NCBI RefSeq assembly: GCF_021491915.1
Contig: NZ_CP090836.1
Location: forward strand, 1,598,501 to 1,662,500
Length of the DNA stretch: 64,000 nucleotides
Direction of reading: 5' to 3'
From: Paracoccus everestensis
Lineage (GTDB): Bacteria > Pseudomonadota > Alphaproteobacteria > Rhodobacterales > Rhodobacteraceae
Part shown: positions 1 to 64,000 of the stretch, one piece after another
Layout: every line of letters begins with the position of its first letter
Numbering within the stretch: the stretch's first letter is position 1
Program-made: the position numbers and the translations under genes
Notes under the pieces: model-generated
The model's input: the letters and a program-made list of their open reading frames with translations, nothing else
What the model was told of the DNA's origin: nothing
The model's database searches: none

Positions 1-68
1 AGGGCGGCGCCCGGCATGGCAAGTCCGGCGCTTGTCGCCAAGGCGAGCAGAAGGCTGTGCCGTGTCAT
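1..68 (-). CDS. Secreted protein, N-terminal fragment (cut by window edge)
   Basis: Only the first 22 codons are in the window. They read MTRHSLLLALATSAGLAMPG and on, a typical Sec signal peptide: short basic start, hydrophobic core, small residues near the likely cleavage site. A purine-rich GAAGGA lies about 9 nt before the ATG. The gene runs off the left edge, so the mature protein and its function cannot be named. It is on the same strand as proB and about 100 nt downstream of it. Confidence 0.6.
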   Translation of the reverse strand, partial: MTRHSLLLALATSAGLAMPGAA

Positions 69-169
69 GGCTGCGGTCCTTCATCTGTCACAGGCCATCC
101 TGCCTGCGGGATGATGACGGATGGGGCGCAGGATTATTCCCGCAGAGACGAAAAAACGTGGCCCGCGCC

Positions 170-2316
<2,147 letters not shown>

Positions 2317-2413
2317 TCAGGAAATGCGATACGCGCTTGGTTTCGGTCGTGCAAGGGCGCGGTCTGGCAATGCGGCTGGTCTGTCCTATGTAAAGCTTAT
2401 CAAGGAGGCCCCC

Positions 2414-3814
2414 ATGATCCACTTCGACAACAGCTATGCCCGTCTGCCGCAGGGCTTCTTCGCCCGCGTTTCGCCCACGCCCGTGGCCGAGCCTCGGCTG
2501 CTGGCGCTGAACAACGGGCTGGCGCGCAGGCTGGGCCTGGATGCGGACTGGCTGGCTGGACCCGAGGGCCTTGCGATGCTAGCGGGAAATGCCGTGCCTG
2601 CGGGGGCCGAACCCCTTGCCCAGGCCTATGCCGGCCACCAGTTCGGCGGTTTTGTGCCCCAGCTTGGCGACGGCCGCGCCGTGCTGCTGGGCGAGGTCGT
2701 GGCCCCCGATGGCGCCCGCTTCGACATCCAGTTGAAGGGCAGCGGGCCAACGCCCTTTTCACGGCGCGGCGACGGGCGGGCCTGGGTCGGGCCGGTGCTG
2801 CGGGAATATGTCGTCAGCGAATTCATGCACGCGATGGGCGTGCCGACCACCCGCGCCCTGGCCGCCGTCGCAACCGGAGAAACGGTGTGGCGCGAAGACG
2901 CCCTGCCGGGCGCGGTCCTGACCCGCATCGCCTCCAGCCATATTCGGGTCGGCACCTTCCAGTACTTCGCCGTCCGGGGCCAGGAGGACGCCTTGGCCGC
3001 CCTGACCGACCATGTCATTTCCCGGCACTATCCAACAGCCAATGGTCCATTGTCGCTGCTGGATCATGTCGTGGCGCGGCAGGCGGAAACAATTGCGCAC
3101 TGGATGGCGCTTGGCTTCATTCACGGCGTGATGAACACCGACAACATGGCCGTGTCGGGCGAGACAATCGACTATGGTCCTTGCGCCTTCATGGACGTGT
3201 ACCACCCCGACACGGTGTTTTCATCCATCGACCGGGGCGGGCGCTATGCCTGGGCGCAGCAGCCGCAGATCGCCGTCTGGAACCTGGCGCAGCTTGCCAC
3301 CAGCCTGATCCCCCTGATGGGCGACCGCGACGCCGCGATCGAGGCTGCGACGAAATCCGTCCACAGCTTCGCCCCGTTGTATCAGGCCGCCTGGCTGCGG
3401 CGTTTCGGCGAAAAGCTGGGCCTGACCGAAGGCGCAGACGTGCAGCCTCTGGTCGAACGCCTGCTGACCATCATGGCGCAGCAGCGGGCGGATTTCACCC
3501 GCGTCTTCGCGGGACTGGCCGATGGCAACGCTCGCGACGAATTCGTCGACCGCGATGCCTTTGATGCTTGGGCCGCCGAATGGCGGGCGCAGGATCCCGA
3601 TCCGGATCTGATGCGCCATGCCAACCCCGTCCGCATCCCGCGCAACCACCGGATCGAGGAAGCCATTGCCGCAGCAGTGTCCGGCGACCTGGACCCCTTC
3701 CACCGGCTGTTCGATGCGGTGACGCATCCGCGCCAGGGGCGGGCGGATTGGGACGACCTTGCCCATGCACCGCGCGACGAACAGATCGTGCGCAACACCT
3801 TCTGCGGCACCTGA
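2414..3814 (+). CDS. selO: Protein adenylyltransferase SelO (YdiU family)
   Basis: Kinase-fold enzyme that transfers AMP from ATP to Ser/Thr/Tyr of target proteins; the family is linked to redox stress. The ATG at 2414 follows AAGGAGG at 2402-2408 with ideal spacing; the frame is open further upstream but without a comparable site. The protein is 466 residues. Family signatures are HGVMNTDNM at 237-245 and [10 protein letters not shown] from 252, which hold the nucleotide and metal-binding Asn/Asp. It ends in FCGT; the near-terminal Cys sits where animal SelO has selenocysteine, so the name does not imply use of selenium here. It is divergent from obgE and monocistronic or followed by the EEP gene. 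Confidence 0.94.
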
Positions 3815-3886
3815 CCGGTCAGCCCGCCCCTTGCAACGTCCCCTTCCCCGGCTATCCTGCGCGCAAGCACGAAAGGCGGCACGTCC

Positions 3887-5910
<2,024 letters not shown>

Positions 5911-5935
5911 TCGCCCAAACCTGTTCCAGCATCAA

Positions 5936-5972
5936 GGCCGCCCCTGCTTCCGCCGGGGCGGCCTCATTTTTT
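5936..5972 (+). terminator. Rho-independent terminator of eno
   Basis: A perfect 9-bp GC stem (5936-5944 pairing with 5955-5963) with a 10-nt loop is followed after CAT-type bases by six T residues at 5967-5972. It begins 26 nt after the eno stop codon. Confidence 0.9.
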
Positions 5973-6019
5973 CTGCGGACAGGGCGCAGCCCCCTCGACA
6001 GACGAGGATCACGGGCTAA

Positions 6020-7228
<1,209 letters not shown>

Positions 7229-7250
7229 GGCCATCTTCTGAATGGAAAAT

Positions 7251-7279
7251 CGCCGCAGGCCAGCCTGCGGCGGTTTTTT
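7251..7279 (+). terminator. Rho-independent terminator of the TRAP binding-protein gene
   Basis: Stem 7251-7259 pairs perfectly with 7264-7272 over a 4-nt loop, followed by six T residues at 7274-7279. It lies 22 nt after the stop codon. Confidence 0.88.
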
Positions 7280-7294
7280 CGTGACTGCGGCAAG

Positions 7295-7319
7295 GAAAAA
7301 GGGCCGGTATCCCGGCCCT
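7295..7319 (-). terminator. Rho-independent terminator of dctM
   Basis: An 8-bp stem (7300-7307 with 7312-7319) and a 4-nt loop. On the minus strand it is followed by a T run (AAAAA at 7296-7300 on the plus strand). It ends the dctQM operon, back to back with the plus-strand terminator 20 bp away. Confidence 0.82.
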
Positions 7320-7330
7320 CTGGAATCCTG

Positions 7331-9190
7331 TCAGTTTCCGCCCAGGCCCGGCGGTGGACCGCCCAGGCCCAGACCGCCGCTGCCTTGGGTCTGATCGGGT
7401 TGCGGTGTCGCAGGTGCCGGGGCTTGCGGCGCTGCGGGGGTTGCTGGCGTGCCGAAATTCGGCGCGCCGCCCAAGCCGCCACCCAGACCGCCAGGGGCGG
7501 GTTGGCCCTCCCCCGGGGCCGCGCCCTGGCCGAAGGGCGATCCCAGACCGCCGCCCAGTCCGCCAAAGCCCCCCGAACCGCCTGCCGGAATTTCCAGCCG
7601 CACGCCTGATGGATCGATCGCTGGCCCCTTGTAGTGCATGACCAGTTGCGGAAAGGCGATCACCACCGCGATCATCACGATCTGGATGCAGACATAGGGC
7701 ACCGCCCCCCAATAGATCTGGCTGGTACGGATCGGATCCATCATCATGCCGGTTACCCGGTCCTTGTAGGGAGCCTTGGGCGCCACGGATCGCAGATAGA
7801 ACAGCGCGAATCCAAAGGGAGGGTGCATGAAGCTGGTTTGCATATTCACCCCCAGGATGATGCCGAACCAGATCAGGTCGATGCCCAGGCTTTCAGCGGC
7901 AGGCGCCAGCAGGGGCACGATGATAAACGCCAGTTCGAAGAAATCCAGGAAGAAGGCCAGCAGGAACACCAGCAACGACACTGCGATCAGGAAGCCAAGC
8001 TCACCCCCCGGTAACGAGGTCAGCAGGTGTTCCACCCACAGATGCCCGTTCACGCCATAGAAGGTCAGCGAGAAGATCCGCGCCCCGATCAGGATGAACA
8101 TCACAAAGGCCGACAAACGCGTGGTCGCCGCCAGGGCCTGGTTGATGACGCCAAGGTTCAGCCGCCCCTTGACACCCGCCAGGAACAACGAGCCGACCGC
8201 GCCCATCGCGCCGCCCTCGGTCGGGGTGGCAATGCCCAGGAAGATCGTGCCCAGCACAAGAAAGATCAGCGCCAAGGGCGGGATCAGCACGATGATGACC
8301 TGCTGGGCCAACCGCGACATCAGGCCGATCTTCATGGTCTTGTCGATCAATGCCGCCGCATAGATGACCAGCACCGCGACGACCACGGCCAGGATGTCGG
8401 CATCCGCGCCATGGGTGTCGTGCAGCCAGTGCCACATCCCATAGAAAATGCCCCCTGCCACCAAAAGCGCCACGAGCAGCGACGTGATGCCCGATCCCAG
8501 GGTCCGTGCCTCGGGTGGCAGGGCCGGCAGGGCATTCGGCCGCAGGATCGTCATGACGAAGATATACAGCATATACAGCCCGGTCAGCACCAGGCCGGGG
8601 ATCATCGCGCCCTTGTACATATCGCCAACCGACCGGCCCAGCTGGTCGGCCAGAACGATCAGCACCAGCGACGGCGGGATGATCTGCGCCAATGTTCCCG
8701 ACGCGGCAATGGTCCCCGACGCGATCCGCCGGTCATAGCCGTATCGCAGCATGATCGGCAGCGAGATCAGGCCCATCGCGATCACGGACGCCGCCACCAC
8801 GCCCGTGGTCGCAGCAAGCAGCGCGCCCACGATGATCACCGCATAGGCCAGGCCGCCCCGGATCGGGCCGAACAACTGGCCGATCGTGTCCAGCAAATCC
8901 TCGGCCATGCCGGATTTTTCCAGCACGATCCCCATGAAGGTGAAGAATGGCACCGCCAGCAATGTCTCGTTCGCGACAACGCCGCCGAAGAAGCGGTCGG
9001 GGATCGCCCCCAGCAGGGGCCAGCTGAGGTTGATCGAGCCGTTGGACAGGGGCGCCAGTTCAACACCGATGATGAAGAACAACAGCCCGTTGGCGCCAAG
9101 GGCGAAGGCCACCGGATAACCGACCAGCAAGAAGGCGATCAGCGAAACGAACATGATCGGCGCCATGTTCTGCGCAATAAGCTCCATCAT
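7331..9190 (-). CDS. dctM: TRAP transporter large permease subunit with Gly-rich C-terminal tail
   Basis: Membrane subunit that catalyses Na+-driven uptake of the substrate delivered by the periplasmic receptor. The protein has 619 residues, well above the roughly 430 usual for DctM. Two parts account for this. An extra hydrophobic insertion in the middle (around residues 205-275, with two further membrane segments) is typical of the large TakM-like subgroup. A tail of about 80 residues from about 538 on is almost only Gly, Pro, Ala and Gln (repeats of GLGGGLGG type). The rest is a string of hydrophobic helices. The start codon overlaps the dctQ stop by 4 bp. Confidence 0.9.
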   Translation of the reverse strand: MMELIAQNMAPIMFVSLIAFLLVGYPVAFALGANGLLFFIIGVELAPLSNGSINLSWPLLGAIPDRFFGGVVANETLLAVPFFTFMGIVLEKSGMAEDLLDTIGQLFGPIRGGLAYAVIIVGALLAATTGVVAASVIAMGLISLPIMLRYGYDRRIASGTIAASGTLAQIIPPSLVLIVLADQLGRSVGDMYKGAMIPGLVLTGLYMLYIFVMTILRPNALPALPPEARTLGSGITSLLVALLVAGGIFYGMWHWLHDTHGADADILAVVVAVLVIYAAALIDKTMKIGLMSRLAQQVIIVLIPPLALIFLVLGTIFLGIATPTEGGAMGAVGSLFLAGVKGRLNLGVINQALAATTRLSAFVMFILIGARIFSLTFYGVNGHLWVEHLLTSLPGGELGFLIAVSLLVFLLAFFLDFFELAFIIVPLLAPAAESLGIDLIWFGIILGVNMQTSFMHPPFGFALFYLRSVAPKAPYKDRVTGMMMDPIRTSQIYWGAVPYVCIQIVMIAVVIAFPQLVMHYKGPAIDPSGVRLEIPAGGSGGFGGLGGGLGSPFGQGAAPGEGQPAPGGLGGGLGGAPNFGTPATPAAPQAPAPATPQPDQTQGSGGLGLGGPPPGLGGN

Positions 9191-9831
9191 TTGCGGGGTT
9201 CCTTGCGCACGTCATCGACCAGATCGGTCAGCGGATGGTCGGGATCTGCAAAGCCCGCCTGGGCGGCCAGGTCGGGGTCGATCTCCAACGGGGCATGGTG
9301 GCTGGTCGCCGGGAAGGGATCGGGGATCAGCCCGCGCATGACGGCGATCTTCTTGATGATCTCGGAAATGCCCTGAAAGAACAGCAGCACGAAGCCCGCG
9401 AACAGCATGGCCTTGGCAGGCCACAGCATCAGCCCGCCCGCGTTCATCGACATCTCTCCGCCACGGATGCTGCGCATGAGCCAGGGCCAGACGAAATACA
9501 GCGTCAGCAACACCACCGGCATCAGAAAGAAGATCGTGCCCAGAAGGTCGATCCAGTGCTGCACCCGGCGCGAAAAGGCGCCATACACGATGTCGATGCG
9601 GATATGTTCGTTTTCCAGCAACGTATAGGCGGCCGCCAGCAGGAACGCCGCGCCATACAGATACCACTGCAATTCCAGATAGGCGTTCGACGACACGCTG
9701 AACACCTTGCGCACGACGGCATTGATTGCGCTGACAAAGATCGCCAGCAGGATCAGCCAGGCCGCGCTACGTCCAATCACTGTGTTGACGCGGTCGATAC
9801 CGCGCGACAGGGCCAAAAGGCCGTTCATCAA
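9187..9831 (-). CDS. dctQ: TRAP transporter small permease subunit
   Basis: Four-helix membrane subunit that partners DctM. In its 214 residues hydrophobic segments appear near 20-42, 55-75, 95-120 and 140-160. Its length and the central LEWQWYLYGA-type sequence (here LELQWYLYGAAFLLAAAYTL) are standard for DctQ. GGGGGAG lies about 9 nt before the ATG. It leads the operon dctQ-dctM (ATGA overlap). The receptor gene is on the opposite strand, so the three parts of the transporter are not controlled by one promoter. Confidence 0.88.
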   Translation of the reverse strand: MMNGLLALSRGIDRVNTVIGRSAAWLILLAIFVSAINAVVRKVFSVSSNAYLELQWYLYGAAFLLAAAYTLLENEHIRIDIVYGAFSRRVQHWIDLLGTIFFLMPVVLLTLYFVWPWLMRSIRGGEMSMNAGGLMLWPAKAMLFAGFVLLFFQGISEIIKKIAVMRGLIPDPFPATSHHAPLEIDPDLAAQAGFADPDHPLTDLVDDVRKEPRK

Positions 9832-10428
9832 GATTACTCCCCCTTGAATACCAGCCTTATGGGCCGTTTGGCCGACTGTTCATTCATTCGCATATGCGCG
9901 AACCGCCAAAACCGGTCAAGAAGTTCAGTGATTGATGCGTAATGTGGGCAGCACGCATGGCGATCTTGCCACCGGATCTGCATCCGTCCGCATCTGACGC
10001 TACGTCGCGGCCGGGGTATTTGCCTGATGCAGTCCCGGCGCATTGGCCCAAGTTTCGTGCCGGATCACTGTCCCGTCTGGCGGTCGCTGCGCAAAGCAGG
10101 AGTGCAGCGTCCCGGCCCTCCGGGTTCTCCATGCCAAGTGGAGAAGAAGGTTGTTCCGATTGAACATTCCGCCGTTCCCTCACCCGGCAGGATATTCTCG
10201 CATGGAACGGGTTCGGCGTTTGTCCTGTGGCTCAGCCCACGACCTACCCTGCTCTCGGAACCTTTGCCGCCAGCGGGCCGACACCGGTCGTGCATCGGAT
10301 GCCGATACGGCCCCTTCACAAGGATGGGAACCAGGAACCGTGCGTTCGATCTTTACCGCCGCGCTTGATGGGCTAGGCTTTGCGCCTGCGTGCATCACGA
10401 TGCCGCCATTCAACGACAAGGGGAGCCG
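9832..10428. other. Long intergenic stretch between dctQ and oppA
   Basis: These 597 bases separate two divergent operons and must hold both promoters. I read all six frames and found no recognisable protein, no tRNA-like fold and no strong terminator. Short open frames exist on both strands but have no ribosome binding site and unnatural composition (many Arg, Ser, Cys). Composition is somewhat less GC-rich than the flanks near 9850-9960. It could be a promoter region plus remains of a lost gene. Confidence 0.5.
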
Positions 10429-12030
10429 ATGTCCAAGCTGTTCACGACCACCGCCCTTTTGGCCGCTCTGGCCCTGCCCGCCCAAGCCGTGCAACCCGCC
10501 GAGGGTGAGACTTTGGCCGACAGCCAGACCTATACCTATTGGCTGCTGGACGCGATCAAGACGCTGGACCCGGCCAAGAACACCGATGTCGAAGGCTCGG
10601 ACGTGCTGCGCCAGTTGTTCGAGGGGCTGATGAACGACAACCAGACCGGCGCCATGATCCCCGGCGTGGCGGAAAGCCATACGGAAAGCGACGACGGCCT
10701 GACCCATACCTTCACCCTGCGCGACGCCAAGTGGTCGAACGGCGATCCGGTCACGGCGGGGGATTTTGTCTATGCCTGGCAGCGCGTGGTGAACCCCGAA
10801 ACCGCGTCCGAATACGCCTGGTTCCTGGAACTGATGAACATCCAGAACGCCACCCAGATCATCGCGGGCGAGATGACGCCCGACCAGCTTGGCGTGCGCG
10901 CGGTGGATGACAAGACGCTGGAGGTCAAGCTGACCACGCGCACCCCCTATTTCCTCAAGACGCTGTCCCACGCCACCACCTTTCCGGTGCCGCAAAAGGT
11001 CGTCGAACAGCACGGCGATGCCTGGACCCAGCCCGGCAACCTGGTCGGCAACGGCGCCTTCATGCTGGACAGCCACAACCTGGGCGTGGACATCACGCTG
11101 GTGAAGAACCCGAATTATTGGGACGCCGAGAACGTGGTGATGGAAACCGTGCGCGGCGTGACCGTGAACGACAACAACATCGGCCTGACCCGGTATCTGG
11201 CAGGCGAACTGGACCGCGTGCAGATCCCCGCAGGCCAGTATCCCCGCCTGTCGCAGGAATATCCCGACCAGGCGATCTCGATCCCGTATTCCTGCTCCTA
11301 TGCCTATGTCTTCAACGTGTCGGACAAGGGCCCCGAGGCGCTGAAGGACGTGCGCGTGCGTCAGGCCCTGTCGCTGGGCCTGAACCGCGACATCATCGTG
11401 GACCAGGTGCTGCAAGGCGGCCAGAAGCCTGCATACAGCTGGACGCATTGGGCGATCGAGGGATTCCAGTCGCCCGATGCGGAAATCGCCACCATGACCC
11501 AGGAACAGCGCATCGAGAAAGCCCGTGGCCTTCTGGCGGATGCGGGTTACGGTCCCGACAACCCGCTGGCCTTGTCGCTGCAATACAACACGGACGAGAA
11601 CCACAAGAAGCTGGCCATCGCGGCCCAGCAGTTCTGGAAGCCCCTGGGCGTGAACATCACGCTGAACAATGTCGAATGGAAGGTGCATACCGACCGGATG
11701 CAAAGCCAGGACTTCGACATGGCCCGCTATGCCTGGTGCGCCGACTATAACGAGGCGACGACCTTCCTGGATTGGTTCCGCACCGACGGCTACAACTCGG
11801 GCAAGTGGTCGAACGCGGAATACGACAAGCTGATGGCGGATTCCAAGACGGCCGAGGATACCGCGCCTTTGTACAAGCGGGCCGAGGAGATCCTGGCCGA
11901 AGAGGTGCCCGCGGCCTTTGTTTACCACTATTCCAAGGTCGATATGATCAATCCGGTGGTCAAGGGCCTTCCCTTGGAAAACGTGACCAACGCCTGGTAT
12001 GCCAAGGATCTGTATCGGATCGCCGAATAA
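10429..12030 (+). CDS. oppA: Oligopeptide ABC transporter, substrate-binding protein
   Basis: Periplasmic solute-binding protein of family SBP_bac_5 that captures peptides for OppBCDF. The ATG at 10429 follows GGGGAG and opens a clear signal peptide (MSKLFTTTALLAALALPAQA, cleavage near residue 20-21). The 533 residues show the OppA-type start of the mature part (LDPAKNTDVEGSDVLRQLFEGL), the LVGNGAFML and YRPDPNYW-like (KNPNYWDAENV) segments, and the C-terminal MINPVVKGL region. It is the first gene of an oppABCDF operon; oppB starts 10 nt after the stop. Confidence 0.94.
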   Translation: MSKLFTTTALLAALALPAQAVQPAEGETLADSQTYTYWLLDAIKTLDPAKNTDVEGSDVLRQLFEGLMNDNQTGAMIPGVAESHTESDDGLTHTFTLRDAKWSNGDPVTAGDFVYAWQRVVNPETASEYAWFLELMNIQNATQIIAGEMTPDQLGVRAVDDKTLEVKLTTRTPYFLKTLSHATTFPVPQKVVEQHGDAWTQPGNLVGNGAFMLDSHNLGVDITLVKNPNYWDAENVVMETVRGVTVNDNNIGLTRYLAGELDRVQIPAGQYPRLSQEYPDQAISIPYSCSYAYVFNVSDKGPEALKDVRVRQALSLGLNRDIIVDQVLQGGQKPAYSWTHWAIEGFQSPDAEIATMTQEQRIEKARGLLADAGYGPDNPLALSLQYNTDENHKKLAIAAQQFWKPLGVNITLNNVEWKVHTDRMQSQDFDMARYAWCADYNEATTFLDWFRTDGYNSGKWSNAEYDKLMADSKTAEDTAPLYKRAEEILAEEVPAAFVYHYSKVDMINPVVKGLPLENVTNAWYAKDLYRIAE

Positions 12031-12040
12031 GGCCTGACCG

Positions 12041-12964
12041 ATGTTCGCCTATATCCTGCGGCGGCTGGCAATGGCGGTTCCCACGCTGCTGTTGCTGATT
12101 GTCCTGTCGTTCCTGCTGATGCACCTTGCGCCCGGCGGGCCGTTCACCCAGGAACGCGCCCTGCCGCCGCAGGTCCTGGCGAACCTGAATGCCAAATACG
12201 GGTTGGACGACCCGCTGTGGCGCCAGATCTGGAACTATGTCTGGGGCATCGTCGTCCATTTCGACTTCGGTCCCAGCTTCGTCTATCCCGACCGGACGGT
12301 GAACCAGTTGATCGCGGACGGCTTTCCGGTGACGCTGACCTATGGTTCGCTGGCCTTTCTGGCCGCAGTCCTTGTGGGGGTCACGCTTGGCACGGCGGCT
12401 GCGATCCGGCAGAACAGTTGGCTGGACTATCTGGCGGTCGGCATCTCGATCGGCGCGCAGGTGCTGCCGAACTTCGTGATGGCGCCGCTGCTGGTCCTGA
12501 CCCTGACCCTGTGGCTGGGATGGCTGCCCGGCGGGGGATGGAGCTTTTCGGACCCCTCCTTCTGGATCATGCCGGTGATCGCGCTGTCCACCAGCTACAT
12601 GGCATCCATCGCGCGGATCACCCGGTCATCCATGCTCGAGGTGCTGGGCAGCAACCACATCCGCACCGCGCGCGCCAAGGGGATGCCCGAACGCCGCGTC
12701 ATCCTGCGTCACGCGCTGCGCCCGGCGATGCTGCCGGTCGTCAGCTATCTTGGCCCGGTCTTCGTGTCGATGATCACTGGATCGGTGGTGATCGACATCT
12801 ATTTTTCCACCGGGGGCATCGGCAAGGCTTTCGTGGATTCGGCGCTGAACCGCGATTACGCGGTAATGATGGGCGTGACGATCCTAGTCGGCGCGCTGAC
12901 CATCCTGTTCAACCTGGTCGTGGACATCCTGTATGCCTGGATCGACCCGAAGATCCGGTATTAA
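12041..12964 (+). CDS. oppB: Oligopeptide ABC transporter, permease
   Basis: Inner-membrane channel half of the Opp transporter. The 307 residues hold about six membrane helices and the N-terminal signature MFAYILRRLAMAVPTLLLLI and APGGPF found in OppB/DppB. The EAA loop (RTARAKGMPERRVILRHALRPAMLP), which contacts the ATPases, lies near residues 208-232. It is followed by the conserved SYLGP and GSVVIDIYFSTGGIG segments. It sits 3 nt ahead of oppC and pairs with it as a heterodimer. Confidence 0.94.
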   Translation: MFAYILRRLAMAVPTLLLLIVLSFLLMHLAPGGPFTQERALPPQVLANLNAKYGLDDPLWRQIWNYVWGIVVHFDFGPSFVYPDRTVNQLIADGFPVTLTYGSLAFLAAVLVGVTLGTAAAIRQNSWLDYLAVGISIGAQVLPNFVMAPLLVLTLTLWLGWLPGGGWSFSDPSFWIMPVIALSTSYMASIARITRSSMLEVLGSNHIRTARAKGMPERRVILRHALRPAMLPVVSYLGPVFVSMITGSVVIDIYFSTGGIGKAFVDSALNRDYAVMMGVTILVGALTILFNLVVDILYAWIDPKIRY

Positions 12965-12967
12965 GCC

Positions 12968-13888
12968 ATGGTCATCGAAGAACAAAAGATGCGCTCGCTT
13001 GCCCATCGCATGACCGAGGTCAAGGGCCGGTCCCCTTGGGCCGATGCCCGCAGGCGGTTCTGGCGCAACAAGGCGGCCATGGCTGGTCTGGTGATCCTGA
13101 TCCTGGTCGCGCTGTTTGCGATCTTCGGCAGCCAGTTCGCCGTCTGGTCGAACGAGGAGCTGGACTTCACCGTCATGGGCCAGGTCGCCACAATGGGCGC
13201 GCCCTCCTGGTCGAACGGCCATTACTTCGGCACCGACGACCTGGGCCGCGACCTGTTCGCCCGCACCGTGCAGGGCACGCAGATCAGCCTGCTGGTGGGG
13301 ATCGTCGGCGCAGGCATCGCGGTGATCGTGGGTACGCTCTACGGCGCTGTCGCGGGCTATGTCGGTGGGCGCACCGACCAGGTGATGATGCGGACGGTCG
13401 ATATCCTGATGTCGATCCCCTATATGTTTGTGCTGATCCTGCTGCTGGTGATGTTCGGCCGGTCCATGTCCATGCTTTTTCTGGGCATCGGCCTGATTTC
13501 CTGGCTGGACATGGCGCGGATCGTGCGCGGCCAGACCCTGTCCCTGAAGAACCGCGAGTTCATCGAGGCTGCTCGCGCCACCGGCGTATCGACCTGGCGC
13601 ATCATCACCCGCCATATCGTGCCGAACCTGCTGGGCGTCGTTGCGGTTTATGCCACGCTTCTGGTGCCGCTGATGATCCTGACCGAAAGCTTCATCAGCT
13701 TCCTGGGCCTGGGCGTGCAGGAACCGCTGACCTCCTGGGGGGCGCTGATTTCGGAAGGCGCGGGCACCATGAGCTATGGCACCCTGTGGCAGCTTGCCTT
13801 TCCGTTGTTCTTCTTTGTCATCACGCTGTTCGGTTTCTTCTTCGTGGGCGACGGCTTGCGCGACGCGCTTGATCCGAAGGAACGCTGA
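12968..13888 (+). CDS. oppC: Oligopeptide ABC transporter, permease
   Basis: Second inner-membrane channel subunit. It has 306 residues with the OppC-type cytosolic N-terminus (SPWADARRRFWRNKAA) preceding the first helix, then a large loop with FGTDDLGRDLFART, five further helices and an EAA loop (EAARATGVSTWRIITRHIVPN). The end reads GDGLRDALDPK, the family signature. It is joined to oppD by a 1-nt gap. Confidence 0.94.
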   Translation: MVIEEQKMRSLAHRMTEVKGRSPWADARRRFWRNKAAMAGLVILILVALFAIFGSQFAVWSNEELDFTVMGQVATMGAPSWSNGHYFGTDDLGRDLFARTVQGTQISLLVGIVGAGIAVIVGTLYGAVAGYVGGRTDQVMMRTVDILMSIPYMFVLILLLVMFGRSMSMLFLGIGLISWLDMARIVRGQTLSLKNREFIEAARATGVSTWRIITRHIVPNLLGVVAVYATLLVPLMILTESFISFLGLGVQEPLTSWGALISEGAGTMSYGTLWQLAFPLFFFVITLFGFFFVGDGLRDALDPKER

Positions 13889-13889
13889 C

Positions 13890-14891
13890 ATGGCACTTCT
13901 GGACATCCGCGACCTGTCGGTCCGCTTCCACACCCATGACGCCGAGGTTCATGCAGTCACCAATCTCAGCCTGACCGTCCAGCCGGGCGAGACGCTGGGC
14001 ATCGTCGGCGAATCCGGGTCAGGCAAGTCGCAGCTTGCCTTCGCGGTCATGGGCCTTCTGGCACGCAACGGCCAAGCATCGGGCAGCGTGCAACTGGACG
14101 GGCAGGAAATCCTGAACGCCCCGCCCAAGGTCATCAACCGGGTCCGGGCGGAAAAGATCGCGATGATCTTCCAGGATCCGATGACCTCGCTGAACCCCTA
14201 TATGCGCGTGGCCGACCAGATGGCCGAGGTGCTGGTCCTGCACAAGGGTCTCTCTCGGCACGCGGCCGTGGCCGAATCCGTGCGAATGCTGGACGCGGTG
14301 CGCATCCCCGACGCCAAGGGGCGCATCAGGCTTTATCCCCATGAATTCAGCGGAGGGATGCGCCAGCGGGTGATGATCGCGATGGCATTGCTGTGCCGTC
14401 CGAAACTGCTGATCGCCGACGAACCGACAACCGCGCTTGACGTGACAGTGCAGGCACAGATCATGACGCTGCTGGCCGACTTGCAGCGCGATTTTGGCAT
14501 GGCAATGATCCTGATCACCCATGACCTGGGTGTGGTCGCCGGTTCCTGCGAACGTGTCGGGGTCATGTATGGGGGCCGCATCCGCGAACTGGGGCCGGTC
14601 GGCCCTGTCTTTGCCGATCCTGCCCACCCCTATACCCAGGGGCTGCTCTCGGCGATCCCGCGCATCGACTCACACGCCGCGGAACTGGTCGTCATCCCCG
14701 GCCAGCCACCGGACATGAGCCGCCCGCCCGAAGGTTGCGCCTTCCGGCCACGTTGCGCGTATCGGCGCGAGGAATGCCTGAACCGCCCGGTCCTTGCAGA
14801 CTTTGCCCTGGACCGCTGGCGTGCCTGCTTTGCGCCCTTGGATGAACTGCGGTCGGGAAGGAACCATGCCCATGATCAAACCCTTGCTTGA
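13890..14891 (+). CDS. oppD: Oligopeptide ABC transporter, ATPase
   Basis: First of two ATPases that power peptide import. The chosen ATG at 13890 lies next to the oppC stop; the open frame extends further up but inside oppC. In 333 residues the order is Walker A GESGSGKS (about 38-45), Q-loop [13 protein letters not shown] signature FSGGMRQR, Walker [13 protein letters not shown] and H-loop ITHDLGV. The C-terminal oligopeptide-ATPase extension carries a Cys cluster ([14 protein letters not shown]), as in members that hold an iron-sulfur site. The last 26 bp overlap oppF. Confidence 0.95.
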
Positions 14892-15897
14892 CGTTCGCGA
14901 CCTGCGGGTCAGTTTCCCCATCCGGCAGGCGGGCGCGATGCCCTGGGCCAGGCCCCGGAACCTGCGTGCCGTGAACGGCGTGGACTTCACGCTGGGGGCG
15001 GGTCAGACCCTAGGCGTCGTGGGTGAATCCGGCTGCGGCAAATCCACCATGGCGCGTGCTTTGATCGGCCTGGTTCCGGCCACGGGCAGCGCGGAATGGA
15101 TCGACGGCGCCGACCTGATCGGCCTGTCGCCCCGGCGGATGATGGCCTATCGCAGCCAGATCCAGATGATCTTCCAGGATCCGCTGGCCAGCCTCAACCC
15201 TCGCATGACCGTAGGCCAGATCATCGCGGAACCGCTGGAAACCCATCATCCGGGAATGCCCAGGGCGCAGGTCAAGGACCGGGTCAGGGCGATGATGGAC
15301 CGGGTCGGGCTTCTGCCCAGCCAGATCAACCGTTATCCGCATGAATTCAGCGGCGGCCAGTGCCAGCGGATCGGCATCGCTCGTGCGCTGATCGTGGAAC
15401 CGCGACTGATCATCTGCGACGAACCCGTCAGCGCGCTGGACGTGTCGATCCAAGCGCAGGTCATCAACCTGCTGATGCGGTTGCAGGCCGATCTTGGCCT
15501 GTCGCTGATCTTCATTGCCCATGACTTGTCCGTGGTACGCCATATCAGCGACCGGGTGATGGTGCTGTATCTGGGCAAGGTGATGGAGATTGCCTCGGCG
15601 GACGATCTGTATGCCCGCCCGCAGCATCCCTATACCCAGGCGCTGCTGTCAGCGGTGCCGGTGCCCGACCCCGCGCAGGATCCGGCGACGCGGATCGTCC
15701 CGTTGCGGGGGGAACTGCCCTCGCCCACGACCCCCCCAACGGGCTGCGTGTTCCGCACGCGCTGCCCCCGCGCCCAAGCCCGTTGCGCGGCCGAGGTTCC
15801 GGCCCTGACGGGCGGCGATCATCAGACTGCCTGCCATTTCCCCGGCCCCCTGACCGCCGAAGAAATCGCCCGCGCCCGGACAGTGGAAGCAGCCTGA
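14866..15897 (+). CDS. oppF: Oligopeptide ABC transporter, ATPase
   Basis: Second ATPase of the Opp importer, 343 residues. Walker A GESGCGKS is near residue 50, the Q-loop reads FQDPLASLNPRM, the signature FSGGQCQRIGIARAL, Walker B LIICDEPVSALDVS, and the H-loop IAHDLSVV. A C-terminal Cys motif (GCVFRTRCPRAQARC) matches the one in OppD. The ATG at 14866 follows GGAAGGA and lies within the last codons of oppD. It ends the oppABCDF operon and is convergent with selD. Confidence 0.95.
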   Translation: MPMIKPLLDVRDLRVSFPIRQAGAMPWARPRNLRAVNGVDFTLGAGQTLGVVGESGCGKSTMARALIGLVPATGSAEWIDGADLIGLSPRRMMAYRSQIQMIFQDPLASLNPRMTVGQIIAEPLETHHPGMPRAQVKDRVRAMMDRVGLLPSQINRYPHEFSGGQCQRIGIARALIVEPRLIICDEPVSALDVSIQAQVINLLMRLQADLGLSLIFIAHDLSVVRHISDRVMVLYLGKVMEIASADDLYARPQHPYTQALLSAVPVPDPAQDPATRIVPLRGELPSPTTPPTGCVFRTRCPRAQARCAAEVPALTGGDHQTACHFPGPLTAEEIARARTVEAA

Positions 15898-15912
15898 CCC
15901 GGCCGCTTCTTC

Positions 15913-15940
15913 TTCACTCAAATATCCCCGCCGGAGGCGG
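15913..15940. repeat. Rhodobacterales-type intergenic element (CTCAAATATCCCCGCC)
   Basis: Between the converging oppF and selD genes the sequence TTCACTCAAATATCCCCGCC is followed by a small hairpin (CCGCC/GGCGG, 15928-15932 with 15936-15940). On the minus strand it reads CCTCCGGCGGGGATATTTGAG. I recall near-identical sequences at gene ends throughout Rhodobacter and Paracoccus genomes, where they seem to mark transcript ends. Only one copy is in this window, so the repeat status is from memory, not shown here. Confidence 0.35.
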
Positions 15941-15946
15941 TGGACC

Positions 15947-17002
15947 TCAGCCGATGACAATCCGCCCCGGGCCTGCGACCGCCCGCCCGATCACCACGGC
16001 CTCGGCAAAGCCGTGCTTGGCAAAGATCGCCAAGGCGGCATCTGCCTGATCTTCGGCGCAGGCAACCAGCAGCCCGCCGCTGGTCTGCGGATCGGTCAAC
16101 AGCGCGCGGTCAAGATCGGCAAACCCTTCGGACAGCACCACATCCCCGCCATAGCTGGCCCAGTTCCGCCCTGACGCCCCGGTGACAAATTCGCCCGCCG
16201 CCAGATCGCGCACCTCGGCCAACAACGGCACGGCAGGCCAGTCCAACCGCAACTCGCAACCAGACCCTCGCGCCATTTCCAGGGCGTGACCCGCCAGGCC
16301 GAAGCCCGTCACATCCGTCATCGCATGAACACCCGCCAGCCGCGCCAGATCCGGGCCGGAGGTGTTCAGCTTGGTTGTGGCGGCGATCATCGCGCGATAG
16401 CCTTCGTCGGACAGCGCGCCCTTCTTCAGGGCCGCCGACATCACGCCCACGCCCAGCGGCTTGCCCAGGATCAGCACGTCGCCCGGCCGCGCGCCCGAAT
16501 TGCGCTTCACATGGGCGGGATGGACCAGGCCAAGCGCCACCAAGCCATAGATCGCCTCGACCGAATCAATGGTGTGGCCGCCGCCGATGGGAATGCCCGC
16601 CTCGCGGCAGGCCATGGCGCCACCCTCCAGAATCCGGGCAATCGTCTCGCCCGACAGGGTGTTGATCGGCATCCCCACAAGCGACAGCGCCATGATCGGC
16701 GTCCCGCCCATGGCATAAACGTCGCTGATCGCATTCGTCGCGGCGATGCGCCCGAAATCCAGCGGATCATCCACAATGGGCATGAAGAAATCCGTCGTCG
16801 CCACAAGCGCCTGCCGGTCGTTCAACTGGTAGACGGCAGCATCGTCCGATGTCTCGATCCCCACCAGCAGCGCATCGGGAACGGGCAGCATGGCGGTGCC
16901 GCGCAGCAACCCGGTCAGCACGCCCGGCGCGATCTTGCAGCCGCAGCCGCCGCCATGGGACAGCGAAGTCAGGCGCGGTTCGGTCTTGTGCTGGTCGTCC
17001 AT
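15947..17002 (-). CDS. selD: Selenide, water dikinase (selenophosphate synthetase)
   Basis: Makes selenophosphate from selenide and ATP, the selenium donor for selenocysteine tRNA or for 2-selenouridine in tRNA. In 351 residues the glycine-rich N-terminus GGGCGCK carries Cys20 and Lys23, matching catalytic Cys17 and Lys20 of the E. coli enzyme, so this is an active-type Cys enzyme. Further landmarks are [22 protein letters not shown] and [12 protein letters not shown]. No selA, selB, tRNA-Sec or mnmH is in the window, so its partner is unknown. It is divergent from hisF. Confidence 0.95.
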
Positions 17003-17098
17003 GGTGGCCTCCGTTCGGTTCGCGCCACGCTATCACCCGCAAATCGCATCTTCAACGAAGCACGGTTTCGGCATAGGACGGTCCCGCAAGGAGAAGCC

Positions 17099-17860
17099 AT
17101 GCTCAAGACCCGCATCATCCCCTGCCTGGACGTGGCCGATGGCCGCGTCGTCAAGGGCGTCAACTTCGTGGACCTGATCGACGCCGGCGACCCGGTCCAA
17201 GCCGCGCGCGCCTATGACGCAGCGGGCGCGGACGAAATCTGCTTCCTCGACATCCACGCCACCCATGAAAACCGGGGCACGATGTTCGACCTGGTGACGC
17301 GAACGGCGGAACAATGCTTCGTACCGCTGACCGTGGGCGGCGGCGTGCGCAGCCATCGGGACGTGCGCGACCTGCTGCTGGCGGGGGCCGACAAGGTCAG
17401 CTTCAATTCCGCCGCCGTGGCCGACCCCGATGTCGTGGCCCATGCCGCCGACCGCTTTGGCAGCCAGTGCATCGTCGTGGCGATCGACGCCAAGACCGTG
17501 GCCGATGGACGCTGGGAAATCTTCACCCATGGCGGGCGCAAGCCCACCGGCATCGACGCCGTCGAATTCGCCCGCACCGTCGAGGGCAAGGGCGCCGGAG
17601 AGATCCTGCTGACCAGCATGGACCGCGACGGCACGCGCGCCGGGTTCAACATCCCCCTGACCCGTGCCATTGCCGATGCGGTGAACATCCCCGTGATCGC
17701 CTCGGGCGGGGTCGGCACGCTGGACCACCTGGTCGAAGGGGTGACCGAGGGCCATGCAAGCGCGGTCCTTGCCGCCTCGATCTTTCACTTCGGCACCTTC
17801 ACCATCGGCCAGGCCAAGGCCCACATGGCCGCAGCCGGCATTCCCATGAGGCTTGCATGA
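17099..17860 (+). CDS. hisF: Imidazole glycerol phosphate synthase, cyclase subunit
   Basis: Forms IGP and AICAR from PRFAR and ammonia supplied by HisH in histidine synthesis. A 253-residue (beta/alpha)8 barrel with catalytic Asp11 in PCLDVADG and the second catalytic Asp in VVAIDAK near residue 130. VGGGVR and [10 protein letters not shown] hold the phosphates. AAGGAGAAG precedes the ATG. The stop overlaps the start of hisE by 4 bp. HisH and HisA, which usually lie just upstream, are missing here. Confidence 0.97.
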
Positions 17861-18171
17861 GCGCGATCCACAACCTAGCCGCCACCATTGCCGCCCGCAA
17901 GACCGCTGACCCGGACGAAAGCTGGACCGCGAAACTGCTGGCCAAAGGCCCCGAGAAATGCGCCGAGAAATTCGGCGAGGAAGCGGTCGAGGCCATCATC
18001 GAAGCCGTCAAGGGCGACCGCGCCCGCCTGACGGCGGAAGCTGCGGACGTGATCTTTCACCTGCTGGTCATGCTGGCCGCACGCGACCTGACCCTGGCGG
18101 ATGTGGAATCCGAACTGGACCGACGCGCAGGCACCTCGGGGATCGCGGAAAAGGCGACGCGACCGTCCTAG
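17857..18171 (+). CDS. hisE: Phosphoribosyl-ATP pyrophosphatase
   Basis: Hydrolyses phosphoribosyl-ATP to phosphoribosyl-AMP, the second step of histidine synthesis. The 104 residues form an all-alpha MazG-like fold with the metal-binding pattern [14 protein letters not shown] and the [19 protein letters not shown] helix (here [17 protein letters not shown]). It is a stand-alone HisE and not fused to HisI. It starts at the ATGA overlap with hisF. Confidence 0.95.
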
Positions 18172-18271
18172 GCGGACAAACCCTTCCCCTTGGCGGGGCT
18201 TGGGGTCTATAAGCGGGCAAATTGTTGCGGTCCGCGCGGCCGGCGACATCATAAACATGGCAGAGGACCGC

Positions 18272-18775
18272 ATGAGCAACGATTCCCAGAACGGCAAACA
18301 TCACGAGGGCGACGTGGCTTTCATCCAGTCGCTTGCGGAACTGTTGAATGCCAGCGGCCTGTTGGAACTGTCGGTCAAGCGTGAATATGGCGAACACGAC
18401 CGGCTGACGGTCAGCCTGTCCAAGCAGGGCAAGCAGGTGACCTATGCCGCACCCGCCCCTGTCGCAGCCCCGGCGCCTGTTGGTATGCCTGCCCCCGCCG
18501 CCGCGCAGTTGCCCGCGATCAGCGAGGATCCGGCCAGCCTGCCCGGCGCCGTGACATCGCCCATGGTCGGCACCGCTTATCTGTCGGCGGAACCGGGCAG
18601 TGCGCCCTTTGTCCAGATCGGGCAATCCGTGGCCGAAGGCGATACGCTGCTGATCGTCGAGGCGATGAAGACCATGAACCACATCCCCTCGCCCCGCGCG
18701 GGCATCGTGCGGCGCATCCTGATCGACGACGGCACCCCTGTCGAGTTCGGCGCCCCCCTGATGGTCGTCGAGTGA
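18272..18775 (+). CDS. accB: Biotin carboxyl carrier protein of acetyl-CoA carboxylase
   Basis: Carries biotin between the carboxylase and transferase parts of acetyl-CoA carboxylase in fatty acid synthesis. It has 167 residues with an N-terminal helical domain, a flexible Ala/Pro linker (about 55-85) and the C-terminal biotinyl domain with EAMKTMN; the Lys is the biotin attachment site. The ATG at 18272 has AGAGGA 4 nt upstream; an ATG at 18257 in the same frame is a weaker alternative. accC follows 8 nt after the stop. Confidence 0.95.
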
Positions 18776-18783
18776 GGGTCGGG

Positions 18784-20130
18784 ATGTTCGACAAGATCCT
18801 GATCGCCAACCGGGGTGAAATCGCCCTGCGCGTGATTCGCGCCTGCCGGGAAATGGGTATCCCCTCGGTCGCGGTGCATTCCACCGCCGACGCCGATGCG
18901 ATGCACGTCCGCATGGCCGACGAATCCGTCTGCATCGGTCCCGCCCCATCATCGGCCAGCTATCTGTCGATGCCCGCCATCATCTCGGCCTGCGAGATCA
19001 CGGGCGCACAGGCAATCCATCCCGGTTACGGCTTCCTGTCCGAAAACGCGGCCTTCGTGCAGATGGTCGAGGATCACGGCCTTACCTTCATCGGTCCGCG
19101 CGCGGAACATATCCGCATCATGGGCGACAAGATCACCGCCAAGGACACGATGAAGAACCTGGGCGTGCCCTGCGTTCCCGGCAGCGACGGCGGCGTCGAT
19201 GACGTCGACCAGGCCAAGCAGGTTGCGGCGCAGATCGGCTATCCGGTCATCATCAAGGCCACGGCCGGCGGCGGCGGACGCGGCATGAAGGTCGCCCAGG
19301 ACGAAGCAGGCCTGGAAGTCGCCTTTCGCACCGCACGCGCCGAGGCCAAGGCCGCCTTCGGCAATCCGGACGTCTATATCGAGAAATACCTGCAAAGGCC
19401 GCGCCATATCGAGATTCAGGTCTTTGGCGACGGCAAAGGCCGCGCGGTCCACCTGGGGGAACGCGATTGTTCCCTGCAGCGCCGCCACCAGAAGGTGCTG
19501 GAGGAAGCGCCAGGCCCCGCGATCAGCGCACAGGAACGCGCCCGCATCGGCAAGACCTGCGCCGATGCGGTGGCCCGGATCGGCTATTCGGGGGCGGGGA
19601 CCATCGAGTTCCTGTACGAGGACGGCGAGTTCTATTTCATCGAGATGAACACCCGCCTGCAGGTCGAGCACCCCGTGACCGAGGCGATCTTCGGCGTCGA
19701 CCTGGTCCGCCAGCAGATTCTGGTCGCCGCCGGCCACGACATGGAATTCCGCCAAGAGGATCTGTCGATCCGCGGCCATTCGATCGAGGTTCGCATCAAC
19801 GCCGAAAAGGTGCCAGGCTTTTCGCCCTGTCCGGGACGGATCACGCAATACCATGCGCCGGGCGGGCTGGGGGTGCGCATCGACAGCGCGCTTTACGACG
19901 GCTATTCTATCCCGCCCTATTACGACAGCCTTATCGGCAAGCTGATCGTGCATGGCCGCGACCGGTCCGAAGCCCTGGCTCGTCTGGACCGCGCCTTGGG
20001 CGAATTGATCGTGGACGGCATCGATACCACCGTGCCGCTGTTCACCGCGCTGTTGCAGGAACCCGACATTCAGGCAGGCAACTATTCGATCCACTGGCTG
20101 GAACGCTGGCTGGACAAGAAGTTCGGCTGA
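18784..20130 (+). CDS. accC: Biotin carboxylase of acetyl-CoA carboxylase
   Basis: ATP-grasp enzyme that carboxylates the biotin on AccB with bicarbonate. The 448 residues start with the invariant [14 protein letters not shown] and include the glycine-rich ATP lid [12 protein letters not shown], the catalytic [12 protein letters not shown] and [26 protein letters not shown] segments. GAGGGTCGGG precedes the ATG. It is in an accB-accC-aat unit; aat starts 9 nt downstream. Confidence 0.97.
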
Positions 20131-20139
20131 TTATCTGCC

Positions 20140-20769
20140 ATGCTGACGCCCGCGCAATTGCTTAAAGGCTATGCGCAGGGGGTCTTCCCTATGGCTGACA
20201 GCGCCTATGATCCGCGCCTTTACTGGTACGATCCCCCTACGCGGGGGATCCTGCCCGTAGGCGGTGTCCATGCCTCGCGCTCGCTTCGTCGCGATTTGCG
20301 ACGGGGGGGCTGGTCGGCCCATCTCGACAGCGATTTCGACGCCGTGGTTGCCGCCTGCGGGGACCGGGAAACGACCTGGATCAACGCAACCCTGGCCCGG
20401 CTTTATCAACAGTTGCACCGGGCAGGCCATGCCCATGCCCTCGAAATCCGATACGACGGACGATTTGCGGGCGGGATTTTCGGCGTGACCTTGGGGGCGG
20501 CGTTTTTCGGGGAATCCATGGTATCCGCCCGAACCAATGGGTCCAAGATAGCGCTTCTGTGGATGTCCAGCCATCTTGCGCGCTGCGGATTTTCACTGTT
20601 CGATACGCAATTCCTGACGCCGCATCTGGAACGCATGGGTGGGCGGGAAATCCCCCGTTCCGATTATCACCTGATGCTGAACGATGCACTGGCACGACGC
20701 GCCGATCTGGGGTCACGGCCTTTGCCGACAGCCGATCAGCTTTGGCAGGAAATCACCCACACATCATAA
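20140..20769 (+). CDS. aat: Leucyl/phenylalanyl-tRNA-protein transferase
   Basis: Adds Leu or Phe from aminoacyl-tRNA to proteins with N-terminal Arg or Lys, tagging them for ClpAP. The 209-residue protein has the family motifs GVFPMAD, WYDPPTRGILP, TWIN, and GGIFGVTLGAAFFGESMVS followed by SKIALLWM. Clustering with acetyl-CoA carboxylase genes is usual in Rhodobacterales. The last 34 bp overlap the end of the convergent DUF2155 gene. Confidence 0.95.
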   Translation: MLTPAQLLKGYAQGVFPMADSAYDPRLYWYDPPTRGILPVGGVHASRSLRRDLRRGGWSAHLDSDFDAVVAACGDRETTWINATLARLYQQLHRAGHAHALEIRYDGRFAGGIFGVTLGAAFFGESMVSARTNGSKIALLWMSSHLARCGFSLFDTQFLTPHLERMGGREIPRSDYHLMLNDALARRADLGSRPLPTADQLWQEITHTS

Positions 20770-21086
20770 CGGGTGTCGTCCAAGGCCGACAGTGCGGGGG
20801 AAGACGCAATCATCCAGCCGCTGAACAGGGTGACATTCTGCGCGGTGTCGGTGATCGTCAACTGCGCATAAGCATCCGAACTGGGATCGCCCGCTGGAAA
20901 GCGGCATTCGCCCAGCCGGACCTGCAAGCGGCCATATTGGACGGCCTGCCCCACCAACACCGGCAAATCCGTGGTCCTGCCCGATATCTTGTCCAAGCCC
21001 CGCAATAATGCGCCCTCTGCACGGGCAACCTCTTGCGCGGCAGCGGGGGCTGTCAGGATCGCAACCAAGGCCAAGGCGCGGATCAC
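20736..21086 (-). CDS. DUF2155 periplasmic protein
   Basis: A 116-residue protein with a cleavable signal peptide (MIRALALVAILTAPAAAQ) and the DUF2155 core: AEGALLRGLDKISGRTTDLPV, a conserved Cys in LGECRFPAGDPSSDAYA, and LFSGWMIASSPALSALDDTRYDVWVISC at the end. The two Cys could form a disulfide in the periplasm. The function of the family is unknown. It always sits near mlaD and NDUFA12 in this group, which hints at an envelope role. Its start overlaps the end of mlaD by 4 bp. Confidence 0.82.
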   Translation of the reverse strand: MIRALALVAILTAPAAAQEVARAEGALLRGLDKISGRTTDLPVLVGQAVQYGRLQVRLGECRFPAGDPSSDAYAQLTITDTAQNVTLFSGWMIASSPALSALDDTRYDVWVISCQS

Positions 21087-21547
21087 GAGTTTTCCTCATC
21101 CCCGGCTTGGCTGTCCACGAATTTCATCATCAGTTGCAACAAGCTGACGGCACCCTGCACATCCTCGATCTCATCTCCAGGGACAAGGTTGTCGGCGCTG
21201 CCGCCCGGCTGGATCTGGATATAGGCCCCGCCCAGCAGTCCATCCGACTGGATCAGCGCCGCGCTGTCGCTGGGCAGCGCGATATCGGCCGGAATGGTCA
21301 GCCGCGCATCGGCCATATAGGTGGCAGGGTTCAGTGACACGCTGGACACCCGCCCGACAGGAACGCCTGCCAGCCGGACCTCGGTCCCCACGGCGACGCC
21401 GTCCACATCGGGAAAGGACGCCCTGACCTCATAGCCGGTTTCGCGGGCAAATCCCTTGCCGAACCCCCAGAACAGGAACCCGGCGGCGACGGCCAGAACA
21501 ATGGCGCCTGCCACCAGTTCCGCCCGATGTTCGGCCCCGGTGGTCAT
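21083..21547 (-). CDS. mlaD: MlaD-like lipid-binding protein (MCE domain)
   Basis: MCE-domain protein anchored to the inner membrane, part of systems that move phospholipids between the two membranes. In 154 residues a single N-terminal anchor (VAGAIVLAVAAGFLFWGFG, about 11-29) is followed by one MCE domain with VDGVAVGTEVRLAGVPVGRV and the LLGGAYIQIQPGG loop, then a C-terminal helix VSLLQLMMKFVD that forms the pore in hexamers. MlaE and MlaF genes are not in the window. It abuts the NDUFA12 gene with no gap. Confidence 0.9.
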   Translation of the reverse strand: MTTGAEHRAELVAGAIVLAVAAGFLFWGFGKGFARETGYEVRASFPDVDGVAVGTEVRLAGVPVGRVSSVSLNPATYMADARLTIPADIALPSDSAALIQSDGLLGGAYIQIQPGGSADNLVPGDEIEDVQGAVSLLQLMMKFVDSQAGDEENS

Positions 21548-21922
21548 CTATTCGGGCTGCCAGGCATCATAGTCGCGGCGCACAGGCTGGTCCGCGCGAT
21601 AAAGCGACCCTTCCGGGTAATAAGCGCCAGTTGTCCCTGTCCGGTTTTCCTGATGCGGCTTTTCCCAAGCCTGATGGGTCAAGGGCACCTTGGTCGGCGG
21701 TTCGTCCCAGGTGTAATGCAGCCAGCCATGCCATTCCGGGCTGACACGGCTTGCCTGTGATTCGCCGCTGAAGATCACCCAGCGGCGGGATCCGTCCTTG
21801 TTCTGGTAAAAGACGTTCCCCTCGGCATCTTCGCCCACCTTGGTGCCGTTCCGCCAGGTCCAGAACTGCGTGTTGATGGTCTGGCTGTTCCACCAGGTCA
21901 GGGCGCGAAGCAGAAAGGACAT
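21548..21922 (-). CDS. NADH:ubiquinone oxidoreductase subunit NDUFA12 family
   Basis: Homologue of the mitochondrial complex I accessory subunit B17.2, found in alphaproteobacteria, at the junction of the peripheral and membrane arms. The 124 residues contain the family core: [19 protein letters not shown], the [25 protein letters not shown] segment, then TDEPPTK-like ([10 protein letters not shown]) and a C-terminal PEGSLYR. The start is the ATG at 21922 with AGAAGG upstream; the frame extends further up without homology. Encoded far from any nuo operon in view. Confidence 0.92.
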
Positions 21923-22030
21923 GGGCTGGAACCTTCTATTCATGGCTGCGAGAGATATGACGCAAAGCGCCTCCAAGATCCAGCCTGCCCCATCCTTGGC
22001 GCGCAAATATCCATTGGGATTGCCCAAAGG

Positions 22031-22053
22031 AAACGGGGGCCATACGGCCCCCG
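22031..22053 (-). terminator. Terminator after clpX
   Basis: A perfect 8-bp hairpin (22034-22041 with 22046-22053, loop of 4) lies 16 nt past the clpX stop on the minus strand and is followed by only three T residues. Strong stem, weak T run. Confidence 0.6.
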
Positions 22054-22068
22054 ACAATACCCCGTGGC

Positions 22069-23334
<1,266 letters not shown>

Positions 23335-23486
23335 CGTCCACGTTCCTTGATTGCCGCAGGTCTGCCAACCCGCTGGCGGCGCCGGTCGCCCCTTGCCGCA
23401 CCTGAATTGATCCGTGGCGAACGCGCCGCCACGGGGTCTGTCCTTTATGTTAGGGTTGACGCGCGTCCGTCACAATCCCCAACGGT

Positions 23487-24119
23487 CTATTTCTTCTCGG
23501 GCTGGGCCTTTCCACGAGGGGCCACCACCTCGTCGATCAGGCCCCAGTCCTTTGCCTCGTCCGGCGACATGAAGCGGTCGCGCTCCAACGCTTCCTCGAC
23601 CTCGGACAGGTCGCGGCCCGTATGGGTCACATAGATTTCATTCAACCGCCGCTTCAGCTTTTCGGTTTCGCGCGCATGGATCAGGATGTCGGTCGCCTGC
23701 CCCTGGAACCCGCCGGACGGCTGGTGGACCATGACCCGGCTGTTGGGCAGCGAATAGCGCAGCCCCGGTTCGCCCGCCGCCAGCAGCAGCGATCCCATCG
23801 ACGCGGCTTGGCCCACGACCAGCGTGGAAACCCGGGGGCGGATATACTGCATCGTGTCATAGATCGACAAGCCCGAGGTTACGACGCCGCCCGGGCTGTT
23901 GATATACATGCTGATATCCTTGTTCGGATTTTCCGCTTCCAGAAACAGCAGTTGCGCGCAGATCAGCGTGGACATGCCGTCATGGACCGGCCCCGACACG
24001 AAGATGATCCGTTCCTTGAGCAGGCGCGAGAAGATGTCATAAGCCCGTTCCCCGCGCGAGGTCTGTTCGACCACCATGGGAACGAGGTTGTTCATGTAGA
24101 ATTCTGCCGGATCGGTCAT
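23487..24119 (-). CDS. clpP: ATP-dependent Clp protease, proteolytic subunit
   Basis: Serine peptidase that forms the 14-mer degradation chamber with ClpX or ClpA. It has 210 residues with the catalytic triad in GQAASMGS (Ser), MVHQPSGG (His) and the Asp near the C-terminal half. YINSPGG forms part of the active-site strand. The chosen ATG ([19 protein letters not shown]) matches the usual propeptide; the open frame upstream is not conserved. It is divergent from pth. Confidence 0.98.
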
Positions 24120-24283
24120 CGTCTGTCCTTGCCTTGTGTCCCTGTTCCCGCGATTCGCCAGGGCGCTGATCCCATCGTTAGACGCGAAAGGTTGACAGAG
24201 TCTTAGTAACGGGCAAGGTCCGCCGCAAGGCATGGAACGAACTTTGCCCCCCGCCCCGGGGCCGAAACCGCAGGAGACAGCGC

Positions 24284-24976
24284 GTGAAACTGATCGTCGG
24301 ACTGGGCAATCCAGGCGCGAAATATGCGGCCAACCGCCACAACATTGGTTTCATGGCCTTGGACCGGATTGCGGAGGATCACGGTTTTTCACCCTGGAAG
24401 GCGCGGTTTCAGGGACTTGCGGCCGAAGGCAGGCTTGGCGATGCGCGCGTCACCTTCTTGAAGCCGCAGACCTTCATGAACCTTTCGGGTCAATCCGTGG
24501 GCGAGGCGATGCGCTATCTGAAGGTGACGCCGTCCGAAGTGATCGTGCTGCATGATGAACTGGACCTTGCCCCGGGAAAATGCCGTGTGAAGCAAGGTGG
24601 CGGCCATGCCGGCCATAACGGGTTGCGGTCGATCCATCAGCATATCGGTGCCGACTATCACCGCGTGCGCCTGGGCATCGGGCATCCGGGGCACAAGGAT
24701 CGTGTTGCGGGCTATGTCCTGTCGGATTTCGCCAAGACGGACGGGGACTGGCTGGACGATCTGCTGCGGGGCATATCGGACGGCGCGCCTGCCCTGGCAC
24801 AGGGGGACAGCGCGCGGTTCCAGAACCTGGTCGCGGCCCGCACCCAGCCTGCGCGCAACAGCGGCACGATGCCTGTGCCCGCAGCCACGGCTAAGGCACC
24901 CCCTGCCCCGGCGGTCCCCGACCAGCCCGCCAGCCTGACCGACAAGCTGCGCCAGCTGACCGACCGCTTTCGCTGA
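24284..24976 (+). CDS. pth: Peptidyl-tRNA hydrolase
   Basis: Releases tRNA from peptidyl-tRNA that drops off ribosomes. The N-terminal 185 residues are a normal Pth: [18 protein letters not shown] with the catalytic His, [25 protein letters not shown] with the catalytic Asp, and [14 protein letters not shown] 45-residue extension follows: an Ala/Pro/Thr linker (about 190-215), then [14 protein letters not shown], a predicted short helix. Such tails occur in alphaproteobacteria; their role is not known. GGAGACAG lies before the ATG. It is divergent from clpP. Confidence 0.96.
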
Positions 24977-24978
24977 TC

Positions 24979-24999
24979 CGGGGCTTGGCGCAAGCCCCG
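24979..24999 (+). terminator. Hairpin after pth
   Basis: A 9-bp perfect stem (24979-24987 with 24991-24999, loop of 3) starts two bases past the stop codon. No T run follows, so termination is possible but not certain. Confidence 0.4.
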
Positions 25000-25032
25000 C
25001 TCGGCTGTAGCCTGACTGGAGGAGGACTGGAC

Positions 25033-25407
25033 ATGGATCCATCGCTGAACGTGCTGGGAACGCGGCTGGAACCGTGTTCGATGAAGCCGCTGACGGGTTT
25101 TTACCGCAACGGCTGCTGTGATACCGGTCAGGGCGACGCGGGCAGCCATACGGTCTGCGTTATTGTCGATGCAGAATTCCTGGCCGTGTCGAAATACCTG
25201 GGAAACGACCTGTCCACGCCGCGTCCCGAATTCCGGTTCGACGGGCTGAAACCGGGCGATCGCTGGTGCCTGTGCGCCGCGCGGTTCCTGCAAGCCGCGC
25301 AAGAGTTTGCCGCGCCCAAGGTTGTGCTGGAATCGACCCATGCCCGTGCCCTGGACATCATCCCGCTGGAACTGCTGCGGGTCCATTCGGTCGATGCGCA
25401 GGGCTGA
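25033..25407 (+). CDS. DUF2237 family protein
   Basis: A 124-residue cytosolic protein that matches the DUF2237 pattern along its whole length: NVLGTRLEPCSMKPLTGFYRNGCC, the DxGSHTVC segment, FLAVSKYLGNDLSTPRPEF, GLKPGDRWCLCAARF, and APKVVLESTH. Conserved Cys are at residues 15, 28, 29, 42, 79 and 81 or close by. The function of the family is unknown. GGAGGAGG lies 9 nt before the ATG at 25033. It overlaps the next gene by 14 bp, so the two are co-expressed. Confidence 0.88.
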   Translation: MDPSLNVLGTRLEPCSMKPLTGFYRNGCCDTGQGDAGSHTVCVIVDAEFLAVSKYLGNDLSTPRPEFRFDGLKPGDRWCLCAARFLQAAQEFAAPKVVLESTHARALDIIPLELLRVHSVDAQG

Positions 25408-25999
25408 TCTTGCCGCCGTGGTGGTGGCCTGCCTGCTGCCTGGGGCTGCCCTGTCGCAGCAGCTTGCCGATGGAACGCCGCTTCATGCGGACGATGCCCG
25501 CAGGCTGGGCGAATATCACGCCGCAGCGGGCGAGGCGATGCTGGACGCATTTTCCGGCGGCGATCCCGACGATCTTGTGATCTTGACCAATGTTCTGCAG
25601 GGCGACCCGCTGCCTTCGGATCAGGTCTTGGCAATGATCCCGGGGGATTGGTCCTGTCGGACAATCAAGATGGGCGGGCTTCTGCCCATCACCGTCTATC
25701 AGCCGTTTCGATGCCGGATCGGCAACGATGGAAGCTTGGAAAAGCTGACCGGATCCCAGCGGACCAGGGGGCGGATTCATGTGGACGGCGACCGTCTGGT
25801 CTATCTGGGCACCGGCTTCATTGCTGGCGACACGCCGCCGCCTTATGCCGACCTGCCACCCTTTTCCGAACCCGGATCCGGCCCGCAAAGGATGCCCGAG
25901 ATCGGCCTGGTCGAGATGACCGGGAACACTAGGGGCCGGGTGATGTTCCCCGACCCTTATCTGGAATCCCGCTTCAACATCCTGACCCTAAGCCGTTGA
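25394..25999 (+). CDS. Secreted DUF4893-like protein
   Basis: A 201-residue protein with a signal peptide (MRRADLAAVVVACLLPGAALSQQ, cleavage near residue 22). The mature part has a helix-rich start, then PGDWSCRTIKMGGLLPITVYQPFRCRI with two Cys that could pair, and LEKLTGSQRTRGRIHVDGDRLVYLGTG. This layout resembles DUF4893 proteins of alphaproteobacteria. I assign the family from memory of its pattern and cannot state a function. The start lies within the end of the DUF2237 gene. It is convergent with trpB, 6 nt apart. Confidence 0.65.
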   Translation: MRRADLAAVVVACLLPGAALSQQLADGTPLHADDARRLGEYHAAAGEAMLDAFSGGDPDDLVILTNVLQGDPLPSDQVLAMIPGDWSCRTIKMGGLLPITVYQPFRCRIGNDGSLEKLTGSQRTRGRIHVDGDRLVYLGTGFIAGDTPPPYADLPPFSEPGSGPQRMPEIGLVEMTGNTRGRVMFPDPYLESRFNILTLSR

Positions 26000-26005
26000 G
26001 GATGC

Positions 26006-27232
26006 TCATATTTTCATCTCGAAGCCCAGGTGCTTGGCGACGGTGAAGATATCCTTGTCGCCCCGTCCGCACATATTCATGACGATCAGGTGGTCGCGCG
26101 GCAGATCGGGCGCGATCTTCATCACATGAGCCAGGGCGTGGCTGGGTTCCAGTGCAGGAATGATCCCCTCCTGGGCGCAGCACAACTGGAACGCCGCCAG
26201 GGCCTCGTCATCGGTGATGCTGACATATTCCGCCCGACCCATGTCCTTGAGCCAGGCGTGTTCCGGCCCGATGCCGGGATAATCCAGACCCGCGCTGATC
26301 GAGTGGCCTTCCAGGATCTGACCGTCGTCGTCCTGGAGCAGATAGGTGCGGTTGCCGTGCAGCACGCCCGCCCGCCCGCCCGAAAGGCTGGCGCAGTGTT
26401 CCATCCTGTCGTCCACGCCCTTGCCCCCCGCCTCGACGCCGATGATGCGGACCTCCTTGTCGTCAAGGAAGGGATAGAACAGACCCATCGCATTCGATCC
26501 GCCGCCGATGGCCGCGATGATGGTATCGGGCAGGCGGCCTTCGCGGGGCAGGATCTGTTCCTTGACCTCTTTTCCGATGATCGACTGGAAATCGCGCACC
26601 ATGGCCGGATAAGGATGCGGACCCGCCACCGTGCCGATGCAGTAAAAGGTGTCGCGCACGTTCGTGACCCAGTCGCGCAGCGCGTCGTTCATCGCATCCT
26701 TCAGCGTGCCGCGACCCGATGTGACGGGCACAACCTCGGCCCCCAGCAGGCGCATCCGAAAGACGTTCGGCGCCTGGCGTTCCACGTCGGTCGCGCCCAT
26801 ATAGACGATGCACTTCAACCCAAAGCGCGCGCAGACGGTGGCGGTCGCCACGCCGTGCTGGCCCGCGCCCGTTTCCGCGATGATGCGGGTCTTGCCCATC
26901 CGGCGGGCCAGCAGGATCTGGCCCAGCACGTTGTTGATCTTGTGCGCGCCGGTGTGGTTCAGTTCGTCCCGCTTCATGTAGATTTTGGCACCGCCCAGGT
27001 GGTCGGTCAGCCGTTCGGCGAAATACAGGGGCGAGGGGCGGCCCACGTAATGCGTCCACAGATCATCCATCTCGGCCCAGAAGTCTGCGTCGGTCTTGGC
27101 GCGTTCGTATTCGGCCTCGAGATCCAGGATCAGCGGCATCAGGGTTTCGCTGACAAAGCGGCCGCCATAGATGCCGAAGCGCCCCTGTTCGTCGGGACCA
27201 GACTTGTAGCTGTTCACCAGATCATCTGCCAT
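26006..27232 (-). CDS. trpB: Tryptophan synthase, beta chain
   Basis: PLP enzyme that joins indole (channelled from TrpA) and serine to tryptophan. The 408 residues include [17 protein letters not shown] at the start, HTGAHKINN with the PLP Lys, [13 protein letters not shown], the GGGSNAMG phosphate-binding loop and a C-terminal SGRGDKD-type motif (CGRGDKDI). An in-frame ATG 15 nt upstream (27247) is also possible, each having a purine-rich stretch before it. trpA is not in view. It lies downstream of trpF and the GNAT gene on one transcript. Confidence 0.97.
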
Positions 27233-27256
27233 CGGACGCGCCTTCATGTGGAAGCC

Positions 27257-27703
27257 TCAAAGGGCTTTCTTATAGCCGATATGGCTGGGGGTGAAGCCCA
27301 GCCTGTCATAGAAGCGGTGGGCATCGGTCCGCGACCTGTTGGTGGTCAACTGCATCTGGCCGCACCCTGCCGCCCGCGCGCGATCCTCGGCATCGGCGAT
27401 CAGCTGCGCGCCAAGACCCCTGCCGCGCAGATCGGACGCAACGCGCACCCCTTCGATTTGGGCACGGCGGGCGGCAGCAGCGGAGAGGCCGGAAATGAAC
27501 AGGATCTGATAGCACGCGACGATCCGGTCACCCAGCAAGCCCACGATCAGCATATTGCCGTTTTGCGCCTGCATGGCATCAAAGGCCGCAAGATAGGGAT
27601 CCATGTCGGCCCCCTCTCGGTCCCGGCCCAGCACATCGTCGGCCAACAGGGCCACGACCGAAGGAACCTCGTCCCGCAAGGCGGGGCGGAACCGGACGGT
27701 CAC
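27257..27703 (-). CDS. GNAT family N-acetyltransferase
   Basis: Acetyl-CoA-dependent acetyltransferase, substrate unknown. In 148 residues the acetyl-CoA loop is IEGVRVASDLRGRGLGAQLIADAE (motif A, RGRGLG), preceded by the MLIVGLLGDRIVACYQI strands and followed by CGQMQLTTNRSRTDAHRFYDRLGF (motif B). The start is GTG at 27703, which overlaps the trpF stop as GTGA; the upstream open frame runs through trpF in another frame and is not coding. Location between trpF and trpB is common in Rhodobacterales and says little about the substrate. Confidence 0.85.
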   Translation of the reverse strand: MTVRFRPALRDEVPSVVALLADDVLGRDREGADMDPYLAAFDAMQAQNGNMLIVGLLGDRIVACYQILFISGLSAAAARRAQIEGVRVASDLRGRGLGAQLIADAEDRARAAGCGQMQLTTNRSRTDAHRFYDRLGFTPSHIGYKKAL

Positions 27704-28332
27704 GACGCCGCCGCGACAAAGGCCCGGATCAACCCTTCGTCCTTGACCCCCGGCTCGGTTTCCACGCCCGAGGAAACATCGACCGCAGGCGCGCCGGTCA
27801 GCCGGATCGCCTCGGCTACGTTTTGCGGGGTCAGGCCACCGGCCAGCATCCAGGGGCGCAGCCACTTGCGCCCCACCAGCAGCCGCCAATCGAAGGACAG
27901 TCCGTTACCGCCGGGCAGGACCGCGTCCTGGGGCGGCTTGGCATCAACCAGCAGCATATCGGCCACCAAGCCATAGTCGGTCAGCGCAGGCAGGTCGGCA
28001 GGGCCTGACAGCCCGACGGACTTCATCACAGGCAGGCCCGTCAAACCCTTGACCTGTGCCACCCGATCCGGGCTTTCACTGCCATGAAGCTGGATGATGT
28101 CCAGGGGTACCTTGCCCAGCACGGCATCCAGCATCGCATCGTCGGGATCCACGAACAGTCCAACCCGCGCCATGCCGACGGGCACGTGCAAAACCAGTGC
28201 CGCGGCCTCGTCGGCTGACACGGCGCGCGGTGATTTTGGAAAGAAGACCAACCCGACATAACGCGCGCCCGCATCGGCTGCGGCCTCGATATGCTCGGGT
28301 CGGCGCAGGCCGCATATCTTGACCTGGGCCAT
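27700..28332 (-). CDS. trpF: Phosphoribosylanthranilate isomerase
   Basis: Amadori isomerisation of PRA to CdRP in tryptophan synthesis. A 210-residue (beta/alpha)8 enzyme with catalytic Cys7 in VKICGLRRPEH and the catalytic Asp in LLVDAKPP near residue 134. GLVFFPKSPR and LAGGLTPQNV are further signatures. The stop codon overlaps the GNAT start. lapA lies 3 nt upstream. Confidence 0.96.
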   Translation of the reverse strand: MAQVKICGLRRPEHIEAAADAGARYVGLVFFPKSPRAVSADEAAALVLHVPVGMARVGLFVDPDDAMLDAVLGKVPLDIIQLHGSESPDRVAQVKGLTGLPVMKSVGLSGPADLPALTDYGLVADMLLVDAKPPQDAVLPGGNGLSFDWRLLVGRKWLRPWMLAGGLTPQNVAEAIRLTGAPAVDVSSGVETEPGVKDEGLIRAFVAAAS

Positions 28333-28335
28333 CCC

Positions 28336-28755
28336 TCAGCGCCTGGCGGGCAGCGTGGTGCCGGGCGCCGGTTCGGCCGAAGCCACAGGCAGCGCAGGCA
28401 CCGTGGTCCCGGGGCGCTCCAAGATCGCCAGAACGTCATCCTTGGGGGCGGCGTGGCGGTTGCGCAGGTGGCCTACCTCGCTCTCCAGCTGGGCGGCGCG
28501 AAAGGCCTGCGCGCGGGCCTCGCGGCGGATGTGGGATTCGCGCAGCCATTCCCAGACCAGGCCCGCCAGCATCCCCAAGGCAAAGGCCAGAAAGATCACC
28601 AGGAACAGCGGCAAGGCAACCGACCAGCGTCCGCCCAGATACTGCCCGAAATTCGCGGGAAAGGCCGACAGCGTCACCGTTTCACGATTGGCCAAGGCAA
28701 CGGCGATCAGGACGATTGCCAAAGCCACCACGAAGATCAGTCGAAGAAAGCGCAT
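28336..28755 (-). CDS. lapA: LapA-domain inner-membrane protein
   Basis: Membrane protein of the LapA (DUF1049) family; in E. coli LapA works with LapB in control of lipopolysaccharide synthesis. The 139 residues hold two membrane segments (about 4-24 and 45-70), a cytosolic coiled stretch (RREARAQAFRAAQLESEVGHLRNR) and a Pro/Ala-rich end. lapB is not next to it. It sits between ihfB and trpF, a conserved order in this group. Confidence 0.85.
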   Translation of the reverse strand: MRFLRLIFVVALAIVLIAVALANRETVTLSAFPANFGQYLGGRWSVALPLFLVIFLAFALGMLAGLVWEWLRESHIRREARAQAFRAAQLESEVGHLRNRHAAPKDDVLAILERPGTTVPALPVASAEPAPGTTLPARR

Positions 28756-28815
28756 GAAATGTCCTTGGTTGCGGCCGCCATGCGCGGCCCGGTATCCTGC
28801 CGGCTTCTACGCCGT

Positions 28816-29100
28816 TCAGGCCTCCCCGTTCAACCGATCACGCAACAGTTTGCCGGTCTTGAAAAAGGGGACGTATTTCTGGTCCACATCCACGGCCTCG
28901 CCCGTGCGCGGGTTGCGGCCGGTTCGCGAGTCGCGCTTCTTGACGGAAAAGGCGCCAAAGCCGCGCAGTTCGACCCTGTCGCCGCGCGCCATGGCGTCGA
29001 TGATTTCCTCGAACACGGTGTTCACGATCCGCTCTACATCGCGACGGAACAGATGCGGGTTTTCGTCAGCGATCAGCTGGATCAGTTCGGACCGGATCAT
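28816..29100 (-). CDS. ihfB: Integration host factor, beta subunit
   Basis: DNA-bending protein that pairs with IhfA and shapes many promoters and recombination sites. The 94 residues have the HU/IHF fold: [17 protein letters not shown], the [17 protein letters not shown] core, and the DNA-intercalating arm [12 protein letters not shown]. Two further ATGs lie together at the start; the one at 29100 leaves room for the GGGGGG ribosome site. It is downstream of rpsA, the usual arrangement. Confidence 0.95.
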
Positions 29101-29254
29101 CATCCCCCCAGGTGGCGTAACGGCTGCAAGACGTCGTCCGCAGGACTAGCGACAAAAGGCAACGCAGGAAAAGGTTCCTAGTTTCCATAGCGATGCCAGT
29201 TTTGCCCCTGCCGCGCAAGAGAAGTGAACACCCCCTGCCTATCCAGCGGGCATG

Positions 29255-29285
29255 AAAAAGCCCGTCCCGCGCAAGCGGAACGGGC
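29255..29285 (-). terminator. Rho-independent terminator of rpsA
   Basis: On the minus strand an 11-bp stem with one mismatch (29260-29270 with 29275-29285, GCAA-type loop) is followed by five T residues (AAAAA at 29255-29259 on the plus strand). It lies 25 nt past the rpsA stop and would separate rpsA from ihfB. Confidence 0.85.
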
Positions 29286-29309
29286 GATGATGCATCGCAA
29301 AGGGCGCGA

Positions 29310-30989
29310 TCAGGCGTTGCGGTTCAGCGCGGCGCCCAGGATGTCGCCCAGCGACGCGCCCGAATCGGACGATCCGTACTGGTCGATGGCTTCCTTTTCC
29401 TCGGCAATCTCGCGCGCCTTGATCGACAGGCCCAGACGGCGGGTCTTGGTGTCGATGTTGGTAACGCGGGCATCGACCTTGTCGCCGACCTGGAACCGCT
29501 CGGGACGCTGGTCCTGACGGTCGCGGGCCAGATCCGAACGGCGGATGAACGACTTGACGCCGTTGTATTCCACCTCGACCCCGCCTTCTTCGATGGCGGT
29601 GACTTCGACGGTCACGACCGTGCCACGCTTCACGCCGTCAACGGCTTCGGCCATGTGCTCGTTTTCCAGCGACTTGATCGACAGGCTGATGCGCTCTTTC
29701 TCGACATCCACGTCCTGGACGACCGCTTTCACCACGTCGCCCTTGCGGAAGTCCTGGATCGCATCCTCGCCACGGGCATCCCACGAGATGTCCGACAGGT
29801 GGACCATGCCGTCGATATCGCCTTCGAGGCCGACGAACAGACCGAATTCGGTGATGTTCTTGACTTCGCCCTCGATCACGGTGCCCGACGGATGGGTTTC
29901 CGCGAACACTTCCCACGGGTTGCGCTGCGTCTGCTTCAGGCCCAGCGACACGCGGCGCTTGGCTTCGTCGATTTCCAGAACCATTACTTCGACCTCTTGC
30001 GAGGTGGAGACGATCTTGCCCGGATGGACGTTCTTCTTGGTCCAGCTCATTTCACTGACGTGGACCAGACCCTCGACACCGGCTTCCAGTTCGACAAAGG
30101 CGCCGTAGTCGGTGATGTTGGTCACGCGGCCCTGGTGGACCGAACCGATCGGGAACTTGTCGCCCACGGTATCCCACGGATCGGCCTGCAGCTGCTTCAT
30201 GCCCAGGCTGATGCGGTGGCTGTCCTTGTTGATCTTGATGACCTGAACTTTCAGGGTCTCGCCGATCGCCAGGATTTCGGACGGGTGGTTGACGCGGCGC
30301 CAGGCCATGTCGGTGACGTGCAGCAGCCCGTCAACACCGCCCAGATCGACGAACGCCCCGTATTCGGTGATGTTCTTGACCACGCCGTCGACCGTCTGAC
30401 CTTCGGTCAGGTTGGCAATGACTTCGGCGCGCTGTTCGGCGCGGCTTTCTTCCAGGATGGCGCGGCGCGACACGACAATGTTGCCACGGCGGCGGTCCAT
30501 TTTCAGGATCTGGAACGGCTGCTTCAGGCCCATCAGCGGGCCGGCGTCGCGCACGGGGCGCACATCGACCTGCGAACCGGGCAGGAAGGCCACGGCGCCG
30601 CCCAGATCGACAGTGAAGCCGCCCTTGACGCGACCGAAGATGGCGCCTTCGACGCGCTCTTCATCGGCATAGGCTCTTTCCAGACGGTCCCAGGCTTCTT
30701 CGCGGCGGGCTTTTTCGCGGCTGATGCTGGCTTCGCCGCGGGCATTTTCCACGCGGTCCAGATAAACCTCGACTTCGTCGCCAACCTTGATGTTGGGTTC
30801 TTCGCCGGGATTTGCGAATTCTTTCAGATCGACGCGGCCTTCCATCTTGTAGCCGACGTCGATGATGGCCTGGCCCGCCTCGATGGCGATGACACGGCCT
30901 TTGACAACCGAACCTTCGTCCGGGGTGTCGATGTCGAAGCTTTCGTTCAGGAGGGCTTCGAATTCCTCCATGGTCGCTTTAGCGCACAT
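29310..30989 (-). CDS. rpsA: 30S ribosomal protein S1
   Basis: Binds mRNA and brings it to the 30S subunit. The 559 residues are made of six S1 RNA-binding repeats, each with the GAFVDLG/GLFVGLE and VHVSEMSW/LHVTDMAW type motifs. AAAGGAAA precedes the ATG. The leader is about 145 nt if the promoter at 31143-31171 is used, and such leaders are the site of autoregulation in other bacteria. The usual upstream neighbour cmk is absent; modA lies divergently. Confidence 0.98.
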   Translation of the reverse strand: MCAKATMEEFEALLNESFDIDTPDEGSVVKGRVIAIEAGQAIIDVGYKMEGRVDLKEFANPGEEPNIKVGDEVEVYLDRVENARGEASISREKARREEAWDRLERAYADEERVEGAIFGRVKGGFTVDLGGAVAFLPGSQVDVRPVRDAGPLMGLKQPFQILKMDRRRGNIVVSRRAILEESRAEQRAEVIANLTEGQTVDGVVKNITEYGAFVDLGGVDGLLHVTDMAWRRVNHPSEILAIGETLKVQVIKINKDSHRISLGMKQLQADPWDTVGDKFPIGSVHQGRVTNITDYGAFVELEAGVEGLVHVSEMSWTKKNVHPGKIVSTSQEVEVMVLEIDEAKRRVSLGLKQTQRNPWEVFAETHPSGTVIEGEVKNITEFGLFVGLEGDIDGMVHLSDISWDARGEDAIQDFRKGDVVKAVVQDVDVEKERISLSIKSLENEHMAEAVDGVKRGTVVTVEVTAIEEGGVEVEYNGVKSFIRRSDLARDRQDQRPERFQVGDKVDARVTNIDTKTRRLGLSIKAREIAEEKEAIDQYGSSDSGASLGDILGAALNRNA

Positions 30990-31142
30990 ATATAATCAGT
31001 TTCCTTTGGTCGATTTCACTGGCCATGCGGTTGGCTCCGCCGGTCTTTATGGCTGCCCTTCGGGAACGACAAAGGGTCGCGGCTGGCGCCCGACCCGTTC
31101 AGATGCGGTCTGTTCTGACCATGTCGCCCTTGGACTGGCGGT

Positions 31143-31171
31143 CATATAGTCGTGTTTTTGCTGCAACTCAA
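31143..31171 (-). promoter_or_regulatory. Predicted housekeeping promoter of rpsA
   Basis: On the minus strand TTGAGT (31171-31166) and TATATG (31148-31143) are separated by exactly 17 nt. The local AT content is high compared with the surroundings. Initiation near 31136 would give rpsA a leader of about 145 nt. Confidence 0.6.
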
Positions 31172-31276
31172 CGTAAAAAGTAAGATGCGGCTTCGATATG
31201 GCCAATCGGAAATATCGCTTGCGGGTTGCCTTGCCCGGACGATAGCTTCGGACAACCATAACCAGCCGAGGTTCCC

Positions 31277-32020
31277 GTGCGCCCTGCCCTGCTGGCCGCC
31301 GCCCTGACCCTGTCTGCCGCGCCCGCCTGGGCCGAGGATGTCAGCGTCTTCGCCGCCGCCTCCCTGAAGAACGCGCTTGATGAGGTCGCGGCACAGTTCA
31401 CGGCCCAGACGGGCAACACGGTGACGATTTCATATGCCGGATCCAACGCGCTTGCCAAACAGATCATCGAGGGGGCGCCCGCCGATCTGTTCCTGTCGGC
31501 CAATGCGGAATGGATGGATCAGGTCGACCAAGCAGGGCTTGTGCAGGACCGCGCCGATATCCTGGGCAACCGCCTGGTGCTGATCGGCCATGGCGATGCT
31601 GCACCCGTGCGGATTTCGGCGGGCACCGACTTGGCTGGGATGCTGAATGGCGGCAAACTGGCGATGGCCCTGGTGGATTCCGTTCCCGCCGGTCAGTACG
31701 GCAAGGCGGCATTGGAAAACCTGGGGCTTTGGGACGACGTGGGCGCCGATGTCGCGCAATCGGACAATGTGCGCGCGGCTTTGGTCCTGGTCGCTGCGGG
31801 CGAGGCACCTTACGGCATCGTCTATGCCACCGATGCGGCCGCCGAAGATGATGTGGCGATTGTGGGGAATTTTCCTGCGGACAGCTATCCCACGATCACC
31901 TATCCTGCCGCCCTTTTGACAGAGGCTGCCGATGACGCCGACCGCGCATTTTTCGACGCCATAAGGTGGGATGCCGCGGACGAGGTCTTTGCAAAACATG
32001 GCTTTACGGTGACGGACTGA
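31277..32020 (+). CDS. modA: Molybdate ABC transporter, substrate-binding protein
   Basis: Periplasmic receptor for molybdate (and tungstate). The 247-residue precursor has a signal peptide (ending SAAPAWAEDV) and the ModA signatures VFAAASLKNALDEVAAQF, YAGSNALAKQI, ADLFLSAN, and VDSVPAGQYGKAALE, in which Ser and Tyr ligand the oxyanion. The start is GTG at 31277 with GAGG upstream. First gene of modABC. I did not find a clear ModE box in the 280 bp upstream. Confidence 0.95.
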   Translation: MRPALLAAALTLSAAPAWAEDVSVFAAASLKNALDEVAAQFTAQTGNTVTISYAGSNALAKQIIEGAPADLFLSANAEWMDQVDQAGLVQDRADILGNRLVLIGHGDAAPVRISAGTDLAGMLNGGKLAMALVDSVPAGQYGKAALENLGLWDDVGADVAQSDNVRAALVLVAAGEAPYGIVYATDAAAEDDVAIVGNFPADSYPTITYPAALLTEAADDADRAFFDAIRWDAADEVFAKHGFTVTD

Positions 32021-32021
32021 C

Positions 32022-32717
32022 GTGACCGACTGGCTGACCCCCGAGGCGTGGCAGGCCCTTCGACTGTCATTGAAGGTATCGCTGTGGGCCGTGGCAACCA
32101 GCCTGCCTCTGGGGATCCTTGCAGCCTATGCCCTGGCGCGATGGCGTTTTCCGGGACACGGCCTGCTGAACGGGCTGGTGCATCTGCCGCTGGTCTTGCC
32201 GCCCGTTGTCACGGGCTATCTGTTGCTGCTGACCTTTGGACGGCGCGGATGGGTCGGGCAATGGCTGGACGGGATCGGCATCGTTCTGGCATTCCGCTGG
32301 ACCGGCGCAGCCCTGGCCGCCGCGATCATGGCATTTCCCCTGATGGTCCGCGCCATCCGCCTGTCGATCGAGGCGGTGGATCCCCGGCTGGAACAGGCCG
32401 CATCCACACTCGGCGCCCCACGGGCCTGGGTGTTCCTGACCGTCACCCTGCCCCTGATCCTGCCCGGCATCCTCGCGGGCGCGATCCTGGCATTCGCAAA
32501 GGCCATGGGGGAATTCGGCGCCACCATCACATTCGTATCGAACATCCCCGGCCAGACGCAGACCCTGCCATCGGCCATCTATGCATTCCTGCAGGTGCCG
32601 GGAGGAGAGGCTGCGGCGGCGCGGCTGGTCATCATCGCCGTCGCCGTCGCCATGGGCGCGCTGTTCCTGTCGGAATGGCTGTCGCGGGCCATTGCCCGGC
32701 GCATTCGGGGCGCGTGA
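32022..32717 (+). CDS. modB: Molybdate ABC transporter, permease
   Basis: Inner-membrane channel of the molybdate importer, 231 residues with about five or six helices. The EAA loop that contacts ModC reads EQAASTLGAPRAWVFLTVTLPL near residue 125-147, followed by GILAGAILAFAKAMGEFGATI, the ModB hallmark. It starts with GTG one base after the modA stop and ends in a TGATG overlap with modC. Confidence 0.95.
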   Translation: MTDWLTPEAWQALRLSLKVSLWAVATSLPLGILAAYALARWRFPGHGLLNGLVHLPLVLPPVVTGYLLLLTFGRRGWVGQWLDGIGIVLAFRWTGAALAAAIMAFPLMVRAIRLSIEAVDPRLEQAASTLGAPRAWVFLTVTLPLILPGILAGAILAFAKAMGEFGATITFVSNIPGQTQTLPSAIYAFLQVPGGEAAAARLVIIAVAVAMGALFLSEWLSRAIARRIRGA

Positions 32718-33802
32718 TGCTGACCGTCGCGCTGCGTCATGCCTTTCCGGGCTTCCTGCTGGATGCGGCCTTCGATGCCCCATCGGGGCTGACGGCGTTG
32801 TTCGGACATTCGGGTTCGGGAAAGACCACCATCGTCAACGCCGTCGCAGGGCTTCTGCGGCCTGACCACGGGCGCATCGCTGACGGCGGCACCGTGCTGA
32901 CAGACAGCCGCCAAGGCATCTTCCTGCCGCCGCACCGGCGCGGCATCGGCTATGTCTTCCAGGATGCAAGGCTGTTTCCGCACCTGACGGTCCGGCAGAA
33001 CCTGCTGTACGGCCACTGGTTCACAGGCCGCGGGCGGCAATCCGACCTGGACCGCGTGACAGAAATGCTGGGCATCGGTCCGCTGCTGTCCCGTCGCCCC
33101 GCCGCGCTGTCGGGGGGCGAGCGCCAGCGCGTCGCGCTTGGCCGGGCAATCCTGTCCCATCCCCGGCTGCTGTTGATGGACGAGCCTCTGGCGGCCCTGG
33201 ACCAGCCCCGCAAGGACGAGATCCTTCCCTATCTGGAACGCCTGCGCGATCATGCCGGGCTGCCGATCCTTTATGTCACCCATTCCCCGGCCGAGGTCGC
33301 GCGCCTGGCCACCACCATCGTCCTGGTGGTCGGGGGCCGCGTGACGGCTGCCGGACCAGCGGCGCAGATGCTGTCGGATCCCGCCATCGCCCCCATGCTG
33401 GGCCTTGCCGAAATCGGTGCTGTGCTGACCGCGCGGGTATGCGGGCAGGACGCGGATGGCCTGACCCGGCTTGCAACCCCTGCCGGGGCGCTGTTCCTGC
33501 CCCGGGTCGCGGCCCCTGTGGGCAGCATTCTGCGGCTGCGGATCCTGGCCCAGGACGTGATGATCGCGACCATCCCGCCGCAAGGCATCTCGGCGCTGAA
33601 CGTCATCCCTGCCACGGTCCGCGACCTGACCGACAGCGAGGGCAGCGTGCTGGTGCGCCTGGATGCCGGGGGTCAGGCGATCCTGTCGCGCATCACCGCC
33701 CGGTCCGCCCGCGCCCTTGACCTGCATCCCGGCAAGCCGGTTCACGCCGTGCTGAAGGCGGTTTCCGTGGCACCCGGAACGATCGGCTTTTCCGCAGGCT
33801 GA
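32717..33802 (+). CDS. modC: Molybdate ABC transporter, ATPase
   Basis: Powers molybdate import. In 361 residues: Walker A GHSGSGKT (about 30-37), Q-loop VFQDARLFPHLTV, signature LSGGERQRVALGRA, Walker B LLLMDEPLAALD, H-loop VTHSPAEV. A C-terminal Mop/TOBE domain (about 290-350, SALNVIPATV) can bind molybdate and may allow feedback inhibition. The start overlaps the modB stop by 1 bp. The last 61 bp overlap the end of the metallophosphoesterase gene on the other strand. Confidence 0.95.
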   Translation: MLTVALRHAFPGFLLDAAFDAPSGLTALFGHSGSGKTTIVNAVAGLLRPDHGRIADGGTVLTDSRQGIFLPPHRRGIGYVFQDARLFPHLTVRQNLLYGHWFTGRGRQSDLDRVTEMLGIGPLLSRRPAALSGGERQRVALGRAILSHPRLLLMDEPLAALDQPRKDEILPYLERLRDHAGLPILYVTHSPAEVARLATTIVLVVGGRVTAAGPAAQMLSDPAIAPMLGLAEIGAVLTARVCGQDADGLTRLATPAGALFLPRVAAPVGSILRLRILAQDVMIATIPPQGISALNVIPATVRDLTDSEGSVLVRLDAGGQAILSRITARSARALDLHPGKPVHAVLKAVSVAPGTIGFSAG

Positions 33803-34587
33803 TGGGCGACCCAGATGCCGCTTTCACGAGAGAAATATTCATATTCAGGCGCCTGAAATCCCTGCCCCATGGGCGCGATATGCCGTTCGATGGTCAGCAA
33901 CGCGCCGTCGATCTGCAAGACCGCAAATTCGCTTTGCCGGTCCGACAGTCGCGCGCACAGCGCCGTCCCTGCTTGCACCTGCAGCAGGCTCGGATGCGCA
34001 GTCTGGTCCAGCATGGCGCCCGTCGCCCAGACGTGCAGGTGCCCTGACAGCGCGATCTGCGCCCCCGCGCGTTCCAGCCGCGCCAAGGCCTGCGGGGCGC
34101 GGCGCGTCAGTTCCTTGTCTACCTGCGCCAGATGTTCCAGCGGATGATGCAGCGCCACGATGTTCATGCAAGTCGGATCGAGACTGCGTTCCAGCCGCGC
34201 GATCTCTCCGCTCCGGATCACACCCCGCTGCACGGCCAAGGGATCGACGCTGTTCAGCGCAAGAACCCGAACCGAGCCAACCTGGCGCGTGGGCGTCAGG
34301 TCCGGTCCGACTGCCCGCCGAAAGCCGTGCCAAGGCGCCAGGAACCGCACCGGCAGGTTATACAGCGGCACGTCGTGATTGCCGGGCAGCACCATCAGTG
34401 GTGCCTGGACGCGCCCCAGGAACGCCGCCGCCTCGGCGTATTGATCGGCGCGGGCGCGGTGGGTGACATCGCCCGTCACCACCACCAGATCGGCCCCCGC
34501 GTCGTTCACACGATCCAGAAGGGGTTCGACCAGCTCGGCCCGGTGAAACCCGAAATGCAGGTCGGACAGATGGACGATGCGCGTCAC
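33742..34587 (-). CDS. Metallophosphoesterase
   Basis: Calcineurin-like phosphoesterase with all metal motifs in order: HLSDLHFG (Asp9, His11), VTGDVTHR, PGNHD, ALHHPLEH and SGHLHVW. The 281 residues lack a signal peptide, so it is cytosolic. The substrate is unknown; similar proteins cleave cyclic nucleotides or phospholipid headgroups. It is coupled by a 4-bp overlap to the upstream lipid-kinase-like gene. That pairing suggests a lipid or phosphodiester substrate, an inference only. The 3' end overlaps modC by 61 bp. Confidence 0.88.
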   Translation of the reverse strand: MTRIVHLSDLHFGFHRAELVEPLLDRVNDAGADLVVVTGDVTHRARADQYAEAAAFLGRVQAPLMVLPGNHDVPLYNLPVRFLAPWHGFRRAVGPDLTPTRQVGSVRVLALNSVDPLAVQRGVIRSGEIARLERSLDPTCMNIVALHHPLEHLAQVDKELTRRAPQALARLERAGAQIALSGHLHVWATGAMLDQTAHPSLLQVQAGTALCARLSDRQSEFAVLQIDGALLTIERHIAPMGQGFQAPEYEYFSRESGIWVAHQPAEKPIVPGATETAFSTA

Positions 34588-35531
34588 GCGGCCGGATCCT
34601 GGGTCTTGCCGCCATCGGCCGGAACCAGCACCGTCAGGGCTCCGTGCAGGACCTGGACGTGAAACGGGGTTTTCATGCGGGTCTTTTCACCGTCGTGCGC
34701 GATCAGCTGGCGAAACTGGCCGGTGTCGATCACCAGGCTGTCGGTCACGATCAGGTCGAAGTCGCTGTCTTTCGCGCTGAGGCCCAGGGCCAGCCGGAAG
34801 GCTGACCGAAGAAGCGGCAGGGGCTTGCGCGCCTTGGCGATCAGCACCGCCATGTTTCCCGCGCGGATCGCATCGGCCCCGTCCAGGCCGAAGGCGTCCA
34901 ACTGATAGGCGCTGCGTGCCACGAACACGAGGGCTGTGGTAAAGCGCCGTTCCTGCCCATCGACCTTGGCCGTCAGGCGCATTGGATGGCGCAACCGGCG
35001 CAGCGCCACCAGCACCGACCAATAGGCCGCCATGCGCGACCGGCCCCAGCGTTTGTAAATCCCTTCGCGCGTCTTCAGGATATGCGGATAGGCGCCCAGG
35101 CTGACATTGTTCAAAAACACCAGATCCTCGATCTGGCCGATGTCAACTGCCCGGGGGCGGGCATCCTGAAGGGTTTCCAGCCCTTCCTCGATCGTTTCGC
35201 CCACGCCCAAGTCGCGCGCGAAGTAATTGAACGTCCCCCCCGGCAGAACCCCCATCATCGTACCGGTGCCCGCCAGGGCACCCGCGACCGCCGATTGCGT
35301 GCCGTCCCCGCCCGCTGCCACGACGATATCGAAACCGTCGGCCACCGCCTGCCGGGCCAGATGGATAAGCCGGTCGCCCCGGTCGGTTTCCCGCAGGGCA
35401 AATTCGGCCACCTTGTCTTGCAGCGCCGCGCGGATCGTTTCCGCCTGGTCGTCCTGCTTGCCCGATCCACGGTTGCGGATCACGCACAACCTGCACGCGG
35501 AAAGATCGACCTTGTCGGCTGTATCGCGCAT
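34584..35531 (-). CDS. Diacylglycerol kinase family lipid kinase
   Basis: DAGK_cat-domain protein of 315 residues. The nucleotide-binding motif AAGGDGTQSAVAGALAG is near 71-87 and PGGTFNYFARDLG near 97-109. The second half is the usual beta-rich YegS/DgkB-type domain (FLNNVSLGAYPHI). Family members phosphorylate diacylglycerol or related lipids at the inner membrane face; which lipid is not clear here. It is translationally coupled to the metallophosphoesterase and 65 nt downstream of the fds operon on the same strand. Confidence 0.85.
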   Translation of the reverse strand: MRDTADKVDLSACRLCVIRNRGSGKQDDQAETIRAALQDKVAEFALRETDRGDRLIHLARQAVADGFDIVVAAGGDGTQSAVAGALAGTGTMMGVLPGGTFNYFARDLGVGETIEEGLETLQDARPRAVDIGQIEDLVFLNNVSLGAYPHILKTREGIYKRWGRSRMAAYWSVLVALRRLRHPMRLTAKVDGQERRFTTALVFVARSAYQLDAFGLDGADAIRAGNMAVLIAKARKPLPLLRSAFRLALGLSAKDSDFDLIVTDSLVIDTGQFRQLIAHDGEKTRMKTPFHVQVLHGALTVLVPADGGKTQDPAA

Positions 35532-35596
35532 TTGCCCCTCCGGTGATTGCGGGGGAACAACACGGGGGGCAGCAGCGCGGTTTCACGCCGGGTGCA

Positions 35597-35797
35597 TCAA
35601 AGACGATGCATTGCCTGTTCGACCGAGGGGCGCAGCCCCGCACCCCCTGCGGCGATATAGGATTTCAACTGCTCGCGCATCCGCGGTTCCCAGTAATCCT
35701 TCAGGTGATCGGCGATCTTGTCCGGGGCATCGCCTGGCTGGGTGTCGAAAAAGGTGGCGATCTGGTTGGCCATGGTGACCATCTTTTCAGGCGACAT
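35597..35797 (-). CDS. fdsD: Formate dehydrogenase, delta subunit
   Basis: A small 66-residue subunit needed for formation of active FdsGBA. The family pattern is plain: MVTMANQIATFFDTQPGDA, then IADHLKDYWEPRMREQLKSYI and GGAGLRPSVEQAM. The chosen ATG is MSPEKMVTMANQ at 35797; it overlaps the fdhD (fdsC) stop by 11 bp, which excludes longer starts with homology. Last gene of fdsGBACD. Confidence 0.9.
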   Translation of the reverse strand: MSPEKMVTMANQIATFFDTQPGDAPDKIADHLKDYWEPRMREQLKSYIAAGGAGLRPSVEQAMHRL

Positions 35798-36611
35798 CGG
35801 AAACCTTTGCCCGCAGGCGTTCGGGGTGGGTGAACAGATCAAAGCCTTCGCCCCGCGCAAAGGCGGCAAGGGTCAGGCCCGCCCCTTCCGCAAGACGCAG
35901 GGCGTGCAGCGTGGGGGCAGACACGGCGACCAAGATGGCGCAGCCCGCCATCACGCATTTCTGCACCATCTCGGTCGAGACCCGGCTGGTCAGGACAATG
36001 GCGCCCTGGGCCGGGTCGATCCCCTGGCGCGCCATGGCCCCGATCAGCTTGTCCAGGGCGTTGTGGCGGCCCACATCCTCCCTCGCCAGGACAACACCCT
36101 GACCCGGCAGCATGAAGCCTGCCGCATGGACGGCCCGCGTCCGGTCGTGCAAGGGCTGCCAGCCGCGCAGGGATTCCGTGGCGGCCGTGATTTCCTGGGC
36201 GGTCAGGATCGGCCCCGTCGCGGCAAGGCTGGGCAGGGACCGCATCGCGGCCTCGATGCTGTCGATGCCGCACAGGCCGCAGCCGACCGGACCGGCCAAT
36301 GTCCGGCGCCGGGCGGCCAGGGCTTCGCCCCGATCCTCGGCCAGCCACATCTGCGCCTCGATCCCCTTGGAATGGGGGATCACGTCGCAACTGGCGATCT
36401 GATGAATGCCGTCCACGATGCCTTCCGTCAGCGAAAAACCCACCGCGAAGTCGTCCACGTCGGCGGGCGTCGCCATCATCACGGCATGGGTGGTTCCATC
36501 ATAGACCATGGCAATGGCCATTTCCTCGGGCAGCGCGCGCGTTACCGCAACGCTGCTGCCCGGTCTGTGATGGATCGCGTCCGAGACCCCGAAGGGCTGC
36601 GGCAGGGTCAT
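35787..36611 (-). CDS. fdhD: Formate dehydrogenase sulfurtransferase FdhD/FdsC
   Basis: Transfers sulfur from a cysteine desulfurase to the bis-MGD cofactor, a step formate dehydrogenase cannot do without. In 274 residues the sulfur-carrying loop is GPVGCGLCGI with Cys111 and Cys114, equivalent to the CxxC of E. coli FdhD. Other landmarks are DDFAVGFSLTEGI, the REDVGRHNALDKLIG helix and SRVSTEMVQKC. Called fdsC when in this operon. The ATG lies 3 nt past the fdsA stop. Confidence 0.95.
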   Translation of the reverse strand: MTLPQPFGVSDAIHHRPGSSVAVTRALPEEMAIAMVYDGTTHAVMMATPADVDDFAVGFSLTEGIVDGIHQIASCDVIPHSKGIEAQMWLAEDRGEALAARRRTLAGPVGCGLCGIDSIEAAMRSLPSLAATGPILTAQEITAATESLRGWQPLHDRTRAVHAAGFMLPGQGVVLAREDVGRHNALDKLIGAMARQGIDPAQGAIVLTSRVSTEMVQKCVMAGCAILVAVSAPTLHALRLAEGAGLTLAAFARGEGFDLFTHPERLRAKVSDVA

Positions 36612-36614
36612 GTC

Positions 36615-39521
36615 CTACTCCGCTGCGGTCAGGATCCGCCGCGACCGTTCGGCCTGTTCGTTATAGCTTTCCTGCCATTCGGACGGACCGTTCGAGGGGC
36701 TGACCTGCACCGCCGTTACCTTGAATTCGGGGCAGTTCGTCGCCCAGTCCGAGAAATCGGTGGTGACCACGTTAGCCTGCGTCGAGGGGTGATGGAAGGT
36801 CGTATAGACCACCCCCGCTGCCACCCGGTCGGTCAGCACGGCCCGAAGGGTCGTTTCCCCCGCTCGCGATGCCAGCCGCACCCAGTCGCCGTCGTTGATG
36901 CCCCGGTTCTCGGCATCATGCGGGTTGATCTCCAGCACGTCCTCGGCGTGCCAGACCACGTTCTCGGTCCGCCGGGTCTGGGCACCAACATTGTACTGGG
37001 ACAGGATCCGCCCCGTGGTCAGCAACAGCGGGAAGCGCGGGCCGGTGCGTTCGTCGGTCGCCACATATTCGGTGACCATGAAATGGCCCTTGCCCGACAC
37101 GAAGCCGTCGACGTGCATCAAGGGCGTGCCGTCCGGCACCTGCTCGTTGCAGGGCCACTGGACGGACCCCTTTTCCTCCAGCACCTCATAGGTGACGCCG
37201 GCAAAGCTGGGCGTGGTCGCGGCGATCTCCTCCATGATCTGGCGAGGATGGGTGTAATGCCAGTCCGCGCCCATAGCATTGGCCAAAAGCTGCGTGACCT
37301 CCCAGTCCTCGTATCCGTTGCGGGGGGCCATCACCTTGCGGACGCGGTTGATGCGGCGTTCGGCATTGGTGAAGGTGCCGTCCTTTTCCAGGAAGGTCGA
37401 ACCCGGCAGGAAGACATGAGCATAGTTCGCGGTTTCGTTCAGGAACAGGTCGTGGACGATCACGCATTCCATCGCCGCCAGACCCGCGGCGACGTGGTGG
37501 GTGTCGGGATCGGATTGCAGGATATCCTCGCCCTGGCAGTAAAGGCCTTTGAAAGTGCCCTCGACCGCCGCGTCCAGCATATTGGGGATGCGGAGACCGG
37601 GTTCAGGGTCGATCTCGCAGTTCCAGGCCTTCTCGAAGATCGCGCGAACGTCGGGCAGCTTGACGTGACGATAGCCGGGCAGTTCATGCGGGAAGCTGCC
37701 CATGTCGCAGGAACCCTGCACGTTGTTCTGGCCCCGCAGCGGGTTCACGCCCACACCCGCCCGACCGATATTGCCGGTCAGCATGGCAAGGTTGGCGATC
37801 CCGATCACGGTCGTGGACCCCTGGCTGTGTTCCGTCACGCCCAGCCCGTAATAGATCGCGCCATTGCCGCCGGTGGCATAAAGCCGTGCGGCCGCGCGCA
37901 GGTCGGCCGCAGGAACGCCGGTCAGCAGTTCCACATTCTCCGGCGCATGGCGCGGGTCGCTGACGAAATCGACATAGAACTGGAATTCGTCCCAGTCGCA
38001 GCGGGTGCGGATGAAGTCCTGGTCGAACAACCCCTCGGTGACGATCACATGGGCCATGGCCGTGACAACCGCGACGTTGGTGCCGGGCTTCAACGGCAGG
38101 TGGTGGGCGGCCTCGACATGGGCCGACCGCACGATGTCGGTGCGGCGCGGATCGACGACAATCAGCTTGGCACCATCGCGCAGGCGTTTTTTCAACCGGC
38201 TGGCAAAGACCGGGTGCCCGTCGGTCGGATTTGCCCCGATGATCATCACGACATCGGCCTGTTCGACCGAGTCGAAATCCTGCGTTCCGGCCGATGTGCC
38301 ATAGGTCTTGCCCAGCCCGTATCCGGTGGGCGAATGGCAGACGCGGGCGCAGGTGTCGGTGTTGTTGTTGCCAAAGACCGCGCGGGTCAGTTTCTGCACC
38401 AGATAAGTTTCCTCGTTGGTGCAGCGGCTGGAGGTGATGACGCCGACCGACTTGCGGCCGTATTTCTGCTGGATGCCCTTCATCTTCGCGGCGGCGAAGG
38501 ACAGCGCCTCGGCCCATTCGACCTCGCGCCAGGGTTCCTCGATGGTATCGCGGATCATGGGCTTGAGGATGCGGTCCTTGTGCTGGGCATAGCCATAGGC
38601 GAAGCGGCCCTTGACGCAGCTATGGCCCCGGTTGGCCTTGCCGTGCTTGTAGGGGACCATGCGGACCAGCTGATCGCCGTTCAGTTCGGCCTTGAAGGAG
38701 CAGCCCACGCCGCAATAAGCGCAGGTGGTGATAACGGACCGTTCAGGCGTGCCCAGTTCGATCACGGATTTTTCCTGCAGGGTCGCGGTCGGGCAGGCCT
38801 GCACGCAGGCGCCGCAGGACACGCAGTCCGAGGTCAGGAAGCTGTCCTCGGACGTGCCCGCGCGGACGCGGCTGTCAAAGCCCCGTCCCTCGATGGTCAG
38901 CGCAAAGGTGCCCTGGACCTCCTCGCAGGCGCGGACGCAGCGGGAACAGACGATGCACTTGGCCGGATCAAAGGTGAAATACGGATTGCTTTCATCCTTG
39001 GGGATATAATGCGCATTCACCCCGGCCCCGTCGCGTTGGGCGAAATGGTTCAGCAGCGTCCGACCCTCGGGCGCCTTGTAGCGCACGTCGCGCAGGCCGA
39101 CATTGCCCGCCATGTCCTGCAGTTCGCAATCGCCATTGGCGGCGCAGGTCAGGCAATCCAGCGGGTGGTCGCTGATGTAAAGCTCCATCACACCCTTGCG
39201 CATCCGGCGCAGCTTGTCGGACTGGGTGTGGACGACCATGCCCTCCATCACCGGCGTGGTGCAGGATGCGGGCGTGCCGCGGCGGCCTTCGATTTCCACG
39301 ACGCACAGGCGGCAGGAACCAAAGGCCTCGATGTTGTCGCTGGCGCACAGCTTGGGCACCATGATCCCGGCCTCGGCTGCGGCGCGCATGACGGATGTGC
39401 CCTCGGGCACCGTCACGTCGATCCCGTCCACGCTGATCGTCACCGGCAGCCCGACCTTGGCTGGCGTGCCCATGTCGCGATCGTCGCCCGGCGGGAATTG
39501 GGGGATGATGAAGTCTCTCAT
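36615..39521 (-). CDS. fdsA: NAD+-dependent formate dehydrogenase, alpha (catalytic) subunit
   Basis: Oxidises formate to CO2 at a molybdenum bis-MGD site and passes electrons down a chain of iron-sulfur clusters. The 968 residues are in the NuoG/FdhF arrangement. A [2Fe-2S] domain (Cys59, 70, 73, 87) is followed by a His-Cys3 [4Fe-4S] site (Cys123, 126, 132), two ferredoxin clusters (Cys189-199 and Cys233-243) and a proximal cluster (Cys267, 270, 274, 302). The Mo ligand is Cys395 in RVCHSPTGYG, followed by His396; it is TGC, not a TGA Sec codon. The start overlaps fdsB by 4 bp; an open frame upstream has no homology. Confidence 0.96.
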   Translation of the reverse strand: MRDFIIPQFPPGDDRDMGTPAKVGLPVTISVDGIDVTVPEGTSVMRAAAEAGIMVPKLCASDNIEAFGSCRLCVVEIEGRRGTPASCTTPVMEGMVVHTQSDKLRRMRKGVMELYISDHPLDCLTCAANGDCELQDMAGNVGLRDVRYKAPEGRTLLNHFAQRDGAGVNAHYIPKDESNPYFTFDPAKCIVCSRCVRACEEVQGTFALTIEGRGFDSRVRAGTSEDSFLTSDCVSCGACVQACPTATLQEKSVIELGTPERSVITTCAYCGVGCSFKAELNGDQLVRMVPYKHGKANRGHSCVKGRFAYGYAQHKDRILKPMIRDTIEEPWREVEWAEALSFAAAKMKGIQQKYGRKSVGVITSSRCTNEETYLVQKLTRAVFGNNNTDTCARVCHSPTGYGLGKTYGTSAGTQDFDSVEQADVVMIIGANPTDGHPVFASRLKKRLRDGAKLIVVDPRRTDIVRSAHVEAAHHLPLKPGTNVAVVTAMAHVIVTEGLFDQDFIRTRCDWDEFQFYVDFVSDPRHAPENVELLTGVPAADLRAAARLYATGGNGAIYYGLGVTEHSQGSTTVIGIANLAMLTGNIGRAGVGVNPLRGQNNVQGSCDMGSFPHELPGYRHVKLPDVRAIFEKAWNCEIDPEPGLRIPNMLDAAVEGTFKGLYCQGEDILQSDPDTHHVAAGLAAMECVIVHDLFLNETANYAHVFLPGSTFLEKDGTFTNAERRINRVRKVMAPRNGYEDWEVTQLLANAMGADWHYTHPRQIMEEIAATTPSFAGVTYEVLEEKGSVQWPCNEQVPDGTPLMHVDGFVSGKGHFMVTEYVATDERTGPRFPLLLTTGRILSQYNVGAQTRRTENVVWHAEDVLEINPHDAENRGINDGDWVRLASRAGETTLRAVLTDRVAAGVVYTTFHHPSTQANVVTTDFSDWATNCPEFKVTAVQVSPSNGPSEWQESYNEQAERSRRILTAAE

Positions 39522-41035
39522 TCGGCTGCCTCCTGCAAGGTGGCGAAATCGTCGGGGAAATGGGTGAGGGCGGACATGACCGGAAACGGCGTGAAGCCGC
39601 CAAGCGCGCAGAGCGAGCCGTCCTTCATCGTCTCGCACAAGTCGGTCAGCAGCGGGATCGCGGCGGCGTCGCCTTGCGCAATGCGGTCGATGGTTTCCAC
39701 CCCGCGCACCGCGCCGACCCGGCAGGGCGTGCATTTGCCGCAGGATTCGACAGCGCAGAACTCCATGGCAAAGCGCGCCATGCGCAGCATATCCACCGTA
39801 TCGTCAAAGACCACCAGGCCAGCATGGCCGATCAGCCCGCCGTTCCGGTCGAATTCCTCATATCCCATCGGCGTGTCGAACTTCTCGACCGGCATATAGG
39901 CGCCGAGGGGGCCGCCGACCTGCACCGCCTTGACGGGACGGCCGGTGGCGGTGCCGCCGCCGATGTCATTCACGACTTGGCCCAGGGTCATGCCGAATGC
40001 GGTTTCGAACAGCCCGCCGCGCTTGACGTTGCCCGCGATCTGCAAGGTCACGGTGCCGCGCGACCGGCCAAGGCCAAAATCGGCGTAGTGCTTCGCGCCG
40101 CGTTCGAAGATCACCGGGACCGTCGCCAGAGAGATCACGTTGTTCACGACCGTGGGCCGTCCCAGGAAACCCTGCAGCGCAGGCAGCGGCGGCTTGGCGC
40201 GCACGGTGCCGCGCTTGCCTTCCAGGCTGTTCAGAAGGCTGGTTTCCTCGCCGCAGACATAGGCGCCCGCGCCCGTGCGGACCTCCATGTCAAAGGCGCG
40301 GCCCGACCCCAGCACGTCCGGCCCCAGCAAGCCCCGCTGGCGGGCGGTCCTTACCGCCTGCGACAGAACCGCGATGGCGTCCGGGTATTCGGACCGCAGA
40401 TAAACATAGCCGCGCGTCGCGCCCACTCCCAAGCCGGCAATCGCCATGCCCTCGATCAGCGAGAACGGATCGCCCTCGATGATCATGCGGTCGGCGAATG
40501 TGCCGCTGTCGCCCTCGTCGGCATTGCAGACGATGTATTTCTGCGGGGCTTCCGCCTCGGCCACGGTCTTCCATTTGATACCGGTCGGAAAGCCTGCGCC
40601 GCCGCGTCCGCGCAGACCGCTGTCGGTGACTTCCTGCACGATCTGGGGCTTGGTCATGCCAAGCGCGCGGCCCAGGCCCACCAAGCCGCCATGGGCGGCA
40701 TAGTCATCCAGATCCAGCGGATCGATCACGCCGCAGCGGGCAAAGGTCAGGCGCGTCTGGCGGGCGAACCAATCGATATCCTCGACCCGTCCCAGGCCGT
40801 TCAGCTTGCCATCCAGCAAATCCGGCACCTGATCGGGGGTCACGTTTCCGTAACCCATGCGGCCTTCCGGCGTCTCGACCTCGACCAGGGGTTCCAGCCA
40901 GACCATGCCGCGCGTGCCGTTGCGAACGATCTTCACGTCCAGATCGCGCGCGCCTGCCTGCCGCGCGATGGCATCGGCCACCTCGTCCGCGCCAAGCGCC
41001 TTGGCCGCGCTGTCCAGGGGAACAAAGATCTTCAT
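39518..41035 (-). CDS. fdsB: NAD+-dependent formate dehydrogenase, beta subunit
   Basis: Holds FMN and the NAD+ site, like NuoF of complex I. In 505 residues an N-terminal domain (about 1-100) without cluster Cys precedes SGLRGRGGAGFPTGIKW (FMN/NADH loop near 138-154), CNADEGDSGTFADR, GAGAYVCGEETSLLNSLEG and the [4Fe-4S] motif ESCGKCTPCRVG near 430 with a fourth Cys about 40 residues on. The ATG overlaps fdsG by 4 bp. Confidence 0.96.
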   Translation of the reverse strand: MKIFVPLDSAAKALGADEVADAIARQAGARDLDVKIVRNGTRGMVWLEPLVEVETPEGRMGYGNVTPDQVPDLLDGKLNGLGRVEDIDWFARQTRLTFARCGVIDPLDLDDYAAHGGLVGLGRALGMTKPQIVQEVTDSGLRGRGGAGFPTGIKWKTVAEAEAPQKYIVCNADEGDSGTFADRMIIEGDPFSLIEGMAIAGLGVGATRGYVYLRSEYPDAIAVLSQAVRTARQRGLLGPDVLGSGRAFDMEVRTGAGAYVCGEETSLLNSLEGKRGTVRAKPPLPALQGFLGRPTVVNNVISLATVPVIFERGAKHYADFGLGRSRGTVTLQIAGNVKRGGLFETAFGMTLGQVVNDIGGGTATGRPVKAVQVGGPLGAYMPVEKFDTPMGYEEFDRNGGLIGHAGLVVFDDTVDMLRMARFAMEFCAVESCGKCTPCRVGAVRGVETIDRIAQGDAAAIPLLTDLCETMKDGSLCALGGFTPFPVMSALTHFPDDFATLQEAAE

Positions 41036-41508
41036 GCGCCCACCTCGGCCAGGATGCGATCCATCCGGGCATCATCGACGCGCCCCACCACGCGCCCATC
41101 CACCATGGCAGCAGGCGCGCAGGCGCACATCCCAAGGCAATAGACGGGTTCGACCGTTACGGCGCCATTCGGGGTGGTGCCATGCCATCCGATGCCCAGC
41201 TTGCGCAGCGTTTCCTCGGCCAGGGCATTGGCGCCCATGGATTGGCAGGCCTCGGCCCGGCAGAGCTTCAGGACGTGGCGGCCTGTGGGATGATCGCGGA
41301 AATCATGGTAAAAGCTGATGACGCCATGCACCTCGGCCCGACCGAGGTTCAGGATATCGGCCAGCACCGGCACGGCGCCCTGCGGCACGCAGCCCCAGGT
41401 TTCCTGCAACGCGTGCAACATTGGCAAAAGCGGCCCTTCCAAGGATACCAACGGCGCGACAACGCTGCGGATCTCCTCCTCGGACGGGGCTGGCGCATGG
41501 GAGTGCAT
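41032..41508 (-). CDS. fdsG: NAD+-dependent formate dehydrogenase, gamma subunit
   Basis: NuoE-like electron-transfer subunit with one [2Fe-2S] cluster held by Cys83, Cys88, Cys124 and Cys128 (KLCRAEACQ and VYCLGMCAC). It has 158 residues. The ATG at 41508 is set by AAAGG seven nt upstream; a TTG 15 nt further up would place that site inside the gene. First gene of fdsGBACD. A LysR-type palindrome lies 77-95 nt upstream. Confidence 0.94.
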   Translation of the reverse strand: MHSHAPAPSEEEIRSVVAPLVSLEGPLLPMLHALQETWGCVPQGAVPVLADILNLGRAEVHGVISFYHDFRDHPTGRHVLKLCRAEACQSMGANALAEETLRKLGIGWHGTTPNGAVTVEPVYCLGMCACAPAAMVDGRVVGRVDDARMDRILAEVGA

Positions 41509-41537
41509 AAGCTGGCCTTTCAACGGTCTGGTGCGCC

Positions 41538-41566
41538 ATGAAACCGGACAGCCATTTCAAAATCAA
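41538..41566 (-). promoter_or_regulatory. Possible fds operon promoter
   Basis: On the minus strand TTGATT (41566-41561), a 17-nt spacer and TTTCAT (41543-41538) form a weak sigma-70-like pair. The implied start near 41530 would put the LysR palindrome centre at about -64, the normal place for an activator site of that family. Poor -10 match fits a promoter that depends on an activator. Confidence 0.4.
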
Positions 41567-41584
41567 TAACGTTGTTCCGTCAGT

Positions 41585-41603
41585 CGATAGAAATCATCTA
41601 TCG
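41585..41603. promoter_or_regulatory. LysR-type operator palindrome upstream of fdsG
   Basis: CGATAGA-N5-TCTATCG is a perfect 7-bp inverted repeat with the T-N11-A core typical of LysR-family sites (ATAG-N7-CTAT). It overlaps the stop codon of the lysR gene and lies 77-95 nt upstream of the fdsG start. Binding by the adjacent LysR protein is inferred. Confidence 0.65.
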
Positions 41604-42481
41604 TTTGCCATCCGACGTGCCTCGGCCAGTAAGGCCTCCAGCACCGGCGTATGGGGTTCCCGCCACGGTGCGACCAGGCCCACCGCATGGCTGGCCCCGG
41701 CCCCGTCCAGCGGGATCATGCGCAGGGGCTTTCCTTCGGTCAGGAAGGCCGCGATGTCCTCGGGCAGGATGGTGATCCAGCCGCCCTCCAGCACATGGGC
41801 AACAAGAACAACGGTCGAACTGGATTCGACGGTTGCCTGGGGAACAACGCCCGCCTCGATCAGGTTGCGGTTGATGATGCGGCGGTTCTGCATATCGCTG
41901 GTCAAGAGGCACAGCCGATGCCCCGCAAGATCGGCCCAACCTACCCGGTCCTGCAGGGCCAGGGGCGATCCCTCGGCGCAGACCAGCATATAGCGTTCGT
42001 CATAAAGGCGCACCGTGCTGACCCGGCCCAGGGGTTCGTTGTCCAGATACGATATCCCCGCGTCCACTGTCAGATCGTCGATCATCTGCAGGATCTCGAC
42101 CGAGGTGCGCGACAGGATCGTCATGCCGACATTGGGATGGGCCGCGCCAAACCGGGCGCTGATCCGTGCCGCCCAGGTCAAGGCGGTCGGGATCACGGCG
42201 ATGCGAAGCTGGCCCGACAGCCCATGGCGCGTCGCTCGCATCTCTTCTCGCAACTGCCGGGTGTCGCCGACGATGCGGCGCGCCCAGACCAGGGCTGACT
42301 GCCCTTCGGGCGTCAGGCCACCGTAACGCGAGCCGCGAAAGATCAGCAGCACGCCAAGCTGTTCTTCCAACTGCTTGATGCCCGCCGACAACGTGGGCTG
42401 GGTGATCCCCAGGCTTTCGGCGGCGCGGCCGAAATGGCGTTCCTTGGCCACTGCCAGGAACATTTCCAGCTTGTCGATCAT
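41594..42481 (-). CDS. LysR family transcriptional regulator
   Basis: A 295-residue LTTR with the winged HTH at the N-terminus (LEMFLAVAKERHFGRAAESLGITQPTLSAGIKQLEEQLG) and the periplasmic-binding-like effector domain from about residue 90. Its place directly upstream of fdsG, on the same strand and with a palindrome at its 3' end, suggests control of formate dehydrogenase; LysR-type regulators accompany fds operons in other proteobacteria. Its start overlaps the RND gene by 4 bp, so it may instead, or also, control the pump. The effector is unknown. Confidence 0.9.
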   Translation of the reverse strand: MIDKLEMFLAVAKERHFGRAAESLGITQPTLSAGIKQLEEQLGVLLIFRGSRYGGLTPEGQSALVWARRIVGDTRQLREEMRATRHGLSGQLRIAVIPTALTWAARISARFGAAHPNVGMTILSRTSVEILQMIDDLTVDAGISYLDNEPLGRVSTVRLYDERYMLVCAEGSPLALQDRVGWADLAGHRLCLLTSDMQNRRIINRNLIEAGVVPQATVESSSTVVLVAHVLEGGWITILPEDIAAFLTEGKPLRMIPLDGAGASHAVGLVAPWREPHTPVLEALLAEARRMANDR

Positions 42482-45400
42482 TCCGCCGGCGCAAGCGTGG
42501 CTTCGTCCAGCCGGTCCTTGCGCCCCAGAAGACGGCGCATCAGCACATAGAACAGCGGCGCGAACAGGATGCCCAGCACGGTCGACGCGATGGTTCCGCC
42601 GATCACCGTGGCGCCGATGGCATTCCGGCCATTGGCGCCTGCCCCGGTGGACAGGACCAGGGGCAGCACGCCCAGCGTGAAGGCGATCGAGGTCATTACG
42701 ATGGGACGAAACCGCTGGCGCGCGGCCTCGAGCACGGCCTTGAACAGGGGAACACCCGCCTCGGACTGCTCTCGCGCGAATTCCACGATCAGGATGGCGT
42801 TCTTGCCCGTCAGGCCGATCACCGTCAGCAGGCCCACCTGGAAGAACACGCCGTTGTCGAACCCGCCCAGGAACGCCCCCAACAGCGCGCCCAGAACGCC
42901 GATGGGCATCACCAGGATCACCGCCAGCGGGATCGACCAGCTTTCATACAGCGCAGCCAGGCACAGGAACACGGCGGCCAGCGACAGCGCGTACAGCAGC
43001 ATGGTCTGGTCGCCGGATTCCTGTTCTTCCAGCGACAGGCCGGTCCAAGCCACGGCGAAACCGGGCATCTGCGCGACCAGGCGTTCCACCTCGGCCATGG
43101 CATCGCCGGAACTGACGCCGGGGGGCGGACCGCCCTGGATCTGCATCGCGGGAATTCCGTTGTATCGGCTGAGACCCTGCGGCCCGAAGGACCAGTTTCC
43201 CTGCGAGAAATTCGAGAAAGGAACCAGTCCGCCCATCGCGTTCCTGACCCGCCACTTGTCAAAGTCGCCGGGTGTCGCGCGCGACATCGCCTCGCCCTGG
43301 ACGTAAACGCGCTTGATGCGACCGCGATCCACGAAGTCGTTGACGTAGCGGCCCGTCCAGGCGATCTGCAACAGGTTCGCCACATCGGTCGCGGTCACGC
43401 CCATCGCGCCCGCCTGGCGCCAGTCGATGTCCAGGCTGAACTGTGCCGCATCCTCCAACCCGGAGGGCCGGGCCTGGGCGATCATCGGGCTTTGCGCCGC
43501 CATGCCCAGGAACTGGTTGCGCGCATCCAGCAATTCCTCATGCGATTGCCCGCCGCGGGCTTGCAGATAGAAATCGAAGCCCGACACGTTGCCCAGCTCG
43601 ATCACCGAGGGGGGCACGATGGGAAAGACCATCGCGTCTTGAATGCCGCTGAGCGCGCCAAAGGCCCTGCCCGCGACGGCCTGCACGGATTGCGAGGGGT
43701 CGGGGCGTTCGTCCCAGTCCTTCATCCGAACAAAGGCCATGCCGACATTCTGCCCCTGCCCGGCAAAGCTGAAGCCCACGACGCCGAACATCGAATCGAC
43801 GGAATCCTTTTCCTGATTCAGGAAGTAATCCTGCACCTGGTCGATCACGGCGGCGGTGCGTTCCGCCGTGGCGCCGGTCGGTCCCTGGATCAGGACGAAC
43901 ATGATGCCCTGATCCTCGTCCGGCAGGAATCCTTCGGGCGTGCGCATGAACAGCAGCACCATGGCCGCGCCGATGGCCGCATAGACCAGCAGCGACCGCA
44001 GCGGTCGGCGCACGATCCAGCCCACCGAACCGGTATAGCCGTTGGTCAGCCGGTCAAAGTTGCGGTTGAACCAGCCGAACAGGCCACGTTTCGAATGATG
44101 GTCCTTGGACCGCAGCAGCGTGGCGCACAGCGCGGGCGTCAGCGTCAGCGCGACCAGTACCGACAGGCCCATGGCGGACACGATGGTGATCGCGAATTGC
44201 TGATAGATCACCCCGGTGGATCCGCCGAAAAAGGCCATCGGCACGAAGACCGCCGACAGGACCAGGGCAATGCCGATCAGCGCGCCGGTGATCTGGCCCA
44301 TGGACTTGCGCGTGGCCTCCCTGGGCTCAAGCCCTTCCTCCTCCATGATGCGTTCGACGTTTTCGACGACCACGATGGCATCGTCCACAAGCAACCCGAT
44401 GGCCAGCACCATGGCCAGCATGGTCAGCGTGTTGATGGTGAAACCAAAGGCCGACATGATGCCAAAGGTGCCCAACAGCACAATGGGAACGGCCAGGGTC
44501 GGGATCAGCGTCGCCCGCCAGTTCTGCAGGAAGATATACATGACGATGAAGACCAGCACGATGGCCTCGATCAGCGTCTTGACGACCTCCTCGATGGAAA
44601 TGGACACAAAGGGGGACGTGTCGAAGGGGATCACGTAATCCACGCCTTCGGGGAAGAATTCGGCAAATTCCTCCATTCGCGCCTTGACCAGTTCGGCGGT
44701 GTCAAGCGCGTTGGCCCCGGGCGCCAGGGACAGCGCCATCCCCGAGGCAGGACGCCCGTTATAGGTCGCGTCGGTGGCATAGCTTTCCGCACCGATTTCC
44801 ACCCGCGCCACATCGCGCAACAGGACAAGGCCGCCGTTCTCCTCGGCCCGCAGGACGATCTGGCGGAAATCCTCGGGGGTGGACAGCAGCGACTGCGCGG
44901 TGACGGTGGCGTTCAGCTGTTGCCCCTGAACCGTGGGCAGGTCGCCAAAGGCTCCGGCAGAAATCTGGGTATTCTGCGCGGATACCGAGGCCACGACGTC
45001 CGAGGGCGTGATCTCGTAGGCTGCCAGCTTGTCGGGATCCAGCCAGATGCGCATGGCATAGGGCGAGCCGAAGACCTGGACGCTGCCCACGCCCTCGACC
45101 CGGGACAGGTCGTCCACCAGGTTGGAGAACATATAGTCCGACAGGTCGGTCTGGTCGTAATTGTCGTCGCCGATCAGGCCGATGACCATCAGGAATCCGG
45201 CGGTCGATTTCTCGACCACGACGCCCTGGCGCTGCACCGGCTCGGGCAGCAGGGCCGTTGCCTGGGACAGCTTGTTCTGGACCTGGACCTGGGCGATGTC
45301 CACGTCCGTTCCGGTTTCGAAGGTCAGGGTGGTCGAGGATGAACCGGCCGAGGTCGAGTTGGACGAAATATAGCGCAGCCCGTCGAGGCCGGTCATCTGC

Positions 45401-45600
45401 TGCTCGATCACCTGCGTCACGGTGTTCGAGATGGTTTCAGCCGAGGCGCCGGGATAGGTCGCGCGGATCGTGACCGACGGGGGCGCGATCTGGGGATATT
45501 GCGCCACCGGCAGGGTCAGGATCGACAGGATGCCGATGCCCATGATGATAATGGAAATCACCCAGGCGAACACCGGACGATCGATAAAGAAACGGGCCAT
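42478..45600 (-). CDS. RND efflux pump, inner-membrane transporter (AcrB/MexB type)
   Basis: Proton-driven exporter of hydrophobic and amphiphilic compounds (HAE1 family). At 1040 residues it has full length. It shows MARFFIDRPVFAWVISI at the start, twelve helices in two halves and two large periplasmic parts. The proton relay is GLLVDDAIVVVENVERI (Asp-Asp in TM4) and GLTGKNAILIVEFA (Lys in TM10). It is encoded 29 nt downstream of the adaptor gene. No outer-membrane factor gene is nearby, so a TolC-like channel from elsewhere must serve it. It is coupled to the lysR gene by a 4-bp overlap. Confidence 0.96.
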   Translation of the reverse strand: MARFFIDRPVFAWVISIIIMGIGILSILTLPVAQYPQIAPPSVTIRATYPGASAETISNTVTQVIEQQMTGLDGLRYISSNSTSAGSSSTTLTFETGTDVDIAQVQVQNKLSQATALLPEPVQRQGVVVEKSTAGFLMVIGLIGDDNYDQTDLSDYMFSNLVDDLSRVEGVGSVQVFGSPYAMRIWLDPDKLAAYEITPSDVVASVSAQNTQISAGAFGDLPTVQGQQLNATVTAQSLLSTPEDFRQIVLRAEENGGLVLLRDVARVEIGAESYATDATYNGRPASGMALSLAPGANALDTAELVKARMEEFAEFFPEGVDYVIPFDTSPFVSISIEEVVKTLIEAIVLVFIVMYIFLQNWRATLIPTLAVPIVLLGTFGIMSAFGFTINTLTMLAMVLAIGLLVDDAIVVVENVERIMEEEGLEPREATRKSMGQITGALIGIALVLSAVFVPMAFFGGSTGVIYQQFAITIVSAMGLSVLVALTLTPALCATLLRSKDHHSKRGLFGWFNRNFDRLTNGYTGSVGWIVRRPLRSLLVYAAIGAAMVLLFMRTPEGFLPDEDQGIMFVLIQGPTGATAERTAAVIDQVQDYFLNQEKDSVDSMFGVVGFSFAGQGQNVGMAFVRMKDWDERPDPSQSVQAVAGRAFGALSGIQDAMVFPIVPPSVIELGNVSGFDFYLQARGGQSHEELLDARNQFLGMAAQSPMIAQARPSGLEDAAQFSLDIDWRQAGAMGVTATDVANLLQIAWTGRYVNDFVDRGRIKRVYVQGEAMSRATPGDFDKWRVRNAMGGLVPFSNFSQGNWSFGPQGLSRYNGIPAMQIQGGPPPGVSSGDAMAEVERLVAQMPGFAVAWTGLSLEEQESGDQTMLLYALSLAAVFLCLAALYESWSIPLAVILVMPIGVLGALLGAFLGGFDNGVFFQVGLLTVIGLTGKNAILIVEFAREQSEAGVPLFKAVLEAARQRFRPIVMTSIAFTLGVLPLVLSTGAGANGRNAIGATVIGGTIASTVLGILFAPLFYVLMRRLLGRKDRLDEATLAPAE

Positions 45601-45629
45601 GATCTGTCACGCCTTCGCGGGCTGGGGCG

Positions 45630-46823
45630 TCAGTTGCTGGACGCGGCTTCGGCCTGTGCTGCCTGATCGGGGGACGGGGCGGCAGGATCCTCGGAGCCGC
45701 GCTCCTGCGGTGTGACCGGGGCCCCCGGCGCAATGCGCTGGACGCCGGCCACGATGATGCGGTCGCCCGCAGCCAGGCCGCCGGTCACAACCCATTGGTT
45801 GCCCTGGTCCTGGGCAATTTCCAGGGCGCGTTCCTCGACCAGGTTCTGATCGTTCACGACCATCGCCACCGGACGGCCGCGCCGGTCGCGGCTGACGCCT
45901 TCCTGTGGGGCCAGAACAGCCCCTTTCAGTTGCGCCTGTGGGATGTCGGCCAACACGAACATCCCGGGCAGCAGAAACCCGTCGGGATTGGCAAACTCCA
46001 TCCGCAGGGTAATCACGCCGGTTGTTTCATCGACATGGGGTTCGGCAGCGGTCAGGGATCCGGTGTGTTCATAGGTGCTGCCATCGGCCAGCCGCAGCGC
46101 CACGGTGCGGTCGGCACCCTCGGGCAGCGCGGCATTCGGACCCATGCGCTGCCAGCGGATGATTTCGGCGGCCGACTGGGTCACGTCCACGCGCACCGGG
46201 TCGATGCGGCGGATCACGGTCAGCGGCGCGGCCTGGCCCGCAGTCACCAGGGCGCCGGGGCTGACCTGGGCCAGGCCGATCACGCCGTCCAGCGGCGCGG
46301 TGATGGTGGTGCGATCCAGGTCGATCTGGGCTGCCAGCAACTGCGCCTCGGCTGCCTTGACCGCCGCCTCGGCGGCGTCGCGGGCGGCGATGGCGCTGTC
46401 TTCGGTTTGCTCGCTGGCCACGCGCCGATCACGCAGAGCCACGACCCGTTCGGCGTCGCGGCGGGCGGCATCGGCTTGTGCCTGGGCCTGGGCCTGGGCT
46501 GCCCTGGCCTGGGCCACCGCCGCTTCATATGTGCGCGGGTCGATGCGATACAGCGGATCGCCCTGGGATACCTCGCTGCCTTCCTCGAACAGGCGTTCGA
46601 CGATCAGGCCGCCGACCTGAGGACGCAATTCCGCCTCGGCCGAGGCGACGACTCGGCCCGGCAGGCTGGCGGTCAGGGTCACGTCCTGGGCCTTCAAGGT
46701 CACAACGGTAACGGCAGGGGGCGGCATATCCCCGCCCGGCGCCTGGGCAAACGAACCCAGGGGGGCCACTGCCGCCATGCCTGCAAGAACAAGGATTCGT
46801 GTCAGCGTCGCCATGCTGTCCAT
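45630..46823 (-). CDS. RND efflux pump, periplasmic adaptor (AcrA/MexA type)
   Basis: Membrane fusion protein that bridges the RND pump and outer-membrane channel. The 397 residues start with a signal peptide (ending APLGSFAQ). The order is beta-barrel and lipoyl strands (GLIVERLFEEGSEVSQGDPLYRID), a coiled-coil hairpin rich in Ala (about 95-165), the second lipoyl half (TTITAPLDGVIG) and the barrel domains. There is no lipobox Cys. A Ser/Pro/Ala-rich end follows. An ATG three codons in (46814) is an alternative start. First gene of the pump-lysR unit. Confidence 0.93.
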   Translation of the reverse strand: MDSMATLTRILVLAGMAAVAPLGSFAQAPGGDMPPPAVTVVTLKAQDVTLTASLPGRVVASAEAELRPQVGGLIVERLFEEGSEVSQGDPLYRIDPRTYEAAVAQARAAQAQAQAQADAARRDAERVVALRDRRVASEQTEDSAIAARDAAEAAVKAAEAQLLAAQIDLDRTTITAPLDGVIGLAQVSPGALVTAGQAAPLTVIRRIDPVRVDVTQSAAEIIRWQRMGPNAALPEGADRTVALRLADGSTYEHTGSLTAAEPHVDETTGVITLRMEFANPDGFLLPGMFVLADIPQAQLKGAVLAPQEGVSRDRRGRPVAMVVNDQNLVEERALEIAQDQGNQWVVTGGLAAGDRIIVAGVQRIAPGAPVTPQERGSEDPAAPSPDQAAQAEAASSN

Positions 46824-46884
46824 ACCGTTTGAAGGATTCCCGATGCTGGCGACTGCCGGCTTGGGCCAGGCAGTCCGTCGCCGC

Positions 46885-46898
46885 CGATAACGCTATCG
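46885..46898. promoter_or_regulatory. Imperfect palindrome upstream of the efflux operon
   Basis: CGATAACGCTATCG is symmetric in 12 of 14 positions and lies 62 bp before the adaptor start. Its half-sites CGATA and TATCG are the same as those of the palindrome before fdsG, but the spacing is 4 instead of 9. It could be a second site for the LysR protein of this cluster. Confidence 0.35.
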
Positions 46899-47017
46899 TC
46901 AACCGGCAAAAAGGACAACGGGGTCGATGCAATTTCTGTGCGGCGGGGCAATGGCGCGCTTGCTTCATGCCCGGCCCGCAGGCACTGTGATCCCGCAGAT
47001 GAATGGGGGAGTGTCCA

Positions 47018-47344
47018 ATGACTGCCTATCTGATCGCGGACGTGACCGTGACCGACGATTCCTGGGTGCCGGAATACGCCGCCCGCGTTCATGAAATTGC
47101 AGCCCGGCATGGCGGGCGCTATCTGTCGCGGTCGGGCAATATCGACACGCTGGAAGGCAAGGCCTTGGGCGGCACCCTGGTCGCGCTGATCGAGTTTCCG
47201 ACAAAGGATGCCGCCCGCGCCTTTGCCGCCGATCCCGACTATGCCCCCTTTGCCCAAGCACGCAAAGCAGGCAGCATCAGCAATTTCCACCTGATCGACG
47301 ACACCGATCTGGCAGGCGCCATCCCCTATTTGCCGAAAGCTTGA
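47018..47344 (+). CDS. DUF1330 domain protein
   Basis: A 108-residue protein of the ferredoxin-like dimeric alpha/beta barrel superfamily. It has MTAYLIADVTVTDDSWVPEYAA, RHGGRYLSRSG, and VALIEFPTKDAARAFAADPDYAPFAQARKAG, the DUF1330 pattern. The family has no firm role. GGGGGAG lies about 8 nt before the ATG at 47018. It is divergent from the efflux pump, with 194 bp between, and upstream of the glycosyltransferase gene. Confidence 0.85.
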   Translation: MTAYLIADVTVTDDSWVPEYAARVHEIAARHGGRYLSRSGNIDTLEGKALGGTLVALIEFPTKDAARAFAADPDYAPFAQARKAGSISNFHLIDDTDLAGAIPYLPKA

Positions 47345-47424
47345 ACTGTCGGATTGCGGTGCCTGCACAAAGCTGCAAGGAAACGGCAGATGCCGGTCCC
47401 CGGCCAAGTGCGGAACAGGTCGCG

Positions 47425-48174
47425 ATGCAATTTTCCTATGGATCGACGGCGGTCCGGGTCAACATGCCCGATCCCTCCTCGCTTATGGCCGAGATCACGC
47501 GTCGCCTGCGCAACGGCCAGGGTTTTGCCCTTGCGACCATAAACCTGGATCACCTGGTCAAGCTGCGCCAGGACGAAAGCTTTCGCGACGCCTATGCCGC
47601 ACAGGATCTGGTGGTGGCGGATGGAAATCCAATCGTCTGGCTTTCACGCCTGGCCAGCCATCCGGTCGGCCTGGTGACAGGATCGGATCTGGTGATTCCG
47701 CTGGCCCGGCTGGCCGCGACCGAGGATGTGGGCGTGGCCCTGGTCGGCACCACTGACAAGGCTCTGGCAGCGGCGGCAGAAGAAATTCAACGCCGCGCGC
47801 CGGGTTGCCGGATCGTGGCCCGGATCGCCCCGCCGATGGGTTTCGATCCCGACAGCGATGCCGCCCGCGATCTTCTGTTGCAGGTGCGCAGCAGCGGGGC
47901 GCGATTGTGCCTTCTGGCGCTTGGTGCCCCGAAACAGGAACGGCTGGCGGCGCAGGGCCGGTCGGTGGCGCCGGAAATCGGCTTTGCATCGATCGGTGCG
48001 GGTCTGGATTTCTTGGCGGGCAACCAGACCAGGGCGCCGCAATGGGTCAGGCGGATCGCGATGGAATGGGCATGGCGGATGATGTCGGCGCCCGGACGGC
48101 TTGTCCCCCGCTATGCCCGCTGCGCCGCCATCCTGCCGTCCGAGGCGGTGGCGGCCTTGCGGCAGCGCCTTTGA
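47425..48174 (+). CDS. WecG/TagA/CpsF family glycosyltransferase
   Basis: Transfers a sugar (often N-acetylmannosamine uronate or a similar unit) to a polyprenyl-linked acceptor in surface polysaccharide synthesis. In 249 residues the GT26 motifs are TINLDHLVKLRQDESFRDAYAAQDLVVADGNPIVW, the nucleotide-binding GTTDKAL region, LALGAPKQERLAAQ and IGAGLDFLAGNQTRAPQWVRR. The ATG at 47425 is chosen because the longer frame starts with TTG and has no homology. It meets the sugar transferase gene tail to tail with no gap. Confidence 0.88.
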   Translation: MQFSYGSTAVRVNMPDPSSLMAEITRRLRNGQGFALATINLDHLVKLRQDESFRDAYAAQDLVVADGNPIVWLSRLASHPVGLVTGSDLVIPLARLAATEDVGVALVGTTDKALAAAAEEIQRRAPGCRIVARIAPPMGFDPDSDAARDLLLQVRSSGARLCLLALGAPKQERLAAQGRSVAPEIGFASIGAGLDFLAGNQTRAPQWVRRIAMEWAWRMMSAPGRLVPRYARCAAILPSEAVAALRQRL

Positions 48175-48852
48175 TCAGCAGCCGGTCCGGCCCAGCACAA
48201 CGGACACGGTGCGCAGCAGGATCGCAGCATCGCTGGCGAAAGACAGGCTGCGTTCGTAACAGTCGTCATACCATGCACGCGCCGCGAAGGTGGTCTTGTT
48301 GCGGCCCGAGGTCTGCCAGAAGCCGGTGATGCCGGGACGCAAGCGGTAATACCCCTGGCCCGAATACATTCCCTGCTGGTCGGGCATCATGGGACGCGGG
48401 CCGACAAGGCTCATGTCCCCGGTCACGACATTCCACAATTGCGGCAATTCGTCCATCGAACAGGCGCGCAGCACCCGCCCGAAGCCAGTCACGCGCGGAT
48501 CGTCGCGCAGCTTCTGCGTATCGTCCCATTCCTGCCGGGCCTGCGGGTTCTGGGCCAGATGTTCTTCCAGCCGCTGGTCGGCATCGGGAACCATGCTGCG
48601 AAGCTTCCACATCCTGAATATACGGCCATCGCGGCCGATTCGCTGCTGCGAATAGAACGGGTTCCTGCCGTCCAGCATGACGATCAGCGCGAAAAGCACC
48701 ACCAGCGGAAGCACGACCGGACAGGTCAGCAGCACCAATGTCATGTCCAACGGACGCTTGAGCAGGCTGCGATATAACCAGGGACGTGGGGTTTCGATCG
48801 AAGGGGCGGCCGTAACGCGGGCCATCGCGACCGACTGGGACTTAACCGACAT
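48175..48852 (-). CDS. Polyprenyl-phosphate sugar phosphotransferase (ExoY/WcaJ C-terminal type)
   Basis: Starts repeat-unit synthesis of exopolysaccharide by moving a sugar-1-phosphate onto undecaprenyl phosphate at the inner membrane. In 225 residues one membrane segment (about 41-66) precedes the catalytic core: QQRIGRDGRIFRMWKLRSM, DDPRVTGFGRVLRACSMDELPQLWNVVTGDMSLVGPRP and YRLRPGITGFWQTSGR. It is the short form without extra helices. The ATG at 48852 has AGG upstream; ATG 48825 is possible. Its promoter region is AT-rich and holds two GGGTTAAT repeats. Confidence 0.92.
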   Translation of the reverse strand: MSVKSQSVAMARVTAAPSIETPRPWLYRSLLKRPLDMTLVLLTCPVVLPLVVLFALIVMLDGRNPFYSQQRIGRDGRIFRMWKLRSMVPDADQRLEEHLAQNPQARQEWDDTQKLRDDPRVTGFGRVLRACSMDELPQLWNVVTGDMSLVGPRPMMPDQQGMYSGQGYYRLRPGITGFWQTSGRNKTTFAARAWYDDCYERSLSFASDAAILLRTVSVVLGRTGC

Positions 48853-49171
48853 CTTTACCTGCACTAGCACTTGGAAAAAATATGCCCCCGAAACACCGAA
48901 GGCGGACACCGATAACAAGACTGACGTTAGCATTTCCGCGAGCGGGTTAATATGCACAAAGTTTGATTTAATTGGGTTAATGACCTGACATTTTGGATAG
49001 GCTGCGACCCGATACTGCCGGAAGGCGACCTGAGGCGCCGCGAATCGCCATTCGTGACGGGTCCACACGGGACTGTGCATTTTTCAGCCGAGGTTCGGTT
49101 GAACTGCGCCGCGTTCCGCCTATGCTGCACTGCGACATACCCGCCTTAACAGGCCTAGGGAAGGAAGCGCC
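48853..49171. other. Divergent promoter region of sugar transferase and telA
   Basis: These 319 bases have no supported gene. The part near 48890-49000 is the most AT-rich in the neighbourhood. It contains GGGTTAAT twice (48944-48951 and 48974-48981), exactly 30 bp apart, and one further TTAA at 48968. The rest, towards telA, is GC-rich with GGAAGGAAG just before the telA ATG. Confidence 0.5.
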
Positions 49172-50344
49172 ATGACCGACGAGACCCGCCGCCGCGCCGA
49201 AGACATCCGCACCGAAATCGAAACGGTGATTTCGGCACCCTTGCCCCAGCCCAAGGATGAACCGGTGTCGGTCCGTACGGCGGACCCCCAGCTTGCCGCC
49301 GAGATCCGCCGCCGCATGGACGAGATCGACCTGACCGATTCAGGATCCATTGTCCGGTTTGGCACCCGTGCGCAGGCGGGCTTGCAGGAAATCAGCCAGA
49401 AGATGCTGGCCGACGTGAAAAGCAAGGACGTCGGTCCGGCAGGCGAAAGCCTGCGCGGCATCGTGACCACGATCCGGGGATTTTCCACCAGCGAACTGGA
49501 CATGCGCCGGACGCGAAGCTGGTGGGAAAAGCTGCTGGGCCGATCGGCGCCCTTTGCCAAGTTCGTGGCGAATTACGAACAGGTCCAGACCCAGATCGAC
49601 CGCATCACCGTGGAGTTGGAACGGCACGAGCAAACCTTGCTGAAGGACATCAAGGCGCTGGACCTGCTGTATGACCATACGCTGAACTTCTATGACGAAC
49701 TCGCCCTGTATATTGCCGCGGGCGAGGAGAAGTTGCAGGAACTGGACAGCACGGCGATCCCCGAAATGGAAGCGCGCGTAAAGGCCGTCCCCGAGGATGA
49801 CCAGGTCATGCAGGCCCAGGCCCTGCGCGACCTGCGGGCCGTCCGCGACGATCTGGAACGCCGCGTTCACGACCTGAAGCTGACGCGGCAGGTGACGATG
49901 CAGTCGTTGCCCTCGATCCGGCTGGTTCAGGAAAACGACAAGTCCCTGGTCACCAAGATCAACTCGACCCTGGTGAACACGGTGCCGCTGTGGGAAACCC
50001 AGCTTGCCCAGGCGGTGACCATCCAACGCAGCGCCGAGGCGGCGCGCGCCGTCAAGGAGGCCAGCGACCTGACCAATGACCTGCTGACCCGCAATGCCGA
50101 CAACCTGCGCCAGGCGAACGTCCAGATCCGCACCCAGACCGAACGCGGCGTGTTCGACATCAATTCGGTCAAGGCGGCCAACGCCCAGCTGATCGCCACC
50201 ATCGAGGACAGCCTGCGCATTGCCGACGAGGGCCGCGCCCGCCGCGCCGCCGCCGAAAGCGACCTGACCAAGATGGAGGCCGATCTGCGCGACACCCTGG
50301 CTCGCGCAACAGCCCAGCGGCAGGGGGCGCCGGCCCGGACATGA
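49172..50344 (+). CDS. TelA family protein (toxic anion resistance family)
   Basis: A 390-residue soluble protein of the TelA/KlaA/YaaN family, named after plasmid tellurite resistance. The biochemical role is unknown. It is nearly all helical, with long coiled-coil stretches (about 125-245 and 290-385), and carries the family core SWWEKLLGRS...NYEQVQTQID and QSLPSIRLVQENDKSLVTKINSTLVNTVPLWETQLAQAV. AAGGAAG lies before the ATG. It is the first gene of a four-gene unit and overlaps the lipoprotein gene by 4 bp. Confidence 0.92.
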   Translation: MTDETRRRAEDIRTEIETVISAPLPQPKDEPVSVRTADPQLAAEIRRRMDEIDLTDSGSIVRFGTRAQAGLQEISQKMLADVKSKDVGPAGESLRGIVTTIRGFSTSELDMRRTRSWWEKLLGRSAPFAKFVANYEQVQTQIDRITVELERHEQTLLKDIKALDLLYDHTLNFYDELALYIAAGEEKLQELDSTAIPEMEARVKAVPEDDQVMQAQALRDLRAVRDDLERRVHDLKLTRQVTMQSLPSIRLVQENDKSLVTKINSTLVNTVPLWETQLAQAVTIQRSAEAARAVKEASDLTNDLLTRNADNLRQANVQIRTQTERGVFDINSVKAANAQLIATIEDSLRIADEGRARRAAAESDLTKMEADLRDTLARATAQRQGAPART

Positions 50345-51369
50345 TGCAGAAGACAACCGGTTTCCGGCGCAGCCTGCCCCTGCTGGGGCTGCTGGCCTTG
50401 GCCGCCTGCCAGGCACCTGACCCCGCGCCGCGACCGGTTCCCGCGCCCCGCCCGCAGGCGCGTCCCGAAAACACCGGCCCGTCGCAGGAGGAGTTGCGCA
50501 AGGCCCGCGCCGAACGCAACCGTGCCGCCAATATCGCTGCGTCACAGGCGCTGACCAAGGCCAGCCTTGCCAGCAACGCGCAGCGGGATTTCTATGCCCG
50601 CGCCGAACGCGCGCTGCGCGATGGGGGACGCTTGCGCCGTGACCGGGTTCCGCTGGATGCGCCCATCGACGCGGACACCTTGACCCGCAACTTTATCGCC
50701 ATCGCCCTGCGCGACGAATATGGCGCGGGCGGAATGCAGGCAAATGGCGGTGGCGCGCCTGCCCCCCTGCGCCGCTGGCAGGAACCGGTGCGGGTGCAGC
50801 TGGAATTCGGGGCGGTCGTGGATGTGGCCACCCGCCGCGCTTATCGGGTCGAGGTCAGCCAGTTTGCCGAGCGCCTGGCGCAGGCGACCGGGAATGGCGT
50901 GTCGCTGACCGACAGCGGCGGCAATTTCATCGTTCTGGTGCTGTCCGACGACGAACGCCGTGCCGTCGGTTCGCGGCTGGCGCAGCTGGTGCCAGGGATA
51001 CCGCCACAGGACATCGCCGTCATGCAGGCCCTGGACGCAGACAATTTCTGCACCGTCTTTGCCTATTCGCGCGGAGCCTCGCCGGTTTATTCGAATGCCG
51101 TCGCGCTGATCCGCGCCGAACTGCCCCCGCTGTTGCAGACCTCTTGCATCCACGAGGAACTGGCCCAGGGCATGGGTCTTGCCAATGACAGCCCCGCCGC
51201 CCGCCCCTCGGTCTTCAACGACGATGAAGAATTCGCCCTGCTGACCCGGCATGACGAGTTGCTGCTGCGGATCCTTTACGATCCCCGGCTGCGCCCCGGG
51301 ATGTCCGCGGCCGAGGCCGAACCCATCGTCCGCCAGATCGCGACGGAACTCGTGGCGCAAAGCATCTGA
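50341..51369 (+). CDS. DUF2927 lipoprotein
   Basis: A 342-residue lipoprotein with a signal peptide ending in the lipobox LALAAC (Cys23), then a Pro-rich linker (about 27-45). The DUF2927 domain follows (about 110-330): LTRNFIAIALRDEY, WQEPVRVQLEFG, and the CIHEELAQGMGLANDSP motif. The HEE in this motif looks like the HExxQ-type metal site of putative zinc peptidases, an inference. Translational coupling to telA links a periplasmic or outer-membrane protein with a cytosolic one. Confidence 0.85.
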   Translation: MMQKTTGFRRSLPLLGLLALAACQAPDPAPRPVPAPRPQARPENTGPSQEELRKARAERNRAANIAASQALTKASLASNAQRDFYARAERALRDGGRLRRDRVPLDAPIDADTLTRNFIAIALRDEYGAGGMQANGGGAPAPLRRWQEPVRVQLEFGAVVDVATRRAYRVEVSQFAERLAQATGNGVSLTDSGGNFIVLVLSDDERRAVGSRLAQLVPGIPPQDIAVMQALDADNFCTVFAYSRGASPVYSNAVALIRAELPPLLQTSCIHEELAQGMGLANDSPAARPSVFNDDEEFALLTRHDELLLRILYDPRLRPGMSAAEAEPIVRQIATELVAQSI

Positions 51370-51426
51370 CTTGCGCCGCCACCGCGCTTGGCCGCATAAA
51401 AGACACGACATCCTGCGGAGGGAAAG

Positions 51427-52539
51427 ATGGCGATCTTCGACATTCTCGGCGGCGAGTTCATCGAGGTCATCGAATGGACGGACGATACGCGCGACACGAT
51501 GGTCTGGCGCTATCCGACCGTCGGCAACGCGATCAAATACGGCGCCAAGCTGACCGTTCGCGAAGGCCAGGCCGCTGTTTTCATCCATGAAGGCCAACTG
51601 GCCGATACCTTCGGGCCCGGCCTTTATATGCTGGAAACCAACAACCTGCCGATCCTGACCCGGTTGCAGCACTGGGACCACGGTTTTCGCAGCCCCTTCA
51701 AGTCCGAGATCTATTTCATCAGCACCACCCGCTTCAACGACCTGAAATGGGGCACCAAGAATCCGGTCATGACGCGCGATGCGGAATTCGGTCCCGTGCG
51801 CCTGCGCGCCTTTGGCACCTATTCCCTGCGCGTCACCGACCCCGCCCGCTTCATGACGGAAATCGTCGGCACCGACGGTGAATTCACCAGTGACGAGATC
51901 ACGTTCCAGATCCGCAATGTCATCACCCAGGAATTTTCCCGCGTCATCGCCGGGTCGGGAATTCCGGTGCTGGACATGGCGGCCAATACCGGCGACCTGG
52001 GCCGGCTGATAGCCCAGGCGATTGAACCCACAATCGCAGCCTATGGCCTGTCAATTCCAGAATTCTATATTGAGAACATCAGCCTTCCGCAGGAAGTCGA
52101 GAAGATGCTGGACAAGCGCACCTCGATGGGAATTTTGGGCGACCTGGACCGCTTTGGTCAATATGCAGCGTCCGAGGCGATGCTGAATGCCAGCCAGAAC
52201 CCTGGTTCCGCAGGGGCGGGCATGGGGGCCGCCATGGGCGCGGTGCTTGGCGCGGGAATGGCAAACCGGCCCGCGCAAGGGCCATGGGGCAGCATTCCGC
52301 AGGGCGGCGCCACGCCGCCGCCATTGCCCGGACAGGCCCAGCCGGTCTGGCACGTTGCCCTGAACGGCAAATCCGAAGGACCATTCGACCGCGCCGGGCT
52401 GGAGCGCTTGGCAACCGAGGGACGGTTCATGCACGAAACGCTGGTCTGGGCACCCGGCCAGGACGGCTGGCGCAAGGCAGGCGAGATCCCGGAATTGGCG
52501 GCGTTGTTCCCCACCATGCCGCCGCCCTTGCCGGGCTGA
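51427..52539 (+). CDS. SPFH domain protein with C-terminal GYF_2 domain (YdjI-like)
   Basis: A 370-residue protein. The first part (about 1-265) is the SPFH/stomatin-like domain of the YdjI type: MAIFDILGGEFIEVIEW, then VREGQAAVFIHEGQLADTFGPGLYML, PFKSEIYFISTTRF and EVEKMLDKRTSMGILGDLDRFGQYA. A Gly/Ala/Pro linker (about 265-308) leads to a GYF_2 (DUF4339) domain: WHVALNGKSEGPF and LVWAPGQDGWRKAGEI. Bacillus YdjI carries a zinc ribbon in that place. Such proteins form membrane-bound rings. GGAGGG precedes the ATG. It lies 7 nt before the zinc-ribbon gene. Confidence 0.9.
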   Translation: MAIFDILGGEFIEVIEWTDDTRDTMVWRYPTVGNAIKYGAKLTVREGQAAVFIHEGQLADTFGPGLYMLETNNLPILTRLQHWDHGFRSPFKSEIYFISTTRFNDLKWGTKNPVMTRDAEFGPVRLRAFGTYSLRVTDPARFMTEIVGTDGEFTSDEITFQIRNVITQEFSRVIAGSGIPVLDMAANTGDLGRLIAQAIEPTIAAYGLSIPEFYIENISLPQEVEKMLDKRTSMGILGDLDRFGQYAASEAMLNASQNPGSAGAGMGAAMGAVLGAGMANRPAQGPWGSIPQGGATPPPLPGQAQPVWHVALNGKSEGPFDRAGLERLATEGRFMHETLVWAPGQDGWRKAGEIPELAALFPTMPPPLPG

Positions 52540-52546
52540 CCGCCTT

Positions 52547-53806
52547 ATGCCCACGCTACAGGCCGAACACCGATACCCCTGCGAGCAATGCGGGGCAAGC
52601 CTGCGCTTTCAGCCGGGCCAGCAGGTGCTGGTCTGCGACTGGTGTGGGCACCGCCAGGCCATCGGCTCCGGTCCCGCCCGCGCGCCTGCGCGCCAGACCC
52701 AGGGCGGGCCCGAGGGCGAGGACGCGATCCTTGCCGATCCGAAAACCGGCAGGGCCTTGCAGTGGGACGCGGGCCACAAATCGCTTGATCTGGTCGAAAT
52801 CCCTCTGGACCAAGGCCTGCGGCTGGAGGCCGGATCCGAGCTGGCCGAGACCGTCCGTCTGCTGTCCTGCCCCAATTGCGGCGCCCAGATCGAGTTGGGG
52901 GATACCACCCATGCCAGTGCCTGCCCCTTTTGTGCCACGCCGGTTGTCACCGACACCGGGACCAGCCGCAAGATCAAGCCGCAAGGCGTGCTGCCCTTTC
53001 GCCTGACCGAGGATCAGGCGCACCGGGCGATGCAGGATTGGCTGGGCAACCTGTGGTTCGCGCCATCGGGCCTGACCGCCTATGCCCGCCGGGGGCGAAG
53101 GATGCGCGGAATCTATTCCCCTTATTGGACCTTCGACGCGCGCACGCGGTCTGCCTATGCCGGACAGCGGGGCGATTACTATTACGAAACCGTTTGGGTC
53201 ACCCAGCAGGTCAATGGCCGCAACCAGCAGGTGGCGCGGCAAGTCAGGCGCACAAGATGGCGCCCCGCGTCGGGCCGTGTGGCACGTGATTTCAACGATG
53301 TTCTGGTGCTTGCCTCGGCATCACTGCCGCGCAAATTCGTGGATGCGCTGACGCCTTGGGATCTGTCCCACCTGCGCCCGTATCGCCCTGATTATCTGGC
53401 TGGCCTGGAGTCCGAAGCCTATACGATCCCCTTGGCAGACGGGCACAAGACGGCGCGGGCTGAAATGGCAGGGGTGATCCTGAACGATGCCCGCCGCGAC
53501 ATCGGCGGCGACGAACAGCGCGTCGATCACATTCAGACAGACCATGCGGACGAGACATTCAAGCATGTCCTGCTGCCGGTCTGGTCGGCAGCTTATCGTT
53601 ACAATGGCAAGAGCTATCGTTTTGTGGTCAACGGCCAGTCCGGCCGCGTCATGGGCGAACGGCCCTGGTCAGCGTGGAAGATTGCAGCCGCAGTAATCGC
53701 GGCCTTGATCGCGTTGGCGGCTTTTTTCTATCTGGCAGAGGCAGGGGGCTATATCGATATGGGCGCTGCGCTTCGGGATGCCGGACCGGTCATCCAAGGC
53801 TTCTGA
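52547..53806 (+). CDS. Double zinc-ribbon protein with C-terminal membrane anchor (YdjG-like)
   Basis: A 419-residue protein with two zinc ribbons at the N-terminus: Cys12, 15, 30, 33 and Cys108, 111, 126, 129, each CxxC...CxxC. A large middle region (about 150-370) contains YSPYWTFDARTRSAYAGQRGDYYYET and a second similar half ending in LLPVWSAAYRYNGKSYRFVVNGQSGRVMGERP. One transmembrane helix follows at about 378-398 (IAAAVIAALIALAAFFYLA). Database names such as primosomal protein N' for this family are misleading. The layout recalls Bacillus YdjG. Last gene of the telA unit. Confidence 0.85.
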   Translation: MPTLQAEHRYPCEQCGASLRFQPGQQVLVCDWCGHRQAIGSGPARAPARQTQGGPEGEDAILADPKTGRALQWDAGHKSLDLVEIPLDQGLRLEAGSELAETVRLLSCPNCGAQIELGDTTHASACPFCATPVVTDTGTSRKIKPQGVLPFRLTEDQAHRAMQDWLGNLWFAPSGLTAYARRGRRMRGIYSPYWTFDARTRSAYAGQRGDYYYETVWVTQQVNGRNQQVARQVRRTRWRPASGRVARDFNDVLVLASASLPRKFVDALTPWDLSHLRPYRPDYLAGLESEAYTIPLADGHKTARAEMAGVILNDARRDIGGDEQRVDHIQTDHADETFKHVLLPVWSAAYRYNGKSYRFVVNGQSGRVMGERPWSAWKIAAAVIAALIALAAFFYLAEAGGYIDMGAALRDAGPVIQGF

Positions 53807-53824
53807 AAACCGCGCATGGCGATG

Positions 53825-53849
53825 AACGGCCCGACGCTGCCGGGCCGTT
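53825..53849. terminator. Bidirectional hairpin between convergent genes
   Basis: A perfect 9-bp stem (53825-53833 with 53841-53849, loop of 7) lies between the zinc-ribbon gene and the VPLPA-CTERM gene, which converge. Only short T runs follow on either strand, so termination strength is uncertain. Confidence 0.6.
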
Positions 53850-53866
53850 TCTGTGCGACCTTGGGG

Positions 53867-54412
53867 TCAGGCGGCGCGGCGGCGGCGCAGCAGGGCAAAG
53901 CCGGCCATTCCCGCAGCAAGAAACGGCATGGTCGCAGGCAGCGGCACAGGCGCCACGGCCACGTCAAAGCTCATCGTGCTGCCGTCAACATAGCTCACGC
54001 CCGGCCAGGTGATGAACAGATTGCCAGCGTCGAAACTGGTTCCGAACGGCGCGATCGAACCACCCGTATGCGAGAAGCCGGTGAATGCGGTGCCCGACAG
54101 CAGCGAGATCTGGAGTCCGTTGAAGGGCGTGCTTTCCCAAGTCGGATTGGTCAACGTCGTGTTGAACGTGACCGTGAGGGCGTTCGCGGCAAAGTCCAGC
54201 AGGATATCGGTGACGCCCTCGACGCTGATGGTGGCATCGATGCCTGCCCCGACCGTGAACGGACCCGTTTCAGTCGCTTCCGGATAGACCGTTCCGGCAT
54301 CGGGATAAAGATAGACGGCCGACAGGGTCATTCCGTCCAGCGTCGCGGCCCTGGCCTCTGGCGCCGCCAGGGCGGCAAGGGCGATAAGGGCGGCACCTGC
54401 ATAGTTCAACAT
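53867..54412 (-). CDS. VPLPA-CTERM sorting domain protein
   Basis: An exported surface or extracellular protein of 181 residues. An N-terminal signal peptide (MLNYAGAALIALAALAAPEARA) and a tripartite C-terminal sorting signal are plain: APVPLPATMPF, a hydrophobic helix, then LLRRRRAA. This signal is cut by a dedicated exosortase (XrtD type) in Rhodobacteraceae. The part between is a beta-rich domain poor in Cys, with many Thr, Gly and Phe. The exosortase gene is not in the window. The ATG at 54412 is followed by a proper signal; longer frames are not. Confidence 0.85.
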   Translation of the reverse strand: MLNYAGAALIALAALAAPEARAATLDGMTLSAVYLYPDAGTVYPEATETGPFTVGAGIDATISVEGVTDILLDFAANALTVTFNTTLTNPTWESTPFNGLQISLLSGTAFTGFSHTGGSIAPFGTSFDAGNLFITWPGVSYVDGSTMSFDVAVAPVPLPATMPFLAAGMAGFALLRRRRAA

Positions 54413-54620
54413 CTCACTCTCCACGATACAGACTGGGATGAACCTTGCCTGCATCGCAGCTTTGGCCCTAAGTAAATTTCCGCGGCCTGTCCAAAAAAGC
54501 AGGTGCAACAGCAACCGCAGGACGAGACCGGAATCCTGGATGAAACCATCGCGTTCATGCACGCCGGAACCGCGTATCATCCGCGCAACCTGTCAGCCCA
54601 TATCGCAATACGAGGCTTAA

Positions 54621-55532
54621 ATGATCTTATGCGCAGGTGAATCCCTGATCGACATGGTGCCGCAGGACCGGGGCTTCCGCCCTCTCGCGGGCGGTTCGGT
54701 TTACAACACCGCCATTGCCCTTGGCCGGCTGGGGGAAGCGGTGGCCTATCTCTGGCCCATCAGCCGCGATCCTTTTGGCGAGGTTCTGCTGCGTCCCCTA
54801 AAAGATGCCGGGGTGAATACCGACCTGTGTCCCCGCACCGACCGCCTGACGACGCTTGCCCTCGTGACGCTGGCAGGGGGCGAGGCGCGTTATTCCTTTT
54901 ACGATGAGGGATCGGCGGGCCGGATGCTGACGGCGCAGGATATTCCCGCCCTGCCGGACAGCGTTGATGCCCTGTTCGCGGGGGGCATCAGCTTGGTCCC
55001 GGATCCCTGCGGAGCAGCGATCGAATCGTTGATCGCGCGAGACGGCGGGCGTCTGCCGGTCATGCTGGATCCGAATATCCGCCCCTTCTTCATCGCTGAT
55101 GCCGACGCCTATTGCTCGCGACTGTCGCGGCTGATCGCGGGGGCGGATATCGTCAAGCTGTCAGGCGACGATCTGGACTGGCTGTATCCGGGCATGACAC
55201 CCGATGACGCCGCGCGTCAGGTGCTGGCTCAAGGTCCACGGCTGGTCCTGCAGACGGGCGGCGCGGCGGGCGCGCGGGCGCATTGGGCAGGCGATCCTGT
55301 CGCGGTTCCGGCGATCCGCACTGCCGTTGCCGACACGATCGGTGCGGGCGATACATTCAACGCGGGCGTCCTCGCCAGCCTGCGCCGCCAAGGCGTGCTG
55401 ACCAAGGCCGGATTGGCTGCGATCACCGCAGATCAGATCGCCGCCGCGCTGTCCTTGGGCGCGCAAGCCGCCGCGATCACCGTGTCCCGACCTGGCGCCA
55501 ATCCCCCTTGGGCGCATGAGATGCCTGCCTAA
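54621..55532 (+). CDS. PfkB family carbohydrate kinase
   Basis: ATP-dependent sugar kinase of the ribokinase fold, 303 residues. N-terminal GESLIDMVP and GGSVYNTAIALGRLG bind the sugar. DPNIRP (150-155), KLSGDDLDWL and the signature DTIGAGDTFNAGVLASL with catalytic Asp244 are intact. The sequence is closest in style to fructokinase-like members, but there is no transport or catabolic gene next to it to fix the substrate. It lies 42 nt upstream of trpC, where trpD would be expected. Confidence 0.88.
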   Translation: MILCAGESLIDMVPQDRGFRPLAGGSVYNTAIALGRLGEAVAYLWPISRDPFGEVLLRPLKDAGVNTDLCPRTDRLTTLALVTLAGGEARYSFYDEGSAGRMLTAQDIPALPDSVDALFAGGISLVPDPCGAAIESLIARDGGRLPVMLDPNIRPFFIADADAYCSRLSRLIAGADIVKLSGDDLDWLYPGMTPDDAARQVLAQGPRLVLQTGGAAGARAHWAGDPVAVPAIRTAVADTIGAGDTFNAGVLASLRRQGVLTKAGLAAITADQIAAALSLGAQAAAITVSRPGANPPWAHEMPA

Positions 55533-55574
55533 ACCCCCTTTCCGAAACGTGCGAGCGGCGTTAGAACCGTGCCC

Positions 55575-56366
55575 ATGGATATTCTGGACAAGATCAAGGC
55601 CTATAAGCTGGACGAGATCGCAGCCGCCAAGGCCGCGCGTCCGCTGGCCGATGTCGAGGCTGCCGCCCGCGCAGCCTCCGCTCCCCGTGGTTTTGCGCGC
55701 GCCTTGTCGGCAAAGGCCGCAACCGGCGCTGCGCTGATTGCGGAAATCAAGAAGGCCAGTCCCTCTAAGGGACTGATCCGTCCCGACTTCGATCCCCCGG
55801 CCCTGGCCCGTGCCTATGAGGCGGGCGGCGCGGCTTGCCTGTCGGTCCTGACAGACGCACCCAGCTTTCAGGGCGCGCCCGAATACCTGACCGCAGCCCG
55901 AAACGCCTGCTCCCTGCCCGCCTTGCGCAAGGACTTTCTTTACGACCCCTATCAGGTGGCCGAGGCGCGGGCTTGGGGCGCGGACTGCATCCTGATCATC
56001 ATGGCCTCGGTCGACGACCCCCTTGCGGCCGAGTTGGAGGACGCGGCCTTCCACTGGAGCATGGACGCGCTGATCGAGGTTCACAACCGGGCCGAACTGG
56101 ACCGCGCCTTGCGCCTGAAATCCTCGCTGATCGGTATAAACAATCGCAATCTCAAGACTTTCGATCTGTCTTTGGATGTAACGCGCGAACTGGCCCCCGC
56201 TATCCCCACGGATCGTGACATCGTCTGCGAAAGCGGCTTGTTCACCCCCTCCGATCTGGGTGCAATGATGCAGGTGGGCGCGCGCCGCTTCCTGATCGGA
56301 GAAAGCCTGATGCGCCAACCGGACGTGACCGCCGCAACGCGCAACATTCTGGATGTCGCCGCATGA
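55575..56366 (+). CDS. trpC: Indole-3-glycerol phosphate synthase
   Basis: Closes the indole ring in tryptophan synthesis. A 263-residue (beta/alpha)8 barrel with [14 protein letters not shown] (catalytic Lys), [13 protein letters not shown] (catalytic Lys), and [10 protein letters not shown] and SESG-type ([11 protein letters not shown]) loops. The ATG at 55575 ([15 protein letters not shown]) is the conserved start; a GTG two codons up is possible. It overlaps moaC by 4 bp. The trpC-moaC-moeA-lexA order is a Rhodobacterales feature. Confidence 0.96.
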
Positions 56367-56836
56367 GCCTGACCCACTTCGACGCCGCCGGTCAGGCCCA
56401 TATGGTCGATGTGTCGGACAAGGCTATCACGACGCGCGAGGCCGTGGCCGAAGGCTGCATCACGATGTCGGCGGAAACGCTGGCCCTTGCGCAAGGCGGC
56501 GCAGCCAAGGGCGACGTAATGGGCGTAGCCCGTCTTGCCGGGATCATGGCCGCCAAGCGGACTGCCGACCTGATCCCGCTATGCCACCCGTTGCCTATTA
56601 CCAAGGTGTCGCTCGATCTGACTCCAGACGCGGCCCTGCCAGGACTTCGCATTACGGCCACTGTCCGCACCACCGGCCAAACCGGAGTCGAGATGGAGGC
56701 ATTGACCGCCGTATCGGTCGCCTGCCTGACGGTCTATGACATGCTCAAGGCCGTCGAGAAATCCATGACGATCGAGGGGATTAGGCTGATGCGAAAAAGC
56801 GGTGGAAAATCCGGTTTCTACGAGGCCAATCTGTGA
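56363..56836 (+). CDS. moaC: Cyclic pyranopterin monophosphate synthase
   Basis: Forms cPMP, the first stable intermediate of molybdenum cofactor, after MoaA. In 157 residues the active-site segments are intact: [29 protein letters not shown] with catalytic His, [20 protein letters not shown] and the KAVEKSM Lys. It overlaps trpC (ATGA) and moeA (GTGA) by 4 bp each, so the three are tightly coupled. Confidence 0.96.
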
Positions 56837-58011
56837 TTTCGGTCGAACAGGCGCTGGCACAGGTGCTGGCGCTTGCTCCGGCCCCGGAGGCCGAGCATCT
56901 CCCGCTTGACCAGGCTTGGGGCCGCGCCTTGCTGGAACCGGCCTTGTCGCGCATGACGCAGCCGCCCTTCGACGCTTCCGCCATGGACGGGTATGCGATC
57001 CGTGACGCCGACATCGACCAGAACCTTCATGTGGTTGGAGAAGCTGCTGCGGGACATCCCTATTCGGGTCCGGCAGCCCCCGGCACGGCAGTGCGCATTT
57101 TCACGGGCGCGCCGGTTCCTGCGGGATATGACCGTGTGATCATGCAGGAAAACGTGATCCGCGACGGGGATCGCATCACGGTCGCGGACAAGTCGGGCGG
57201 GACCAATATCCGCCCTGCTGGCGACGATTTTTGCAAAGGCGACAGGGTGACGCCCGGACGCAGGCTTTCGGCCGCAGATATTGCGTTGCTGGCTGCGATG
57301 AACGTGCCAGTGGTCACAGTCTCTCGCCGCCCCCGCGTGGCAATCCTGGCGGGCGGAGATGAGTTGGTGCCGCCGGGGGTCGCACCGGGGCCGGGCCAGA
57401 TCATCAGTTCCAACGACTTGGCCATTGCAGCCCTGGCCCGCCAGGCAGGTGCAATGCCGGAAATTCTGCCGATCGCACGGGATACCGAAGAAAGCCTGCG
57501 CGCCAGCTTTGCTGCGGCCCAGGGCGCCGATCTGCTGGTCACGATTGGTGGCGCGTCCGTCGGGGATCACGACCTGATCGGCAAGGTTGCGTCGGATTTG
57601 GGCTTGCAGCGCGCCTTCTACAAGGTCGCGATGCGGCCCGGCAAGCCGCTGATGGCGGGAAGCCTTGACACCATGCCTATGCTTGGACTGCCTGGAAATC
57701 CAGTTTCTACAATGGTTTGTGCAATTTTATTCCTGCAGCCTCTGATACGGGCGATGCAAGGCCTGCCCCCTCGGCTGCACCTTCGGAAAGCGCGCCTTGC
57801 CCATCAGCTTTCAGCCGAAGGAAACCGTCAGCACTACCTGCGCGCCACGGTGACGGAAGGCCCCAGCCTTCCGCTGATCCACCCTTTCCCCAGCCAGGAC
57901 TCGGCCCGGTTGTCCCTGATGGCCCAAGCCGATGCGCTGCTGGTCCGTCCCGCTGGTGATCCGGCGCGGTCTGCAGATGATATCGTCGATTACCTTCCCT
58001 TGTATGTCTAA
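56833..58011 (+). CDS. moeA: Molybdopterin molybdenumtransferase
   Basis: Inserts molybdate into adenylylated molybdopterin. The 392 residues start at GTG. Domains: I/III with [10 protein letters not shown] and [17 protein letters not shown], then the MPT-binding domain with [13 protein letters not shown], and KPLMAGSL and GLPGNPVST, and a C-terminal beta domain. This cofactor would serve FdsA and other Mo enzymes of the cell. Confidence 0.96.
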
Positions 58012-58048
58012 GGATTAACTAAATTTTCAATTCCTTATGTTCTGTTCG

Positions 58049-58077
58049 TTGACGCAATTCAGCTTGTGCGATAGAAC
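58049..58077 (+). promoter_or_regulatory. Predicted lexA promoter
   Basis: TTGACG (58049-58054), a 17-nt spacer and TAGAAC (58072-58077) form a good housekeeping promoter. The -10 overlaps the SOS box, so LexA bound there would block RNA polymerase. Start near 58084 leaves a leader of about 29 nt. Confidence 0.65.
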
Positions 58078-58088
58078 ATAAAAGGAAC
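58074..58088. promoter_or_regulatory. SOS box (LexA operator)
   Basis: GAAC-N7-GAAC, the reverse complement of the GTTC-N7-GTTC direct repeat known as the LexA site of Rhodobacter and relatives. It overlaps the predicted -10 of lexA, as expected for autorepression. Confidence 0.8.
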
Positions 58089-58112
58089 AATACGATGCCG
58101 GGGATGGACGCA

Positions 58113-58832
58113 ATGCTGACTAAGAAGCAAATCCAGTTGCTGGATTTCATTCAAAAGCGCATGGCGCGCGACGGTGTGCCGCCGTCCTTTGATGAAATGA
58201 AGGAAGCCTTGGATCTGCGGTCGAAATCCGGCATTCACCGACTTGTCACGGCATTGGAAGAACGGGGATTCATCCGCCGCCTGCCGCACCGGGCGCGGGC
58301 TTTGGAAATCGTGCGTCTGCCGGACGCGTTGCTTGGCAACCAAGCGGCCGAGCCTGTCCAGGCGAAGCAAGCGGGATTTACCCCTCGGGTCATTGCCAAT
58401 ACCCGGCCGCCTCGTCCGCGGGGCGCAATCTCGATCATGGACAGCCCGGCCGTCGAATTGCCTCTGATGGGCCGGATTGCGGCTGGTGTCCCGATCGAGG
58501 CGATATCCGAAGTTTCCCACCACGTCGCGGTGCCGGGCACCATGTTGTCGGGGCGCGAACACCATTACGCGCTCGAGGTGCAGGGCGATTCGATGATCGA
58601 GGCGGGGATCAACGACGGCGACGTTGTGGTGATCCGGGAACAGGACACGGCGGATAATGGCGATATCGTCGTCGCCTTGGTCGATGGCAGCGAGGCGACC
58701 CTGAAACGCTATCGCCGTCGCGGCGGAATGATCGCATTGGAGGCTGCGAATGCGGCCTATGAACCCCGCATCCTGCCCGAAGATCGGGTTCGCATCCAGG
58801 GACGCCTTGTCGGTCTGATCCGCAGCTATTGA
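58113..58832 (+). CDS. lexA: LexA repressor
   Basis: Represses SOS genes until RecA filament triggers its self-cleavage. In 239 residues the winged HTH ([34 protein letters not shown]) is N-terminal. The cleavage site Ala-Gly lies in [10 protein letters not shown], catalytic Ser in [11 protein letters not shown], and catalytic Lys in ATLKRY. The linker between the halves is long (about 70-115). The ATG at 58113 ([13 protein letters not shown]) matches the family and has GGGGA 8 nt upstream; the ATG at 58095 is an alternative. SOS box upstream. Confidence 0.96.
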
Positions 58833-58847
58833 ACCAGGTTGCGGGGA

Positions 58848-59789
58848 TCAGAGGTGGTCGAAGAACCCCGCGCCGGCCCGGTCCAGAAGTTCTTGTGCAA
58901 GGTCGGCACCCATGGCCGGACCGTTGTGCAGACCGCCCTCGCGGTGCCCGCTGATCGCAGCGGACCCGTCGGGACGCAGGATCTCTCCGCGTAACAGCAG
59001 GGTATCGTCGCGGATTTCGGCCAATCCTGCGATTGGCGTTTCGCAGGATCCGTCCAGCCGGGCCAGAAACGCGCGTTCTGCAGCGATACGATGGCCCGTT
59101 GGTCCGTGATGGATTGCGGCCAACAGCATTGCCGCCACTTCATCATCGGCACGCCGTTCCACCCCGATCGCGCCCTGGGCCACGGCGGGCAACATCTCGG
59201 CCGGATCGATGGGTCCGCGCGCCACATGCAGCATATCCAGCCTCGAAAGCCCCGCCATCGCCAGGAAGGTTGCGACCGCAATGCCGTCATCCAGTTTCCT
59301 CAACCGGGTCTGCACGTTGCCGCGAAACTCGACCAGATGCAAATCCGGGCGACGATGGGCCAGTTGCGCGCGCCGCCGCAGGCTGGAGGTTCCGACAACT
59401 GCACCGGCCGCAAGCCCGGTTATGGAGTCGGTATGCGGGCTGACAAAGGCATCGCGCACGTCTTCGCGGGGCAGCAGGCAGTCGATCACCAAGCCCTCGG
59501 GCTGGATGGTCGGCATATCCTTCATCGAATGCACGGCGATGTCGATCTGGCCCGCGATCAGGGCATCCTCGATTTCCTTGGTGAACAGCCCCTTGCCACC
59601 GATGTCCTTCAAGGGCCGGTCGATGATCCGGTCGCCGGTGGTCTTGATGACGACAATGTCGAAGGCATCAGGTGCCAGCCCATGGGCGGCTGCCAGACGG
59701 TCGCGCGTCTCGTGCGCCTGGGCGAGGGCCAGCATGGAACCGCGCGTTCCGATTTTCAGGGGGCGTGTGGGATCGGGCATTTGCATCAT
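58848..59789 (-). CDS. hemC: Hydroxymethylbilane synthase (porphobilinogen deaminase)
   Basis: Joins four porphobilinogens into hydroxymethylbilane in haem and bacteriochlorophyll/B12 routes. In 313 residues: KIGTRGSMLALAQA, KTTGDRI, GGKGLFTKEIEDALI, AVHSMKDMP, GTSSLRRRAQL, LEFRGNV-type (VEFRGNVQTRL) and the dipyrromethane cofactor Cys in LDGSCETPIAG. Three in-frame ATGs lie within the first four codons, so the exact start is open. It is divergent from hemE, with 74 bp between, and convergent with lexA. Confidence 0.96.
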   Translation of the reverse strand: MMQMPDPTRPLKIGTRGSMLALAQAHETRDRLAAAHGLAPDAFDIVVIKTTGDRIIDRPLKDIGGKGLFTKEIEDALIAGQIDIAVHSMKDMPTIQPEGLVIDCLLPREDVRDAFVSPHTDSITGLAAGAVVGTSSLRRRAQLAHRRPDLHLVEFRGNVQTRLRKLDDGIAVATFLAMAGLSRLDMLHVARGPIDPAEMLPAVAQGAIGVERRADDEVAAMLLAAIHHGPTGHRIAAERAFLARLDGSCETPIAGLAEIRDDTLLLRGEILRPDGSAAISGHREGGLHNGPAMGADLAQELLDRAGAGFFDHL

Positions 59790-59863
59790 GGTTCCGGCAT
59801 AGCGTCAGGCGGGCTGCTTGACAACGCCCCCTGCCTCGCCTTGAACGGGCTTCAGGAGGCCAC

Positions 59864-60892
59864 ATGACCAAACTTCTTCTGCGCGCCCTGGCGGGTGAAA
59901 GCCTGCCCACCCCGCCGATCTGGATGATGCGCCAGGCTGGCCGCTATTTGCCGGAATATCGCGCCACGCGGGCACAGGCCGGGGATTTTCTGTCCCTGTG
60001 CTACAACCCCGATCTGGCGGCCGAGGTGACGTTGCAGCCCATTCGCCGTTTCGGCTTTGACGCTGCGATCTTGTTTGCGGATATCCTGTTGATCCCTCAG
60101 GCGCTTGGCGCCGACGTGTGGTTCGTCACGGGCGAGGGTCCGCGTCTGTCCACGATCACCTCGGCAGGTGATCTGGCGCGTCTGAAACCGGCTGACCAGA
60201 TCCATGATCGCCTGGCTCCGGTTTACGAGACTCTGCGTATCCTGGCGCGGGAATTGCCAAGGGACACTGCACTGATCGGCTTTGCAGGTGCGCCCTGGAC
60301 GGTTGCCACCTATATGATCGCCGGGCGCGGCACGCCGGACCAAGGTCCGGCCCATGCGTTGAAAGACATGGACCGCGCCACCTTTACGGCGCTGATCGAC
60401 CGCATCACCGAGGCTACGATTCTGTACCTGTCCGCCCAGATCGAGGCGGGGGCCGAAGTCGTCAAGCTGTTCGACAGCTGGGCAGGAAGCCTGAGGGGTG
60501 CGGATTTCGACGACTTTGCCGTCGCGCCTGTGCAGCGGATCATTGCCGCGTTGAAGGAACGTCATCCTGGCACCCCCATCCTCGCCTTCCCGAGGGAAGC
60601 GGGCGAGCGTTACATCGGCTTCGCCCGCGCGACCGGGGCCGATTGCGTTGCCCTGGACAATTCGGTCGATGCGGAATGGGCAGCGCGGCATATTCAGCCA
60701 GACGGCTGCGTTCAGGGCAACCTCGACCCGCGGCATATGGTCACGGGCGGTCCCGCCCTTGTGGCCGAAGCACAGCGCATCACCCGCACGCTGCGGGGGG
60801 GGCCGCATATCTTCAATCTGGGCCATGGTATCACGCCGGACGCGAACCCCGACAATGTCTCCGCGATGATCGAGGCTGTCCGCAGCGCATGA
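59864..60892 (+). CDS. hemE: Uroporphyrinogen decarboxylase
   Basis: Converts uroporphyrinogen III to coproporphyrinogen III. A 342-residue barrel with the signature [16 protein letters not shown] near residue 20, [14 protein letters not shown] (family signature 2) and the catalytic Asp in the FADIL strand. TTCAGGAGG precedes the ATG. The stop overlaps the start of the DMT transporter by 4 bp. Confidence 0.97.
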
Positions 60893-61761
60893 TCTGGGTC
60901 GCGGCCACGCTGATCGCGGCCACGGCGCAGACGGCACGAAACGCCGCCCAGGCGGGTCTGACGCGGCAGGTCGGAACGATCGGCGCAACCGCCGTGCGCT
61001 TTGTGTTCGGCTTTCCCTTTGCGGCATTCGCGCTGGCGATCGCGGCGGCATGGGTGCCCATTCCCCTGCCTGGTGCGCTGGTGCTGGGATGGGCGGCGCT
61101 TGGCGCCCTCGCGCAGATCGGGGCGACGGCCCTGATGCTGGTCACGATGCGGGGCCAAAGTTTCGGCGTCGCCACCGCGCTGATGAAGACCGAGCCGGTG
61201 ACGCTGGCGCTGATCGGCGCGGTGGTTCTGGCCGAACCGCTGGGCCCGGCCCGGATGGGTGCCATCGCTGTCGCAACCCTTGGCGTCGTTCTGGCATCGG
61301 GTGCGGCATGGGGCCGTGCGCCCTGGGGCGCAGTTGCAACGGGCGTCATGTCGGGCGCGTTGTTCGGGCTGTCCGCCATAGGCTTTCGCGGCGCCTTGCT
61401 GGGCCTGCCCGACGGGGGCTATGTGATCCGCGCGATAACGGTCTTGGCAATCACCCTGGGGATCCAGGCGGCACTGATGATAACTTGGCTGGTCCTGCGC
61501 GACCGCCGCGCGCTGAAGGGGGTTTTGGCCGAATGGCGCGTGTCGTTGGGGGCTGGGTTCCTGGGGGCCTTTGCCTCGCTGTTTTGGTTCATTGGTTTTG
61601 CGCTGACGCCCGCCGCCGATGTCCGCACCTTGGCCCTTGTCGAGGTGGTGATGGCGCAGACCTTGTCAGGGCGGCTGTTTCGCCAAACCGTTCGCCCGCT
61701 GCAACTGGCCGGCATGGCGCTGATCCTGGCGGGGGTCGGCTGGCTGCTGGCGGTGGCGTAA
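60889..61761 (+). CDS. DMT family (EamA) transporter
   Basis: Membrane protein of the drug/metabolite transporter superfamily, 290 residues with about ten hydrophobic helices in two EamA repeats. The end of each repeat reads [25 protein letters not shown] and [18 protein letters not shown], the standard EamA pattern. The substrate is unknown. The ATG lies at the hemE stop (ATGA). Coupling to hemE could hint at a tetrapyrrole or amino-acid substrate, but this is not shown. Confidence 0.88.
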
Positions 61762-61764
61762 GCA

Positions 61765-62168
61765 TATGCTCGCTTCCTCAGCGCAAGCGAGACCGCCACC
61801 AGCATCAAAGACAGAAACCGGCGCATCACGACCATGCCGCGCGAATCCCGCAGCATTTGGCGGCTGCACCTGCAACCGTAATGATCCCGGCATGGATCAC
61901 GATCGCAATTGCCACATGAACCAGCGACAACCCGACCGCCGGCGGCACAAGGAGGTGATCGGGTGACAGAAACCCAGGCAGCACCGCGATTTAAAAAGCA
62001 AAAGCCTTGGGGTTGGCAGCGTAACCCGCGCGCCGCCCGTCGCCAAGCGCAAGGATCGCCGGAGAGGCCATGTTGGTCCGGGCGTGATCTCTGTCAGGAT
62101 CGCCGCAAGGACAAAGCCCCATGCTGCCTCGGATCGACCCCGCCCAACAGGCTTTGCGTCAGGTCCAT
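61765..62168 (-). pseudogene. Decayed LysE family amino-acid exporter
   Basis: In this stretch the minus strand holds, in gene order but broken frames, the parts of a LysE/RhtB exporter. An ATG at 62168 overlaps the hemF stop. A frame change leads to WGFVLAAILTEITPGP (to about 62073). Another shift gives NMA...AILALGDGRRAGYAA. Then NPKAFAF follows at once (61994-62014), where a whole gene has 80 or so codons between the two. An in-frame TAA (61991-61993) is followed by IAVLPGFLSPDHLL and VHVAIAIVIHAGIITVAG. A last shift gives the final helix MRRFLSLMLVAVSLAL. PGPNM and NPKA are hallmarks of the family. Some 70 percent of the gene remains. Confidence 0.75.
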
Positions 62169-63013
62169 TTCGCCAAGGGTGGCAGGCTCATCAGCACCGC
62201 ATCGGCGTTATGGCCGGTTTCCAGCCCGAATTTCGTGCCCCGGTCGTAAACAAGGTTGTATTCCGCATAAAGCCCCCGATGGACAAGTTGGGTGTCGCGG
62301 TCGTCATCGGTGAAAGGGTGGCCCATCCGCAATTCGGCCAAAGGCAGGAAGGCGGGCAGGAACGCCTCGCCCACGGCGCGGGTAAAGGCGAAATCGGCCT
62401 GCCAAGCGCCAGTATTCAGATCGTCGAAGAAGATGCCGCCGACGCCCCGCGCCCGGCTGCGATGGGGGATGAAAAAGTATTCATCCGCCCAGGCCTTGAA
62501 ACGGTCGTAATAATCGGCGCTGTGGGCGTCGCAGGCGGTGCGAAGGGTGGTGTGGAAATGCGCCGTGTCTTCGGCATATTCGATGCAGGGGTTCAGGTCC
62601 GCCCCGCCGCCGAACCACCAGGCACCCGGCGTCCAGAACATCCGCGTGTTCATGTGGACCGCAGGGGCGTGGGGATTTTGCATATGTGCGACCAGGCTAA
62701 TGCCCGATGCCCAGAAGCGCGGATCGCTGTCGATCCCCGGCACGCCGCGCGATGCCATGGCGGCCTGGGCGCGGGGGGCAAGGGTGCCGTGAACCTCGGA
62801 CCAGTTGACGCCGACCTTTTCGAAGACGCGGCCGCCGCGCATGACCGACATCAGACCGCCGCCGCCATCGTCGGCGCGGATGGTCGGGGTCACGTCGAAC
62901 CGTCCTGCGGCAGCGGTTCCCGGCCCGAGATCCTCCAACCCTTCGAAGGCGGCAACGATGCGGTCGCGCAGGGTGCGGAACCAAGCGGCGGCGGTGCGGC
63001 GTTCCTGATCCAT
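62159..63013 (-). CDS. hemF: Oxygen-dependent coproporphyrinogen III oxidase
   Basis: Uses O2 to turn coproporphyrinogen III into protoporphyrinogen IX, the aerobic route. The 284 residues carry GISLVAHMQNPHAPAVHMNTRMF and WWFGGGADLNP, the HRSRARGVGGIFFDDL motif and the C-terminal RGLYAEYNLVYDRGTKFGL. The catalytic His and Asp lie in these segments. AGAAGG precedes the ATG. It is divergent from the small lipoprotein gene. The LysE remnant lies directly downstream. Confidence 0.97.
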   Translation of the reverse strand: MDQERRTAAAWFRTLRDRIVAAFEGLEDLGPGTAAAGRFDVTPTIRADDGGGGLMSVMRGGRVFEKVGVNWSEVHGTLAPRAQAAMASRGVPGIDSDPRFWASGISLVAHMQNPHAPAVHMNTRMFWTPGAWWFGGGADLNPCIEYAEDTAHFHTTLRTACDAHSADYYDRFKAWADEYFFIPHRSRARGVGGIFFDDLNTGAWQADFAFTRAVGEAFLPAFLPLAELRMGHPFTDDDRDTQLVHRGLYAEYNLVYDRGTKFGLETGHNADAVLMSLPPLAKWT

Positions 63014-63089
63014 CTGCCTTCTCCAATCTTGATTTGCCAGCCTGTGCGCGCGGCGTTAGCATCCCTTACCCGCTGTAAAGAGACCCGTC

Positions 63090-63509
63090 ATGACCCGCAA
63101 CACCGCCCTTGCCGCGACCTTGGCCTTGCCATTGCTGGTGGCGGCCTGCGGCACCCCCCAGGAACGCTGCATCAGCAACAACACCAGTGAATACCGAACC
63201 GTCAGCCGCCTGCTGGCCGAGGTCGAGGGGAACCTGGCACGCGGCTATGCCTGGGAGGAACGGCAGGTCGTGCGCGACCGGCTGACCCAGTGCCGGACGA
63301 TCTGGCGCGACAAGGACGGCAATGCGGTCACAGGATACGAACCCTGCTGGCGCGATTATGTGGATACGGAGCGTTTCCGCGTGCCCATCGACCCGGCCGC
63401 GGAACAGCGCAAGCGCGACAACCTGGCGGCGCGTCAAACGCAACTGGGCGACCGGGCGGCAGCCGTGGTGCAGGCCTGCCGCGCGGCTTTTCCGGAAGAT
63501 CAGGGCTGA
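63090..63509 (+). CDS. Small putative lipoprotein
   Basis: I do not recognise a family. It has 139 residues with a lipoprotein signal ending LLVAAC (lipobox Cys20), followed by a short spacer. The mature part contains four more Cys (RCISNN, LTQCRTIW, EPCWRDY, QACRAAF), which could form two disulfides, and a helical, charged C-terminus. AAAGAGAC precedes the ATG. It probably sits in the inner or outer membrane. It meets the SDR gene tail to tail with no gap. Confidence 0.75.
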   Translation: MTRNTALAATLALPLLVAACGTPQERCISNNTSEYRTVSRLLAEVEGNLARGYAWEERQVVRDRLTQCRTIWRDKDGNAVTGYEPCWRDYVDTERFRVPIDPAAEQRKRDNLAARQTQLGDRAAAVVQACRAAFPEDQG

Positions 63510-64000
63510 TCAGACCGTCTGCACCGCCACCCGATCGGCCAGGCTGCGCCCGCCGTCAACAGTCACGATCTGTCCGGTCACGAACCGCGACGCATCGCTT
63601 GCCAGATACAGCACGGTGTCAGCCAGTTCATCGGCAGGGGCGATGCGTCCCATGGGCGTCGCCGCGACGATCCGGTTGCGCAGGTCGGGCTTTTCGCGCA
63701 GCGATTCCTGCAATTCGTGGGACATCACGCTTCCGAAACGGACGCCGTTCACCCGTATTTTGTGGGGTGCAAGCGCCAGGGCCATCCCGCGCGTCGCCTG
63801 TTCCTGTGCCGCATAGGCGATGGAATATCCCAGCATGGTCGGCACCGGATGCAGCGCGGCCAGGGTCGAGATGTTTACGATCGCCCCTGCCGCGCCGGCG
63901 GCGGGATCGGCCTCGGTCTCGGCCTGCTTGATCATGCGCTTGGCCACGATCTGGGTCATCCGCAGCCCGGCCATGACGTTCTGGCGCAACAGTTGTTCCA
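63510..64000 (-). CDS. SDR family oxidoreductase, C-terminal part, with altered catalytic site
   Basis: The last 163 codons of a short-chain dehydrogenase; the N-terminus with the nucleotide-binding GxxxGxG is beyond the right edge. Present are IVNISTLAALHP, APHKIRVNGVRFGSV (the IRVN motif), PMGRIAPADELADTVLYLASDASRFVTGQIVTVDGG. In the active-site helix the expected YxxxK reads YSIAY, so the Lys is Tyr, and the Ser 13 residues before Tyr is Thr. The gene may lack standard activity or use another mechanism. Substrate unknown. Confidence 0.85.
   Translation of the reverse strand, partial: EQLLRQNVMAGLRMTQIVAKRMIKQAETEADPAAGAAGAIVNISTLAALHPVPTMLGYSIAYAAQEQATRGMALALAPHKIRVNGVRFGSVMSHELQESLREKPDLRNRIVAATPMGRIAPADELADTVLYLASDASRFVTGQIVTVDGGRSLADRVAVQTV

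Follow-up and report, generated by a model that had tools for sequence, protein, structure and literature searches.

The stretch of Paracoccus everestensis DNA analyzed here (64,000 nucleotides, termed the window) carries at positions 49172-53806 a plus-strand unit of four genes. These encode TelA, a lipoprotein of the DUF2927 family, an SPFH protein combining Band_7_1 with a GYF_2 domain, and a protein that has two zinc ribbons and a single membrane helix. With moderate confidence, we regard this unit as an envelope-stress (membrane-surveillance) module of the PSP or YdjG-YdjI type, in which XpaC-TelA would stand where Bacillus has PspA. This assignment builds on the protein families, their order and common strand, the membrane helix, the lipobox, and the link to XpaC, all of which were established from the sequences.

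Gene organization

The following features were identified, the E values being those of Pfam searches:

49099-49124, + strand: possible promoter block upstream of TelA, TTGAAC-14 nt-CCTATG (from an alignment)
49172-50344, + strand: TelA (PF05816), 390 aa, E 1.4e-106
50341-51369, + strand: DUF2927 lipoprotein (PF11150), 342 aa, E 2.9e-58; predicted metzincin fold
51154-51189, + strand: degenerate metal-site motif of DUF2927, E272-E273-x-x-Q276-x-x-G279-x-x-N282-D283 (from alignments)
51427-52539, + strand: SPFH protein, 370 aa, Band_7_1 E 1.3e-101, GYF_2 E 1.6e-17
52547-53806, + strand: YdjG-like double zinc-ribbon protein (gene 4), 419 aa; only zinc-ribbon matches in Pfam, below the curated cut-off

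The TelA and DUF2927 genes overlap by 4 bases, and the next two junctions are gaps of 57 nt and 7 nt. A preliminary description of this DNA had given the same layout of four genes on one strand, exact to the base, and its protein identities were reproduced by Pfam for TelA, DUF2927, and SPFH with GYF_2, and by the two zinc ribbons and single membrane helix for gene 4. Within the genus, the block upstream of TelA retains TTGA in five of five genomes and TATG in four of five. A heat-shock-like promoter was considered and rejected, as among 19 other genera only 2 show a similar pattern ahead of XpaC, with 0.36 expected from shuffles.

Conservation of the gene order and the position of XpaC

Among 20 TelA loci of the same family, one per genus, SPFH follows in all 20, DUF2927 is present in 19 (missing in L039), and the zinc-ribbon gene in 18; in L038 and L046, the roughly 5 kb that follow SPFH contain no such gene. 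The TelA-SPFH-zinc-ribbon triad recurs in four other alphaproteobacterial families (L052-L055) and in three gammaproteobacterial loci (L140, L141, L159), and DUF2927 as a member of this arrangement was seen in the window's family alone, a restriction that the preliminary description had not noted. In part of the neighbor listings, Bacillota stretches included, the longest ORFs were picked and naming was partly done by eye; stretches L177 and L178 were left out. According to the preliminary description, a lack of these neighbors outside the genus would have spoken against a functional unit. We found the four-gene neighborhood outside the genus and the triad in other families. Because the same gene order persists from genus to genus and in other families, the four-gene arrangement is, as judged by sequence comparison, more than chance.

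TelA and XpaC (PF10112) were each found in 60 of the 61 genomes of the order sample, and genome G011 lacks TelA, SPFH, and XpaC together. In 55 of 60 genomes, XpaC immediately precedes TelA, and the five that deviate are those of the window's genus; in the present genome, XpaC is located about 0.91 Mb from TelA. It also directly precedes TelA in L054, L055, L138, L140, L141, and L159. Since XpaC adjoins TelA in nearly all order-sample relatives outside the window's genus, the four-gene unit is incomplete. XpaC is a fifth partner, which the preliminary description had missed. The two families likewise form the xpaC-yaaN or xpaC-telA pair of Firmicutes, which the side-by-side arrangement in the 55 relatives resembles. 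Unlike in Firmicutes, however, the lipoprotein and the SPFH-zinc-ribbon pair follow TelA here, and XpaC is separated from TelA throughout the window's genus (five genomes).

Properties of the encoded proteins

The structural model of TelA (m390e175bca1f; mean pLDDT 71.8, that is, moderate confidence) is all-helical with a long antiparallel helix pair at residues 127-305, and hydropathy indicated no membrane helix. The fold matches are varied helical proteins, including ClyA-type toxins, BAR domains, dynamins, and axonemal and sensor proteins, at scores usual for helical bundles. With this moderately confident model as query, the ESCRT-III/PspA fold was absent among the 50 VIA matches listed and the top 50 of Foldseek, and no convincing relatives of TelA were found in the PDB by sequence.

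The DUF2927 protein has a lipobox (LAAC, with Cys23) and a CIHEE motif at residues 269-273. Its predicted structure shows a metzincin (matrix-metalloproteinase-like) fold at residues ~118-316; in a Foldseek search with the model, no match had E under 1e-3 (best 9e-3; about 0.3 in TM-score relative to the query), and sequence comparison with the PDB gave no convincing match. The degenerate motif aligns with the HExxH of distant family members. For the motif table, 20 stretches were taken; L193 and L196 were unmatched by the profile, and a long merged ORF as the matching frame led to the exclusion of L187 and L198. All 20 locus copies, that of the window among them, carry EExxQ and ND, L040 having V in place of the motif Gly, and the HExxHxxGxxH zinc-binding motif of active metzincin peptidases is absent from each of them. 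The protein is predicted to share its fold with metzincins and matrix metalloproteinases, but differs from them in that the His-His-His zinc ligands are replaced by Glu-Gln-Asn in every locus copy. Among 21 other family members, 15 have EExxQ, 4 HExxH, and 2 neither. From the model, DUF2927 is predicted to be a pseudo-metzincin, i.e., a metalloprotease fold with a replaced zinc triad, a feature that the preliminary description had missed. Since the operon copies are uniformly replaced while some distant members keep the zinc motif, the pattern favors retention of a binding function over decay. The family, on which no paper was found in the literature searched, would thereby gain a structure-based identity.

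The SPFH protein consists of Band_7_1 (residues 26-236), a polyproline linker, GYF_2 (308-357), and a polyproline C-terminal tail, and hydropathy gave no membrane helix. In the PDB, its GYF part matches AgmX (7z3c, E 0.0011). Eight Cys residues of gene 4 (12/15/30/33 and 108/111/126/129) are invariant in 14 aligned sequences including the window's. Its single hydrophobic stretch corresponds to a C-terminal membrane helix at about residues 373-403 (hydropathy), and sequence searches of the PDB found no convincing relatives.

Relation to the PSP system

In two loci from Bacillota, L206 and L207, a relative of gene 4 (195 bits in the former, 194 in the latter) is flanked by PspA on one side and by TPM and SPFH on the other, which bears out the preliminary description's proposal of a membrane-associated module related to YdjG/YdjI. 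The SPFH tail carries a zinc ribbon in L206, whereas it carries GYF_2 here. Relatives of gene 4 above 100 bits occur in 6 of the 18 stretches of the Bacillota sample (L201, L206, L207, L211, L212, L216); PspA was checked by Pfam in L206 and L207 only. By profile, gene 4 is YdjG-like, the comparison being with the L206 and L207 relatives and not with B. subtilis YdjG itself.

The unit and pspA-ydjG-ydjH-ydjI of B. subtilis are alike in being small same-strand operons with a Band_7_1 SPFH protein devoid of a membrane helix and a YdjG-type protein that combines two zinc ribbons with a membrane segment (YdjG architecture according to the available part of PMC11237479). They differ in that TelA, the DUF2927 lipoprotein and, in relatives, XpaC take the place of PspA and TPM. 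By Pfam, a TPM (YdjH-type) domain was absent from the four genes and the five flanking genes scanned, and PspA/IM30 (PF04012) had no match in this genome or four others of its genus. The PspA-Band_7 and polyamine operons of Ravi et al. (2024; PMC11237479), in the portion of the article available, also combine a Band-7 partner, zinc ribbons, and an envelope context; unlike here, TelA and XpaC have 0 occurrences in the article's main text.

The preliminary description held that TelA replaces PspA. This fits the five genomes of the genus, in none of which PspA was found. A strict replacement is weakened, however, by PspA matches in 22 of the 61 order-sample genomes, every one of which also has TelA and XpaC. 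Moreover, TelA is present in only 5 of 20 SPFH genomes outside the family (absent in 15), and 4 of these 5 had been chosen for adjacent TelA.

Proposed function and alternative explanations

We know of no established mechanism for TelA or XpaC, whose names come from tellurite and dye hydrolysis. In PMC12791056, the mechanism of its TelA protein is stated as not known. In B. subtilis, pspA-ydjGHI and xpaC-yaaN (XpaC-TelA) both belong to the sigmaW regulon (PMC3498285, available part); YdjI is predicted to be soluble, and its membrane placement needs YdjG and YdjH. Membrane-protein overproduction in Lactococcus is accompanied by raised xpaC and telA (transcriptome table of the CesSR paper), and in Listeria exposed to a bacteriocin both are slightly up (log2 0.6); a telA mutant of Listeria is cited as nisin-sensitive. 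The TelA of Paracoccus was also found in the metaproteome of a biofilm (PMC11962581, available part).

In the envelope-stress module that we favor, the zinc-ribbon protein would be an inner-membrane protein whose ribbons lie in the cytosol, and it would anchor the SPFH protein in the way that YdjI is anchored by YdjG and YdjH. The SPFH protein would oligomerize, and its GYF_2 domain and polyproline arms may cluster partners or other subunits. TelA, which XpaC (its gene lying elsewhere in the genome) would hold at the membrane, would be recruited there as a structural effector and might stabilize a damaged or over-fluid membrane. The DUF2927 lipoprotein, with a site devoid of zinc ligands, would serve as a periplasmic binding or sensing arm and not as a protease. 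More tentatively, we propose an alpha/gammaproteobacterial hybrid machine, XpaC-TelA-SPFH-YdjG, that may fuse two separate Bacillus sigmaW operons and work without PspA, TelA-XpaC being the PspA-like effector. The window's family would have gained the pseudo-metzincin arm, yielding one operon that would monitor the periplasm while acting on the inner membrane. Such a merger of TelA/XpaC with the SPFH/YdjG pair would tie both families to membrane surveillance and, if true, account for a YdjG/YdjI module running in bacteria without PspA.

Alternatively, the proteins might form a constitutive assembly or quality-control scaffold for respiratory or cell-wall complexes of the envelope, with a chaperone-like SPFH ring, a zinc-ribbon anchor, and a TelA filament. 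The near-universal TelA of the order sample would suit this, as would the proposal that Band-7 proteins are assembly chaperones (PMC11237479, available part) and the cell-shape defect of a YdjG/H deletion, tied to the cell-wall machinery under alkaline shock. Several genera also have cytochrome b561-like genes between the SPFH and zinc-ribbon genes (PF01292 confirmed for L034 and L036), but the insert occurs in a minority of loci. As relatives of XpaC-TelA and of YdjGHI are under stress control in Gram-positives, we consider a constitutive scaffold unlikely.

It is improbable that XpaC-TelA-DUF2927 and SPFH-zinc-ribbon are two unrelated sets merely sitting together. The SPFH-zinc-ribbon pair does occur without TelA in many phyla, and TelA is also found without SPFH nearby; for 8 of the class's 17 genomes with TelA, no Band_7_1 match exceeds 200 bits, and in G207 and G072 SPFH is apart from TelA. 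Against this stand the adjacency with short gaps kept over alpha- and gammaproteobacteria, the joint absence in G011, and a strong TelA/Band_7_1 co-occurrence. Across 190 alphaproteobacteria, Band_7_1 exceeds 200 bits in nine genomes, and all nine have TelA (hypergeometric 3e-11, or 4e-9 when the window's family is counted as one). Of the 22 genomes that passed the Band_7_1 cut-off, 13 score at most about 30 bits and were treated as having general SPFH proteins. TelA-SPFH adjacency as a bacteria-wide rule was rejected: it occurs in only 4 of 80 loci, and in the Clostridia phylum sample (149 genomes, nine with both genes) no TelA-Band_7_1 neighbors were found on one contig. In G562 of that sample, both genes lie near contig starts.

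A tellurite or other toxic-oxyanion resistance operon, suggested by the PF05816 family name and a 2-fold tellurite effect in a Listeria telA mutant, is quite improbable, since the same mutant shows a larger, 4-fold nisin effect (nisin-sensitive; as cited in the available part of PMC12791056), no Ter genes were found among the five flanking genes scanned, and TelA's partners are membrane scaffold proteins. An anti-phage operon, for which only an analogy speaks, namely that jumbo-phage work counts TelA among the parts of Ter systems lying beneath the membrane (PMC7824862, available part), is very improbable: the preliminary description's defence role was rejected with PADLOC, whose lone match was to a type IV restriction enzyme model at E 0.029, and TelA and XpaC are, unlike patchy defence islands, present in 60 of the 61 order-sample genomes.

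Composition and conservation of the gene unit

The unit consists of four open reading frames on the forward strand of the window, flanked by genes that we did not count to it:

upstream flank: WecG-type transferase and sugar transferase
49172-50344, +: TelA
50341-51369, +: DUF2927 lipoprotein
51427-52539, +: SPFH protein
52547-53806, +: gene 4, double zinc-ribbon protein with one membrane helix
53867-54580, convergent to the operon: VPLPA-CTERM sorting-domain protein (TIGR03370), downstream flank
downstream flank: PfkB kinase

An ORF check confirmed these four frames, their overlap and their gaps as previously described. Pfam assigned TelA, DUF2927 and Band_7_1 plus GYF_2 to genes 1-3, and only weak zinc-ribbon matches to gene 4; every organism name shown among the best 120 listed gene 4 relatives was Paracoccus, and we assign the window to that genus on this basis. 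The genome is a single 2.96-Mb contig. A TTGAAC-14 nt-CCTATG block, which we take to resemble heat-shock promoters, precedes TelA (window:49099-49124). Its TTGA is conserved in 5/5 genomes of the genus; of 19 other genera, only two have a similar pattern.

The order sample holds 61 genomes, each listed under the genus or family of the window's organism, and TelA was found in 60 of them. We fetched 20 of these 60 TelA loci, each from a different genus, which covers 20 of 37 genera. TelA and SPFH shared a strand in all 20; DUF2927 lay between them in 19 (it is missing from locus L039), and a zinc-ribbon gene followed in 18, with none seen in the ~5 kb after SPFH in L038 and L046. The complete set was present in order in 17/20. 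The SPFH-zinc-ribbon gap exceeded 250 bp in 7 of the 18 loci with a zinc-ribbon gene. A cytochrome b561-like gene lies in it in L034 (11897-12499) and L036 (12118-12645) according to Pfam, and one was named by eye between the two genes in L035, L042 and L044, a possible redox link.

In the window's SPFH protein (51427-52539), a polyproline linker and a polyproline tail bracket GYF_2, an arrangement kept in its relatives. By eye, PPP was present in all 26 SPFH tails listed, of which a narrower scripted tail pattern counts 9. The linker before GYF_2 was flagged in 20 of the 26 proteins; five, for which a crude pattern gave no GYF anchor, were left out of that test. GYF domains bind polyproline, so our guess is that SPFH subunits may latch onto each other.

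XpaC as the fifth partner

The preliminary description listed the four genes correctly but missed a fifth partner, XpaC (PF10112), which is the gene before TelA in gammaproteobacterial relatives. A family search detected XpaC in 60 of the 61 order-sample genomes; G011 is without TelA, XpaC and SPFH protein alike. Coordinate comparison showed that in 55 of the 60, XpaC lies upstream of TelA and shares its strand; the domain-to-domain gap is 184-247 bp in 54 genomes and 1055 bp in the remaining one. The other five genomes are precisely the sample's members of the window's genus. Therefore, the ancestral operon of the family was probably XpaC-TelA-DUF2927-SPFH-zinc-ribbon. In the window's genome, XpaC is located at C1:2558068-2558514 (ORF L172:5652-6638), ~0.91 Mb from TelA, between lpxK-like and truA-like genes named by eye.

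Distribution beyond the family

Among 190 alphaproteobacteria, Band_7_1 matched above 200 bits in nine, all of which possess TelA, itself above the cut-off in 17 (hypergeometric probability 3e-11; 4e-9 if the window's family is treated as a single case). The two genes are neighbors in 7/9; they lie on different contigs in G207 and far apart in G072. Outside the family, L052-L055 carry TelA-SPFH-zinc-ribbon but no DUF2927; XpaC is present in two of them, L054 and L055. A different neighborhood, TelA followed by a solute-binding-type lipoprotein, was seen by eye in three alphaproteobacterial families (L057, L062, L067); in L057 this neighborhood includes an XpaC protein (PF10112), and L067 has a DUF2927 gene some kb from TelA on the opposite strand.

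We then consider GTDB species genomes scanned with an SPFH alignment, where the best 80 of at least 591 loci, a set biased towards the query, were spread over many phyla. Of the 69 loci whose downstream stretch exceeded 1.2 kb, 50 contain a gene 4 relative above 100 bits, encoded on the same strand as SPFH and at most ~1.4 kb after it. TelA adjoined SPFH in 4/80, all gammaproteobacterial (L140 by its record title; L138, L141 and L159 presumably, from their named groups). The order is XpaC-TelA-SPFH-zinc-ribbon in L140, L141 and L159; the L138 contig ends soon after SPFH. TelA occurred anywhere in the genome in 5 of 20 hand-picked genomes from these 80 loci, where four of the 20 had been chosen because TelA was adjacent. 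Of 149 genomes in the phylum to which one Clostridia MAG belongs, 16 have TelA, 15 have Band_7_1 and nine have both (1.6 expected), the two never being neighbors on one contig. From this distribution, we take the SPFH-zinc-ribbon pair to be the older core. XpaC-TelA would have joined it in alpha- and gammaproteobacteria, and the window's family would have added DUF2927 at this locus. Just upstream of the L140 genes (L140:3759-5563) lie a spermidine-synthase-like gene and one for a small membrane protein, both named by eye, a setting that recalls polyamine-PspA operons in excerpts of PMC11237479.

Relation to the PSP system

Of 18 Bacillota-sample stretches, two (L206 and L207) have a gene 4 profile match (195 and 194 bits) that is flanked by PspA (PF04012) on one side and a TPM gene on the other; SPFH comes next, in L206 with a C-terminal zinc ribbon. 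This order is the pspA-ydjG-ydjH-ydjI arrangement found in excerpts of PMC8581546, PMC9239133 and PMC11237479, according to which YdjI has no predicted membrane segment, requires YdjG and YdjH for localization, and is itself required by PspA. By position and profile, gene 4 is thus a putative YdjG-like protein, via Bacillota PspA loci rather than B. subtilis YdjG itself. The B. subtilis sigmaW genes include both pspA-ydjGHI and xpaC-yaaN (PMC3498285, in part). Therefore, two operons co-regulated in Bacillus are physically merged here. Partial texts further report that xpaC and telA are raised in Lactococcus, in a transcriptome table that deals with CesSR and the overproduction of membrane proteins (PMC3139573), and that both increase slightly in Listeria upon bacteriocin (PMC12791056). 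The detection of Paracoccus TelA in a marine biofilm metaproteome (PMC11962581, excerpt) demonstrates the production of such a protein and says nothing on its role.

Literature searches, with subscription papers mostly outside their reach, found neither the TelA/DUF2927/SPFH/zinc-ribbon combination, nor TelA and YdjG as whole words in one paper, nor any paper mentioning DUF2927; TelA and XpaC have zero occurrences in the main text of the PSP survey PMC11237479. The combination and the pseudo-metzincin reading of DUF2927 (a predicted metalloprotease fold with its zinc triad replaced) are new to us; the SPFH-YdjG core is already known.

DUF2927 proteins elsewhere

An HExxHxxGF...H motif is present in distant members of DUF2927 that are encoded at:

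L192:398-1120
L194:445-1233 and 1240-1971
L195:336-1163

Judging from this motif, these members of a family whose annotation is "unknown" may be active zinc peptidases. A DUF2927 gene cluster was also observed in L190 (G218:C1:46000-57500), whose genome has seven DUF2927 matches, all within ~20 kb.
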